A stretch of DNA of 64,000 nucleotides, taken from contig OZ038450.1 of the NCBI GenBank assembly GCA_964036195.1, forward strand, positions 13,952,701 to 14,016,700, written 5' to 3'. This DNA is from Sphaerolaimus hirsutus (lineage: Eukaryota; Nematoda; Chromadorea; Monhysterida; Sphaerolaimidae). Positions 1-64,000 of this stretch are shown here, in pieces (within the stretch, counting starts at the first letter, position 1; the number at the start of each line of letters is the position of its first letter). The notes beneath the pieces are model-generated. The model searched no databases. It was not told the origin of the DNA and saw nothing but the letters and a program-made list of their open reading frames with translations. The translations under genes and the position numbers were made by a program.

Positions 1-170
1 TTAACCCCATTGGCACCCAACGCCAGCTGAAAAAGGTGCAAAATGCTGCAGAAAGTGCATCATCATGCGCGCACTCATTCAGCCACTAAAATGAGACAAC
101 TGCGCCCTCTGTGCACTTACACAAGTCACCACACAGGATATTCAACAAAGAGCGTGTCGATGCCACTGAC

Positions 171-330
171 CCCGAGCGCGGCGGTCCTGCCCGCCCTGGC
201 GGCGATGTGCACCACGTTCCATCGATGTTTATTGGTGCGATGAACGTCGGCGCCGTAGTGCAGCAGCAGCTGGACGCACTCGTCGCACGAAGCGACGCGA
301 CAGGACTTTGACTCGTCGTGTTCTATCGCG
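171..330 (-). CDS. ANKRD16: ANKRD16-like exon 3
   Basis: Acceptor CCTTCAG before 330 and donor GGG|GTCAGT after 171, phase 0. It encodes ECVQLLLHYGADVH and WNVVHIAARAGRTAALG. Bases 1-170 are read as the next intron; I see no exon in them. Confidence 0.75.
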
Positions 331-1342
331 CTGAAGGTATTGGGGTAAAATGAGTAGTACCGTATTTGCTTGAATTATTCCTCCTGTTAGATGAGTGAGG
401 CAAACTAATCCTCCATTGAATAATATCCCGTTTGATGCATAAGATCGTGACTGGTACATCATCTTAGAGGGATTTACAAGTGTTACAGTGTTTTTGATGG
501 CAAAACATAGCAAGCTAAAATATTTTAATCAACTTAATAATGGATATAACGTATTTGTAATTTGTTGAGTGAACATGTAATTCTCTGTTCCATGCAATTT
601 TTAATGGACCCCGATTTTCAGCTCAAAAGACCATAGATAAATGTATGGAAACTCAAGAGCACACCAAGCGAGCATGAGCGGGGTCCAATCGCCTTGCTTC
701 AAACAATCGGGCGGTAATTGGAGCTGCTCCAAAAGAAACTGGACACAGGTTGTAGAGCCATTCTGCGCTGCCTCGTGCAACACACCTTTGCCTGCGGCAC
801 AAAAGTGCACGAGAATGAAGCAGCACACCAGAGTTGTAAAAAGTAACGAACTTTTTTCAAAGTATACGTAAACATAAACTATTTATTTTTACTCACCCCT
901 GAGTACAGAAAACGTAAAGTAAATTTTTTTTAGCACACCACCAAAAGGGCATGGCGCCGATTAGCACCGGCATTCAATAATTAACTGAGAATAAGTTCCC
1001 CAGAGGAACTGTACGTGGATGGCACTGCACCACCACACGGAATTGGATAGGCCATTTCATGTAGATTTACACAGATGGGGTAAACGGAAAATTGTCCCAA
1101 GACGCAACCCCCCACCCCCCACTGCCTACAAATGTAAAATCTATTATAGAAAATTTTGAAAAAAACATACCATACTTATTGACAGCTCTAAGAAGCATAT
1201 CCTTAGCCGCGCAGGCACTTCCCACGCGAGCGACAAACTCGCTTATCAAACTCAATTGGTCATTTCTGGCCGCAATGTGCAACGGCGTGTCACCTTGAGC
1301 GTTGATCGCCCGCAGATATTCAGTTGGATTCAGCTCCGCCAT
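171..1342 (-). CDS. ANKRD16: Ankyrin repeat protein, ANKRD16-like (partial; 3' exons outside window)
   Basis: Three coding exons on the minus strand, 1171-1342, 665-791 and 171-330, join in phase (1, then 2, then 0) to give about 153 residues. The protein is a run of ankyrin repeats: GDTPLHIAARN in exon 1, then VLHEAAQNG and DCLKQGDWTPLMLAC, then LLLHYGADVHRTN and WNVVHIAARAG. The DCLK-DWTPLM and KDGWN-type words and their order match recalled ANKRD16. In mouse, ANKRD16 binds alanyl-tRNA synthetase and helps remove misactivated serine; a cytosolic or nuclear quality-control role here is inference. The chosen ATG at 1342 opens the ankyrin frame, but a CAG just upstream could also be a splice acceptor, so an upstream exon is possible. 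The remaining repeats must lie beyond base 1. Other multi-ankyrin proteins are the main alternative. Confidence 0.75.
331..664 (-). other. ANKRD16-like intron 2
   Basis: AT-rich intron between exons 2 and 3. I see no coding sequence or recognisable repeat in it. Confidence 0.6.
665..791 (-). CDS. ANKRD16: ANKRD16-like exon 2
   Basis: Acceptor TGCCGCAG before 791 and donor TTG|GTGTGC after 665, phase 2. It encodes the LHEAAQNG repeat and the diagnostic DCLKQGDWTPLMLA segment; the split TG codon becomes Cys with the next exon, as in ANKRD16 of other animals. Confidence 0.8.
1171..1342 (-). CDS. ANKRD16: ANKRD16-like exon 1
   Basis: ATG at 1342, donor G|GTATGT after 1171, phase 1. It encodes MAELNPTEYLRAIN followed by the first ankyrin repeat GDTPLHIAARN. 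Exon 2 completes the codon to read NKYGKGVLHEAA. Confidence 0.75.
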
Positions 1343-1345
1343 CTG

Positions 1346-1553
1346 GGCCAGTTCCGCAAATTGAGAAGTGAAATGGCAAATGTGAAGTGAATTTAGAAGT
1401 GAATAAAGAAGGAAATTGGCAAAAGCGGAGGGAAATTACTTTTAATTTTTATTTTTTGGTTCGCTATTGCCAATTTACTTGCCATTTCACTTCGCTTTTG
1501 CCAACTTTCTTCTCAATTCACGTCGCTTTTGCTCAATTCACTTAGAGCCAATT
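1346..1553. repeat. Palindromic MITE, GGCCAGTTCCGCAA family, degenerate copy
   Basis: It opens with GGCCAGTTCCGCAAAT and words such as GAGAAGTGAAATGGC, which return as reverse complements (GCCATTTCACTTC) in the second half. It begins only three bases upstream of the ANKRD16-like ATG. Confidence 0.6.
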
Positions 1554-1635
1554 TCAATTTTTTGAAAAAAAACTTCAGTAGCGGCCGAAGGATCAGTTGA
1601 GAGAAAATATCGCAGATTTAAGTTAGTGCTCTTCT

Positions 1636-1870
1636 GGTGCCAGTTCCGCAAAATGAGAAGTGAAATGACAAAGGCTAAGTAAAAGCGCAGAGGCGAAAGC
1701 GAAATGGCATGTGAATTGGCAAGTGAAACGGCGAAAGCGAAGAGAAATTACTTTTTATTTATATTGATTTTTACCTCGCTTTTGCCAATTCACGTGCCGT
1801 TTCACTTCGCCTTTGCGCTTTTACTTCGCTTTTGCCATTTCACTTCTCACTTCTATTTTGCGGAACTGGC
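1636..1870. repeat. Palindromic MITE, GGCCAGTTCCGCAA family
   Basis: Left end GCCAGTTCCGCAAAATGAG and right end TTTTGCGGAACTGGC are inverted copies. The arms are made of GAAATGGCAAAAGCGAAG-like words. About 235 bp, no ORF. The same ends occur at 4664, 14471, 43523 and 44421. Confidence 0.7.
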
Positions 1871-2747
1871 CCCTGATCAACATTTTTCGTCAAAACGGAA
1901 ACAAGCGCGGCCCGACATCAAACATTTATTCACAGGAGACTAGTGATGAAAAATCGTCAGAAAAATGCGCAATGACACATCGACATATGGCACTAGCGTG
2001 TCAAAAAGTAGCCTTAAGCCAGGGCGACTAGGTAGCTGAAGATTGAATACGGCACCGACACCAAGGGCGCCTGGGAAAACGGGCCCATCACCCTCCGCAC
2101 CGTCCAAGGTCCAGCCCAGCACATTGTAAAATGGCAATTTGTAAAGTTTCAAGTAGAATGCAAAATGCCCCGTTAAAAAATTTGGTCAGACCTTTTACAT
2201 TACATGTGACAGATTTGCGTGGGACTTTATATTTTACAGGGCGCGAGGCTGGCTCGATTTTTTTTGTATTGAAATCACGCACACGAACTCAAGCAGAATG
2301 AATGGGTATTTATACTTTATTTACAACATCCAACATGTACCGTTGAAGAAATCTTTATGAAGTGTATATAATATTGAAAAATTAAGTGGAAAACATGGGC
2401 ATGGCGAGCAAACCACCTATGAAAGCTCTTTTTTGCAGGCTTGATTAAAAATGAGCAGTTCTCACTTCTCACCGTGGAATTCCATTGAAGTGCTACGCAG
2501 CTTTTAAGTTTTGAGTGCCCACAGATCAGTGCTAATGCGGGATAAAATGCCATAAACCACAACTCGCCAAACCCTGTCGCCACACATCAAGATGTATAAA
2601 TAGTACACGTGATCATAAATATGAGCAAAATAGGCGAAAAATGCGAATTTAACCAGTGCACAGGGTTCGCATTAGTTAACAATCCTGGATAATAGTTTAA
2701 AAAGTTTGGACACAAACGAAAAAAAGATGATATGATTTGGGGATGTA

Positions 2748-2955
2748 CCGGCCGTAAAGTAGACCCAGTCGTAAAGTACGCCTACCCGGCCGTAATCTAA
2801 ACCCGGCCGTAAAGTAAACCCGGCCGTAATGATGCCCGGCCGTAAAGTAGCACCCCCTACTTTACGGCCGGGTAGGCGGGCCGGGTTTACATTACGGCCG
2901 GGTAGGCGTACTTTACGACTGAGTCTACTTTACGGCCGGGTTTACTTTATGGCCG
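2748..2955. repeat. Palindrome of CCGGCCGTAAAGTA units
   Basis: Five or six units of CCGGCCGTAAAGTA(GACC) run on the top strand to about 2858. They are followed by the reverse complement TACTTTACGGCCGGG several times to about 2955, so the whole 200 bp can fold on itself. Confidence 0.7.
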
Positions 2956-3108
2956 AGATTTCGCCGATATAACACTTGTTCAGTTCAATAAGGAAACCCT
3001 GTCCAAGCGAAAGCTAAAGTGTTAAGAAAAAAAAAAACGGTTTAAAGGCATCATTATCAGCTGGACATCAGAGCTTCAATGTTAAGTTATGCATATATAT
3101 ATATAACT

Positions 3109-4320
3109 AAACTGGTGGAAAATATAAATGGAAAATTCACGAAATAACATTTTAAAAATCCCACAAGCAAGCTATCAGGCTGTCACTTAGTGTGAGGGTG
3201 CCCCCAAGTATCTACTATATATACCCGAGGGGGCACCCCCTCAGGCCACCCTTGCTGCTAAAAATATTTTTTTAGTGTTTTTTTCTGGCAAATATAAATG
3301 GAAAATCCATACAAATTTTTGTTCAGGCCAGAATTTGATTTATTTATAAAATTGGTTGGGGATGGTTTAGGCCACTGATTTTTTGGACATATGAGATGGT
3401 AACTTCCTGCAACTTTTCCACCCCCTCACAACCCACACAATCCCCACACCAAAATTTTGCCGAAGATCAAACCTGAAATATTTTTTTGAACAAAACATAG
3501 AGTGGAACTAATGTGTCTTACACAGCCCCAGGCTTATCATACAGCACATGGGGGCCAGGACTGGCTTCCTAAGTGTCATGAGCAACATGTGGCTGGCCCC
3601 GCACCACATTGTTGCATAAGTCTGCATTTGTGTCTATCAGTGAAAATATGACTGTTCAAAGACAGCATTTACGTAAAAGCGTGACCAGCTTCTGCTGCAT
3701 CTGGATGCAAATCATTAAATGCTAGTGCCCATTGAATACAAATGACAATTATCTGTGAAAGATATACCAGGGGACAACTGCCATTGTGTCTTGTAGTTTG
3801 TGTAAATGGGCAAGACAGATGAAGAGGTCATTCTCAGAAAGTGCAAATTTGTGGTTTTGCAATCACAATCAAAATTTTTGCACTTATAAAGTTCTCAATA
3901 TGTTTGAATGTTATGAAGTGGCTGATATCTGCAATTTGGGGTAGATTTTTGTGGGGCAGCAGCAGTGGGGGGACAGCAGCGAGTACAAATCACCCTGCAA
4001 CCTATGTGCGGCTCTGAGCAAGCCATTTGTGATTTTTTTCTATCAAAAAACTACCAGCACAAGCATATCCATTGCTTGTGTTGGCAGCATGCCAAAAAAA
4101 TGGCAGCGGGCTTACCCTCAGCAATATTCTGAGTGGGATTCCGAAATTTTCCATTTATATTTGCCAGAAAAAAATCGTTAAAAATATACGGAAGGCTGTA
4201 ACGGCAGACCAGGGCCCCACATTGACACAAAATTTTAGCAAAATTGGGCTGATAATTTGCACATGAGAATATTTTGAAAATTGATGTAGTCAATTTTCCA
4301 TTTATATGTTCCACCAGTTT
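3109..4320. repeat. Inverted-repeat element with AAACTGGTGGAA ends
   Basis: Left end AAACTGGTGGAAAATATAAA and right end TTTATATGTTCCACCAGTTT are inverted copies; flanking TATATA tracts extend the symmetry. No convincing ORF is present. A solitary copy of one end, TTCCACCAGTTTAGTTA, lies near 43133. Confidence 0.65.
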
Positions 4321-4531
4321 ATATATATATCGTAAGTTATATATATGCATATTGGTCTGCATAGTTGCTCCATGCTTGCTCCACATAGACACCTAGATAG
4401 TTGAGCTATTTGTGGAGGGCTCAGGGGATAGTAACCTCGGGATAGAAAAATAGCTGAGTAGCCCTCCCCCATGAGATCCCCGCAACGGGTCTACATGCCA
4501 TGCGAGCCTACTTCCATAATGATGTCTACAG

Positions 4532-5370
4532 CAGAGTTGCGAAAGTGTATTTACACTTACCCGAAATACCCGGGTAAATGGGCATTTATATTTACACTTA
4601 CACTTACACTTTCATAAAATACCCATACACTACCGTATTTTTGATCTACAACCTTTGATCAGTGGCCAGTTCCGCAAGTGGAAAAGTTAAGAGTTAAAAC
4701 TTAAAAGTTGAGTAAAATGACAAATGACAAGTTATGAGTAAAGTTAAGAGTTAAGAGTTGAGTAAAACGACAAATGATTTTACCCAACTCTTATTTAACT
4801 TTTTACTTTACTCTTAACTTATCATTTATCATTTTACTCAACTCTCAAGTTTTAACTCTTAACTTTTCCACTTGCGGAACCGGCACCTGTACTCATGGTA
4901 TTCTACAGTTTCATCATACTTTTGTAAAAAGGACAAGATCAATGTAAGTTCACCAACTGGACACAAAGTCAACTTTTGCATTGACATTTGCTGCATGTCC
5001 ATTCTTGCATTTAAACAGTGTGTATCGCATTGCTTAATCAGTAAAATATCAACACTGAAAAACTGTCATTATTAGGGAACTTCATACCACTACAGTATTT
5101 GTTACAGTCTGAAATGTTTCATAAAAGGCTGTAAAATGTGAAATAATGCATGAAAATGATAAATAAATTGATCTAAAGGTGAGAGCGGTGTTTTCCAATG
5201 CTCAACAGTGAGAGCTCTTTCTAAATTTTTTTTTACACTTACACTTTTTTTACACTTTCCTAGGTATTTTTAAAATACCTTACACTTTTGGTATCCATAC
5301 TCAAAATTTGGAAAGTGTATTTACACTGACAGTTACACTTTCCAAAAATACCAGTATTTTAACAACTCTG
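4532..5370. mobile_element. Non-autonomous hAT-like element, CAGAGTTG ends
   Basis: Ends are CAGAGTTG and CAACTCTG, flanked on both sides by the exact 8 bp duplication GTCTACAG (4524-4531 and 5371-5378). Eight-base duplications and CAGNGNTG ends are typical of the hAT superfamily. The arms are AAGTGTATTTACACTT-like words. A MITE of another family (4664-4884) lies inside it. Confidence 0.85.
4664..4884. repeat. Palindromic MITE, GGCCAGTTCCGCAA family, nested
   Basis: GGCCAGTTCCGCAAGTGGAA at the left and CTTGCGGAACCGGC at the right, with AAGTTAAGAGTT words in one arm and AACTCTTAACTT in the other. It is inserted in the CAGAGTTG element. Confidence 0.7.
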
Positions 5371-6203
5371 GTCTACAGGTTATTATTCATACGAAGGACA
5401 ACGGTGGTGTCATTGTCACCTTGATAATTATGTTATGAAAAAATCACTGGACGCCCAAGACAGAACACAAGTTACAGGAAAGGAATAAATGTAAAATAAT
5501 GACTAAAATGTCAATTTAAATTCCAAAGGAGGTACATCAAAAACAACATAAGGTAAATATGGCCAGGGCTAAAATACACCCATACTGTTAGTGAGCTGAA
5601 GTTCTAAGTAATAACAATTTATATAAACAAATTTAAACTCCCTGCGTCTTGGCTCAGAGAGTCTTACACGGAATGCTAAAACGAATTACCTTTAAGATTC
5701 AAATGCCTAGAAAGTCGAAAAAATAGAACAACATTAAACAATAGAATCTGTCGAAACGGTGTCTAGATTGTAACCGGTAACTCCCCAATTATTTTTCTGA
5801 ACTCGGCATAAAATAAAAATCAATCAATAAAAGTCAATTTTCAATTTAAAATTATCAAACTTTTTATAAAAATACAATCCTGGGGGAGCTCAGAAATCAA
5901 GTACACAAATACGGAGTATTTCCGCTTACCCAAAATACCGGGTATTTGGGTTTTTAAATTTGCAATTACGCCTACCTGATACATTTATAGCAATTACTTG
6001 ATTTCAGCATGTACATATTTATGAGCTTGAACTTTTTTACGTAAATATATTTGTATTCGTATACTTCGCAAGTTTTCTAGCATTCTGTACATATATATTT
6101 CATATGGCAAGATATTAGTTGACATATCGTGTTCACAAACAATGTTTCTGTTACAATCAAACAATTACTTACAATCTCGTTATAAATTTACAATATGTTA
6201 TTG

Positions 6204-7662
6204 TAAACACCTTCCCGATCAAGTCCGGCCGCCTATTTTTTTTTCACTTCGCAGGCCATATCTCCGGTTGTGGTAGGGGTGGAAAACTAAAACTTGGGTG
6301 GTATATAGGCGCAACCCCCCACTACCCCTCATGAATAAATGGGGCAGCGGCGATTCACTATAGTGGGGGGCGCTGTATATGTGAAAAAAATTTACGGCAT
6401 TTTCACTGTCCCACACAGGTCCGGCCACCACTTGATTTCTTACACTTCGAGTGCCGTATCTCCAGCTGTGGGAGGGGTATAAATCTAAAATTTTTGGGGA
6501 TGTGTCGCCAACACCCCTCCCCTACTATACACTGGCCAGGCGGTTTTTGGCAACTCACCACAGTGTGGGGCGCAGTGCTAAAAGTTTGTTAAAACATTAC
6601 GGTCCCACACAAGTCCAGCACCTAATTGCATTTCAAAAAAATGAACACTTTTGTGTAAGTGTTTGATAATGTGACATAAATATGAAATATCCTCTAAAAA
6701 TATCTTATCCCACTCAAAACAGCCCACCACATGAACCCCTCCCACCAGGTGGCTGACAAAAAATCACTTTTTACAACTTTTTTATTAGACACTTGAATGG
6801 CTGGTTGACAATAATTTATAGGGGAGGGTTAAAGGTCTTAAGTTGTGTAAAAAATCTTACCTCAAAAATGCCTTCATAAGAAAATTTGCTGGGGGTGAAT
6901 TTCAAATTGTAAAAATGACATCATTGCAGGAACAAGAATAGGCAAAATTTACAATTTCAATTTACCCCCAGCAAATTTTCTTATGAAGGCATTTTTGAGG
7001 TAAGGTTTTTTACACAATTTGAAACCTTGAACCCTCCCCTATAAATTATTGTAAACCAGCATTTCAAGTGTCTAATAAAAAAAGTTGATAAGTTATTTTT
7101 TGTCACCCACATGGGGGAGGGGTTCATGTGGTGGTCAGTTTTAGGTCGGATAAAATATTTTTAGAGGGTATTTCATGCTTATTTCACATTGTCAACCACA
7201 TTAGTGTGTAAACAACACAAAAGTGTCCATTTTTTGAAATTCAATTGGATGCTGGACTTGTGTGGGACAGTAACATTTTAATAAATTTTAAACGTTGCAC
7301 CCCACACTGTGGTGAGTTGTTAAAAACCGCCTGGCCAGTGTATAGTAGGGGATGGGTGTTGGCAACACATCCCCAAAATTTTAGATTGATACACCTCCCA
7401 CAGCTGGAGGTACGGCACCCGCAGTGTAAGAAATCAGTTGGGGCCGGACCTGTGTGGGACACTAAAAAAGCTGCATTTTTTTTTGCACTCGGCGACCCAT
7501 CCAGTAGGGGGTCGCTGCGACCCCTTCAATTCATGCGAAGTAGAGGGGGGTTGCGCCAATATCTACCCCAAGTTTCAGCTTCAGGCGCGTCCTAGAACTG
7601 TAGATAGGACATCAGAAGTAAAATAAAAAATTGGGGGCCGGACTTAATCGGGAAGGTGTTTA
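6204..7662. mobile_element. 1.46 kb foldback element, TAAACACCTTCCCG ends (copy 1)
   Basis: Starts TAAACACCTTCCCGATCAAG and ends with its inverse. Both halves are inverted copies along nearly the full length: GCTGTGGGAGG and CCTCCCACAGCTGG, GAAAATTTGCTGGGGGT and ACCCCCAGCAAATTTTC, closing on a short loop near 6920-6960. No ORF above 120 codons. A second copy is at 41009-42486. Confidence 0.8.
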
Positions 7663-7935
7663 GTAAAAAAACATATCGAGCTTATAGTCGCTGACCGAAA
7701 ACTTTACAATGAAATTTACAATATCCCATCAAAATAACAAATCAAAAAGTTTATCTCCGTTACTCGCTCATGTATAGAGTGCGGTCCGATCAGTATACCT
7801 ATACATTGGAATTGACATGGATAAAATACACAACACTGAAAATTTACAAAGCCACAACACACAGTTGACAGATTTTGAGCACGCTTATCATTCAATTCGC
7901 CGAAAAATCCAATGCCCAGATTTCGAACAGGTAAA

Positions 7936-8799
7936 TACCGTATTTCCTCGAAATACAACCCTCAAAATGGACACTATGAAATAATAAACCCACCCCCTCG
8001 AAATACACCCAAATATAGTGAAAAGAGAACGTAAATGACAAAAGCTGCGGTTTGTGATCCGGACAATGCAGAACACACGTTAAAAACAATGCCTGAGTAC
8101 GTTAGGAGCGGGCGTTTACCATCTACATACTTATATACCGTATTACCTCGAAATACCCCCATGGGGGTTTATTATTTCGCCAGCAAAATTTGAGGGGGGG
8201 TTAATTCGAGGGGGGGGGTTTATTCGAGGGGGGGTCTTATTATTTCGTCAGAAATTTTCGTAAGGATCGTAGTAAATAGTAGGCATTTGCATGCCCAAAA
8301 CAGGTAATAAATGTGTCCAAACAGGATATATTTGGACATAAAAACGTAGATTAGCTACACAAACATGTCCATGTGTAGCTGGAATACAGATAAACAGTAA
8401 TATACATCATGTACATTGCATACATGACGTATTTATTATGTACATGACGTACATCATTCCGAAGGGGGGGGGTATTTCGAGGGGGGGGGTTATTATTTCC
8501 CCAGCCGATTTTGAGGGGGGGTTAATTCGAGGGGGGGGGGTTAATTCGAGGGGGGAGTTAATTCGAGGGGGGGGGGGGGGGTTAATTCAAGGGGGGGGAT
8601 AATTCGAGGTAATACGGTAGGTCTATGGACGCTTAAACATGTCAGTTATTGTTGCAATTTTCTACGTCTGCGTACGTTACAGACGACGAGTTAGCACTGG
8701 GAGTTCAAAAAATTTCTGCCGAAATAATACCCCCCCCCCCCCCTCAAAATTTACACCCTGAAATATAAACCCCCCGGGGGGATTCTAGGAAATACGGTA
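7936..8799. repeat. Cluster of TACCGTATT / AATACGGTA palindromic elements
   Basis: TACCGTATTTCCTCGAAATA at the left is mirrored by AGGAAATACGGTA at 8799, with further ends at about 8147 and 8619. Interiors alternate G-runs with TTAATTCGAGG and TATTTCGAGG words. Every copy begins and ends with TA, compatible with a TA target duplication. Confidence 0.7.
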
Positions 8800-9230
8800 G
8801 TATTAACACACTAAAAACGACAACTCATTTCCATTGTCTTTTAGCCACAGTGCCACAATTTTGGCAGCCACGCGCCAAACATTACGAACTGGATTCTGTT
8901 CGGTCGGAGCGGAGAAGCAACTTCCAAGTAGATGGGGCCGGATCTGGGAATAGTGGAAGTGTGAATCAGCCGTGTGAGGAAATGGATACTCGCTCTTGAA
9001 TAACTGCCCCAATAGAAAGCCAGACAATGCAATTTTGTGCTCCAGAGTGATAATGATGATGCTTGCAAAATTTCAACAGTTTTCATTCCGAATGGTCGTA
9101 AATTTTTAATTTGTTATTATTTTGGTGATAGGCCAATATTTACGCCTCTAAAAATATGTTGCACATTTGGCGCCTAAGTGCTCGCGCATTCTCTACACAC
9201 TAAATACCTCAAATGTCTTATTTGCGATTT

Positions 9231-9463
9231 CTACAAAAAGCTTTCCCCCACAAACAAACCGGTGGAAATAAACTCATAGCTCAGCGGCGCTTTATTCGGC
9301 ATGTGGCTAATTACTTCATCGGTCACATTGACCCAAATGCCGGAATTCGACTCAAACCACAACATTTCGGAAATGTCGTCGTCCTTTTGGCAGCCGGTCG
9401 CTGCGGCCAATCTTGAGCGAAGTTCCCTTTCCGATGCGCTGCTCAGATAGAGCGCGGAATATG
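9231..9463 (-). CDS. TFCP2: TFCP2-like exon 17, C-terminus
   Basis: Acceptor AAACTCAG in phase. It encodes ALYLSSASERELRSRLAAA, ISEMLWFESNSGIWVNVTDE and ends GLFVGESFL then TAG. It matches the YLEELT and GIHVLISDEM region of TFCP2. Confidence 0.85.
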
Positions 9464-12400
9464 CTGAGTTTGTGTTTGTGTTTGTGTTTTTTTGGAGGTG
9501 GAAAGTGAAAATGATGTGCAGTGCGTGATCGGCTCTTGCCTTTTTGCTTATTAAAATCCATACACGTACAAATTAAATACAAGTTGGGCGGTTGCACACA
9601 TCAATGTCGACAACCAAAACTTCGAAAACTGAACCTTAGAATTTTTAACCTTTTTTTAAAGAAATTTGAAGAATTTTTTAAATACCATCTACTATTTATA
9701 AATATTTACGACACCTCACTCCGGAAAACTTACATGCGTCCAAAGCTGATTCAGGAGTTGAAATTTCAGTTGAAAACTGGTATGCAGAAACCCAATAAGT
9801 TACCGACCAAGCGATGTTGTTTTTCACAGTTGTCACGCATGGTATAACTTTTCAATTTACCGATAACATAACCCAACATAGCAATTTACCTAAAGTTATC
9901 GCCTGGTTATAACATTTTAATCACCGGAACCGAGCTGAACCGTCGACAAGCTTTCAATATACCTATTCACAAACTCAACACTAGCCTAGGGTTCAAACGG
10001 GATCCCGATCCCGGATCCCGTGAAATTCCGGGATTTAGCAGTCCCGATCCCGATCCCGAAACCCCAATCCCGATCCCGAAATCCAAAAATACCAATCCCG
10101 ATCCCGATCCCGAAAACTTTCAAATCCCGATCCCGAGAATCTCCCAAGTCCGGGATCCCGATCCCGGAAAAAATAGTGGAAATTATAAAAAGTGAAAAAA
10201 TGACATTTTTGCATGCAAAAATGTGAACGCAAACCCCCAGCGTCCATTTTATGTCACTTTTCTGGCATCCAACAGTGTTTTGAGACCTTTACGAATAACT
10301 GTGAATGCCAGAACAGTGACGAAAATCTCTATCCCTAGACCCCAATCCCGATTCCGAAAAAATGCCAATCCCGATCCCGATCCCGTGACCCCAATCACGG
10401 CCAATCCCGATCCCGATCCCGAAATCACAAAATACCAATCCCGATCCCGATCCCGAAATCTCAAAAAGTGAATCCCGATCCCGATCCCGAAAAGTCAATC
10501 CCGTTTGAACCCTACACTAGCCCCATATTTCTGCGGTTCGCTTGCAAACTTATTTTTAACTCAAACCACAATAAAAAAATAGAACCACCAACTAACCATG
10601 GTCATATCCTCTGGGCTTGATGTAAAGTGTCTTAAATGAATTCACAGGTCTGGCGCGCAGAGCATTGTGCAGCCTTATCGCATCAGATTCATTTTTGATG
10701 ATTAGCATCAACTCATCATACGACAAGCGCAGTAGATCTGTGCCCGAGAAACTTTCGAACCTGCAATTCGATTTTCTTGTCAACTGTTTAATTCATTTGT
10801 GTTCAGAATAGGAATCAGCTAATTTTTAGACACACAATTCCAACCCCCCAAAAATGTATCATTGCTCACATTTTTGGAAAAAAAGTTTCATCAAGGGCAA
10901 ACATCATTTTTTCACAAAATGTGCCTACCTACACACACTACCAGTTGACATCGCAAATTCGTGTCAACTGCATAACACAAAAAAAGCATCACAGTTAACA
11001 GAAACAACGAAAATTTAGTGTCACGATATGAAATTAGGTAACTATGCTCTATCACATAGCAAAGTTGAAGTTACATAATTAACCAAAATTTAGTTGAAAA
11101 GAATTTCGATGTCAACTATTGTGTGTGAACCAATATTGACAAATGAGAATGAATTCTCACTCCAAACCAGAAAAACGCAACAAAACCTCCCAAAAAACTC
11201 TTCCCCAATCCAAAAATCCCCCACCCCCAACAAACTTCTGCGCATATCGTCCAAACCTCTGCGCCCTAAGCCACTCAGCCACATCATCAGGGCTACTATC
11301 CGAGTGCAGGGGGTGGAACTTTCGAAAGGGGCTGGGGGGTTCGGTCTCTCGCGGCGACCACCTGTCCCTGTCGGGCACGCTGCCCGTGGTGGTCGAGTCG
11401 CCCACCGCGCCGCAGCTCGACGAGTCGATGCTGAATGGTCTGGGGGTTGGGGCGGGTTTTTGGAGGGTTGGGAACCGAACTATTTATCTAGAGATTCATA
11501 GTCCGGATTAGGGACGGTACTTGATTTTTTTAGAATGTTTAGGATTTTTTAAAGCACAGGGAACAATCTGATTTTTTTCTCCATATACCACGAAACCCCC
11601 CCCCCCCCTTAAGGTCACATAAAAACAAGCGTCGCAACCAACTTGACATCGCCGCTATCCACCAATCGAATCTGATCGTCGCTGTACTGGCTAGTGGTCT
11701 CCTCATAATTGCTCAAATCAGTGGGGAACGTCTCCGTGAACATGGTGTGCTCGCAGGCGGTCTGGAACCGCGAGCCGGACTCGTGGCTGCCGTCGCGCAC
11801 CCGGCCGCCCTTGCCGCCGGACGACATGTACTTTTCCGCCCGTTCCCGGTCCATGCGGTTTTTGCGGTCGGCGCCTTTTAGCTGCGTAGGGTGATTTTTG
11901 GGTGTGTACCAGGGGGGCTGATCTAAGGTTTGGGCTTGAAGGGAGGGTCAGGGGTCTCCTAGGGGGGGGGGGGGCTGGGGGGGGCTGCCCCCCCCCAAAT
12001 CGGCCAGCTATCTATCTATCCCGGAGGCCGCTCAGCTATCTATCTATCCCGAGGCAAAATTTTGGCTACTACCCCAAAAGACCCCCCCCAAATCGCTCAG
12101 CTATCTATCTATCTGGAGTGGTTTTTGAGAAATGTTGCCCCAATTTTCGCTCAAAATCACTAATGTTCGCACCTTCTTATAGTTTTTCACCTTCAAAATC
12201 GTGCTTTCCGGCTATATACATGGTTATATACATATTTTTAGCCATTTTGCACCTACTTTTGGCTACTTTTAACTGATTATCAGCGATTTTTTCCCATTTC
12301 TGCCTTCTTAACCTTGAAAAAGCCTATATATTGTGCCCCCGCCAGCCCCCCCCCAAGCCCCCCCCCCCAGAAAATTTTTCCAGCTATCTATCCCTCCGGA

Positions 12401-15400
12401 GGAGCGATTTGCTATCTATCCAGCCCCCGCGAGGGCCAAAATCCTGGAGACCCCTGGGGAGGGTGTTGTCGCTACGTACACTAAGTGTCAACTGATTCAT
12501 GTTAATTCAGATTGTTGTTGACGGGTCGCGGGTGGTGATGTTAAAAGCACTGGGAAATATGGCACCGTACTTATTTTCTTAGTGGCTAGTTTAGGCTAGC
12601 ACCGTAGTTTCTCAGTGGCTACACCCTCGTAGTGTATATTTCTAGGAATTTCTCCACCGATTTTGAAGGTTGGGCACTTAAAATGATCAGAATTGTGGCG
12701 ATTCCTTTTATGAAGCGATTAGAATGACTACAAATGATAGCTGAAATATTAAATATGCTCGAATACATATACCGTATTTCCTCGAAATACCCCCAGGGGG
12801 TTTATTTTTTCAGAGAAGAAATTTTGAGTGGGGGGTTAAACGAGGGGGTATTTCCAGGGGGGTATTTATAAACGGTAGGCACTATTGTTTACTGACCGGA
12901 GTCGATGCTGTACAGATACGCAAAAATACCGTATTACCTCGAAATACCCCCATGGGGTTTATTATTTCGCCAGCAAAATTTGAGGGGGGGTTTATTCGAG
13001 GGTGGGGGGGGGGGTTTATTCGAGGGTTTTTTTATTTCGTCAGAAATTTTCGTAAGGATCGTAGTAAATATTTAGTAGGCATTTGCGCACCCAAAACAGG
13101 TAAAAAAATGCGTCCAAACAGGATATATTTGGACATGAAAACGTAGATACCGTATTTCCTCGAAATACCCCCCGGGGGGTGATTGTTTCAGAGTGAGAAT
13201 TTTGAGAGAAAAACGTGAAAAATGCAACAATAACCACCATTTATAAGTTTTTACAGCCTTATATAAGGATGTAGATGGTATAAACAATGTTCAAACGTAA
13301 CACAGTAAGTGTTTTGAACATCTGTTATGCATTTCCCGGACCACAAATTCATAGTGCCGATTTTGAGGGGGGGTATTTCGAGGAAATACGGTAGCTACAC
13401 AAACTAGACTATGTGTAGCTGCAATGCAAATTTGCAGTAAAAATACATAATGTACATTATGTACATAATTCAAAGGGGGGTATTTCGAGGGGGGTATATT
13501 TTCTCCGACCAATTTTGAGGGGAGGGGTTCAATTCGAGGGGGGTTTAATTCAAGGGGGGATAATTCAAGGTAATACGGTAAACACAATAAACGCTCTTCA
13601 GATAGGTTATGGTAGATTTAATTTTTTACATTTTTATATTTAAAATATAAATAAACACATAATGGACATAATTTTACAGCCCATCAAGACAATTTTACAG
13701 CCGGTGCCTTTTTCTGGTGCCTTTTACTTTTGCCCTAGTGCTAGCACCTAACAGATACCCTCGAAAACGGGCACTGAACCGCACCGACACCAGTGGTATT
13801 CTGAAAGAATGGCACCGGCACCTCTGAAGATTTCATGGCACCGCTCCAGCGCAAGTCACCGGTGCCCCGGTGCATTTACATCACTAGTCGTGGGAAAATA
13901 CCCGAGTGCACATGCGGCAATGTCGAAAAGAATATTGGTATTTAATGTGCATCACAACACAATCAGCTAAAATCTTAATAGAAACAAGTCGGCCCAGTTG
14001 ACACACGATGTCAACTGTAAACTAGTGTGTGTAGCAATAAATAGTAAATACATCCCTCTTTTTCGGTTACACGAAAGACCTAGATTGAAATTCTTCCAGG
14101 GAGACATCCAGGGTTCGATTACGTTCAAACTAAAACCGGCTAAGTCTAGGTAAAGTGTGGACTGGAATTTTAGATAATGAAACCCTTTAAGAGGAGTCCG
14201 GCACTCAAAAAGAACGCTCTATAGACAGACGCAAGAAAGCATGATTTCAATGGATCCGGATTTATCGTGCTCAAAGCCGCGCAAGGCAAAAACATATTAA
14301 ACAAATGCCTGCCTGACTAAGCATGAAATTTAAAATGCAGCTTTAGGCTCCAGGATCATGATTCATAAACAGTGCAATTATCATTAAGAAACTAATTTTT
14401 CACATTTTTCAAAAATAGAACTTTGTTATCGTAGTTTCTCAAAGCGATCGACATTTGAAGTCAAACTAAGGGCCAGTTCCGCAAGTGGCAAAGTAAAGAG
14501 TAAAGTAAAAAGTAAAGTAAAACTTAAAAAGTAAAGTTAAAAATATGAAGTGAAAATAAAGAAAGTACTCTACCAATTGCGAAGCTGGCCACAGAAGCGT
14601 CAATCAAACCTTAAACATCTTTTTGACAACCCATAAAAAGACAAAAATCCAGCAAAAATTACAAAAAATCCCCATCGGCACCCACCTTGAAAACCCTGAT
14701 CTGCGCGTAAGCGGAGTGTATTTTCTTTGGGTCCAGGCCTTGATCGCTCATGGCGTAGGTGGTGGCGACGATCCTGAAAGGGACGCCCTTCTCGCCGCCA
14801 TGTTTCTTGGCCGTGAACTCGGTGCTGATGCAGTTGATCTGCGAGACGGAAAAGAGCGCCTGGTGCTGTGTGTTCTATGTAGTGATGTGAAAAGCGCCAG
14901 AACTTTGGCGCCACGCGCCAAAAGCGCCATGGCGCTTTTCCGACCCCCAGCGCCCTGCACCAATGGTAAAGTGGCGCCAAGCGCCAGCAGTGTCATGGCA
15001 CTTTTTGCTTTGGCACTAGCGGCAAGCGCCAGCGCCAGGCATTTTGTTCCTGGCGTCAGTTAAAAATAGCGCCAAGCGCCAAAAGCCTTTTTTCTTTGGC
15101 GCTAGCGCCAGGCACCAGCGCCATGGCCCTTTTACATCACTAGTTCTATGTATGAATTACCTACAATATCAACTTTTGATATTAAAATATTTACGAAAAT
15201 GTGGCTGTTTAAATATATGCGATACTCGATAAAATATATGAGGCATCCCATTCTAAAAGTCAAGAAGTCCAAATCGTAAAAATTTCGAGTTAGGCACGGT
15301 AATGTCAAGGGCATCTGGGGCATTTTTCACTTTTTCGTCGACAAGTCACAGCCTTTTTTGTTGGGACTAGGGTTGGAAAAAAACAACGTTTTTTTAACTC

Positions 15401-18400
15401 GATGTTTTTTTAAATAAAAAAACGTTTTTTTAAATAAAAAACGTTTTTTTTTTAAAGCTCCCAGATATGACCTTGTGTCAACATATATAGGTATATCAGA
15501 CAGTGGCAATACTCTGTGATGTTATATATGACCATATAATGTCTGTGGAGCCATGGGATAGCATTATAAGTGGTGATTTGTGTCAAAAATATCAATTTTT
15601 CGTCGACATATCGTTCGTATATCGCCTTATAGTCGAATGTTCGTGACTTCAGGTAAAGTTTGGCACGGAATAGTGATGAAACAAGGTTATAAAAGGAGGT
15701 TGTTACTTTGGGAGTGAAGTTACACACTGTGGAGATACATGGAAGCACATTACCTCAATATTATATACTACACTGACATATGACGGCTTATTAACCCATG
15801 GTAGCATATATAAATGGAGTCTTTGATACTAAAAATGCCACAAAACCAATGAAAACAACCACCGATGTCAACTTGTGTGTGAAATTGTGCGCTTGCGCGC
15901 AAAATTTTTGCAAAATACCTAGTGCTTAGTACTAAAAATTTCGGTCGATGTTTTTTTTAAAAAAAAACATTTCGGACGTCATGTTTTTTATAAAAAAACA
16001 ACGTTTTTTTAAAATAAAAAACGTTTAAAAAACATCGGCCAACCCTAGTTGGGACAAGATAGCATGAAACGTGTCAAGTCCACTATGAGCACCGCTTTCT
16101 AAAAGTCGACAAGTCCATAGATTACCGATAAGGCAGATCGTTGGGGATGGGAACAAAAATGTTGTCGAGTGCAAGAAGTCGACAAGTCCATTTCCTCCAC
16201 TAAAACATTTCTGCACTGTCCAAATGGACACCCCATTTTTCAAATATATTTACGTTTAGAGCAAAGGCTGAAAATATGACACTTTATTGTCAACATTCGG
16301 AACTTAATGGTACGCATGAGCGAGCACTATTGGACACACAGCACAGACAGGCCATGAATTGGAAATGTAACTTAAAATGCTATTTACTCAAAATCGCATT
16401 TTGCGGACTTGTCGACATTCAGAAGTAGAGGCCTCATTTTACATGCGAAAGTCTCCTATAGAATTTTGCAAGCATTACTTTTCACGAAACATTTGGATTT
16501 TCTGTTTGGAAATCGACTGTTCCCTTTAAGAATAGTTATCAAATCAGTATTGATATCGCAATTTTTCTTATTATTCATTATATTTTTCTCTAAAATGTGC
16601 AAAATGTACGCTAACCACGAAAATGTGGGCGCCAAATCAACGCTAACTAGATTTTTCTGGATTTGGCGCTTATGCACCGGATGCGCTGTGGAATGGAGCT
16701 CTTTACTCTTTAAATTTTCATGGCGCCCTCGGAGAAAAAAACTTTAGCATCATAAGATAAAACACTGGTGGTAACGGATCGCATCGGATCGGATCATACG
16801 TATGAGGACTTGTTTTAGTGGACAACTTCCACGAGCGATTTGACCCACGTTCATGTCCGAGTGATGTTTCCTTACTTTTTTGCTTAAAATCGCTAAAATA
16901 TGCTCCATTTGGCTGATTTTCACCCTCAAAATCGTTATTTTTGTATATATATATATTTGGTTATATACTATTTTTATCCTATTTTATTTTTATTTATAGC
17001 AATGTTAAAATTTTTGGCAAGTTCCCAAGTCCTCATACGGCATGATTCCCGGTGGCAACACAGTACGCGACAACAATTCGGCAAAAAAACACGCAAATCA
17101 ACCGCTAAAACCTGCGTATACTCACAACTGACAACCCACATTAAACCGCATCTAAACATTTACCTAGACCGATTTAGATACATCCGGATCAGACATGACA
17201 AAACTGGAACCATCCGGGTGCGAACATGTGCACGCGTGTTTTTAAAACTGGGTTTGTGAATCGCAATGATGCTCCGCACTGCTCACCATCATAAAACGTA
17301 AATACCGTATTACCTCGAAATACCCCCAGGGGGTTTATTATTTCGCCAGTCTATCATTTCGCCAAAGATTTTTGGAGATTCCCCATACTCAGACGTAGAA
17401 AAAGCAAGCAATTACATAGATGTATATGTGTTTATAGGTATATATAACTGCATATACACATAAACCCTTCCCTAACGACACTCAGTCATCGGTGTTAACG
17501 TGTGTTCGGCATTATACAGATCACAAACTGCGGTATTTGTCATGTACGTTCTGTTTACATTCAATTTTAGGTGGAGGGTATTTCGAGGGGGGGTTATTAT
17601 TTTCTCAGCCAAATTTTAGGGGGGTATTTCGAGGGGGGGGGGGGTTAATTCAATGGGGGTTTTATTCCGGGTAATACGGTATTTACGTTTACACGATAAA
17701 TACATATACTCGAGTACTGCGTAAATACGTTTACGTTTCCTCCCGAAACAATACCGGCACTCACTTACTCACGTACTTTTTGAAAGTACGCGAGTACAGA
17801 AAACGTATTTCAGAGAGGCTTTTATATTTGTAGTTTTCTGGTCACGATCCAGCGGTGAGTAAAAAATTAAATACTTTACGTTTACGTTTACTTTCAAAAA
17901 AGTTCAGGACTTTTAACAACTCTGCACCGTACCAGAGTTGTTAGAATTATTGAACTTTTTTCAAAAGTATATGTAAACGCAAGTATTTTATTTTTACTCA
18001 CCAGAAAGTATAGAATATGTAAAATTCTTTTTTTTACTCGTACTCATGCGTAAATGTGAGTAAAATACTTTTTTCCCCAGGAAAATGTAAATGCGGGTAC
18101 TTTTCCCATGGAAAACGTTTTTTACACTAATTTTTACATGTGCGAGTGAGTTTCACACTGAAAGACACAATATGTGTCATTTTCTAGTGATGATTTAGTA
18201 TTTTTTAGAAAAATAATATGATTTCTTCAAAGCTGTCTTATTTGAGCAACAGAAAATTTTGATTTTAGCAACAAGAATACATTTTCTCTGTACGCGTGTA
18301 CTTTTAAAATGTGCGCGTAAAAGTAAGTACCGTATTACCTCGAAATAACCCCCAGGGGGTTTATTATTTCGCCAGCAAAATTTGAGGGGGGATAATTCGA

Positions 18401-21400
18401 GGGGGCGGGGGGGTTTATTCGAGGGGGGGGGGGGGGTCTATTATTTCGTCAGAAATTTTCGGCAATTCCCCATACTCGGACGTAGAAAAATCGATCAATT
18501 ACATGATGAATATGTGTTTATAGGTATATATGCCTGTATATACACATAAACCCTTCCCTAACGTCACTCAATCTTCAGTTTTAACGTGTGTTCTGCATTG
18601 TACAGATCACAAACTGCGGTATTTGTCATGTACGTTCTCTTTACACTCAATGTTAGTGGGGGGGGGTATTTCGAGGGGGGGGGGTTATTATTTCCTCAGC
18701 CGAATTTTAGGGGGGTATTTCGAGGGGGGGTTAATTCAAGGGGGGATAATTCGAGGTAATACGGTACACTACTTTTTGAAAAAGTATATGTAAATGTATT
18801 TATCGCGTACTCGCGAACGCGTATTCTTCGAGTAAATGTACCTACATTTTAACAACTGTGCACCGCACGCTAGAAATTGGCAATAAGCAATAGGCAATAG
18901 AACAATGAACCAAAAATTATACAGTTTTTCATATCACAAGGTTTTATTGTGCCCACACACACTAGTTTTCCGCGTGACGCTTGGGAAAACTCAAATGGCG
19001 ACATGTCGCCATTCAGTTTTCCCATCTTGCATGAAGTAAAATTTAGAGGTAAAAATAAATTTGTTTTGGTTTCGGCAAGTCACAATTTTTCCCAACATGA
19101 ATGCAATAGGGGAAAACTGAATGGAAAATGTCGCCATGTGGTATGGCAACACTTCCTGAATGTCGCCATACCACATGGCGACATGTCGCCATTGTCGCCA
19201 TTGTCACCATGGACAACTATATTGAATTTTCGACATGTGAATGCAATAAGTGAAAACTGCCAAACTTTGCTGTGTAAGCAACTCTGTTGAACTAGCAATT
19301 AACCACAGCCATTTTTGACATGCAGACAGAGGAGGAGGAGGAGGAGGAGGAGGTGGAGGAGGGCAATGTGAACAAATGTGATGTTGTATCAACACAGTTT
19401 AATCTGTGAAAGTACTGACATCATGCTTTATCAGATACATATTTACTATTTTTGTGCTTTACATGTGATATATTTGTTTTTGATTTTGTTAATTTTTCAT
19501 GCTTGATATTTGTTCCTGTTTTTCATTGTATATTTTTAAGAAAAATATCATGTACACACCTGTTGTTTTCCATTTTACTTTTTACATATGAGAGAAATAT
19601 TGCAGACAATACAATTGTAAAAAGACAGCAATGAATGTTTTTGAGAATAATGTACCATATTTCCTTGAATTACACCCCCCCCCCTTGCATTAACCCCCCC
19701 TCAAAATACCCCCAGGTGTTTTCCTGCTGAGGAAAAAATACCCCCCCCCTCAAAATACCCCCTGTCTGGAATGATATACATCATGTATGCAATGTACATG
19801 ATGTATTTATTGATGCCAATTTGCATCACAGATACACAAATACGTTAATATGTGTACAGATGTATGTCTAAATACCCGATATGTCCCGATATATCCTATT
19901 TACCCATGTTTATTACCAGTTTTGGGTATGAAAAAGCATACTGTTTACTATGAATTTCCTGAAAATTTCTGATGAAATAATAACCCCCTCGAAAAAGCCC
20001 CCCCTCGAAATACCCCCCTCAAAATTTCCACTCTGAAAAAATAAACCCCCTGGGGGTATTTTGAGGAATTATGGTATGTGAATAATGCCTTAGTAAATGG
20101 AATCATGCATTAGGATCAGAACTTTGAAAAATGTAATGGGAACACAAACATTACAAACAAAAACATGATTATTGTATTTTGACCATATTTCTTGAGCTTT
20201 TCATAGCTGTAATTGTATTGCACAAACTTTGAAAAGTGAATGAGATTGAATAAGTGACTGTATTGGAAATTTGCAAGTGTGTATGAAACTATATCAATGT
20301 TTAACAAGATAGGAACAAGTTACTCACTAATTGCACAACATTTAACTACTTAACTAAGTACTTCACAAACTACTTGCTAAACCAATTTCCAAATGAATTA
20401 AACAAACTTAAATCAAATGACTTCAAAAGTAAACACTGCTATTCTCATTCACCAGTAATTACAAATAACACTGTTTGCACTGTTTAAAAAAATGCATGTT
20501 GAGTTTTCACAATGTGCCAGCATGTTGACAATATTCCTTGGCTCAATAGCAGTTTTTGCAATGCATGAAGCAGTTTTCCACTTTGTCTGTCATTATGGGA
20601 ACAGTATGCATACACGTTGTGAAAACTGGCGACACATGGCGACAGGTGGCGACAGGTGGCGACAAGAAATGTTGCCACACGTGTCGACAGTTTTCACAAT
20701 ATGCAAGCATCTGTGGAAAACTGTCACCATGGCGACAAAAATGGTGTCAAAATGTCGCCATTTTTGTCGCCATATCGGTGAGTTTTCACACAGGTGGCCA
20801 CTTTGAAAAAGTATCTTTAAACGAGACATGAATGGACCAGAGATGTGAAATTTGGAGGTCTTATGCAGAATTTTTTCCTCTATTTTGTGTAGAGAGATAG
20901 GCACTTAACGATATGTATTAAATGAGTAATAATTTTTTCAAATTTTTGAGTTTTCACATGGTTTTCATGGTGACAACCATGGCGACAGTAAAGAAATAGT
21001 ACTTAAGCACAAATAACGTCATGTTAGGAAAGTTCAACTGAACTCTGACATGGTTTTTTTGGCATTTTTTGTAAAAATCGTACATTTCAGACAGCGGCAC
21101 ACGTTACTACAACTTCAAAGAATTTTATTCAGTGATACTTAGGGTGTCAACAAAAACTTTTAGGCAGAAAACGGGAATGAAAATTGAAAAATTTGCTGTA
21201 ATTATGCTGGAAATACAAAAATTTACAAAATTGAGAACTTGCATGCATGTTTACCAGTTTCACTGAAACAGAAATACTTGAGAAAGAGAAAATTGAGCTG
21301 GAAAATGAATTTTTTTTTGAAAAGCAGACAAGTGAGCCAGAAAATGGAAGCGGAAATGGAAAAAAATTTGCCTGTGGAAAGCATAAATGGCAAATGGAAA

Positions 21401-24400
21401 GTTGACACCCTAGTTTTGACACCTTGCATGACACTTGCCATTTTACACGGTGATTTTACACAGTTTGTGACTGCTACCAGATGGGGAATGAGAAAGCACC
21501 GCTGCGCACTCCAGATGAACAAATGCTTTGCAACCATACAGTTTGTTTTGTTTTTGTTTTACATTTATCACTGTTTTGACATGTTTTTTTACAAAGAATG
21601 TATGCTAAATAATGCAGTTGGACTGGAGGGATGCATATGACAGGCTGGATAACGTGCAACATGGTGATCAACGACGCAAGCCTGACCACAGAGGGTTGAG
21701 AGAGAAACTAAAGGAGTGGATGAAGACTCCAGAGGGGGTTCTGCCGTGGATAAATTGGCGAAATTGTTGAATTTTTATAATTTTTTATGACAGGTTTTGA
21801 TTGTTCATGTGTGTGCTGCATGAATTGGTAATAAGTGAAAAGCTAAATGAACATTTTACTACCAAGTGTAAATTATTTTTCACCTTCTGCATGCAACATT
21901 GGAAAACTAAATATTTTAGCTTTTCAACTATACAATTAGTTGAGTTCGTGATTAATGCTTGATTTAGATTTCATGTGTTCCCGCATATTTTTGTCTTTCG
22001 ATAAAAGTCTAATGAGCGCTCAGGGTAAAAAATTCGATTTTTAGGACATGTTTTAGTAAAAGAAATTGAAAAATACTTTTTTTTGTTTTTTTATGGTGTA
22101 GATATATCACCTTTTTTTGACGATATACTGAATACATGCTGTGCCTCATGTGAAAAAATTGCAGCTGATTGCCAAATGATTAAAAGTTTATTGATTTTTT
22201 TATGTCATACATGTTAAATTCATTCATTTTTCAAACTGTGGTAATGACAGTGTGTGATTAGTATCAAATAAAAGAGAAAAAAAAACTGTACGTGGCTCTC
22301 AATTTACAAGTATTACAAAGTAACCAATGATTTTATAAAAATTATTATATTCATGATTTTCAAAAATTATTTAAAAAAGAACAAAAGTAAGTGGAAGCAC
22401 AAAAATGTACATATATATACAGTTTCACATAGTGTATAACATGCAACATAAATAACGTTCCGGAAATCAATTTTTTTATGGTGCAAAACTCATTAAACTT
22501 TCACCATTTTTTCACAGTTTTCCCAAATGGGTGTCACAAAGGGATCATTGTAAAAAAATTGCAAATGGCGGCCTCTTGCATCTGTTGCCTGCACAATGGG
22601 AAAACTAAATTGAGTTTTCCCATGAAAGTCACGCGGAAAACTAGTGTGTGTAGGCCCATTGATCCAATTATGGTAGGATTCTGCGCAAAGTAAATATGCG
22701 CCCCGGACGGTATAGTAAAAGACGGAAAAACTGCGGAAATTTCGTGCGTTCGTGGTACGCCTTACTGGCGCACCGCACACAGAAAATTTGGCTGAGGTGT
22801 TCGAACGATCTTTGGCAAAGTACGAACTCATAACTAGAACCAAAAAAAGAAATCGGCACTCAAATCGTTTGAACTTTTCAAAAATCTGTATCGCGGCCCT
22901 TTTTCATAATTAAAAGCGTTCGATCGCAGTTCTAGCACAGCTGTTAAAACCCCCGATATTCTTGGAAGGCGTAAGCGTAAGCGTAAATACACTTTCCACA
23001 TTGTGAGTATTTATACTAAAGCGTAAGGTATTTTTAAAATACCTGGGAAAGCGTAAAAAGCATAAGTGTAAATGTTTTAGAAAGTGCTCTTACTGACCCT
23101 GTGCCCATGTCATGTAAACCCACTCGTCATGTAGAGCCTGCCCAACTCAGCTATCTATTGATACCCAATTGCCCCAGAATATGTTTCAGCTATTAATCCT
23201 AAATACTTTCAGCTGTATCGACTTACTATTTATCAATCTCCAAACCCCCAGAAAATCTACCTAGTGCTATCGATGGTGACACCACTGCTGTCCAAATCCA
23301 TTACCAGCCCCAAAATTCCAAATCCGAAGCCACAAAATTTCTGGATTATCAAAATGATTTTTTGTAGTTTTATGCTTTTCAAAAGCATAACATTCGGTCA
23401 TGTGAAAAACTTTTACGCTTAGAGTACCCGGATATCTAAGTGTAATAAAGTATACAGGGATTTTACGAAAGTGTAAGTTAAGTAAAATACCCAGGTATTT
23501 ACATATTTTGGGTAGGCGCCTTTTACACTGTGACGACAGTGACGATAAAAAATGCAATTTTTCAGCCATCTTTGTTGGATGTATAGGGTGGCCCACGTCA
23601 GGCGCACGGTTTCGATTGGCTCCCAACGTGTCAATTTTGAATGAAAACTGCTAAAATTTGGTATGGGGGTAGATAAATGTACCCCATTTGTTGTGTTAAG
23701 TGCACGGTTCCACATCACAAAAATTCATGTCGGAACGTGAAGTAAAGTTTAATACGTGTTTGAATGTGGCGCATGTCAGGCAATCATCTACCAAAGCACC
23801 AATTATTCATAAAAATATTCCAAATTTAGCATGACAGTAGATAAATGTACCCTATTTAGTATGTTAAGCGCACACATAAATATCACTAAATTTTCACATT
23901 TATCACATCGTAATTATGCAAAACAACGTCACTCCACAGGACCATCTACAATGGGACACATTCAAAAACGAAAATATGAAACTGTTTCACGTTCTGACAC
24001 GAAATTTTGCGATATGAAACCGTGCACTTAACACAACAAATGGGGTACATTTATTCACCCCCATACCAAATTTGAGCGGTTTTCATTGAAAATTGATGTG
24101 TTGGGGGCCAATCGAAACCGTGCGCCTGACGTGGGCCACCCGGTACATGAAATATTTTACATGTGTGAAGCCTCAATCGATGACTTGAACAGCCCCAGTG
24201 TCTAAGACCAACACTCAATTATATACATTGTGTTCATGCACGCTAGATCACACTTTTTTTTGTTGTCGGAGGCTGTCGCTGTATTTGTTAACGGGGCTTT
24301 GTCGGCGGCCTCGTTAAAGTGCTGGCCAGGGTTGGCAAAATCTCAGAAAAAAATAAAAATAAAATAAAAATAAAATGGAATATTTCAGAATAAAATAAAA

Positions 24401-27400
24401 TAAAATAAAATGGAAAATTTAAGAATAAAAATAAAAATTGTATAAAAATTCGAATTTTTGTAAAAAATTTGTAAAATTGTATAAAAATTCATATTTTTGT
24501 AAAATTGTATAAAAATTTACATTTTTTGTAAAATTTTCTCTCATTGCTTGTGTCTCTACCTGTTTATTCATGGATCTGGGGGCAGTCCCAAGCATTGTAA
24601 AGTGTCAAATGTCATGTTAAATGTCATGCAAATTGTCATGACAAATGTAAAGTAAAGTGTAAATTGTCATGACATGTAAAAATTAAAGTATAAATTGTCA
24701 AGCAAATTGTGTTCAAATCTCATGTTTTATTTCGAATTATTATGTTTTGTATCCAAATTATGTTGTTGTTGACTCCAAATCTTATGTGAACATTTGGATA
24801 CAAAAACATAATATTTGGATATAAAACATACTATGCATACAAAAACATAAGATTTGTATATCAATATCAAACATACTATGGATACAAAAACACTAGATTT
24901 GGATACACAATTTACACTTTGCATGACATTTGTCATAACAATTGCCACTTTGCTTGAAATTTTACATGACACTTGACATTTTGCATGACAATTGATACTT
25001 TACTTTACATTTGTCATGACAATTGACACATTGCGTGACATTTTACAAATGTGCCCAGCACACTCCAGTAGTCCTTCTACTGAAAATGCAAACCATTCTT
25101 ATCGATAATTGTATCTTTACACTTGCAGCTAGCTAACAATACATACCGCATGCAACTTTTGAAAAGTAAAGGGAAAAATTTTTCACATGTTTTTCATGTA
25201 TAGGTCTAATTATCACATTGTTCTGGCCTTGGACGCATGTTTGATTTTTTGTAAAATTTTTGTAAAGTTTTTGTAAAATTTTTGTAAAATGTGTCATTTT
25301 ATTTTATTAATCACTTTTGGGAATAAAATAAAATAAAATGAAACAAGAATAAAATAAAAATAAAATAAAATTTTTATACAATTTTTATACAATTTTACTA
25401 AAATGAATTTTTATAAAACCAACCCTGGTGCTGGCGACAACAAATCAGCGACTACCTCCGACAATAAGAAAAAAGTGTGATCTAGTGTGCATGAACACAC
25501 AATATATATAATTTTATGTTTGTCTTAGTCAGTGGGGCTGATCAAGTCATGATCGATTGAGGCTTCACACATGAAAAATATTTCATATGTATTGCACAAA
25601 AATGGCTGAAAACATTTTTGCCGTCACAGTCATCACAGTGTAAACGCTGCCTTAAACGGGTTCAAACGGGATTGACTTTTCGGGATCGGGATCGGGATTG
25701 GTTTTCTGAGATGTCGGGATCGGGATTGGCCGGGATTGGGGTCACGGGATCGGGATCGGGATTGGCCGGGATTGGGGTCACGGGATCGGGATCGGGATCG
25801 GGATTGGCATTTTTTCGGGATCGGGACTGGGGTCTTGGGATAGAGACTTTGGCCAATGTTTTGGCATCCACAGTTGTTCATAAAGGTCTAAAAACACTGT
25901 TGGATGCCAGAAACGTGGCATAAAATGAACGCTGGGGGTTTGCGTTCACATTTTTGCATGCAAAAACGTCGTTTTCTCACTTTTGATAATTTCCACTAAT
26001 TTTTCCGGGATAGGGATCCCGGACTTTGGAGTTTCTCGGGATCGGGATTTGAAAAGTTTCGGGATCGGGACTGCTAAATCCCGGAATTTCACGGGATCCG
26101 GGATCGGGATCCCGTTTGAACCCTACCCCCCCCCCCTAATCGGCCAGCTATCTACCTATCTGGAGCGATTTTTGAGAAACACGACCCCAATTTTCCTCAA
26201 AATAGCTATTTTTCATGACTTCAGATTTTCACCTCCAAAATGACTATTTCATGCGTCTAAATGCCTATTTTCAACTATTTTGAGTAGTATATGTGCTTAT
26301 ATACTCATTTTTCACCTAGTTTCAGCGATTTTTCGCCCTTTTCTTCCTTCTATGCCTATATATTGAACCCCCGCGAACCCCCCCCCCCCTCAGAAAATTT
26401 TTCAGCAATCTATTAGCGATTTGCTATCTATCCAACCCCCCAGAGGGTCGAAATATAGAATACCCCTGTGCGTACCTATAAAAAATCCTTGATTATTTGC
26501 CGTGACATTTTTGGCATGTTTGATAATTATTATTTTGCGTGTTGCATTCAAATTTACCATATCTCACCTGAAAGATGAACCAAATAGATCAACTATTTTT
26601 CAATCACAACAATGAAAGCAACAACCAATCCAGCCACCAATTCTGCAAATGGACAGGTAGAAACTCAAGCAATTTTTTTTATATTTACAGAAAATATAAA
26701 TTTTTATACAGTTTTACAAAAATACGGATTTTTATACAATTCTATTATGATTTATTATAAATATTCGTTGTTTTATACAATTTTCACTTTTATTTCGAAT
26801 TTTCCATTTTATTATACCGTATTTCCTCGAAATACCCCCCCCCCTCGAAATACCCCCCCCCCCTCGTTTGACCCCCCCCCTCTCGGGACCACTATGAAAC
26901 AATCACCCCCCCCCCTCGAAATACCCCCCCCCCAAATTGAGTGTAAAGGGAACGTACATGACATATACTGCAGTTTGTGTTCTGTGTACTGCAGAACACA
27001 CGTTAAAACAATGTCGGTGTCACGTTAGAACAGTGTACATACCATCTACATACTAATATTAGTCTACAGAACCTTATAAATGGCGGTTTTTGTTGCATTT
27101 TTCGACGTCTGCGTACGTTTCAGACGACTATTTCGTACTTGGTTTTCAAAAAATTTCTTGTGAAATAATAACCCCCCCCTCGAAATACCCACCCCCTCGT
27201 TTAACCCCCCCCCCCTCTCGGGACCACTATGAAACAATCACCCCCCGGGGGGTATTTCGAGGAAATACGGTATTATTATATTTTCCATTTTAAAAAAATT
27301 TCTGAGATTTTTCTAACCGTGCCCACGATCAACCGTGAAGTCGACCAAAAACATACATCCACGCTATGCCTAGTCTGATTCATCGAATGCAATTAATGCA

Positions 27401-30400
27401 AATCAGCGTGTGCGACCAGACAAAGAGAATGTAATTACTCACAGCTACGGAACACATGTACACAATGTGAAGCTGCATTGTTGCAGTTCTGTTTGTTTTG
27501 TTTTTGGTTGATGTTCGCCAATATCGACTTCACTGTTTGAGTAATGGAATCCCCTTAATATTACTTAACGCGCATTCTGCAATACTTGATAAAATCTCTT
27601 TAAAAAATCTGAGGAGTTCAATATTCCATTCCCTAATAGAACAATACAACAAATTAAACAATCGAATATATCCAAGAACTCATTCGAGCATATACTGTAC
27701 ACAGTACGACTACGATAGTGAGTCATCTAAGTCAACAGATATAAATAACATTATCAACACCCACCGGGGTTTTTTTACGTCAGATAAGTCTGGTTCCCCA
27801 TTGAAAAATTTACTAAGGCTCAGCGTTTTCGATTGATAACATATCAGTCAAACGGCGGTAAACAGCGGCTCTTAAAAATTCCGGTTCGCAGAATCGTTTT
27901 ACCTTATCTGGCGCACATTTACAAATGAAATGTTGTTTCTTCAGCGGCAGCTTACAACAAAATGCGTGTCTAATTCTAAAAGTCGACAAGTCCACAAAAT
28001 GCGATTTTGAGTAAATCGCATTTTAAGTTTCTGACCCAATTTCAGGCCCGTCGTGCGTGTACTATTTGGCTCTCTCATGCTTTCCATCAAGTTCCACATG
28101 TTGACAATAAAGTGTCAAATTTTCAGCTCCTGCTATCAACGTATATGTGAAAAATGGGGTGTCCATAAAATTCCATTTAGCCAGAGCAAAACTGTTTCGG
28201 GGAGGGAAATGGACTTGTCGACTTCTAGCACGCGAGAACATTTTTGTTCCCAGGGAGGATGAGGATGCCTTATGTGCAATTGATGGACTTGTCGACTTTT
28301 AGAAATCGGTGTCCACAGTGGACATTTCTTGCCCAATTTTTTTTCATTTTTCCCGAAAATGTTAAATTTGACACTATCGTATATAGGTATTTATGTGCGG
28401 GACCCCAGATGACGTTTCCGGGCCTAACTCGAAATTTACATATTTTTGACTTGTCGACTTTTACAATTGGACGCCTCAATTACATATGGTGGAAATGTTG
28501 GAAACGCATACACACCTTGATGTAGACACTGGCGGAGTTGACCTTGTTCGGATCCCACAGCACTTCCACACTGTTGACGCCATTCACAACGTTGTAGCAG
28601 TTCACGCATATTGGTATGTCTGCGGTATGGCGAAATGATAAATACCGTATATCCTCGAATAAGACCCCAGGGGAGTTGTTATTTCGTCAAAAGTTTTGGA
28701 TGGGGAGTTACACAAGGTTGGATGTTTTTCAAGGAGTTATTTTTTCATCAGAACTTGTACTTTATTCATTGTATGAATGCATTCCCTCAACTCATGCAAT
28801 CCAGGTATTTAACAGTTCAACAACGACAAAAACAAGGTATTCCTGCTAAAATTCAAGTTCATCAGAGCACCAAAACCATTCAAATAAATACACATTGTGG
28901 TTACACATATCAAATACACAAGAGGGAATTTTTCAAGGGGGGGGTGGGTTCAAGATGGGAGGGGGGAGTTTTTCAAGGGGGGGGGGGGGTGTTGCAAGGG
29001 GGGAGTTTTTGTTCCTGACCACCATGGGTGCGTTATTCAATGGGGATATTATTCAACGGAAAGGTTTCATTTAAGGATATATGTATCTGAAATTGCCCGC
29101 TCGCGCGCAAAAAATTGGAAAACACGTTTTGTAAATAAACGCTAAAAACTCCGTCACCCCCAGCCCCAGACGAACACACCGGCGACAATGGGATTCTTAT
29201 CCGGGTGCAGTCGCCTCCACTCGTTCAACAGACGACCCTCCTCGAACTTCTGTCGCCGGTCGTGGAAACACAGCGCGAATATGGTCTTGTACAGCTTGGG
29301 CAGATCGCTGGAGGCGCACAGGCCGGCGCCGCTGGTCGACGAGACGGCCGTCATTGGCGCGCTGCCAGGCGTCGTGGGGCTGTACGCCTTGCACAGGATC
29401 TCGTAGGATTGACCCTGCGAGTGATAGGCTTGTTTTGATGCCGATTGGTGAAGACATGTTTTGTTTTGTTTGTTTTTGTCGTTGTTGTTATTTGTTTTCT
29501 TCTGGCTTTTTGGGGGTGGGGGGAGGGGTGCTCGCGCAGGTCAATATTTCTGGGATTTTTCGTTGTGTAGATGACAATGAAATCGCTGAAAATATGCCGC
29601 ATAAAAAACTGTATAAATACATATTTAGCCAAAAATATTTAGTTGACAATGGACGAAAATATTGAGCTATTTTAAGGTTGAAAAGTGACACAATTGAGGA
29701 AACATTACTCCAAATTTAAATACAATACATAACCAAAATGTCGGTATACAGAAATAGCTGGAGCTGGTATGAATAAATGAGCTTGGGGGAGTACCAACCC
29801 GTTACACCTAACTAATACATTTTTGCAATCAAAATACCCCTCAACAAACCTGATTCAAATACGTCAGCGTCTCTTGCTCCACGGGTACTGCGGCACTGGT
29901 TTCGGCCATCAAAATGTACTGCAAGTTTGTAGACGACAGCCGACCGCCGGCGGTGGGGTCGGTGTCGGCGGCGCCGAGCCCCGAGCCGGACGGCATGTCG
30001 GGCTTCTGTTCGGTGGTCGACGCCTGCCGGTCGACGAATCGTAACACGTCCTGCATCGGTGGAAAATCAAGTAGGGATGCATGTATTCATGTGCTTTTTC
30101 ATGTATTTTAAGGCCCTGTGCCGGTGCTCAAGTAGCAATACCCGATACCGATGTAGAGCCGCTGCTTAAGTACGGCCCCCATACCTGCGTTCACTGAGCT
30201 TACATGGGCACTACAGGGGTTCAGTTTGGTGGGAGGGGTGTGTGGTGTTGCGCCACAAACGCTCCAGCTACATATCTACCACTTAGCGATTTTCCTCCGT
30301 TTTTCATTCCAAAGCGTGAAAATCCCTTATCTTTAACCCCCCTCGAATTTTTTTGCTATATATCGCGCCAGAGAAGCATTTTACTATGAACACCCCAAAC

Positions 30401-33400
30401 GGGTCCAAATTCACTAAATATTCACATCACCGGGTATTGCTACTTAGCACCGGGTTTACTTGAGCATCTGTCCTCACTCGAATGTTCGAAACGTCACTGG
30501 CCAAAAAATGGAACATTATTCGTACCTGCAGATTGGGGCTTCCTATGTCTCCGAAACCGGACAAAGATAAGTCATTTCCGAATGTGGCAGCCCAGCTAGT
30601 GGGCACCGCAGTTGTTGTTACCACTGACGTCTGTCAATTGAACAGTTTAACCAGAACGATAAAAATATAGAAAGATAGAAAATATATTTAAAAATGATGC
30701 AAACAAGTGCCATGGCGCCCGCCAGCGAAAATCGGCATCCGAGGGAGTGTTCGAGGTTATGCGATATTGTGATTATTCAGTATTCAGTTCTATAAACTGC
30801 CAGTTTTTTTGCGACGGGCGCCAAAAAATCGTAGTGCTGCACCGAAAAACGACCTACCGTGTCGCCGGCAGAAATGGACCCAACCGAGGGCATGATCAGA
30901 CTGAGTCGCCCCTGGAGGCAATTCCAGACCCTGAAAAATTTCCTGTCAAATGTCAAATGTCATAAAAAGTGTCAAAAGTTATGTAACATGCCCTGGAAAA
31001 AACAAATGCACGTTTGCTTTTTTCCAGGGCATTTTACATGACTTCTGCCACTTTGCATGACATTTTACATTTTACCCGGCATTTTACAGTGTCCGGGACT
31101 GGCACCTGAGCCCCAACGGTCGAATGCGCGTGACTCTTGGGTCGCTTGTGCGGCGGCGGCGCGCCCGACTGCCGTCGTTGGTGGCGCGAGCCCGACACCA
31201 CGCTCGTGTGCGTGTGCAGGTGCTGCAGCGGCGAAACGGACGTGTTCATGGGCTGCGACGCGGCGGCGGCGGGCGAGTGCCCGTGCGGCACCGGCGTCGA
31301 CAGGCCCGACGAGTGCTCGCGGCCGGGCGAGCTGCCGCCCGCGCAGCCGGACGACATGAGCAGGTCGCCCGTCGGCGGGAACTGAGCGTGGGCGGGGGGG
31401 GGGGGGTACATAATATGTCAATTTTTCCAGCCAATGAATGTGCTTCCGCATACTTCCACGGTGTCAATTTACTGTCAATTTATTAGCCTTCTCTTATAAC
31501 ATTATTTAGACACTATTCCATGCCCAACTTCACTTGAAGTCAGGAACATTCGATGAAAGGCAAGATACATAACGAGTAGACTAAAAAGTAATATTTTTTG
31601 CAGAAATCGCCACTTGTAATGCTATTTATAACATCATAAAGCACTGCCACTTGTCTGATATATCTTTATATGTTGACTTCTACATAAATACATATATGGG
31701 AGCATTCAGAAGAAAAAATCGTTTTATTTAAAAAAGTTCTTTTAACAACCCAGACCATTGAGAGAAAAACGTCGTTTCTATGCTTTTTATTGGGACCACT
31801 GTAGAATACGGGAACCGTGACTGGGTGATCGGGACGTTTATCAGAGTTTTTTCTCGAAGGCGAGACTGAGGCGTCGGGACCGGGACCACTTCAGTTCCGG
31901 AAAAACCATGTACCGCGACAGTGGTCCCGTTTGAAGCCTAGACTGAAGCTCATGCGGGACAAAGAAAAATAGATAATTAACCCGGCAGGGACCCAACTGA
32001 CCCCCCCCCCCCCGTCCCCTTTCACCAACCAGGCCCAGGGGTATCTTGAATTTCGACCCTCTGGGTGGTTGGATAGATAGCAAATCGCATTGGGTAAACT
32101 TTCTCAAAAATCGCTCCGGCTAGGTAGATAGCTGGCCGATTTGGGGGGGTTAGGGGGTAGTAGCCCAGAACTTTGCCTCCGGGATAGATGGGCGGTTGGG
32201 GGGGGGTAACCCCCCCCCCATTCGAGACCCCTGTCACCAACCAATCTGGACAAGGGCTGGGCCAGCTGCGGCGGCGTGGATGTGGCGCCGGATCGGCCGG
32301 CGAGCTGCTGACCGAGCTCCACGTGCTGTTGCTGCGCTCGGAGCTGTTGATGCTGTTGGTGTTGCTGCTGCTGTTGCAGCTGATTGGCGGCGACTGCTGC
32401 CGCCGCGGTCAATATAGTCGCTGCCTAATGGATGATTCGAGATAAATTAACGAGAAAATGGAGCCGACAACTAGGGCGGTACGTCCTTGCGGTAAACAGT
32501 ACGTTACGGTATATTTCCTATTTTGCGGTAAACGGTACGGTAAATTTTCAATTTTGCGGCAAACGGTACGGTACGGTAAATTTTCAACTTTGCGGTAAAC
32601 GGCACGGTACAGTAAATTCTGCCAATCTACAGACAACCATCGTATCCAGCACCGTTGCCCAATACACGTTTAAAAAATTCACCCAACAAACCCTTTGAAT
32701 GCTGAGCGGATTCTCATTGACTGCGGCAGCGGTGATCCTGGCCAGAGGGTCTTCAAGCCCGGCGCTGGCCGTGTGCAGCTGCGGCCGATGCGCAGGTTCG
32801 CTTCCACACGGAGGGGTGGTTAAAGTTACTGTGGGCACGTATAATCTACCCTGACGTTCCAGCGCCGCTACCTGAGCGGGCAGGGAGGGGGGATTCCATG
32901 GGTGGGAAACGTGGGATCGATGGAAAAATATTCAACATTTTTAAAGAGAAAATTATTTAAATATTTTTTTATTTATTTAGATCTGAATTTTCGCCGCGAA
33001 AATGGATGTAACGAGACATCATTGCACGATACTATCAAGTTATCCGCACACGTCCTAAAATTCTTTTTAAAAAACCCAAAAGTGATCCATGTCCTATTCG
33101 CAAAGCACAGAATCAAAGGTCACAAAGTTCGACTAACAAAGACTCATTACCGCCGACAAAGATCGACCGAAGGTCAGTGAACGCAAACGAACCTGCGCCA
33201 AATTGCCCAGCGGCGACTGCTCAGCGACCGCCGGAAATCGTTGCAAACCGGTGCCGGTGTCGACGCCGAGCGCGCTCCGGCCGAGGATGTTCTCGGGCAC
33301 GACGGGCAGCACGGGCAGGGCGACCAGCTGCGCCGCCGGGTTGCCGGAACCGACGTGGCTGCCGGCCGAGTTGTCGCCGGCGATGAGACCCGCTCGCCGC

Positions 33401-35210
33401 AGAATGTTATCCGACAGGGCGCCGGCTGTTGTTAGCATCAAAGAAACGCCTGAGTCGGTTCGCCTCCGAATGGCCCGTACCCCGACTCGAGAAAAATGGC
33501 TTTTGTTCGGGGAGGGGAAGGGGTAAAGAGTCCGGTTGAGACGGTTTCAGTTTCACGTTTGCATTTTTGTCTGGGAGAAATATATTGATAATGCATATTT
33601 GTGTTTTTGTTCACGCGACGAAAAACGCGCATAACACGCGAGGAAAAACGCAACACAATTAGGGTTCAAACGGGACCACTTTTTCGGGCCGGGACTGGGA
33701 CCAGAAATTTTTCTTATCGGGACCGGGGCCGGGACTGGGGTGTCGGGACCGGGACCGGGACCGGTACCGCCTCAGTCACGGGACCGAAACCAAGTTTGCC
33801 GAAACATCATCGGGACCGGGTCCCGTATGAACCCTAAACCCAATGGGTATGGCCCATAGCTAGAAATCGATCACAAAAAATCTAGGGCAAACGGACTTTG
33901 CGCGGATTGGTCGTCGGCCGGCGGCCTGCCGGCCTGCTGCCCGCTGCCGATGCGCTCAATGCTGGCCGCGCGCTCACCCCGGCGCCGGGTGACTGGGACA
34001 CATTTATTTTATGGGGGTTTTAGGGGGGTTTTATTTGGTAGATAGGTCACGTGAAAAATTCCCCAAATCTCTCAAAAATATTCAGTTTTACGTTTTCCCA
34101 GAGACAACATATTTTACTCACTGTACTCATTGGTAGAAGTAAAAGTTTTTACTTTACATTTTGTGTACTCAGGGGCCCTAGTAAAAAAAGTACTTTACCA
34201 TTACGTATACTCTGAAAAACAACAACGAGCTAGGGTTGGAAAAAAATCAATTTTTTTTAAACGCCTTGATTTTTTATAATTAAAATCAGATTTTTTAAAA
34301 TCGCCCAAAATGGGGGTATAGAGAAAAAATATGTGTATGTTAAGTGTCAGACAATGTATTGTTATGTCTATTGTGATCATGTTATGACTGTGGACTCATG
34401 GGATAGCATTATAAGCAGTGATTTCTTTAAAAAATATCCATTTTACGTCGACTTATTACGTATATCGCCTTTTATCGAACGTTCGTGACTTCAAGTGAAG
34501 TTCAGCATGGAATAGTGCTTAAATAAGGTTGCAAGAGAGGGCTAATACATTGACAGTGATGTTACTCACTGTATAAGTATGTGGGAGCACATTGGTTTGA
34601 TATTATATACTACACTAGCATATCATGGCTTTTTATTACACAGTAACATGAATAAATGGAAGATTTTACACTGAAAATGCCCCAAAACCCATGAAAACAC
34701 CACCAATTGTAATATGTATGAGAAATTGCGTGCTTGCGCGCAAAAGAATGCAAAATACCTAGTGCAAGTCTACCAGAAATTTGGCCTTTTTATTTTTTTA
34801 AATAAAAATCAGTTTCCACCCTTTGATCTTTTTAAAAAATCAGATTTAAAAAAAAATCAGTTTGAAAAAAATCAAATGCCAACCCTAACAACGACTGATG
34901 AAAAAGTCGCATTATAATGAAACAAAAACGGCTTTTATTTGGGTTGAAATGGAAACACACCTGGCCAAAGTTTCAGCGCTAACGGTCTGAATCCAAGGCC
35001 CGGCTATACGCCCGAAGCAACGATTCTTCTGTCGGATCCTAAAAAATGTCACACAATCGTTACTCGTTCATTTATGTTGAAGTGCCGTATGAGAGCATGG
35101 CGAAATATGTTACTTTATAAATATAACTGGTATTGCATAACTTTGATAAAGATTACATATTTAAAAAATACTTGTACGTGATACAGCAGCTGAATCCAGA
35201 CCCTGGCCAT
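9231..35210 (-). CDS. TFCP2: CP2/LSF family transcription factor (TFCP2-like), 17 coding exons
   Basis: Seventeen exons join in phase to about 908 residues. Residues 1-398 are low-complexity, rich in Gln, Ser, Pro, Ala and His. Residues 399-640 carry the CP2 DNA-binding domain: ETLTYLNQGQSYEI, FHDRRQKFEEG, DIPICVN, VEVLWDPNKV, INCISTEFTAKKHGG and EKGVPFRI, then KGADRKNRMDRE. Residues about 755-820 are the SAM-like domain (DDVAEWLRAQRF, FSGTDLLRLSYDEL, DAIRLHNALRAR). Residues 832-908 match the C-terminal oligomerisation region. The family binds DNA as dimers or tetramers in the nucleus. The NQGQSY word and the SAM domain favour TFCP2/UBP1 over grainyhead. The N-terminal region is far longer than in vertebrate TFCP2, and its splicing at 32379 and 34984 and its ATG at 35210 are the least certain parts. 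Confidence 0.85.
9987..10514. mobile_element. hAT-like MITE with CGGGAT-word arms (copy 1)
   Basis: Ends TAGGGTTCAAACGGGAT and CCCGTTTGAACCCTA, flanked by the exact 8 bp duplication CACTAGCC (9979-9986 and 10515-10522). The arms are tandem ATCCCG words; the centre (about 10190-10330) is unique and recurs at 25850-25970 and 51740-51870. It lies in intron 16 of the TFCP2-like gene. Confidence 0.9.
10597..10760 (-). CDS. TFCP2: TFCP2-like exon 16, SAM-like domain
   Basis: Acceptor AATTGCAG, donor CATG|GTTAGT. It encodes FESFSGTDLLRLSYDELM, DAIRLHNALRAR and KTLYIKPRGYDH. Confidence 0.9.
11236..11439 (-). CDS. TFCP2: TFCP2-like exon 15, linker and start of SAM-like domain
   Basis: Acceptor ACCCCCAG, donor CAGAA|GTTTGT. 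It encodes a Ser/Thr/Pro linker with PSPFRKFHPLHSDSS, then DDVAEWLRAQRFGRYAQK. Confidence 0.85.
11643..11881 (-). CDS. TFCP2: TFCP2-like exon 14
   Basis: It begins LKGADRKNRMDRERAEKY, the conserved end of the DNA-binding region, and continues through TACEHTMFTETFPTDL. The phase-2 donor AA|GTTGGT is the only one that fits exon 15. Confidence 0.85.
11949..12456. mobile_element. hAT-like MITE with CAGGGGTCTC ends and CTATCTATC words
   Basis: Ends CAGGGGTCTC and GGAGACCCCTG with exact duplication GGGAGGGT (11941-11948 and 12457-12464). Both halves contain AGCTATCTATC words and C- or G-runs. Relatives lie at 26126-26470, 32034-32234, 35305-37286 and 53200-53340. Confidence 0.88.
12770..13580. repeat. 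TACCGTATT / AATACGGTA palindromes, nested
   Basis: One copy at 12770-12877 and a second at 12927-13580 that itself holds a third (13148-13393). All have TACCGTATT ends with CCTCGAAATACCCCC words and G-runs. Within intron 13 of the TFCP2-like gene. Confidence 0.7.
14471..14590. repeat. Palindromic MITE, GGCCAGTTCCGCAA family
   Basis: GGCCAGTTCCGCAAGTGGC at the left, TTGCGAAGCTGGCC at the right, with AAAGTAAAGAGTAAAG words inside; 120 bp. Confidence 0.65.
14686..14838 (-). CDS. TFCP2: TFCP2-like exon 13, CP2 domain
   Basis: Acceptor TTTTCCGTCTCGCAG, donor TTCAAG|GTGGGT; 51 codons. It encodes INCISTEFTAKKHGGEKG, VPFRIVATTYAM and YAQIRVFK, the most conserved part of the domain. Confidence 0.92.
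14880..15142. mobile_element. hAT-like MITE with GCGCCA-word arms
   Basis: Ends TAGTGATGTGAAAAGCGCC and CTTTTACATCACTA, exact duplication GTTCTATG (14872-14879 and 15143-15150). The interior is made of GGCGCTTTT and AGCGCCA words. It starts 41 bp from exon 13. Confidence 0.9.
15239..16436. mobile_element. TGAGGC-ended palindromic element, interrupted
   Basis: TGAGGCATCCCATTCTAAAA at the left and AGAAGTAGAGGCCTCA at the right, with GTCGACAAGTCC words in both arms. It is split by the hAT-like element 15368-16047. Relatives: 27964-28478, 46292-46923, 60946-61832. Confidence 0.65.
15368..16047. mobile_element. hAT-like element with AACGTTTTTTT arms and shared core
   Basis: Ends TAGGGTTGG and CCAACCCTA, exact duplication GTTGGGAC (15360-15367 and 16048-16055). 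The arms are A/T-runs around ACGTTTTTTTAA. The core (about 15475-15950), ending in GCGCTTGCGCGCAAAA, is shared with elements at 34231, 35245, 35505 and 50587 whose arms differ. Confidence 0.9.
17303..17681. repeat. TACCGTATT / AATACGGTA palindromic element
   Basis: TACCGTATTACCTCGAAATA at the left and GGGTAATACGGTA at the right, with GTATTTCGAGGGGGG words inside. Its internal segment GTGTTCGGCATTATACAGATC recurs in the copy at 18328. Confidence 0.7.
17933..18860. mobile_element. hAT-like element, CAGAGTTG ends
   Basis: Ends CAGAGTTG and CAACTGTG, near-exact duplication CACCGTAC / CACCGCAC. The sequence to its left ends CAACTCTG at 17924, so two elements abut at the same site. A TACCGTATT palindrome (18328-18766) is nested inside. 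Confidence 0.7.
18328..18766. repeat. TACCGTATT palindrome nested in a CAGAGTTG element
   Basis: TACCGTATTACCTCGAAATA left, GAGGTAATACGGTA right, G-runs within. Its centre matches that of 17303-17681. Confidence 0.7.
19331..19361 (+). repeat. GGA microsatellite
   Basis: About ten GGA units with one GGT. Confidence 0.85.
19653..20075. repeat. TACC(G/A)TATT palindromic element, nested
   Basis: TACCATATTTCCTTGAATTA at the left and TTGAGGAATTATGGTA at the right, with C-runs and CCCCTCAAAATACCCCC words. A diverged member of the TACCGTATT family. Confidence 0.65.
23586..24141. mobile_element. Palindromic element, GGGTGGCCCACGTCAGGCGC ends
   Basis: The left end GGGTGGCCCACGTCAGGCGC is exactly mirrored by GCGCCTGACGTGGGCCACCC. 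Symmetry continues through ATAAATGTACCCCATTTGTT. No ORF. Confidence 0.7.
24327..25427. mobile_element. hAT-like element with AAAATA-word arms
   Basis: Ends CAGGGTTGG and CCAACCCTG, exact duplication GTGCTGGC (24319-24326 and 25428-25435). The arms are AATAAAATAAAA and TTTTTGTAAAATTG words. The centre (24573-25065) is a GGGGGCAGTCCCAAGC...TGTCATG palindrome related to the introner-like introns. A second copy begins at 63272. Confidence 0.9.
25656..26125. mobile_element. hAT-like MITE with CGGGAT-word arms (copy 2)
   Basis: GGGTTCAAACGGGATTGACT at the left, ATCCCGTTTGAACCCTA at the right, same central sequence as copy 1. No target duplication is visible; the left terminal bases appear altered. 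Confidence 0.8.
26126..26470. repeat. CTATCTATC-family element (remnant)
   Basis: AATCGGCCAGCTATCTACCT at the left and GATTTGCTATCTATCC at the right, with C-runs, as in 11949-12456. The left end is lost against the CGGGAT element; the right end is TACCCCTG. Confidence 0.6.
26815..27272. repeat. TACCGTATT / AATACGGTA palindromic element
   Basis: TACCGTATTTCCTCGAAATA and GAGGAAATACGGTA ends with C-runs and CCTCTCGGGACCACTATGAA in both halves. Confidence 0.75.
27964..28478. mobile_element. TGAGGC-family palindromic element
   Basis: CTAATTCTAAAAGTCGACAA at the left and GACTTTTACAATTGGACGCC at the right, with ACTTGTCGACTTTTAGAAA inside. The left edge is degenerate. It ends 38 bp from exon 12 of the TFCP2-like gene. 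Confidence 0.6.
28516..28619 (-). CDS. TFCP2: TFCP2-like exon 12, CP2 domain
   Basis: Acceptor ACCGCAG, donor ATCAAG|GTGTGT. It encodes DIPICVNCYNVV, NSVEVLWDPNKVNSASVYIK, matching the VEFLWDP block. It is followed by a 13.7 kb intron. Confidence 0.9.
28643..29060. repeat. Degenerate TACCGTATT-type element
   Basis: It starts TACCGTATATCCTCGAATAA and later carries TTTTTCAAGGGGGGG words up to about 29060; the right end is not clean. Confidence 0.4.
29180..29414 (-). CDS. TFCP2: TFCP2-like exon 11, CP2 domain
   Basis: Acceptor ACTCGCAG, donor GCCG|GTGTGT, phase 1. It begins GQSYEILCKAYSP and contains LYKTIFALCFHDRRQKFEEG. A Ser/Ala/Gly-rich insert lies between these two conserved blocks, longer than in vertebrate TFCP2. 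Confidence 0.9.
29850..30050 (-). CDS. TFCP2: TFCP2-like exon 10, start of CP2 domain
   Basis: Acceptor GATGCAG, donor AATCAG|GTTTGT. It encodes DVLRFVDRQ and ends in LQYILMAETSAAVPVEQET then LTYLNQ, the hallmark entry of the CP2 DNA-binding domain. Confidence 0.9.
30115..30466. mobile_element. Inverted-repeat element, GTGCTCAAGTAGCAATACCCG ends
   Basis: CCGGTGCTCAAGTAGCAATA at the left is mirrored by TATTGCTACTTAGCACCGG at the right. The same family, interrupted, occurs at 50531-53453. In intron 9 of the TFCP2-like gene. Confidence 0.6.
30526..30630 (-). CDS. TFCP2: TFCP2-like exon 9
   Basis: It encodes TSVVTTTAVPTSW, FGNDLSLSGFGDIGSPNLQ. Acceptor TTGACAG, donor CTGCAG|GTACGA, phase 0. It leads directly into the DVLRFVDRQ of exon 10, comparable with the SDVLAL segment of TFCP2. 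Confidence 0.75.
30858..30911 (-). CDS. TFCP2: TFCP2-like exon 8
   Basis: Eighteen codons, GRLSLIMPSVGSISAGDT, between acceptor CCTCCAG and donor ACACG|GTAGGT. Phase 0 at both ends. Confidence 0.65.
30912..31105 (-). mobile_element. Introner-like intron A (intron 7 of the TFCP2-like gene)
   Basis: The 194 bp intron reads, on the sense strand, GTGCCAGTCCCGGACACTGT to GGTCTGGAATTGCCTCCAG. Between these ends it is a hairpin of TGTCATG, CAAAGTG and CATTTTAC-type words. Its two ends and arms match the intron at 55276-55466 in ABCF2 over their whole lengths. Confidence 0.75.
31106..31381 (-). CDS. TFCP2: TFCP2-like exon 7, Ser/Pro/His-rich
   Basis: Acceptor CGCTCAG and donor GCTCAG|GTGCCA give 92 codons: FPPTGDLLMSSGC, STPVPHGHSPAAAA, LQHLHTHTSVVSG, PPPHKRPKSHAHS. 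HKRPK could be a short basic nuclear signal (inference). The intron that follows is an introner-like element. Confidence 0.7.
32242..32379 (-). CDS. TFCP2: TFCP2-like exon 6, glutamine-rich
   Basis: It encodes LQQQQQHQQHQQLRAQQQHV and then GATSTPPQLAQPLSRL, ending TTG|GTTGGTG. The acceptor at 32379 keeps phase 0; one near 32420 would add TAAAAVAANQ but needs a different upstream donor. Confidence 0.6.
32472..32629. mobile_element. hAT-like MITE with TACGGT-word arms
   Basis: It begins TAGGGCGGTACG and ends TCTGCCAATCTA with near-exact duplication CCGACAAC / CAGACAAC. The interior repeats GCGGTAAACGGTACGGTAAA. A related fragment ends TCTGCCACCCTA at 39846. Confidence 0.7.
32692..32871 (-). 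CDS. TFCP2: TFCP2-like exon 5
   Basis: Acceptor CGCTCAG, donor AAAGG|GTTTGT, phase 0 at both ends. It encodes VAALERQGRLYVPTVTL and then LEDPLARITAAAVNEN, of unknown function. Confidence 0.6.
33193..33449 (-). CDS. TFCP2: TFCP2-like exon 4
   Basis: Acceptor GACTCAG, donor GCGCAG|GTTCGT. It encodes about 85 residues including LTTAGALSDNILRRAG and LPVLPVVPENILG, a GC-rich hydrophobic and Gly/Ala-rich linker with no known domain. Confidence 0.65.
33660..33836. mobile_element. hAT-like MITE with CGGGACC-word arms
   Basis: Ends TAGGGTTCAAACGGGACC and GGTCCCGTATGAACCCTA; near-exact duplication AACACAAT / AACCCAAT. The arms use GGGACCGGGACC instead of CGGGAT while keeping the same terminal 13 bases. 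In intron 3 of the TFCP2-like gene. Confidence 0.8.
33897..33992 (-). CDS. TFCP2: TFCP2-like exon 3
   Basis: Acceptor GTCCCAG, donor CAAA|GTCCGT. It encodes TRRRGERAASIERIGSG and on to PADDQSAQ. Phases fit both neighbours and the GC-rich codons contrast with the flanking introns. Confidence 0.6.
34231..34887. mobile_element. hAT-like element with TTTTTTAAAATC arms and shared core
   Basis: Ends TAGGGTTGG and CCAACCCTA; flanks ACAACGAG and ACAACGAC look like an imperfect duplication offset by one base. The core at about 34350-34790 matches that of 15368-16047. In intron 2 of the TFCP2-like gene. Confidence 0.75.
34984..35038 (-). CDS. TFCP2: TFCP2-like exon 2
   Basis: Strong acceptor TTTTTTAG. 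It encodes DPTEESLLRAYSRALDSD and ends GACC|GTTAGC in phase 1. A better-looking donor at 34961 would bring in an in-frame stop, so the shorter exon is preferred. Confidence 0.5.
35178..35210 (-). CDS. TFCP2: TFCP2-like exon 1
   Basis: ATG at 35210 gives MARVWIQLLYH and ends at CAC|GTACAAG. The frame is open a little further upstream without an obvious acceptor, so an earlier exon cannot be excluded. Confidence 0.5.
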
Positions 35211-35504
35211 GCGTACATGTGAATATTCTAGTTTGTGTGTGTACTAGGGGTGGAAAAAGCGTTTATTTAACGACGTTTTTAAAAACCTCCCAAATATGGC
35301 CATGCAGGGGTTTAGTAAGGGGGTTGGGGGGTACCCTGGCTGTCTATTCCCCAAATCGGCTAGCTATCTACCTATCTGGATCGATTTTAGAGAAATTTTG
35401 CTCCAATTTTTACTCAAAATCGCCAATTTTCATAATTTGTTATAGTATTTCACCTTCAAAATCGCTGTGTTTCATTGACTATTTTCAGCTATTTGTGTAC
35501 TACA

Positions 35505-37144
35505 TAGGGATGGCCTAAAATGTATTTTTAACGACCCTGTCTTTAAAAAAAAAGTTTTTTTTAGAAATTAAGAAAAAAAATTTTTTAAAGACTATCTTTT
35601 TTAAAAGCTACCAATTATTGTTATGAGACAACATATACAGGTATATCAGATAAGTACCAGTACTTTGTCATGTTTAATATAGCAATAGAATGGCTGTGGA
35701 GCAATGGGATAGCATCATAAGTGATGATTTCTGTCAAAAATATCCATTTTTATGTCGACTCATTATGCATATCGCCTTTTGTCGAATGCGCTTGTTAGCG
35801 AAGAATAAGGTTGTTAGAGAAAACTGATACAGTGTGAGTGATGTTTCACACTGTAGAAGCATGTGGGAGCACATTGCCTGGATATTATATACTACACAAA
35901 CATATCACAGCTTATTATCATGCAATAGCATGAACAAATGGAAAAATTTTTACTAAAAATGCTTCAAAGACCAATGAAAACAACCACCAATGGTAATGTG
36001 CATGTTAAGTTGCGCGCTTGTGCGCAAAAATTGCTAAATACATGGTTAGTGATGGAAAAAGCGCCAGACTTTTGGCGCCAAGCGCCAAAAGCGCCATGGC
36101 GCTTTTCAGGACCACGGCGCCAAGCGCCAATGGCGCCAGAGCGTTTTAGCGCCAAGCGCCAAGAGCGCCATGGCGCTTTTCTGGACCACGGCGCCAAGCG
36201 CCAATGGCGCCAGGAGGCAATGGCGCCAAGCGCCAATAGCGCCAGCGCCAAAATGATTTTGCTTGTTATAATACGGACGCAGTTCTCGGTTCCGTATATT
36301 CATTTTTATCGCTTTGTGTGAGCTATATCACTTCGTAAAACACACTAGCAGTATGCAAATTACAACCAAAAAAGCATTCCTAGTAAACATATTACATAAA
36401 GTGTTGAGCAATTTTGTAAAACCTAGGCATCACTTCTGTGGTTAAGGGTGCTCCCAGAATTCAAATGCAAACATCCATTTCCTAGAAACATCTCTGGTAA
36501 AATTTTCAATTTCATCATCATTCAACATTTTTTAAAGATGACTTTTAAAAAGAAAAATTTCTAAGAGAAAAAAAAGCGAAAAAAGATAAAGCAAATGTTC
36601 AATAAGATGGTATACATAACGAGTCAACTTACAAACGGATTTTTGGCTGAAATTACCACTTATAATGCTCCACAGTCCACACCCATTCAAATGCTATTTG
36701 TGTAACATCACAAAGTACTCACACTTGTGTGATAAACTTTTTATATGTGAACACTGTGCATTTTTCACTGTCTGTTGGTGGCGCTTTTTTGGCGCTTTTT
36801 AACATGCCAGCGCCAGGCGCCAAAGGCGCCACCGATAAATAGCGCCAAGCGCCAAAAGCGCCATGGCGCTTTTCAGGACCACGGCGCCAAGCGCCAATAG
36901 CGCCACAGCAAAATGGCGCCAAGCGCCAAAAGCGCCATGGCGCTTTTTGCTTTGGCGCTAGCGCCAGGCGCCAGCGCCATGGCGCTTTTCCATCACTATA
37001 CATGGTGCATAAGTATTAAAAATTTTGGCTGATGTTTTTAAAAAAAACAACGGTTTTGATGTCTCTTTTTTTAAATGACTTTTTTAAGTCTCTTTTAAGA
37101 CTTTTTTTTTAAAAGATGGTTAAAAAAGACATTGGCCATCCCTA
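35505..37144. mobile_element. Third layer of nest: TAGGGATGG hAT-like element with shared core
   Basis: Ends TAGGGATGGCC and GGCCATCCCTA, exact duplication GTACTACA (35497-35504 and 37145-37152). The shared core is at about 35630-36045 and part of it is repeated inverted at 36600-36740. Split by 36047-36998. Confidence 0.9.
36047..36998. mobile_element. Innermost layer of nest: TAGTGATGG element with GCGCCA arms
   Basis: Ends TAGTGATGGAAAAAGCGCC and GGCGCTTTTCCATCACTA, exact duplication TACATGGT (36039-36046 and 36999-37006). The arms are GCGCCAAGCGCCA words around an AT-rich centre. Confidence 0.92.
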
Positions 37145-38420
37145 GTACTACATATGCTATTTTTGCACATACTTTTAGCGATTTTTCTCTCTTTTCTTTC
37201 TTCTTTACCTCGGAAAAGCCTACATATTGAACTTCCGCTAACCCCCCCCCCCAACCCCGCAGGGTTCCAAATCTACAAAACCACTGTGGTCATGAGTCAA
37301 CAAAAAGTGTATAAAGGTGTATCAGACAAGTGGCAGTACTTAGTGATGTTAAATATAGACACATAATGGCTCTGGAGCCATGGGATAGACTTTGAGCCAA
37401 AAAAGCCACTCTGCCCAAGTGATGATTCCTGCCAAAAAAGCCACTCTTCATATTGACTTGTTGTATATCGCATTTTGTTGTACATTCATGACTTCAAGTG
37501 AAGTTGGGCACGGAATAGTGCTCAGATAAAGTTAAAAGAGCAACGTCTAGCATATTCCTGAAACATGGTGATAAAATTTCGAAAATTCTAACACTTATTA
37601 GAATTTATGTTTTCGATCCCTAGTATGTAAGTATAAATAGGAATGTGTGGTAGTATTACGATTGGCCACTGGTATTTTAAAAGGCGCAAGGGTCAAATTG
37701 AGTCATATTTGTCTTCTAAATCACCTCTGAGGGAATATAGATGATCACACTTGATAAACCATTTGAATGTTTCTTGGCAGAAATGCTGCGAACTTGCTGT
37801 TAACATTGGCTAACTCATTTTGGAAGTGAATATGAATAAATTTACATTATGATTTGATATGAAAACTTATAAGCTATGTATTTACGCTTCCCACTCGATC
37901 GTTAACAGCTTTCTATACATCATTTAAGCATACTGAAAGGGATGCTACGCCACAAATTATGCAGCAAAAGTCATAAAAACAAGCAACCCAGTTATCCATC
38001 CTGAAAATGCGCTGATGGATGAGGTGCTGCAATTTTTTGAATCGGATTTTTAAATTCAGATTTAAAAAAAACATTGTTTAAAAAAATCGCGTGCCAACAG
38101 TAAGGTTCCTAGTTAGAAGTTTTATTAAGAAACGACAATACAATGCGCAATTTCCGACGGACGTCATGCATTTTAATAATAACAGATTTCTAATCACCTG
38201 AATGGTTGCTCTCACATTGAGCCTTCGCATTCATGTGTAAGCAGTGAGCAATTAAAAGCCATGATATCCCGAAGCTTGTGAATATTTATGACAGTATTAA
38301 CAAGGATAATAAACACGTAAGACAAGTATCATGTATAGTCCACTGACGGTACACCTTACAATGAAATCTACCATATCCCATCTGAATAAAAACAGGCATA
38401 CAAACTTTTCTCATTGGCAC

Positions 38421-39150
38421 TACACACACTAGTTTTGGGCCAGGTCTATTTCGCACATAAGCCTGTTTCGCACATACGCCTGTTTCGCACATGTATGAAA
38501 CCCGTTTCGCACAAAAGCCCGTATCGCACATAACTGATGCTATGTGCGAAACGGGCCTATGTGCGAAACAGGCGTATGTGCGAAATGGGCGGGCGATTAG
38601 GGGGGGTGTGCACAGCACTGGGTGCGTTTTGGAGTTTTGGTGCAGTGGTTCGTTTTAGATGTAGTGATGGAAAAGCATCATGGCGCTGGCGCCAAAGTCA
38701 TGGCGATTTTTCCAACACTAGTTACATTCTACTTTTGGTGCATTTCCGCATTCTCAATCGTGAATGTAACTAGTGTTGGAAAAATCGCCATGACTTTGGC
38801 GCCAGCGCCATGGCACTTTTCCATCACTACATCCAAAACAAACCACCGCAGCAAAACGAAACACTGTGCCAAAGAAAAATGGCAAAAAGTAGTGATGGAA
38901 ACATCACTACTTCACTACTCACAACAAAGTGACTCAACACAAAGGCGTGTGAAACAACATAACTTTAGTGGTATTCTGTTTGCTGCACCCAGCGCTGTGC
39001 ACACCCCCCACCCTAATCGCCCGCCCGTTTCGCACATAGGCCTGTTTAGCACATAAGCCCGTTTCGCACATAGCATCAGTTATGTGCGCAATGGGCCCTT
39101 GTGCGAAACCGGTTTCATCCATGTGTGAAACGGGCATATGTGCGAAACAG
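38421..39150. repeat. Palindrome of TTTCGCACATA units with a nested TAGTGATGG palindrome
   Basis: Repeated GTTTCGCACATANGCC words at 38446-38530 and their inverse TATGTGCGAAACGGGC follow each other; the same pattern in mirror order occupies 39025-39150. Between them is a near-perfect palindrome with TAGTGATGGAAAAG and CTTTTCCATCACTA ends at 38661-38839. Confidence 0.65.
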
Positions 39151-39229
39151 TGCACCCTCGTTGTTATTTCATTAAAACATTCATTTTTCTTTTGATTACA
39201 TTTTGTATACTACATCAAACTATACTGAT

Positions 39230-39590
39230 CAAACAAGGTTATAAAAGGAGGTTGTTACTTTGGGAGTGAAGTTACACACTGTGGAGGTATATGGAAGCAC
39301 ATTACCTCAATATTTTATACTACAGCAACATATGACGGCTTATTAACCCATGGTAGCACATAGAAATAGATACTTTGATACTAAAAATGCCACAAAACCA
39401 ATGAAAACAACCACCAATATCAATTTGTGCGTGAAATTGCGCGCTTGCGCGCAAAAATTTTGCAAAATACCCAGTGCTTAGTACTAAAAATTTCGGCCGA
39501 TGTTTTTTTTTTTTTTAAACATTTCGGACGTCATGTTGTTTTTTTTAAAAAAACGTTTAAAAAAAACATCGGCCAACCCTAGTTACAACC
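39230..39590. mobile_element. Right half of a shared-core element
   Basis: AAGGTTATAAAAGGAGGTTG onward repeats the core of 15368-16047, including GCGCGCTTGCGCGC, and ends GGCCAACCCTA. The left end is missing. Confidence 0.65.
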
Positions 39591-40719
39591 ATATTGCATG
39601 TGCAATGGAAGGGCTTCAAATCAGTCAAAACAATGTTGACAAATTTGCGCGCTTGCGCGCAAAAAATGTGCAGAACACCACATTTGAAAGGTGCATGTTT
39701 AAAGTCAATCTGAGTAAAACTTACCGCATTTTCTGCGGTAATTGAGTGCGGTACGCGGTACGGTACGGTAAATTTTGGAAAATGCGGTAAACGGTACGGT
39801 AATTTTTCCAAAAATGCGGTCAGGTACGGTAAATTCTGCCACCCTACCGGGCGTGGGTGGGCAGGTGTTTATATGAACCCCCAGAAGGGTCCAAATACTC
39901 TAAACCCCCGGTGTAGCGTCTACGTTTATTATTGAGTTTAGCAATTTTTAAGAGGATAAATAATATTATTAGGGTTTTATATTTAGTATCACAGCTTCAG
40001 TAAAATTATTATTTATAAACAGTCCACAAACACACGCTGGAGTGTTGCCTATAGAGGTGAAGTGGTGCATGAAAGCCCGGTATCTTAAGAGGTGTTATTC
40101 ATGGTTAAAGGGGTGTCGTTCATGAATTTAAGAGCTGTTGCTCGTGAATTTAAGAGGTGTTGTTAATTAAATTCTCGCATGTTGCTACATTTGACCCGCG
40201 TTCACGCGGCTTTGCTGTGACGAATGAAACCTTTAAGTCGTCAAGCACACTTTTGTAATAATTGCATGCTGTTCGCTCGCTCGCGGACAACAAGGGTTCG
40301 CTAATACCGACAAGACAAATTTAATGAAACGGCCTCGAGACAACCAATGACAGTGGAATTCTTTATCATGGCCTAAATTTTTCATGATTTCAAGTTAGCT
40401 ATAATAACTTTCCTATAATAATAATTTAATAATTTGCCAAATGATACTCCACAAAATTATCTGTATACAGTGAACCCACAAAAATTATTGTCAGGATATT
40501 TACGTCCCCGTGTACATTTATCTAAAATATGACCCGTAGCAACTTGTTTTTGTTTTTCAATTTTTCCACATGCCTGTGTATTGCAGTCAAGAAAGGGCGC
40601 ATGCTAAGGAAACAGCAAATGTAACAAGCAAAAGATTAATATTCATGTAAATATGACGAGCGAGATCTTAAACAAATTGTTAATTAAAGGGAGTATGATT
40701 CAACGGTCTAAATATAGAA

Positions 40720-42619
40720 TACCGTATTTCCTCGAAATATCCGTAAGGTTTTTTTTTCAAAGTGTAAATCTTTAGGGGGGTGTCGCGAGGGGAGGGCTTA
40801 TTCGAGAAGGGGGGGGGGGTAATTATTTCCCCAGAAATTTTCGAGACGGATCGTAGAAAAGGTACCCAAAACTCAAAACTACCCAAAACTGGTGATAAAC
40901 GTGATAAAACAGGATATATTTAGACATATAAATGTAGATGGCTACACAAACTAGTCTAGGTAAATATAGTTGTTGTGCATATTGGCACCAATAAATACAT
41001 AATGTACCTAAACACCTTCCCGATCAAGTCCGGCCGCCTATTTTTTTTTCACTTCGCAGGCCATATCTCTGGTTGCGGGAGGGGTGGAAAACTAAAACTT
41101 GGGTGGTATATAGGTGCAACCCCCCACTACCCCGCATGAATAAATGGGGCAGCGGCGACTCACTATAGAGGGGGTTGCCATATACGTGAAAAAAATTTGC
41201 AGCGTTTTCACTGTCCCGCACAGGTCCGGCCCCCGGTTGATTTCTTACACTGCGGGTCCCGTATCTCCAGCTGTGGGAGGGGTATAGATCTAAAATTTTT
41301 GGGGATGTGTCGCCAACACCCCTCCTCTACTATACACTGGCCAGGCGGCTTTTGGCAACTCACCACAGTGTGGGGTGCAAAGTTTAAAATTTATTTAAAT
41401 GTTACTGTCCCACACAAGTCCAGCATCCAATTGAATTTCAAAAAATGGACACTTTTGTGTTGTTTTAACACAAATGTGGTTGACAATGTGAAATGAGCAT
41501 GAAACATCCTCTAAAAAATATCTTATCCAACCTAAAACTGGCCACCACATGAACCTCTTCCCCCAAGTGGGTGACAAAAAAATCACTTTTTACAACTTTT
41601 TTATTAGACACTTGAACAGCTGGTTTACAATAATTTATAGGGGAGGGTTAAAGGTCTCAAGTTGTGTAAAAAATCTTACCTCAAAAATGCCTTCATAAGA
41701 AAATTTGCTGGGGGTGAATTTCAAATTGTAAAAATGACATCATTGCAGGAACAAAAATAGGCAAAATTCACGATTTGAAATTCACCCCCAGCAAATTTTC
41801 TTATGAAGGCATTTTTGAGGTAAGGTTTTTTACACAATTTGAAACCTTAAACCCTCCTCTATAAATCATTGTAAACCAGCAGTTCGAGTGTCTGATGAAA
41901 AAGTTGTAAAAAGTGATTTTTTGTCACCCACTTGGGTGGAGGGGTTCATGTGGTGGGCAGTTTTAGGTCGGATAAGATATTTTTTAGAGGATATTTCATG
42001 CTTATTTCACATTGTCAACCACATCAGTGTTAAAACAACACAAAAGTGTCCATTTTTTGAAATTCAATTGGATGCTGTACTTGTGTGGGACAGTAACATT
42101 TACATAAATTTTAAACTTTGCACCCCACACTGTGGTGAGTTGCCAAAGACTGCCTGGGCAGTGTATAGTAGGGGAGGGGTGTTGGCGACACATCCCCAAA
42201 ATTTTAGATTTATACCCCTCCCACAGGTGGAGGTACGGCGCCCGCAGTGAAAGAAATCAGTGGGGGCTGGACCTGTGTGGGACACTAAAAAAGCTGCAAT
42301 TTTTTTTTGCACTCGGCGACCCACCCTGTAGGGGGTCGCCGCGACCCCTTCAATTCATGCGAAGTAGAGGGGGGTTGCGCCAATATCTACCCCAAGTTTC
42401 AGCTTCTGACGCATCCTAGAACAGGAGATAGGACGTCAGAAGTAAAAAAAAAAATGGGGGGCCGGACTTGATCGGGAAGGTGTTTACATTGCAAACATGA
42501 CGTACCTTATTCCAGACAGGGGTATTTCGAGAGGGGGGGGATATTTTTTCCTCAGCTCGAAAAGACCTGGGGGTATTTCGAGGGGGTGAATTCAAGGTGG
42601 TATTTCGAGGGAATACGGT
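40720..42619. mobile_element. TACCGTATT element interrupted by a foldback element
   Basis: TACCGTATTTCCTCGAAATA at the left and GAGGGAATACGGTA at the right; the foldback element 41009-42486 sits inside it. Confidence 0.7.
41009..42486. mobile_element. 1.48 kb foldback element, TAAACACCTTCCCG ends (copy 2)
   Basis: Same ends, arms and loop sequence as 6204-7662, in the same order, with scattered substitutions. No ORF above about 120 codons, so it is non-autonomous. Confidence 0.8.
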
Positions 42620-43522
42620 ACCTGTATTACGGCTTATTATTAAAGACTAGCGTGAAAAATGTCAGCTTCGACGCTAAAAATGCCACAAAATCAATAATAA
42701 CAACCATTTAAGTTTGGCAAGTGATTTTTTATAAATAATCTCAGCAACTGATCCGATTTTTTTATTAATCGCAAATTTTTTTAGTACTTATGCAGTAGGT
42801 AAAATGCAAAAATTTCGCACGCAAATGCCGTAGTTTCATGCATGACATAAATAACAGGATTTCTTGTTTTTGACGCAAAGTTGGTGGTTTTAGCGAGTGT
42901 CGTAAGCCATGTATCATTGGGGAAGTATACATATACTCGGCGGACATTACACTTAGTATGGAAACCTACTATAACCCATCTGAATATAAACCAACATTTT
43001 TACAGTTTTTCATTATACCTTTTTGTTTTTACTATTGAATAAATAATTATAAATTTTATCACAAGATTTTATTCATCAAATTATGGTAGGATTCTTGCAT
43101 ACTTTGTGGTCCGCCAAGTTCCCCATTTTTATGTTCCACCAGTTTAGTTATGTAGTGTTGTCCTACTAAACATTAATGCAAATACCATCATGTTCACTTC
43201 CAAAATGTTCTCAGCGAATTTCTACCAACAAAATTGCAAATAGTCGATGGAATGTTATTCACGCAGCAAAAATAACAAACCGAACATTTTTAACAAGAGT
43301 ACATCGGCATAAGATAAATTTATATTGCTTTTAGTTTTCACACAGGTGATTTCGAAGAAAAATAAGACTCGGCAGAGTACAGAGAAAAGATCTGCTTTTT
43401 CAAACCACCGGTCAATTTGTGTGAAATTGAACCCTACCCCAGAACTACCTACTGAAAAGATCTTACAATTACCCACATTAAAAAGTTAGAAACAAGCGAT
43501 TCCAGCCTGAAAACCGCACCAG

Positions 43523-43675
43523 GGTCTAGTTCCGCAAAATGAGAAGTGAAATGGCAAAGACAAAGTAAAACGGCAAAAGCGAAGGGAAATTAATCACATT
43601 TTTTACTTCGCTTTTGCCTATCCACTTGCCGTTTCACTTCGCCTCACACTTCACTTCTCATTTTGTGAAACTGGC
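43523..43675. repeat. Palindromic MITE, GGCCAGTTCCGCAA family
   Basis: It runs from CTAGTTCCGCAAAATGAGAA to TTCTCATTTTGTGAAACTGG, with AGTGAAATGGCAAA words inside. Confidence 0.65.
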
Positions 43676-44420
43676 AGCTGGTAAGTCACAGGGCAACCAA
43701 GAGAAGAACCCTAAGAAACAACCACTCACCAAATTAGCGCTAGTGAGCTGCAACACCCCAGGAGAAGCTCGACTCTGCGATCATCAAAACGTAATTGTGA
43801 ATGATTTTCTCGCAGTCTGCTCTCGCACACTTTACAATAAAATCTACCGTATCGGATCTGAATAAAGAATCGAAACTTTTGGTTTTCTCACCATATTTCA
43901 CTTCTGTCGGTGAATTTGACGCATGATTTTCCTGTGACTTTGATTAAATTGACAATTCAATTGAATTTAAAATTGTACTCGATTTAAAATTAAGACACGG
44001 AATTTGATTATTATACCTACTAAATTACACATTAAGAGGATTGTTTTATTATTTGAAAAATTGGAAGGTGGAGAGGTATATCGATAGATATTTTAAAAAC
44101 CATCGACATTTTTGCGAATGGTCATCATGCGAAGATCAAAATGCAGTACACCCTTCATTACGGAGAAAAAATAAAACGCATTGATCTTAGTCTCACAGGC
44201 AACTGCCAGAACAGTAAGGAACGACGTCTCATTCCAGAAATGAGGAAAGATCCATTGAAAAACGACAACTCACAACGCCAACTGGGATCTCATTTTACCG
44301 CATCGAATCAAATCGAACGTGCTGATATGGTATTATACCACAAATTACTGGCGACAGCATAACCAGAAATGTCCACCTACGTAAATACCATGCGATTTCT
44401 ATTTAGTATTTAGTCCCAGG

Positions 44421-44564
44421 GGCCAATTCCCCAATTGGCGAAGTACTTTACTCATCAATTTACTTATAACTTTCCGTTTATCATTTTAGGTACTTTATGT
44501 TTAACTTTACTCTTTAGTCTTGACTTTCGTTTTTACTCATTACTTTGCCACTTGCGGAACTGGC
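44421..44564. repeat. Palindromic MITE, GGCCAGTTCCGCAA family
   Basis: GGCCAATTCCCCAATTGGCG at the left, CACTTGCGGAACTGGC at the right. Confidence 0.6.
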
Positions 44565-44573
44565 ACTGAGGAG

Positions 44574-44827
44574 TAGTGATGTAAAAAGCGTCAGGACCTT
44601 GGCGCCAAGCGCCATGGCGCTATTCCGACACTCAGCGCGAAGCGCCAATGGCCATAGAGCAAATTGGTGCCAAGTGCCGTGACGCTTTTTGCTTTGGCGC
44701 TAGCGCCAGACATTTTGTTCCAGGCGCCGGTAAAGAATAGCGCCAAGCGTCATGGTGCTTTTCAGATACTCAGCGCCAAGCGCCAGAACAAAATGGTGCC
44801 AAGCGTCATGGCGCTTTTACATCACTA
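44574..44827. mobile_element. hAT-like MITE with GCGCCA arms
   Basis: Ends TAGTGATGTAAAAAGCG and GGCGCTTTTACATCACTA; flanks CTGAGGAG / CGCAGGAG match at six of eight bases. Confidence 0.7.
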
Positions 44828-44833
44828 CGCAGG

Positions 44834-45180
44834 AGCCAGCCCCGCACCCTGTAAAATGGCAAACACGCTAAATTAAAATTTTCAGTTGCGTATGTCAGAT
44901 TTTCATTTTATCCTACGTAAATAGTATTTTCTTGACATCTCGACGTGACATCTTTTTTATTTACATGGTGCACGAATGGTCATCGGGAGGGTCCAAACAA
45001 GACAGACTTTACGGCTTCTTGTTAGGATTGAGTCTACATTATTCCGACATTCTGTCACAATCGAGTTAGGCGTTTAGCGTTCGTATGGGCTAGAATCATT
45101 ATTTTTTAGAACAATCCGGGAATATTTTGAAACTTTGCCCAAAATTCGCCACCTGACAGGGTGTAGGGCTGGCTCCATAT
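44834..45180. repeat. Inverted-repeat element, GAGCCAGCCC ends
   Basis: GGAGCCAGCCCCGCACCCTG at the left is mirrored by CAGGGTGTAGGGCTGGCTCC at the right. The design recalls the introner-like family, but the sequence is different. A similar piece lies at about 2110-2260. Confidence 0.55.
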
Positions 45181-45909
45181 GACGTCGCATAACTACATTC
45201 CCGTTATTTTAATTACATAAGATATAATAAATACCATAAGAAAATTTTATCAGCTCAATCGGTACTACTCGAAGGCAGTGGCTAGTTAACTGACTGAAAA
45301 ATTTCTCAATGGATTAGGGTTTAATTAAAATACCTAAAATATTAGCTTTTTACTAAAGAATGTCTGTCAATGAAACATTCAGTGAATGAAGCACAAGTCA
45401 TGTTGACTACAGTAAATTTGGGACAGCTGCAGAAATCAGGGTGTAAACGAGTAAACACGGGGCGGTAGATTAAACCATTTGCAAACTATTTTTCGGTCGC
45501 ATCGAAAATTTAGAGTCTTTTGGCAAATGGGAAAATGTGACAACATTGGCTAAGAGAAATCAATGACTTTCAAAAGACATAAGTATCACATTTCTATACC
45601 TAAATGTTCAAAAATGGAACAACCGTAACTCACGATCAAGGTGACATGAGCATAACAAATAAATAACAATGATGGTAATATCAGCTGAGCTGAGGATGTG
45701 ATTAGAATCAAGGCATAATTTCACCAGCACTCGCAACGTTAATGGCGAATGTTCATATGCATGAATAAACTTACCGCACCGCACGCTGGGATTTCTTTCC
45801 GCATTGCGGATAAGGTATTTTCTAATAAATGCTCAGTATTTTACAGTACTTCTAGTAAACACTCAGTATTTTCTAGTACTTCTAGTAAACACTCAGTATT
45901 CTCTAGTAC

Positions 45910-47661
45910 TAGGGTTGGGGAACCGAACCGAACCGAACCGAACCGAACCGAACCGAACCGAGAACCGAGCACAATTTTGGAACCGAGAACCGGAACCGAA
46001 AAAAATACCCGAACCGGAACCGAGAACCGGCACTTAGACCCGGAACCGAACTAAAGAACCGAAAGAACCGAAATTTTATACATTAATCGGTGGCCGCCCC
46101 CCCTTCCCGGGTGACAGTAGGAAGATGCATGGAAATGTAACTTCCGGCATCAATTTTTAGTGTGATTTGTAAAAATGTTGCGCGCAAGCGCGCAATTCTT
46201 GCTTCATGTGACCGGCGATTTCATCTCACCGGTCGCGCAGCCTCATGTGTTCAAGATCCCGCCTAAAATATGTATTTGTATGTAAAATACATGAGGCGTC
46301 CAATTCTTAACTTCGACAAGTCCAAAATATTAAAATTTCGAGTTAGGCCCGGAAACGTCATCTGGGGCTACTTCTGCACATTTTTCATCATTTTCCGTAA
46401 ATTTTTTGACCTCACATGCCCATATGGCAAAGTGCCAAATTTGACATTTTTGGGGAAAAATGCAAAAAGTTTGGGCAAGAAGTCGACAAGTCCACTTAGT
46501 TTTGGGCTAAAACGAGACAAGTCCATCATCCGCTTTCCTTTTTTATGGGAAAAAACGCCAGAAATGTGATAAGTCCACTATGGAAACCGATTTCTAAAAG
46601 GCGACAAGTGCATAAATTTCCCATAAGGCAGCCTCCGCTTCCCCGGGAACGAAAGTCCATTTCCCTCCCCGAAACAGTTTTGCTCTGACCGAATGGAATT
46701 TTATGGACATCCCATTTTTCACATATACGTTGAGAGCAGGGGCTGAAAATTTGACACTTTACATATGGAACAACATATTGCCAACATATGGAACTTTATG
46801 AAAAGCATGAGAGAGACAAATTGGACATGCACCACGGGCCTGGAATTGGATCGGAAACTTAAAATGTGATTTACACAAAATCACATTTTGTGGACTTGTT
46901 GACTTTTAGAATTAGACGCCTCATATACAGCAGTCTGTGGGGTCTGTGCCAGTGCGCATGTAGGCCCATTTTCCCACATTTTTCCATCACACTGATATTT
47001 CAGCAGTACATTGGTAATCGTACTGTTAATTCTCTATAAAATACAGCGAGTGGGGTGCCAGTCTCTCTATATGTACATGTATTTACATACATATCAGAGA
47101 TTTTTGGCACCAATGCCAATGGCGCCAGCGCCATGATGCCATTTCGTCACCATGTAGGTAAACTTTTAGGGCGGGTGGCTGAATCCCCCTCCCGTACACT
47201 GGGCTCAGTAAACAAACAGACACCATGCTCAAAAATCCTGGATATGTACCTAGCCCCCGAATCAAGGGGCAACATATGCACTGGGTTTTGGCCGTCTGGG
47301 GCACCTTCGCCAATGCCAATGGCGCCATGGCGTGGCGCCTATGAATGGCGCGAACGCCATGACACCATTCCGTCACTACAGGGGCAAAATTTTAGGGGGG
47401 GGGTTGTTTTATGTTGTTTTTCTATTGTTCAGCTTATTATTTTCTTATTCCCCATTTTTTCATTACCCGATACCCGACTTTTTCATTACCTGGAACCGAA
47501 ATTTTTGACAATTTGGACCCGAAAGAACCGAACCGGAACCGAACTTGAGAACCGAACCGAGAACCGGAACCGAAAATTTTGAGGAACCGAGAACCGAACC
47601 GAAATTTTTTAGAACCGAGAACCGAGAACCGGAACCGAAAATTTTGAAATTCCCAACCCTA
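45910..47661. mobile_element. hAT-like element with GAACC-word arms (copy 1)
   Basis: Ends TAGGGTTGG and CCAACCCTA, exact duplication TCTAGTAC (45902-45909 and 47662-47669), lying within the minisatellite. The arms are GAACCGAACCG and GAACCGAGAACCGG. A TGAGGC-family element (46292-46923) and GCGCC-rich pieces are inside. Confidence 0.9.
46292..46923. mobile_element. TGAGGC-family palindromic element, nested
   Basis: TGAGGCGTCCAATTCTTAAC at the left, TTTTAGAATTAGACGCCTCA at the right, with CGACAAGTCC words in both arms. Confidence 0.75.
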
Positions 47662-47840
47662 TCTAGTACTTCTAGTAAACACTCAGTATTTTCTAGTACT
47701 TCTAGTAAACACTCGGTATTCTCTAGTACTTCTAGTAAACACTCAGTATTTTCTAGTACTTCTAGTTCTAGTAAACACTCAGTATTTTCTTGTACTTCTA
47801 GTTCTAGTAAACAACAAAAAAACTTTCAGTCCTTTTTGGT

Positions 47841-48049
47841 ATATTTAGACCGCGTTCACAGGGATCCTTCTGTGACGACATAAATTTTTAGTTTGCATGC
47901 AACCATCATTTTGTGATGAAAACGGAACATTTGAGGCGTCTTTCGATGCAAACAGCTCAAACCCGCAAAAATGCCCATGATGAGATCATGCATGCACATT
48001 GATTTTTGTCAGGAACAGAAAAAAGCGTGTGAACGCGGTCTAAATATTT
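47841..48049. repeat. Palindrome with TATTTAGACCGCGTTCACA ends
   Basis: TATTTAGACCGCGTTCACAG at the left, GTGTGAACGCGGTCTAAATA at the right; about 210 bp, near the 3' end of ABCF2. Confidence 0.65.
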
Positions 48050-48169
48050 CAGTAAAACCAATCATCAAAATTAAATTTCCATTGTATTGTCCCAGTGTGC
48101 CGTGCGCCATCCAATTATGGAGTTACTGTGAAAAACCCGCTCAGATCACTGGGTAGGAAAGACTAAAGC

Positions 48170-48310
48170 TCACTTCTTCGCAGCGTTCTTCCTTTCGAAA
48201 GCTTTCTGCTCCCTTTCTATAGCCTTGCGGAGGTGCTCTTTGTAGGAAAAAATGTCGCCCGGCCATTTCGTTATTCCACCCTTTTCACACACCCAGATTT
48301 CATCGGTGAC
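48170..48310 (-). CDS. ABCF2: ABCF2 exon 12, C-terminus
   Basis: Acceptor TTAACCAG. It encodes [20 protein letters not shown] and [15 protein letters not shown], ending NAAKK and TGA. Confidence 0.93.
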
Positions 48311-51300
48311 CTGGTTAATAAATTTCATAATTAATTGTAATGGCACACATATTTATACGATAATTCGTTTGTGAAAATTGGGAAATGGTGTGTAAAAATA
48401 CTGTTTCCGCATTAAGTTCGGAACCGAAAAAAGTTTTTGCGGATCGGTCCCTGTAAACCAATATCCTTAGAAATGAACACATTTTTGCGACTTTCGCTGT
48501 ATATGTATGCATATTTACATACATATAAAGCGGTTCCTGGCTCTGGCGCCAACGCCAATAGCGCCATGGCGTGGCGCCTTTGTGTGGCCACAGCCCCCGC
48601 CGCAGACACACGTTGCCAATTTACCTGTTGCACTAGTCGAAAGTCGTGAGACACCAAAATCATGCCGCCATCAAAATCGTTGATCGCATCAGCCAGTGAA
48701 TCAATACTTTCCATGTCCAAATGATTCGTAGGTTCATCCAACATCAGCAAATGGGGTACCTGCGCGCAAAGCCATTTATTTGTTTTGGGCGATGCAGAAA
48801 GCATTCGAGTTAATGATCTAATCAGCGTTCGAATTCGAACTATTGAAGTAACTACTGAGATTTGAAAACAAAACAGGGATCTCCGTGATTTCGACACTCG
48901 CAAATCGAAAAGTCAAAATTTCGATTTTTTGTCACTTTACCGAGTGGTCAAAGAGTCTTTTGGTTTTTTGCAGTTGACCGAGCAGTCAAATAAAAATAAA
49001 TTGCCATAAATTGAAAATGCCATACAAAATTCAAATGTATTCTCTCATTGACTGCTCGGTCAACTGCAAAAAGTAAAAATTGCGATTTTTGTCAGTTTAC
49101 CAAGTGGTCAAGTGACAAGAAAAATCGACCGCACATAAGCCCCTTACGCACATAAACCCGGCACGCACATACGCCTTTACGCACATAAACCCGGCACGCA
49201 CATACGCCCGGCTCGCACATAGCACCAGTTTTATGCGTACCGGGCCTATGTGCGTGCCGGGTTTATGTGCGTAACAGATCACCCTGTTAGGAAGGGGGCT
49301 GAGAGGATGGTGGCCAAAAAAATTTCCTCGGGATAAACAGATTGCTCATTGGAGAACCCGGAAACAATACACGAACCTGCCAAGCCAGCCAACTAAACGC
49401 GACTCTACACCTCTGACCATCGCTCAACTGTTTCATAGGACACACTTGTTCCCTACCAGTAAGCCCGTAGCGGCCCACGATACGCCTCATTTGTTCCCGC
49501 TCGGTCACCTCGGGAAACTCGCGCTGCATCCAGTCCAAGGCGGACAGAGACAGGTCCAACTTGTCGGTCAAGTGCTGAATTGGAGAAGGTGGCTTTGGTA
49601 TGTTGGAGAAAGCTTTATGACCGTGGGAGGATAATGAGATAGGTCCTCAATGACATTTTCTCATCCAAAATCAAACTAATTATGTAGGATCAAAAGCTAA
49701 TTAAAAATAATCACCACACTGCTCAGTTATTGTCATTCACACTCGTTTTCAATGCGCAAACGCATCTCGCACAAAAACGATTTCCTCACCTGGTGATACC
49801 TGCCGATCTTGACGTGACTGTGTCGTCTTATCAACCCATTTGTGGGCAACAAATCGCCAGCGAGCAGTTTCAACAACGTGGTTTTGCCTGCCCCATTGGC
49901 GCCGACCAGGGCCACGCGCGTGTCCAAATCCACGCCAAAGTCCAAATCGTGGTAAAGGATCGGCTGAAGTGTTTTGATGGGATATTTTGTGGAATGATGT
50001 TCCAGTGTAGTCGGTGACCACATAACAGCATCAACTGTAGGATCCAAATGGTATAAATACCAATCTCGCATCACCATAAAAAAACTTCGGGATTTGTGTT
50101 CCCGATCTCGAAATTTGAAAATCGAAATCCTGAGCCCGAAATGTTGAAAACCCCAATCACGATCCTTAAATCTCACAAGGGCATCCGATCCTGAAAAGTC
50201 AATCCCGTTTGAACCCTAAACTGATCAAATGAACCCTAAAACTGACCGACTCATCATTATACCTAAACGAGACATTTTGCACCATGATCACAGGCGGCGG
50301 CAGCGGCGCGGGGTCGATAAAATAGAACGACTTCACTTTATCGGCGACACTTTTCTCGGTCAGCCCGCCGGCGACCATTTTTTGCATAGTTTTCTCCTTC
50401 GATTGCGCCTGTCGCGCCAATTTCCGACTGCCGTGGCCGAAACGGGCGATGTATTCCTGCGTTCAAAAATCACACACATAGAAATGGTGTAGCAAGAGGG
50501 CTTTTTAAGGGGGGGCTTTTGCACCCCATGCACAAGTTTACCCGGCGCACAAGTAGCAATATCCGGTGCCAATATAGACCCCGTACTAGGGTTGGGAATT
50601 TCAAAATTTTCGGTTCCGTTTCTCGGTTCTCGGTTCCAAAAGATTTCGGTTCGGGTATCGGTTCTCGGTTCCTGGAAATTTTCGGTTCCGGTTCTCGCTT
50701 CGGTTCTTAAACTCGGTTCCGGTTCGGTTCTTTCGGTTCTAAAATGATCAAAATTTCGGTTCCGGGTAATAAAATAACCGGGTATCGGGTAAATTAATCG
50801 GCTGAACAACAGAAAAACAATATACCCAAGTTTACATGTGTAAGTACATTGGTTGGATATTTCAAACTACAGGAGCATATCACAGCTTATTATTTCATGG
50901 TAGAATGCAGAAATCAGAGTTGTTATAATAATACTGGTATTTAAAAAAGTGTAAAAGCAAACATATACGTTTTCTGTACTCGCGTACTTTCAAAAAGTAC
51001 ACCAGTAAATGAGTACTGGTATTTTTTCTGGAGGAAACGTAAATGTTTTGTTTTGTAGTACGCGAGTGAGTACGCGTATTATTTTGAGTACAAACATAAA
51101 TAACTTTTGCCAACTACAGTTAAAACTGCCACAAAACCAATGAAAACTACTACCAGTGATCAGGGCCGTATCCAGGGGGGGGGCTGCAGCCCCCCCCCCC
51201 TCCCGGGGCGAGACCAGAAAGTGACCGGAAAATGTGACTTTTTTAACGTCAGCGAAAAAAATTTTGCGCGCAAGCGCGCATTCTTCACCATACATAAGTG

Positions 51301-54300
51301 ATTATCATCAGATTTGCTCCGTGTGGCCGCAAATCGCTATAAATACACTCAATGTTGTGCTTTTTGCTATTTTGTTTGTATATTTACATACATATGCAGC
51401 GTTCTATGGCGCTGGCGCCAACGCCAATGGCGCCATGGCGTGGCGCCTACTAATGGCGCCAGCGCCATGGCGCCATTCTGCCACTATGTAGGGTTCAAAC
51501 GGGATTGACTTTTCGGGATCGGGATCGGGATCGGGATTCACTTTTTGAGATTTCGGGATCGGGATCGGGATCGGGATTGGGGTTTCGGGATCGGGATCGG
51601 GATCGGGATTGGTTTTTTGAGATTTCGGGATCGGGATCGGGATCGGGATTGGCCGGGATTGGGGTCACGGGATCGGGATCGGGATTGGGATAGGCATTTT
51701 TCCGGGATCGGGATTGGGTTCTAGGGATAAAGATTTTGGCCATTTTTCTGGCATTCACAGTTGTTCATAAAGGTCTCAAAACACTGTTGGATGCCAGAAA
51801 AGTGGCATAAAATTGACGCTGGGGGTTTGCATCCACTTTTTTGCATGCAAAAACGTCATTATTTCACCTTTTATAATTTCCACTAATTTTTCCGGGATCG
51901 GGATCCCGGACTTGGGAGTTTCTCGGGATCGGGATCGGGATTTGAAAACTTTCGGGATCGGGATCGGGATCGGGATTGGTATTTTTAAGATTTCGGGATC
52001 GGGATCGGGATCGGGATTGGGGTTTCGGGATCGGGATCGGGATCGGGACTGGTAAATCCCGGAATTTCACGGGATCCGGGATCGGGATCGGGATCCCGTT
52101 TGAACCCTACCACTATGTAGCTAAAAATTTTAGGGGGGGGCCCCCTCGCCGGCCTCCGTAAACAAGCAGCCCCCCCCCCGCTCAAAAATCCTGGATACGT
52201 CCCTGCCAGTGATAATGTGTATACTGCAGCGACATTACACTCACAATGAAATCCATATGAAATACCATATCCCATCTGAATAAACGAACATACATAAAAA
52301 ATTTCATCATATTTATCAAAGCAATTTGATAAATATGATGAAATTGTTTTATGTTTGTTCTTTTATTCAGGTGGGTTTTGTAGATTTCATTGTAAGGTGT
52401 AATGTTGCTGGAGTATATGTGAAATTACACGCTCCCGCGCAATCATTTTGCAAACAGATGAATTTTGCAATTCTGAACACGCACCAAGATGTTCAGCTGC
52501 TGTTTAAAGGCTTAGATGTAGGTGTTGAAAAAAAGCTGTTTAAAAAGATTATGCGGCGTTTACACAGATTTCATGGCTACGACAAATCTTTTCTTTAAAG
52601 TTCCATAACTCCGGAATCAAGTTCCATATTCACGAGTAAAAATGGTTGAGTATATATCATACTTAGGTGTATATGTGTGTGTAATTTCAGTTCAATTGGC
52701 TCAGTCATTAAATAATTATGGACCATTGAGTTTTTTTTATTCCGCTGGGCCTTCCGACAGCTTTCCGACAAATCTGAAAAAACTCGATTTTCACGCTGCG
52801 ACAGTGTGACGATCACAGATTGTCGTCACACGCAGAATCTGACAGGACGACAAAGTGGTTGATATTTGATAACGAAGCCGATTTGTCGTCACACACGTAA
52901 AATTTGCAATTTTCATAAAAAAAATGTCTGTGACGACACACATTTTTTGTCGTCACACGAAATCCGTGTAAACACGGCCTTAAGATTCCTAGAAAATTTC
53001 GGTTCTTTCGGGTATTTAATTCGGTTCCGGGTATAAGTGCCGGTTCTCGGTTCCGGTTCGGTTCTCAAGCTCGGTTCCGGTTCTCGGTTCCAAAGTAGTG
53101 CTCGGTTCTCGGTTCGGTTCGGGTCGGTTCGGTTCCCCAACCCTACCCCGTACTTGGGTACGGCCCCCGTACTTGAGCACTGGGCCTTCTTGGGCAATGC
53201 ACGGGTTCAGTATGGGGGTTGGAGGGGTGGGGGTTACTCCCCAAACGCTCCAGCTATCTACATATCTATCTAGCGGTTTTTTCTTTTTTCCTTCTAAAGC
53301 TTGAAAAACCTGATATGTTGAACCCCTGCGACCCCCTCTCTAAAAACAGCAAGTATACACATGATTAGTGATTGAATGGCGCCATTTGAGGGCGCCAAAC
53401 TATACCGCACCATGGCGCCCTTTTACTACTTGCGCACCGGGTAAACTTGTGCACCGGTACAGGGCCGACAATGTCACAGTAGGGGCCGACAATGTAGGGT
53501 TCAAACGATATGACTTTTCGATATCGATATTCGATATTTTTTTCTGAAACTCGATATTCGATATCGATACAATATGGAACCTCGATATCGATATTCTATA
53601 TTCGATATTGAAAAATGGTCGATATTCGATATTCGATATTTCGATATTTTCGATATTCGATATTGCGATTTGCTTTTGGTATAGCAAGGCATATTTCAAG
53701 TGGCATATTGTATTTTCATGTGGTTGCACACATGGTTAATCATCTCTTTACTGAAATGTGAATGGTACAAGTGATTTTCACAAGGTTTACATCACTCAAA
53801 AGAAGAACATGGCAGAGAAACATGATGAATCAAAGTGTATCAGACAAATAAAAAATTGGTAGATATTACAGTTTATACTTATAACATGATTGCTTAAAGG
53901 CATGTTGCAAAAAATAGCATATCATCATTTTCTAGCTTCAATTTTAGCACTTCAACAAAAATGACATGATAAATACTGTACTTTTACTCATCAAATACAA
54001 TACTATAAGCAAATCAGATCAATCATAAATATCTCAAAATGAAAATGAAAACTTAATTTAGGGACACAATACAGGTTCGATATATCGAAAAAATGGTCGA
54101 TATTCGATATTTTTTCAAAATTTTCGATATCGATATTCGATATTTTTTCAAAATTTTCGATATCGATATTCGATATGAAAAATGGTCGATATTCGATACG
54201 ATATATCGTTTGAACCCTACGACAATGTCACAGTCGGTTTCGATTTGGGGGGGGAGGGAGTCACGTCTGAACGTCATGAACGAGCAATGAATCTGTCTAA

Positions 54301-57085
54301 ATAGGTGTAAAGTATGCCCGCCATCCCATCTTTTTTTCAACTTTTTTTCAAAAAGAAATTGTAAGCCCTGAATAAAACAGAGAAAAAATTAGTGTCAAGC
54401 GACCTGAGTAAAAAACCAACCTTCATGTGGGCCAACTGAGACTGTTCCCAGTTGTAGCGCTTCATTTGATTCTCCAGCAACTCGATACGCGTTTTTATGA
54501 ATGTGTCGTAGTTTCCCTGCGGAATGTTGATAAGGATCGCATAAAAATATCAAAAATGAGGTTAGGAAAAAATTAAAACCCTGGGAAAACTCACGCCATA
54601 ATACGTCAGGCGCTGCTTGTCCAAGTGCACAATGTTTGTGCAGACGCCATTCATGAAATCTTGTGAATGCGACACTACAACCAATATTCTAGTGTAGCTG
54701 CGATAAGATGGGAATAGTTAAGGTGATTATTTCACAGTCCACACAATTCGTGAATTCAAAAAATAGACGAAAAAAATTAGCCGTGAAATAAAATCAGATT
54801 AGCAGGTTTCATACCCTGATCCCAGCGGGGCAGGCCTGATACGCACATCTGCCCGTTACGCACATTTGCCCGTTTTTTTCACTTGACACTTTTTCAATTG
54901 ATTTTCAGATATGAGTAAAGTAAAAAAAGTTGCGCAATGACATTAGTGAACTTTTTACACTTCACTCATATCTGAAAATCACTTAAAAAAGTGTCAAGTG
55001 AAAAAAACGGGCAAATGTGCGTAACGGACAGATGTGCGTATCAGTGCACCCCCATCCAAGCGGGATATCAAACCGGACAGCGGTATAGATTTTTACCTAA
55101 ATATGTACAAAAGTATCAAAATGATCGAAAAAACGCAGTCCAAACAGAAAAACTCGAACACCACCAAAAAAACCCTCACTTTCTCAGTTCTCCCTCCAGC
55201 CAAACACAGGCGTCCAAATCCAAGTGATTGGTAGGCTCATCAAGCAACAGGATGCTGGGCTTGAGATACAGCGCTCTGGGGGCAGTCTCAGACCCTGCAA
55301 AATGCCCTGTAAATGTCAAATGTGATGCAAAGTGTCAAAAGTCATGGAAAGTGCCCTGCAAATAGGCAACTCGGTTGCCATTTTGCAAGGCATGTTACAT
55401 GACTTTTGACACTTTGCATGACAGTTGACATTTTACAGGGCAGTTTACAGGGTCTGGGATTGGCACCTGGCCAAGGCTATGCGCATGCGCCAGCCGCCGC
55501 TAAAGTCCCTGCACGCCTTGTGCATCATGGCGTGCGTGAAGCCCAAACCGTGCAGAATGTTGGCCGCGCGAGCTTCCGCTGTGGATGCGTCCATTTCGTC
55601 CAGACGAGAGTAGATATCGATGAGGCGCTCGTGCGATTCTGGGGGTTGAGTATAGTTTTTGGTGAGTGGAGAAAATTTTGGAGAAAAAAATGTTGATACT
55701 GAAAGTACGTGGTACCTTTGAATTTTAACCTACCACGTTGTATTTATCAGAGCGATAAAATGATGAAAAATTCGCCGAAAAATTCGGCCGATTAACAGCA
55801 ACTTTGCTTTAAATGCGTTCTACTTGACGGAAATGAGCCAATTTTGGCACCAGAGAGTTGTTGCTGGAGGCCAAAGATGATGCATATCCGCCATGTATCT
55901 AAACTCGTTGACAAACGTAATTTTCAGTTGACATCTAATCCAGTGTCAACCAGTGCGCGTACCCAGTCCACCCAAAAAACACCTTCATCCTGGGCGAGCG
56001 CCAAATGCTCCGCTTCCGCTTCCAGCTGTTTCCGTTCCAAATCCACGTCGATGACGGCCTGCAGCGCCGACTTCTTGATGGCCGGCGCCTCGTGCGACAA
56101 CAGAAACATGTCAAAGTGGTCGGGAATGGGCAATTCTTTGCGCGAGATTGCCTGGAGGAGCGTCGATTTGCCTGCGAAAGTGTCACGCGGGAACTGGGGG
56201 GAGACTACACTGTAAAAATGAGTAGTGATCAAATACATGGCGTCTCACAAAGTGCACGCTAGCCCTCCCCCCGACGGCCCCCCCTATAAATTTTCCGATG
56301 CCAATTGCGACTCCGATCGGCCCGAGCTTTTCAAACATAGAAAAATCAATGTCTTTTAAAAAATAGCAAAACGACAAAAAAACACATACCAACCCTAACC
56401 CGCAAAAAAGCGCATTCGAAATCCCGGAAACAAACCTGACCCGTTCAATCCGACCAATCCATATCTCCTACCCCAATTCAACTCGATCTTAGCGTCGCGC
56501 ACAATCTCGCTTCCATAAAACGTGATCGTGACCGATTCCAATTTCAAGTCTCTCGCTTCCCGGTGGGAAGCAAGAACGCCGGCGACTGCGCGCGCCGCCG
56601 CATTTTGAATTTCCGTTTCCGCTAGTTGCGCAGTGACTGCATCCACGTCAGGGGAGACGGTCACTGTTGTGGAGGGTGACATTTGGGTTACTAAACGACT
56701 TCAAAATTATTGATTGATCTATGTTGGCCACGATTTCGACTAATTTTCTCTTCACAGGGCTACAACCCCGCGGCAATTTACCTGTATAATGTAAAAAATT
56801 ACCTGCGGTTTGTATGGGCTTCAGTCACTACCACAACCTCTCAAACACTGAAAGTCAATGATGCCCAACTTCACTTGAAAAATTCACGAAATAAAAACCA
56901 TTCCAAACCACACCACCAGCCACGCCATTCTGCACGGCGTGTTCCAAAACGACAGGATCGTCAGCGAGATCGTCATTGTCGACCGCGTCGTCAAGATTTT
57001 CCGCTTTGACGTTGCGCTGTTTGCCGCGCTGCTTGGCTGCCTCCTTTTTCTTCCTATCTCGCTCTTTCTTCGCGTCCGAAGGCAT
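48170..57085 (-). CDS. ABCF2: ABC-F family ATPase ABCF2, 12 exons
   Basis: Twelve exons join in phase to about 645 residues, close to the usual length. The N-terminus [20 protein letters not shown] is a basic, coiled-coil-like tail. NBD1 has Walker A GLNGSGKST (split by an intron), signature [14 protein letters not shown], Walker [13 protein letters not shown] and switch VSHSQDF. The linker reads [11 protein letters not shown] and [13 protein letters not shown]2 has [33 protein letters not shown] and [12 protein letters not shown] proteins lack membrane segments; the yeast orthologue Arb1 acts in ribosome biogenesis, so a ribosome-associated role is likely. The ATG at 57085 is the first in frame and gives the family start MPSD. 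The exon 1 donor is uncertain (56917, 56914 or 56899). Confidence 0.93.
48625..48759 (-). CDS. ABCF2: ABCF2 exon 11, Walker B of NBD2
   Basis: Acceptor CGCGCAG, donor CAACAG|GTAAAT. It encodes [19 protein letters not shown] and [15 protein letters not shown]. Confidence 0.95.
48918..49290. repeat. Two adjacent palindromes in ABCF2 intron 10
   Basis: 48918-49114 pairs GCAGTTGACCGAGCAGTCAA with TGACTGCTCGGTCAACTGC. 49115-49290 is made of CGCACATAAACCCGGCA words and their inverse TATGTGCGTGCCGGG. Confidence 0.7.
49377..49574 (-). CDS. ABCF2: ABCF2 exon 10, NBD2 signature
   Basis: Acceptor AATTCAG, donor GGCAG|GTTCGT. It encodes [31 protein letters not shown] and [17 protein letters not shown]. 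Confidence 0.95.
49800..49973 (-). CDS. ABCF2: ABCF2 exon 9, Walker A of NBD2
   Basis: Acceptor ACTTCAG, donor CACCAG|GTGAGG. It encodes [32 protein letters not shown] and [13 protein letters not shown]. Confidence 0.95.
50085..50216. repeat. Degenerate CGGGAT-family MITE
   Basis: CGGGATTTGTGTTCCCGATC near 50088 and AATCCCGTTTGAACCCTA ending near 50219, much reduced, in ABCF2 intron 8. Confidence 0.55.
50247..50456 (-). CDS. ABCF2: ABCF2 exon 8
   Basis: Acceptor AACGCAG, donor GAGTCG|GTCAGT. It encodes [40 protein letters not shown] and [18 protein letters not shown]. Confidence 0.93.
51161..52205. mobile_element. Third layer: hAT-like CAGGGCCGTATCC element
   Basis: Ends CAGGGCCGTATCCAGG and CCTGGATACGTCCCTG, exact duplication CCAGTGAT (51153-51160 and 52206-52213). 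It carries G/C-runs and GCGCCA words and is split by 51489-52109. Confidence 0.9.
51489..52109. mobile_element. Innermost layer: CGGGAT-word hAT-like MITE (copy 3)
   Basis: Ends TAGGGTTCAAACGGGAT and ATCCCGTTTGAACCCTA, exact duplication CCACTATG (51481-51488 and 52110-52117). Long tandem GGGATC words on both arms; same central sequence as 9987-10514. Confidence 0.93.
53495..54219. mobile_element. hAT-like MITE with CGATAT-word arms (copy 1)
   Basis: Ends TAGGGTTCAAACGATATGAC and ATATCGTTTGAACCCTA, exact duplication CGACAATG (53487-53494 and 54220-54227). The arms are ATATCGATATTCGATATT words; the centre (about 53660-54080) is near-identical to the copy at 60959. Confidence 0.93.
54421..54516 (-). 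CDS. ABCF2: ABCF2 exon 7, linker helix
   Basis: Acceptor TTCCGCAG, donor ATGAAG|GTTGGT. It encodes [17 protein letters not shown] and [15 protein letters not shown]. Confidence 0.92.
54595..54697 (-). CDS. ABCF2: ABCF2 exon 6
   Basis: Acceptor TATCGCAG, donor GGC|GTGAGT. It encodes [19 protein letters not shown] and [13 protein letters not shown]. Confidence 0.92.
54826..55053. repeat. Palindrome with GATACGCACATCTG ends
   Basis: CTGATACGCACATCTGCCCG at the left, CAGATGTGCGTATCAG at the right, with a CAATTGATTTTCAGATATGA stem inside. The CGCACAT word links it to 38421-39150 and 49115-49290. In ABCF2 intron 5. Confidence 0.65.
55180..55275 (-). CDS. ABCF2: ABCF2 exon 5, Walker B of NBD1
   Basis: It encodes [19 protein letters not shown] and [11 protein letters not shown], ending AAA|GTGAGG, phase 2. 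Confidence 0.93.
55276..55466 (-). mobile_element. Introner-like intron B (intron 4 of ABCF2)
   Basis: The 191 bp intron reads, on the sense strand, GTGCCAATCCCAGACCCTGT to GGTCTGAGACTGCCCCCAG. It folds as one hairpin whose arms carry TGTCATGCAAAGTGTCAAAA and TTTTGACACTTTGCATCACA. It is full-length related to the intron 30912-31105 of the TFCP2-like gene. Confidence 0.75.
55467..55638 (-). CDS. ABCF2: ABCF2 exon 4, NBD1 signature
   Basis: Acceptor CCCCCAG, donor GGCCAG|GTGCCA, phase 2. It encodes [30 protein letters not shown] and [13 protein letters not shown]. Confidence 0.93.
55983..56171 (-). CDS. ABCF2: ABCF2 exon 3
   Basis: Acceptor TTTCGCAG, donor GAAG|GTGTTT. It begins [20 protein letters not shown] and ends [11 protein letters not shown]. 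Confidence 0.92.
56436..56690 (-). CDS. ABCF2: ABCF2 exon 2
   Basis: Acceptor CGTTTAG, donor GTCAG|GTTTGT, phase 1. It encodes [36 protein letters not shown] and [11 protein letters not shown], entering Walker A. Confidence 0.9.
56917..57085 (-). CDS. ABCF2: ABCF2 exon 1
   Basis: It begins [20 protein letters not shown] and has an acidic stretch ([10 protein letters not shown]). Several phase-1 GT donors lie at 56899-56917; the exact end is undecided. Confidence 0.75.
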
Positions 57086-57812
57086 CCTCAGGGGTGTCTG
57101 AGTTTTGAGACTGTTTTTGGCACTGTGCCAGAACTGTGTGTCAGCTATGTTATGCGGAAAATTCAAGAATGTAGAATATACCACCGACTGTTTCAAGAAA
57201 GCTGTTAGATAAATAAGTTAAGCGCCGCGCGGCTACCGCTGAGTTTCGACAGGATGATATTTCAGTTCTACTTTAAGTTTACTCGTTTTTTATTTATGAT
57301 TTTATCTGATGACCCTTGTGCAAAGTTGAAAAGTATTGTTGTTTATTGTAAAAGAATGAAAACCATTTTCGCGCAGCAAAATAATAGTACATTCTGAGTC
57401 ATTTAAAGATTACGAATTTAGCCGCATCACAACACTATCAACAAGAAAACACTTCCACAGTGGGATAATGCCTGTATTCTGACTTACAAAACGATTGAAA
57501 TAGATTACAGCGTTTTTTATTGATTGGTGAGATGAAAAAACTTTAGTTACACTTGGTTTAACTCCAATTTGGTCGATAAGTTGTTAAAAACATTTATTTT
57601 CGAGTATGACAAATATTTTGACAATTTTTGAGAAGCGCGTCGACATTAAACAATAGCAGTGACGTTAAAATCGGATTTTACGCAGTTGTTTTTCTGAAAA
57701 GTAAAGATTTGATGACTCAGTCATAAAATCACGTTGATACTGAAACGTGTCACGAAAAGTTCCAGCGTCAAGATTCAAAAAATAAAAAGGATACTGCCAG
57801 CTGTTGGTCAGA
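57086..57812. promoter_or_regulatory. Divergent intergenic region between ABCF2 and the DPY19-like gene
   Basis: Only 727 bp separate the two opposed start codons, and none of the repeat families enter it. Both 5' UTRs and probably a shared promoter lie here. I see no convincing TATA box at a fixed place. Confidence 0.6.
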
Positions 57813-57939
57813 ATGGCGGCCGGTGGAACGCAAGCAAAGAAGCGAAAATTGAACAAGAAAGATGAAAGGAGACAGTTAAATAATCACCTTGATGATTCAA
57901 AACATGGATGGTTTTGGATGTTCAGTGTTTTTGTACTGG
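57813..57939 (+). CDS. DPY19L1: DPY19-like exon 1
   Basis: ATG at 57813. It encodes [17 protein letters not shown] and [13 protein letters not shown], ending CTGG|GTTTGT in phase 1. A GT after 57924 would also fit. Confidence 0.7.
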
Positions 57940-60900
57940 GTTTGTTTGTTTTCTATTTTGGCCTCGTGCCAACTTCGTTGTTATTTCGCAATTTCAAGTT
58001 GTAGAATGATGGAAATGTGCAGGTGTCATTGCTTGTGTTCTACATCGAAATCACGTCGCTGCTTTATTCGAATCCGATAGGCATTTCTCGCATTTGTCAG
58101 ATTTGGAACGAGAAATGACATTTAGAACTGAAATGGTATGTGCTTTGTTTTGTTTCGCCAGTGTTTATTTTGCTCCTTAAAATGTCCGTATGAATTTTGA
58201 CCCACCAATTGCAGGGTCTTTACTTTTCCTATTACAAGACATTAGTGGAAGCAGATTCAATGACGCAAGGCTTGTATGAGATTACACATGACAATGTTAC
58301 TGAAGCGGGTCATATGATCAACACTTTGAAACGGTTCAATCTATATCCAGAGGTTATATTACATTTTTTTAAATGAACATTAGCTTTTGTTGCATCTTGG
58401 AGTATTTCGGGGTCGAGCACTTTTTCTTGTAGAATATCGGGCATACAGTTCCCGTCGTAAATCTATCGTCATAGAGGTATTTGTAGATCGGGGTTGTTTT
58501 TCCATCCATGGTATCGATATTGAAGAGTTATATCGTCCATACCATAGAGAAACTATTGTATCATGTCACTTTTTTGCAGGTATTCATTGCATTTTTATAC
58601 CGGCAATATCGTGATTTTGCCGCTCGACGCAAGTGGCAGTTGCAAGTTTGCTATGAAACAAATCGTGGCGACAATCTCCCGCCAATTCAGAGCTGTGAAG
58701 GTATGTATTTGTAACTTTTTTCTATAGATCTTTGAGCCCTGTGTTTTCACTTTTTTAAATATAATTCTGACAGGCATGGGTAACACACACTATTTCTATG
58801 TGAATATGGCTTTCGCATTGGCTGGTACGGTCGCTGGCTCAATTTTCTACTATGGCGTACTGTTGAGGTTAGAGTCTAAACATTTTGCAAGCTATATTTT
58901 TTGGTGGTGTTGTTTTGCATTTGAAACCTTCTCCGAGTACCGCTTTGCCACATTTTAGAAATTGAAAATTGTTTGTTTTTTTTTGTGTTCCCGTGACGAA
59001 AAAAACTGATCGATTCTGAATAAAAATAATAAAAACTATCAAAAATTTCACGCCAACTTCACCCCTTTTCCCAATTTATTTTCACCCCTTTTTAGCGACT
59101 CTATTTTTGGTGGCCTTTTGGCCCTGAGTGCGTTCGCATTCAACCACGGGGAAGCTACGCGCGTGCAGTGGACCCCACCCCTGAGGGAAACCTTCGGGTA
59201 CCCCGTGTTTTTATTCCAAATGCTCATTGTGTCTTATGTAGTCAAGTTAGCCTGCATTGTGTTTTGTTGTGTATTTTCGTTGGAATTCGTTTAGAAAATC
59301 GTGTTACACAACCATTTCAGACATCAAAAGTCGACCTTGCTGTGGACTGGAATTATTGCATGTTTGACTGCGATTTATATGATGTTTTGGCAGGTGTGTC
59401 CATTTATTCAGTAGCATGGTTTTTTCTCGTACAATGCCATTTTGGGTTTGCAGAGGTCAATAAGTACTTTTTACAGAAATTTGAATTTTGGCACGTGATT
59501 GCATTTGAAATATCGATATCTATGCGTAGAAAATCTATCGAAGTCTCATCTTGATGCGCGTAACATAATTGCACGCTTTCAGTTCGCCCAATTCTCGCTG
59601 AGCACAGTAGTGGGTTCGTTATTTGTGGTCTACGCGGCCGGATTTATCGACACCAAAGTTGCTAGAACCGTTTGCTGGGGACTTTTGGTTCGTGTATTTT
59701 TTATTTTGATAAAAAATTTGGCCTGTGCCCTGTGACAATATTTTATATCATCGTCGCAGCTGGGATTTTCACTGGGTTTCGCGGCTCTGTTTGGAAATGA
59801 AATGCTGCTGGTTTCTTTGTTTTTCTCCAGTGTGATAACATTCCTGGTCGGTTTAGTGCATATTCGGCACTCAGTTTTAGCGGAAATCCAGGAAAATTTA
59901 CGATTCTATTGTTTAATTCAGGTCATTCTTCATTTCCCCGTGTCTGTGAGATGGCCAAATGCGATTTTACGGAGTGCAGTTTTTGTTGTGATTTTTGCTG
60001 CTGGCACAATTGGCATAAAATTCGCATTGGCAGAATTTTTGAACATTGAGGATGATGTGAGCATTTTTCAGAACCAATTGTTCGCGCTGTTTTCCATATT
60101 TTACAAAAAAAATCCATCCTGGATCTACAGGCGCACATATTCGATATTCTTCGGGCTAAATTCACAGATTTTGAGAACTTCGACACGCGACTTTACACGT
60201 GCGCAGTCGAATTCGATTTTCAACCGCTGCAGGTCTGTTTGTATTTATACTTACAGATTGGTAGCCTGGGATGGGAAGTGGTACATCTTAAGGTTCAAAC
60301 GGGATTGACTTTTCGGTATCGGGATTGGTATTTTGAGATTTCAGGATCGGGTCGGGATCGGGATTGACCTTTCGGGATCGGGATCCGTTTTTTGGGATTT
60401 CGGGATCGGGATTGGTACATTTTCGGGATCGGGATTTTGGGTCTCTTGATCGAGCTTTTGGGATCGGGATTGGGATTGAGGTTTCGGGATCGGGACCACA
60501 AAACCCCGATATCTTTCGGGATTCAGGCTCGGGATCCCGTTTGAACCCTTGTACATCTGTAAAGCTGTGTTTGAGCACATGATTTTTCCATATCAACACT
60601 GGGATTAAATCCACATTGCGTCATGAAAAGTCAATCGATTGTGCAAACGATGATTCCAAATAATTTATAAAAATGATGGAAACCTGTGTAGTTAGCAAAA
60701 TATTCAAATTGTCCCCGAGTAGCTCCAAATTGAAATATCTATGCATAGCTCTGTTTACTAACAATTTTCTTTGATTTTTCAGACCTATGGCAAACTGACT
60801 CTCACTTTACTACTGCCAGGGGCTTTGATTGGTTCCTCCGTTGTTTTGTCAAAGTGTGCGCTGCGCTATTTCGGATTTGTGTTTGGAAAATCGCCAGCGA

Positions 60901-63245
60901 CGGAAAATTTGTGTGAGGACGCGTCGGTACGTTTTAAATGATATTTGAGGCATCCAATTAGGGTTCAAACGATATGACTTTTCGATATCGATATTCGATA
61001 TTTTTTCAAATTTTTCGATATCGATATTCGATATTTTTTTCTGAAACTCGATATTCGATATCGATACGATATGGAACCTCGATATCGATATTCGATATTG
61101 AAAAATGGTCGATATTCGATATTTCGATATTCGATATTGCGATATGCTTTTGGTATAGCAAGGCATATTTCAAGTGGCATATTGTATTTTCATGTGGTTG
61201 CACACATGTTTAATCATCTCTTTACTGAAATTTGAATGGTGCAAGTGATTTTAACAAGCTTTACATCACTCAATGGTAGAAAATAGAAGAAAAACATGAT
61301 GAATCAAAGTGTATCAGACAAATAACAATTGGTAGATATTACAGTTCATCTTAATCTAATTGCTTAAGGGCATGTTGCACAAAAAAGTATTTCAGCGTTT
61401 TCTGGCTTCAAATTTAGCACTCCAACAACAAAGACATTATAAATACTGTACTTTTACTCATCAAATACAATACTATAAGCACATCAGATCAACCATAAAC
61501 ATCTCAAAATGAAAATGAAAAGTAAATTTGGGGACACAATACAGGTTCGATATATCGAAAAAATGGTCGATATTCGATATTTTTTCAAAGTTTTCGATAT
61601 CGATATTCGATATTTTTTCAAAATTTTCGATATCGATATTCGATATTAAAAAATGGTCGATATGCGATATTCGATATTCGATACGATATATCGTTTGAAC
61701 CCTACATCCAATTCTAAAATTCGATTATTCCAAAATATGTTTATTTCGAGTTAGGCCCGGAAACATCATCTGGGGCTACTCCCGCACATTTTCCATTTTT
61801 TTGGATTATTAGACGCAAAATTAGACGCCTCATTTATAATATCCCATTGGTTCAAAGTTCCGTGTAGTCATTTTATCAATAGATAACTATTTCCCACAGC
61901 TACTGTACAATGTAATACAGTGCATTGCATACGGTTTGATGGCTCTGCTCATCATGCGTCTAAAATTGTTTTGGACACCGCATTTGTGCTTGTGTGCTGC
62001 CACGCTTGCGTCTTCATACGTGCGTTTGCATTTTGTTTTCGTTGTGTTAACTAGAGTTATTCAAATAAATATACTCTATTAGGGAATCAGATTTGGAGCT
62101 GTAGGTGGTTCATGGATTATAAAATACCTTTTATTGAAGCATACATTGTTAATAGTGATACGGGTCCACTATGTAGGATTTTTCAAGTGACATTACAGAA
62201 TTAGAGGTTTACAAAAATCAAAAATTGATACAATACCTTAATATATAAAAGGTCGAAACAACGGCTCAATATAAAATATATAACTCAAAATATGTATTCA
62301 CGTGAAATGGGTGAAAAAACGACCATTATAGCTCGCTCGCTGGGTCAGCAGAGATCGTGTGCGCTTCCTTTGGCACCGTGCCAGCTGTGTAGCCCTGATC
62401 GCCATGATGGCCGTACAGGGCTGGGGAAATTTGAATGAACAGTGGAACATCGTTGGAGAGTACTCAAATGTGCCCCTGGAGCAGCTGCTCGATTGGGTTG
62501 TGATGCACACACCGAAAAATGCCGTTTTTGCTGGCACCATGCCAACTATGGCCAATCTTAAATTGTCCACTGGGCGTCCGATCGCCATGCATCCGCATTA
62601 CGAAGATGTAGGCTTGAGGTTAGATATTTTGTGACCTAAGTGACATATTAAGTATTATCGGTAGCTTTGGAGCAAGATATAATTTTTATTAAATTCAAGC
62701 TAGGCCAGTGGTATTTTCTTTTAGACTATAAGAATGCTTTTACAGGGTGTAGAAAGCAGAAAAGGGATAAAACGCGACCCCCCCCCCAAACTCTATAGAG
62801 CTCTGCCGCACTGTACATGTAAACATATCACCATTTTCACTCAAAATTTCGCGAAAAAAAATTTAAATTTCCAGAGAGCGTGTGATGAAGTCCTACTCCG
62901 TATTCAGCAGAAAGCCGCCCATGGAAGTATACAAAACGCTGAAAACTATGGGAATTGACTATTACATTTTCGAGTATCAGTGGTGCTTCAAGAACCCCGA
63001 GAAGTTTGTTTTTTTAATATTTTTTTCTGAGCAGAGATAATGCGTTTTCTTCGTTTCACAGCGAAAAGTGCAGCATCATTGGCTCGTTTGATCGAATGGA
63101 CCCTGAAAATATCGACAGGCAACCATTTTGTGATTTGGTGCATAACGGCGCGGATGTGCACCCGTTCAAAAAGTTATACTCGAATGACGTGTACACTGTG
63201 TTGAAACTTCCCGATGAAAAGATCGTTGATGCAATCGAGAGATAA
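57813..63245 (+). CDS. DPY19L1: DPY19-like C-mannosyltransferase, 16 exons
   Basis: Sixteen exons join in phase to about 702 residues, the family size. DPY19 enzymes are multi-pass ER membrane proteins that transfer mannose from dolichol-phosphate-mannose to tryptophan in WxxW motifs. Visible family blocks: a basic cytosolic N-terminus ([13 protein letters not shown]); the first luminal loop [20 protein letters not shown] then [46 protein letters not shown] segments; [25 protein letters not shown]; and the luminal C-terminal domain with [30 protein letters not shown] and [10 protein letters not shown]. The blocks resemble DPY19L1/L2 (C. elegans dpy-19) more than L3. A short intron at about 59847-59921 and the end of exon 1 are the uncertain points. 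MITEs occupy two introns. Confidence 0.92.
58023..58135 (+). CDS. DPY19L1: DPY19-like exon 2
   Basis: Acceptor ATGTGCAG, donor GAAATG|GTATGT. It encodes [15 protein letters not shown] and [16 protein letters not shown], the conserved first luminal loop. Confidence 0.9.
58215..58352 (+). CDS. DPY19L1: DPY19-like exon 3
   Basis: Acceptor AATTGCAG, donor CCAGAG|GTTATA. It encodes [16 protein letters not shown] and [13 protein letters not shown]. Confidence 0.93.
58580..58700 (+). CDS. DPY19L1: DPY19-like exon 4
   Basis: Acceptor TTTTTGCAG, donor GAAG|GTATGT. It encodes [17 protein letters not shown] and [13 protein letters not shown]. Confidence 0.92.
58774..58867 (+). CDS. DPY19L1: DPY19-like exon 5
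   Basis: It encodes [18 protein letters not shown] and [10 protein letters not shown], a membrane segment; donor TTGAG|GTTAGA. Confidence 0.9.
59096..59245 (+). CDS. DPY19L1: DPY19-like exon 6
   Basis: Acceptor CTTTTTAG, donor GTCAA|GTTAGC. It encodes [20 protein letters not shown], a strongly conserved block, then a membrane segment. Confidence 0.93.
59321..59393 (+). CDS. DPY19L1: DPY19-like exon 7
   Basis: Acceptor CATTTCAG, donor TGGCAG|GTGTGT. It encodes [17 protein letters not shown] and IYMMFWQ. Confidence 0.85.
59583..59687 (+). CDS. DPY19L1: DPY19-like exon 8
   Basis: Acceptor GCTTTCAG, donor CTTTTG|GTTCGT. It encodes [20 protein letters not shown] and [12 protein letters not shown]. 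Confidence 0.9.
59760..59846 (+). CDS. DPY19L1: DPY19-like exon 9
   Basis: It encodes [19 protein letters not shown] and FFSSVITFL. The end is provisional: the frame stays open to 60056, but a 66-75 bp intron ending at 59921 brings the length into line with the family. Confidence 0.65.
59922..60056 (+). CDS. DPY19L1: DPY19-like exon 10
   Basis: Acceptor TTAATTCAG, donor GATGAT|GTGAGC. It encodes [12 protein letters not shown] and [20 protein letters not shown]. Confidence 0.75.
60131..60232 (+). CDS. DPY19L1: DPY19-like exon 11
   Basis: It encodes [19 protein letters not shown] and [15 protein letters not shown] between CTACAG and CTGCAG|GTCTGT. Confidence 0.92.
60289..60550. mobile_element. 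hAT-like MITE with CGGGAT-word arms (copy 4)
   Basis: Ends TAAGGTTCAAACGGGATTGA and ATCCCGTTTGAACCCTT, exact duplication GTACATCT (60281-60288 and 60551-60558). It lies in the intron between DPY19-like exons 11 and 12, and lacks the long central sequence of copies 1-3. Confidence 0.9.
60783..60926 (+). CDS. DPY19L1: DPY19-like exon 12
   Basis: Acceptor TTTTTCAG, donor GCGTCG|GTACGT. It encodes [19 protein letters not shown] and CEDAS. Confidence 0.88.
60946..61832. mobile_element. TGAGGC-family element, interrupted, in a DPY19-like intron
   Basis: TGAGGCATCCAAT at the left, AATTAGACGCCTCA at the right, with GAGTTAGGCCCGGAAAC inside as in 46292-46923. Split by 60959-61704. Confidence 0.65.
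60959..61704. mobile_element. hAT-like MITE with CGATAT-word arms (copy 2)
   Basis: Ends TAGGGTTCAAACGATATGAC and ATATCGTTTGAACCCTA, exact duplication CATCCAAT (60951-60958 and 61705-61712). Confidence 0.93.
61900..62019 (+). CDS. DPY19L1: DPY19-like exon 13
   Basis: Acceptor TTCCCACAG, donor TCATAC|GTGCGT. It encodes [20 protein letters not shown] and [20 protein letters not shown]. Confidence 0.9.
62332..62618 (+). CDS. DPY19L1: DPY19-like exon 14, luminal domain
   Basis: Acceptor ATTATAG, donor TTGAG|GTTAGA. It encodes [34 protein letters not shown] and [17 protein letters not shown]. Confidence 0.95.
62875..63003 (+). CDS. DPY19L1: DPY19-like exon 15
   Basis: Acceptor AATTTCCAG, donor GAGAA|GTTTGT. 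It encodes [20 protein letters not shown] and [15 protein letters not shown]. Confidence 0.92.
63062..63245 (+). CDS. DPY19L1: DPY19-like exon 16, C-terminus
   Basis: Acceptor TTTCACAG. It encodes [20 protein letters not shown] and [16 protein letters not shown], ending AIER and TAA. Confidence 0.93.
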
Positions 63246-64000
63246 TAACATTGGTAGGACGGATTTCTGGACCAAGGTTGGCAAAATCTCAGGAAAAAAT
63301 AAAAATAAAATAAAAATAAAATGGAATATTCAAGAATAAAATAAAATAAAATAAAATGGAAAATTTAAGAATAAAAATAAAAATTGTATAAAAAATCGAA
63401 TTTTTGTAAAATTTTTGTAAAATTGTATAAAAATTCATATTTTTGTAAAATTTTATCTCATTGCTTCAGTCTCTACCTGTTTATTCATGGATCTGGGGGC
63501 AGTCCCAAGCATTGTAAAGTGTCAAATGTCATGTAAAATGTCATGCAAAGTGTCAATTGTCATGACAAATGTTAAGTAAAGTGTAAAATTGTCATGGCAT
63601 GTAAGTATCAATTGTCAAGCAAATTGTGTTCAAATCTCATGTTTTATTTTGAAATCTTATGTTTTGTATCCAAATTATGTTGTTGTTGACTCCAAATCTT
63701 ATGTGAACATTTGGATACAAAAAGATAAGATTTGGATATAAAACATACTATGGATACAAAAACATAAGATTTGGATACACAATTTACACTTTGCATGACA
63801 TTTTTCTAACAATTGCCACTTTGCTTGAAATTTTACATGACACTTGACATTTTGCATGACAATTGATACTTTACTTTACATTTGTCATGACAATTGACAC
63901 TTTGCATGACATTTTACAAATGTGCCCAGCACACTCCAGTAGTCCTTCTACTGAAAATGCAAACCATTATTATCAATAATCGTAACTTTACACTTGCAGC
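63246..64000. other. 3' flank of the DPY19-like gene and truncated hAT-like element
   Basis: Twenty-six bases after the stop, a second AAAATA-arm element begins at about 63272 (AAGGTTGGCAAAATCTCAGG) and runs to the window end. It repeats the order of 24327-25427, including the GGGGGCAGTCCCAAGC palindrome at 63493. Confidence 0.75.

Follow-up and report, generated by a model that had tools for sequence, protein, structure and literature searches.

The window, by which we mean the whole stretch of 64,000 nucleotides analysed here, comes from the nematode Sphaerolaimus hirsutus and carries on its minus strand a TFCP2-like gene and the gene for ABCF2. The intron of the TFCP2-like gene at 30912..31105 starts with GTGCCAGTCCCGG and ends with TGCCTCCAG, and the ABCF2 intron at 55276..55466 starts with GTGCCAATCCCAG and ends with CTGCCCCCAG. 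The original prediction placed both introns at these positions, where we found them, and took them for full-length relatives. The end-to-end alignment that it had asked for bears this out (blastn, 197 bp, 80.2% identity, E 4e-46). It also described several hairpins inside the introns. Hairpin folding is indeed present, but each intron forms one long palindrome, with self-folding z values of -10.0 for the TFCP2-like intron and -15.7 for the ABCF2 intron, and none of 200 shuffles folded as well (DNA energies).

Each of these introns consists of an element together with one copy of a three-base target, all on the minus strand. In the TFCP2-like gene the element has 191 bp in sense orientation (GTGCC...GCCTC) and occupies 30915..31105; its bounds were set by the target duplications seen at 80 paired ends and its length by an oriented copy, L001. 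The 5′ target copy, CAG at 31106..31108, is the end of the upstream exon, while the 3′ copy, CAG at 30912..30914, would supply the acceptor AG; both were placed by sequence and by the paired-end duplications. The element in the ABCF2 intron has 188 bp (55279..55466; C1:14007976-14008169 in the genome listing, target copies included) and lies, by sequence, between a 5′ CAG at 55467..55469 and a 3′ CAG at 55276..55278, the latter again the predicted source of the acceptor AG.

How secure are the two gene models? For ABCF2, tblastn with the human protein and a junction model delimit homology-matched exon stretches at 55467..55630 upstream and 55182..55275 downstream, also on the minus strand. With the intron removed, the conserved ABC signature continues in frame into the downstream peptide, in phase 2, and we regard this predicted intron and its gene model as firm. 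Among the best 120 of 5112 matches in a protein search with ABCF2, the species-named entries in the first 81 rows are all nematode, with identities of 62-74% (mostly 69-74%), and arthropods rank next with 67-70%. GT-AG models are possible for the remaining ABCF2 introns under a junction script that permitted GT/GC-AG only, with two junctions at about 54.4-54.6 kb poorly anchored; the ends of these introns look unrelated to the element. The TFCP2-like intron has GT..AG ends and lies upstream of same-strand CP2-domain exons, and the frame is open across it with a neutral codon score (-0.3). No protein homology spanning this junction was found, and as a gene model the predicted intron is less firm than that of ABCF2.

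A Palindromic Element Present in More than a Thousand Copies

The genome searched comprises 348,482,957 bp in 762 contigs. One of them, C762, carries COX1 at 1905-3239 with 14 in-frame TGA codons and is probably mitochondrial.

With the TFCP2-like intron as query, 2767 first-look candidates were obtained. Forty candidates, the window's own included, were scored; they are about 180-200 bp long, and the other 39 are 81-87% identical to the query in their better orientation. The pattern CWGGKGCCARTCYCAGACCCTG, which represents one end of the element, has 2266 exact matches genome-wide, and its reversed control has none. Requiring two ends at equal strictness yields 1133 asymmetric copies, 44 symmetric copies of the form GGGG...CCCC and 16 symmetric copies of the form GTGC...GCAC, and the form that multiplied is therefore the one with the donor GT at a single end. 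The genome-wide search that had been proposed for the family thus showed it to have more than a thousand members in this genome.

The consensus, built from 51 copies of 184-196 bp out of 74 oriented ones, has 192 nt and is self-complementary except within the outermost four bases; these read GTGC on the 5′ side and CCCC on the 3′ side. Divergence of the 51 copies from it has a median of 6.4% and a range of 3.1-37.5%. The element is short, has inverted repeats, duplicates its target and is present in high copy number, as is expected of a MITE.

Stem changes that are double, that is, compensated in both arms, number 114 against the 51-copy consensus, where about 25 are expected. This excess may come from selection on the hairpin, from arm-to-arm exchange, or from subfamilies, and we do not count it as evidence. 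A second subfamily (CCCAAGCCCTGTAAAGTGTAAAGTAAAG...) is also seen among the first 100 places of a genome-wide listing of strict copies; several of its members, on different chromosomes, have identical first 80 bases, which suggests recent activity.

Other palindromes occur in the window. Palindromes of a second family, which have related ends (GCCAGTTCCGCAA...) and CWG triplets at their flanks, are seen at 1634-1875, where CTG stands on both sides, and at 4660-4889, 43520-43680 and 44417-44569, each with CAG on one side and CTG on the other; they are possibly another introner family. A decayed copy of this second family at 1345-1541 on the minus strand ends with GCGGAACTGGCCCAG, and an ankyrin-like reading frame (MAELNPTEYLRAINAQGDTPLHIAARNDQL) follows immediately; the copy may supply the acceptor of this putative exon. 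A longer palindromic relative has two copies, at 24573-25067 and 63490-63939, both belonging to a single larger repeat that is duplicated; the left-hand triplet is CTG and the right-hand one CAG.

Insertion at CWG with a Three-Base Duplication

The flanking triplets were compared at 80 paired ends drawn from 77 loci, overlapping loci being counted once. Loci L009-L047 had been chosen by likeness to the TFCP2-like intron, and L048-L077 were the first 30 places of the pattern listing. We observed CTG/CTG in 26 pairs, CAG/CAG in 24, CTG/CAG in seven and CAG/CTG in one, and the other 22 of the 80 are without CWG on both sides; some pairs are off-size (124-413 bp), and a few are perhaps spurious. 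An orientation could be assigned to 74 of the 80 by a simple rule (a TG start without a CA end, or the reverse). Turned to sense, these give CAG/CAG 31, CTG/CTG 16, CTG/CAG 6, CAG/CTG 1 and other 20.

The same was found genome-wide under a strict pattern (left GTGCCARTC, right GAYTGCCCC, CWG required on both sides), which admits exact-end copies only. In sense orientation there are 449 copies with CAG/CAG, 305 with CTG/CTG, 164 with CTG/CAG and 59 with CAG/CTG, and the reversed controls gave none. Matching triplets are present in 754 of these 977 copies (p 6e-68 against one half). The element inserts at CWG and duplicates three bases of its target.

This duplication changes how the ends of the two introns are to be understood. 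According to the original prediction, the element carried its own GT and AG, and its ends, read with the CAG included, were inverted repeats. The ends are inverted repeats and the donor GT is borne by the element, but the outer CAG on both sides is the target duplication and lies outside the repeat, and the acceptor AG consequently belongs to the duplicated target. A hAT-type element whose inverted repeat starts with CAG was also considered and rejected: the window copies show no 8-bp duplication by eye, and the matching CWG triplets are themselves the duplication. The idea of a duplication-free insertion at adjoining CWG triplets, taken from a few old window copies, is ruled out by the genome-wide proportion of matching triplets.

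Reading Frames and Domains across the Insertions

What do the flanks of the element encode when the element and one target copy are taken out? Each flank was scored by codon usage, with a table of 855 codons from window genes and with the best of six frames chosen separately for each flank. The 53 copies tested are those of the CAG/CAG, CTG/CTG and CTG/CAG classes, out of the 74 oriented copies, which include the TFCP2-like intron from the same window that supplied the codon table. With flanks of 90 nt, the two sides share their best frame in 26 of 53 copies, against one and three when the joint is shifted by 1 or 2 nt. Agreement is 23 of 53 at 60 nt (three and six shifted) and 30 of 53 at 120 nt (eight and two shifted).

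By class, the 90-nt agreement is 15 of 31 for CAG/CAG (one and two shifted), 7 of 16 for CTG/CTG (none and one) and 4 of 6 for CTG/CAG (none in either shift); at 120 nt the CTG/CTG class is weaker, with 5 of 16 against three and two. For the 27 of 53 copies without agreement at 90 nt, an intergenic position, an exon that is too short or a score that is too weak may be offered as explanations. In the 21 copies outside the main classes, one agrees unshifted and eight and six agree shifted; their ends were probably misplaced by one base or altered by small indels, and they are no test of the model.

Orientation is also constrained. The best joint frame is the sense frame in 53 of 74 copies, and at the junctions scoring above 8, a cut-off that we set for strongly coding ones, the GT is on the 5′ side of the gene in 19 of 20.

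The second level of comparison was that of protein domains, for which ten junction peptides were scanned against Pfam. Locus L041 (CTG/CTG) matches adh_short over residues 64-122 with the junction after residue 92, so that 59 residues fit 59 positions, with some 30 of them to either side of the junction. In L015 (CTG/CTG) the P4-ATPase C-terminal domain extends over residues 21-105 with the junction after 70 (85 residues on 80 positions), and in L043 (CAG/CAG) a leucine zipper extends over residues 27-132, again with the junction after 70 (106 on 106). The remaining matches are less informative at the junction: the Patched and sterol-sensing matches of L039 (CTG/CTG) pass it by only 3 and 5 residues, the LRR repeats of L056 (CAG/CAG) lie mainly downstream, and the match of L016 (CTG/CAG) is below threshold and beside the junction. 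Four of the ten peptides, those of L036, L034, L057 and L055, have no Pfam match.

In parts of PMC9860276, introners are recognised as introns of unrelated genes that are similar up to both exon boundaries. This kind of similarity is seen in the ABCF2 and TFCP2-like introns and in L043 and L056. That the genome holds at least four such introns is indicated by the restored frame in 26 of 53 copies and by protein evidence at ABCF2, L015, L041 and L043, with weaker evidence at L039 and L056; we infer this count from DNA and not from annotated introns. The CAG-flanked copies, for example that of ABCF2, have by sequence the GT donor and AG acceptor of a U2-type GT-AG intron.

Classification and the Transposase

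We consider the two introns to be copies of an introner, a non-autonomous DNA transposon (MITE) which is PIF/Harbinger-like (PHIS, NuwaI-type) by its target site, inserts at CWG and duplicates three bases; the probability of this reading is, by our estimate, about 90%. That an element created both introns had been suggested from their likeness, and it is supported by more than a thousand relatives, by the three-base duplication and by the frames that precise removal restores. A sense insertion in an exon at CAG would produce CAG^GTGCC...GCCCCCAG^, where ^ marks an intron end. The element would provide the donor GT and the duplicated target the acceptor AG, and splicing would remove the insertion and leave the mRNA unchanged.

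The affiliation proposed here is to NuwaI, described in parts of PMC4482050 as a group of the PHIS (PIF/Harbinger-like) superfamily with a CWG target duplication and with inverted repeats that usually begin with GGG. The CWG duplication is that of the 754 matching copies. Read inward, the 3′ end of the element is GGGG, and its 5′ end is GTGC; by the NuwaI rule, the GGGG end would be the ancestral one.

Candidates for a source of transposase are numerous, since PF13359, the PIF/Harbinger-type transposase domain, has at least 163 matches in the genome (150 of 306 candidates scored). Many of these matches are near-equal in score, with a 633-bp match interrupted by about four TGA stops, which would suggest that each such gene carries an intron. 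In the two PF13359 genes examined, L078 and L079, no combination of a transposase with introner termini was found, and both were rejected as the autonomous partner. The PHIS-type transposase gene L079 does contain a relative of the introner at L079:924-1115 (192 bp, between a left-hand CTG and a right-hand CAG), while the related L078 reads through. When the flanks in L079 are joined, the peptide matches L078 across the site (35% identity, E 4e-27), with alignment gaps adjoining the junction. This supports, and does not prove, the view that the introner entered a transposase gene as an apparent intron.

Copies Flanked by CTG

The CTG-flanked copies, which did not figure in the original prediction, lie outside the GT-AG rule, because the end of the element offers TG there and not AG. 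The CTG/CTG copies nevertheless interrupt conserved domains as well, and precise removal at these sites needs a GT...TG intron. In human genes, according to parts of PMC2374985, TG acceptors work only as alternatives near an AG and constitutive ones were not found, so that constitutive TG acceptors in an animal would be a surprise.

It may be, then, that the introners are real but that their CTG copies are not GT...TG introns, being instead part-exonised through internal GT..AG pairs, or located in damaged genes, or unfixed as insertions. We give this explanation little short of an even chance. The human data favour it, as does the weaker CTG/CTG frame signal at 120 nt, and each of the five CTG/CTG copies examined has 4 to 12 internal GT..AG combinations that are in frame and free of stops. 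However, these combinations insert, delete or replace residues at the junction, which leaves either GT...TG introns or proteins that differ there, whereas precise removal in L041 gives the gap-free adh_short match. Recent, unfixed insertions also agree poorly with the divergence from the consensus, the mean of which is 6.1% for CTG/CTG (n=7) and 6.9% for CAG/CAG (n=24); the former are thus not visibly younger.

The mismatched duplications bear on the same question. There are 164 CTG/CAG against 59 CAG/CTG copies (p 1e-12, a value too small by some amount, since duplicate genome places were kept in), and the 74 oriented copies show a bias in the same direction, with 6 against 1. Eight of the 59 CAG/CTG places are on contig C9 at 24.96-25.76 Mb, and close pairs are also present in the listed part of the CTG/CAG places (100 of 164). 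The distribution looks as if selection repaired TG acceptors toward a 3′ CAG. Since the GT orientation is kept in coding copies and the mismatches lean in this direction, splicing at the element's own ends is favoured.

An insertion at CTG would then make a GT...TG intron, apparently tolerated in a number of genes, and its 3′ target copy would be preferentially mutated from CTG to CAG. Our proposal, which we put forward at somewhat less than even odds, is that CTG insertions of the palindromic introner gave rise to many, perhaps hundreds of, constitutive GT...TG introns. The hairpin would join the two ends so that the spliceosome accepts TG, selection would afterwards change TG to AG, and the birth and the repair of introns would be visible as separate stages.

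Other Explanations

The main reading, that of an introner inserting at CWG, has further competitors. An ordinary MITE that landed by chance in pre-existing introns is one, and the 27 of 53 main-class copies without frame agreement, many of which may lie outside exons, are in its favour. It is nonetheless very improbable, because the ends of the ABCF2 element are both splice ends, because removal of the element with exactly one target copy restores the frame (26 of 53 against one and three) and the domains, and because 19 of 20 strongly coding junctions are sense-oriented.

Still less credible is the excision of exonic copies from DNA, in the manner of the internal eliminated sequences of ciliates and without splicing of RNA. 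Precise removal does seem to be needed at the CTG/CTG sites, where no terminal AG is present. Yet such excision is indifferent to GT and AG, and the GT is on the 5′ side of the gene in all but one of the 20 coding copies; the lean of mismatches toward a 3′ CAG would also be left unexplained.

Reverse splicing of intron RNA, the proposed origin of fungal introner-like elements, accords with exonic copies that are whole introns, but we judge it the least probable of all in view of the CWG duplication in 754 of 977 strict copies, a palindrome that spans the full length, and CTG-flanked copies that end without AG.

Comparison with Known Systems

Introners are a leading explanation for bursts of intron gain, and few have been reported in animals. 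They were reportedly also the subject of work by Huff et al. in 2016. With more than a thousand strict copies in a nematode, the present family offers an animal system in which the birth of introns can be followed. Its CWG target suits the making of introns, as CAG serves well at the end of an exon and also as an acceptor. The copies at CTG are a natural experiment, with the same element and the same insertion but one acceptor base changed, and they let one ask: How far does the spliceosome tolerate TG, and how fast does selection correct it?

As parts of Gozashti et al. (2022, PMC9860276) describe it, introners among animals and land plants were found in two groups only, both of them animal, copepods being named. 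In parts of a study of 104 nematodes, Ma et al. (2022, PMC9169325) report that 168 new Caenorhabditis introns could not be traced to a source sequence. No nematode introner was found in the literature searched, which consisted of the titles and abstract openings listed, with subscription papers mostly outside it.

The element resembles the introners of Symbiodinium, Micromonas, Aureococcus, Chrysochromulina and others, presented in parts of PMC9860276 as intron-making DNA elements, many of them with inverted repeats and/or target duplications. As in some of those families, the element contains one splice site and the duplicated target provides the other, and the introns are alike from end to end. 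In contrast to the introners described in those parts, here the acceptor would be supplied by a 3-bp CWG duplication, the consensus is self-complementary nearly throughout, and the host is a nematode.

With NuwaI, as far as parts of PMC4482050 describe it, the element shares the CWG duplication, and the GGG start of the NuwaI inverted repeats resembles its 3′ end (GGGG inward). It differs in its 5′ end, GTGC, and in its host, since the NuwaI hosts given there are bony fish, beetle, crustacean, mollusc and anthozoan, and not nematodes.

Animal introns whose 3′ ends depart from the GT-AG rule are also described for Fritillaria borealis, where, according to parts of PMC13326754, canonical introns make up 5%, the commonest other forms are AG/AC and AG/AT, the borders are known from long RNA reads, and introner transposons with weak splice sites are named as a possible source. 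Unlike in Fritillaria, the other ABCF2 introns could be modelled as GT-AG, and the form proposed here, predicted from DNA, is GT...TG. In human genes, too, TG can replace AG as the last two bases of a U2-type intron; in parts of PMC2374985 such acceptors occur only near an AG, whereas in the copies described here TG would be the sole acceptor at the end of the element.
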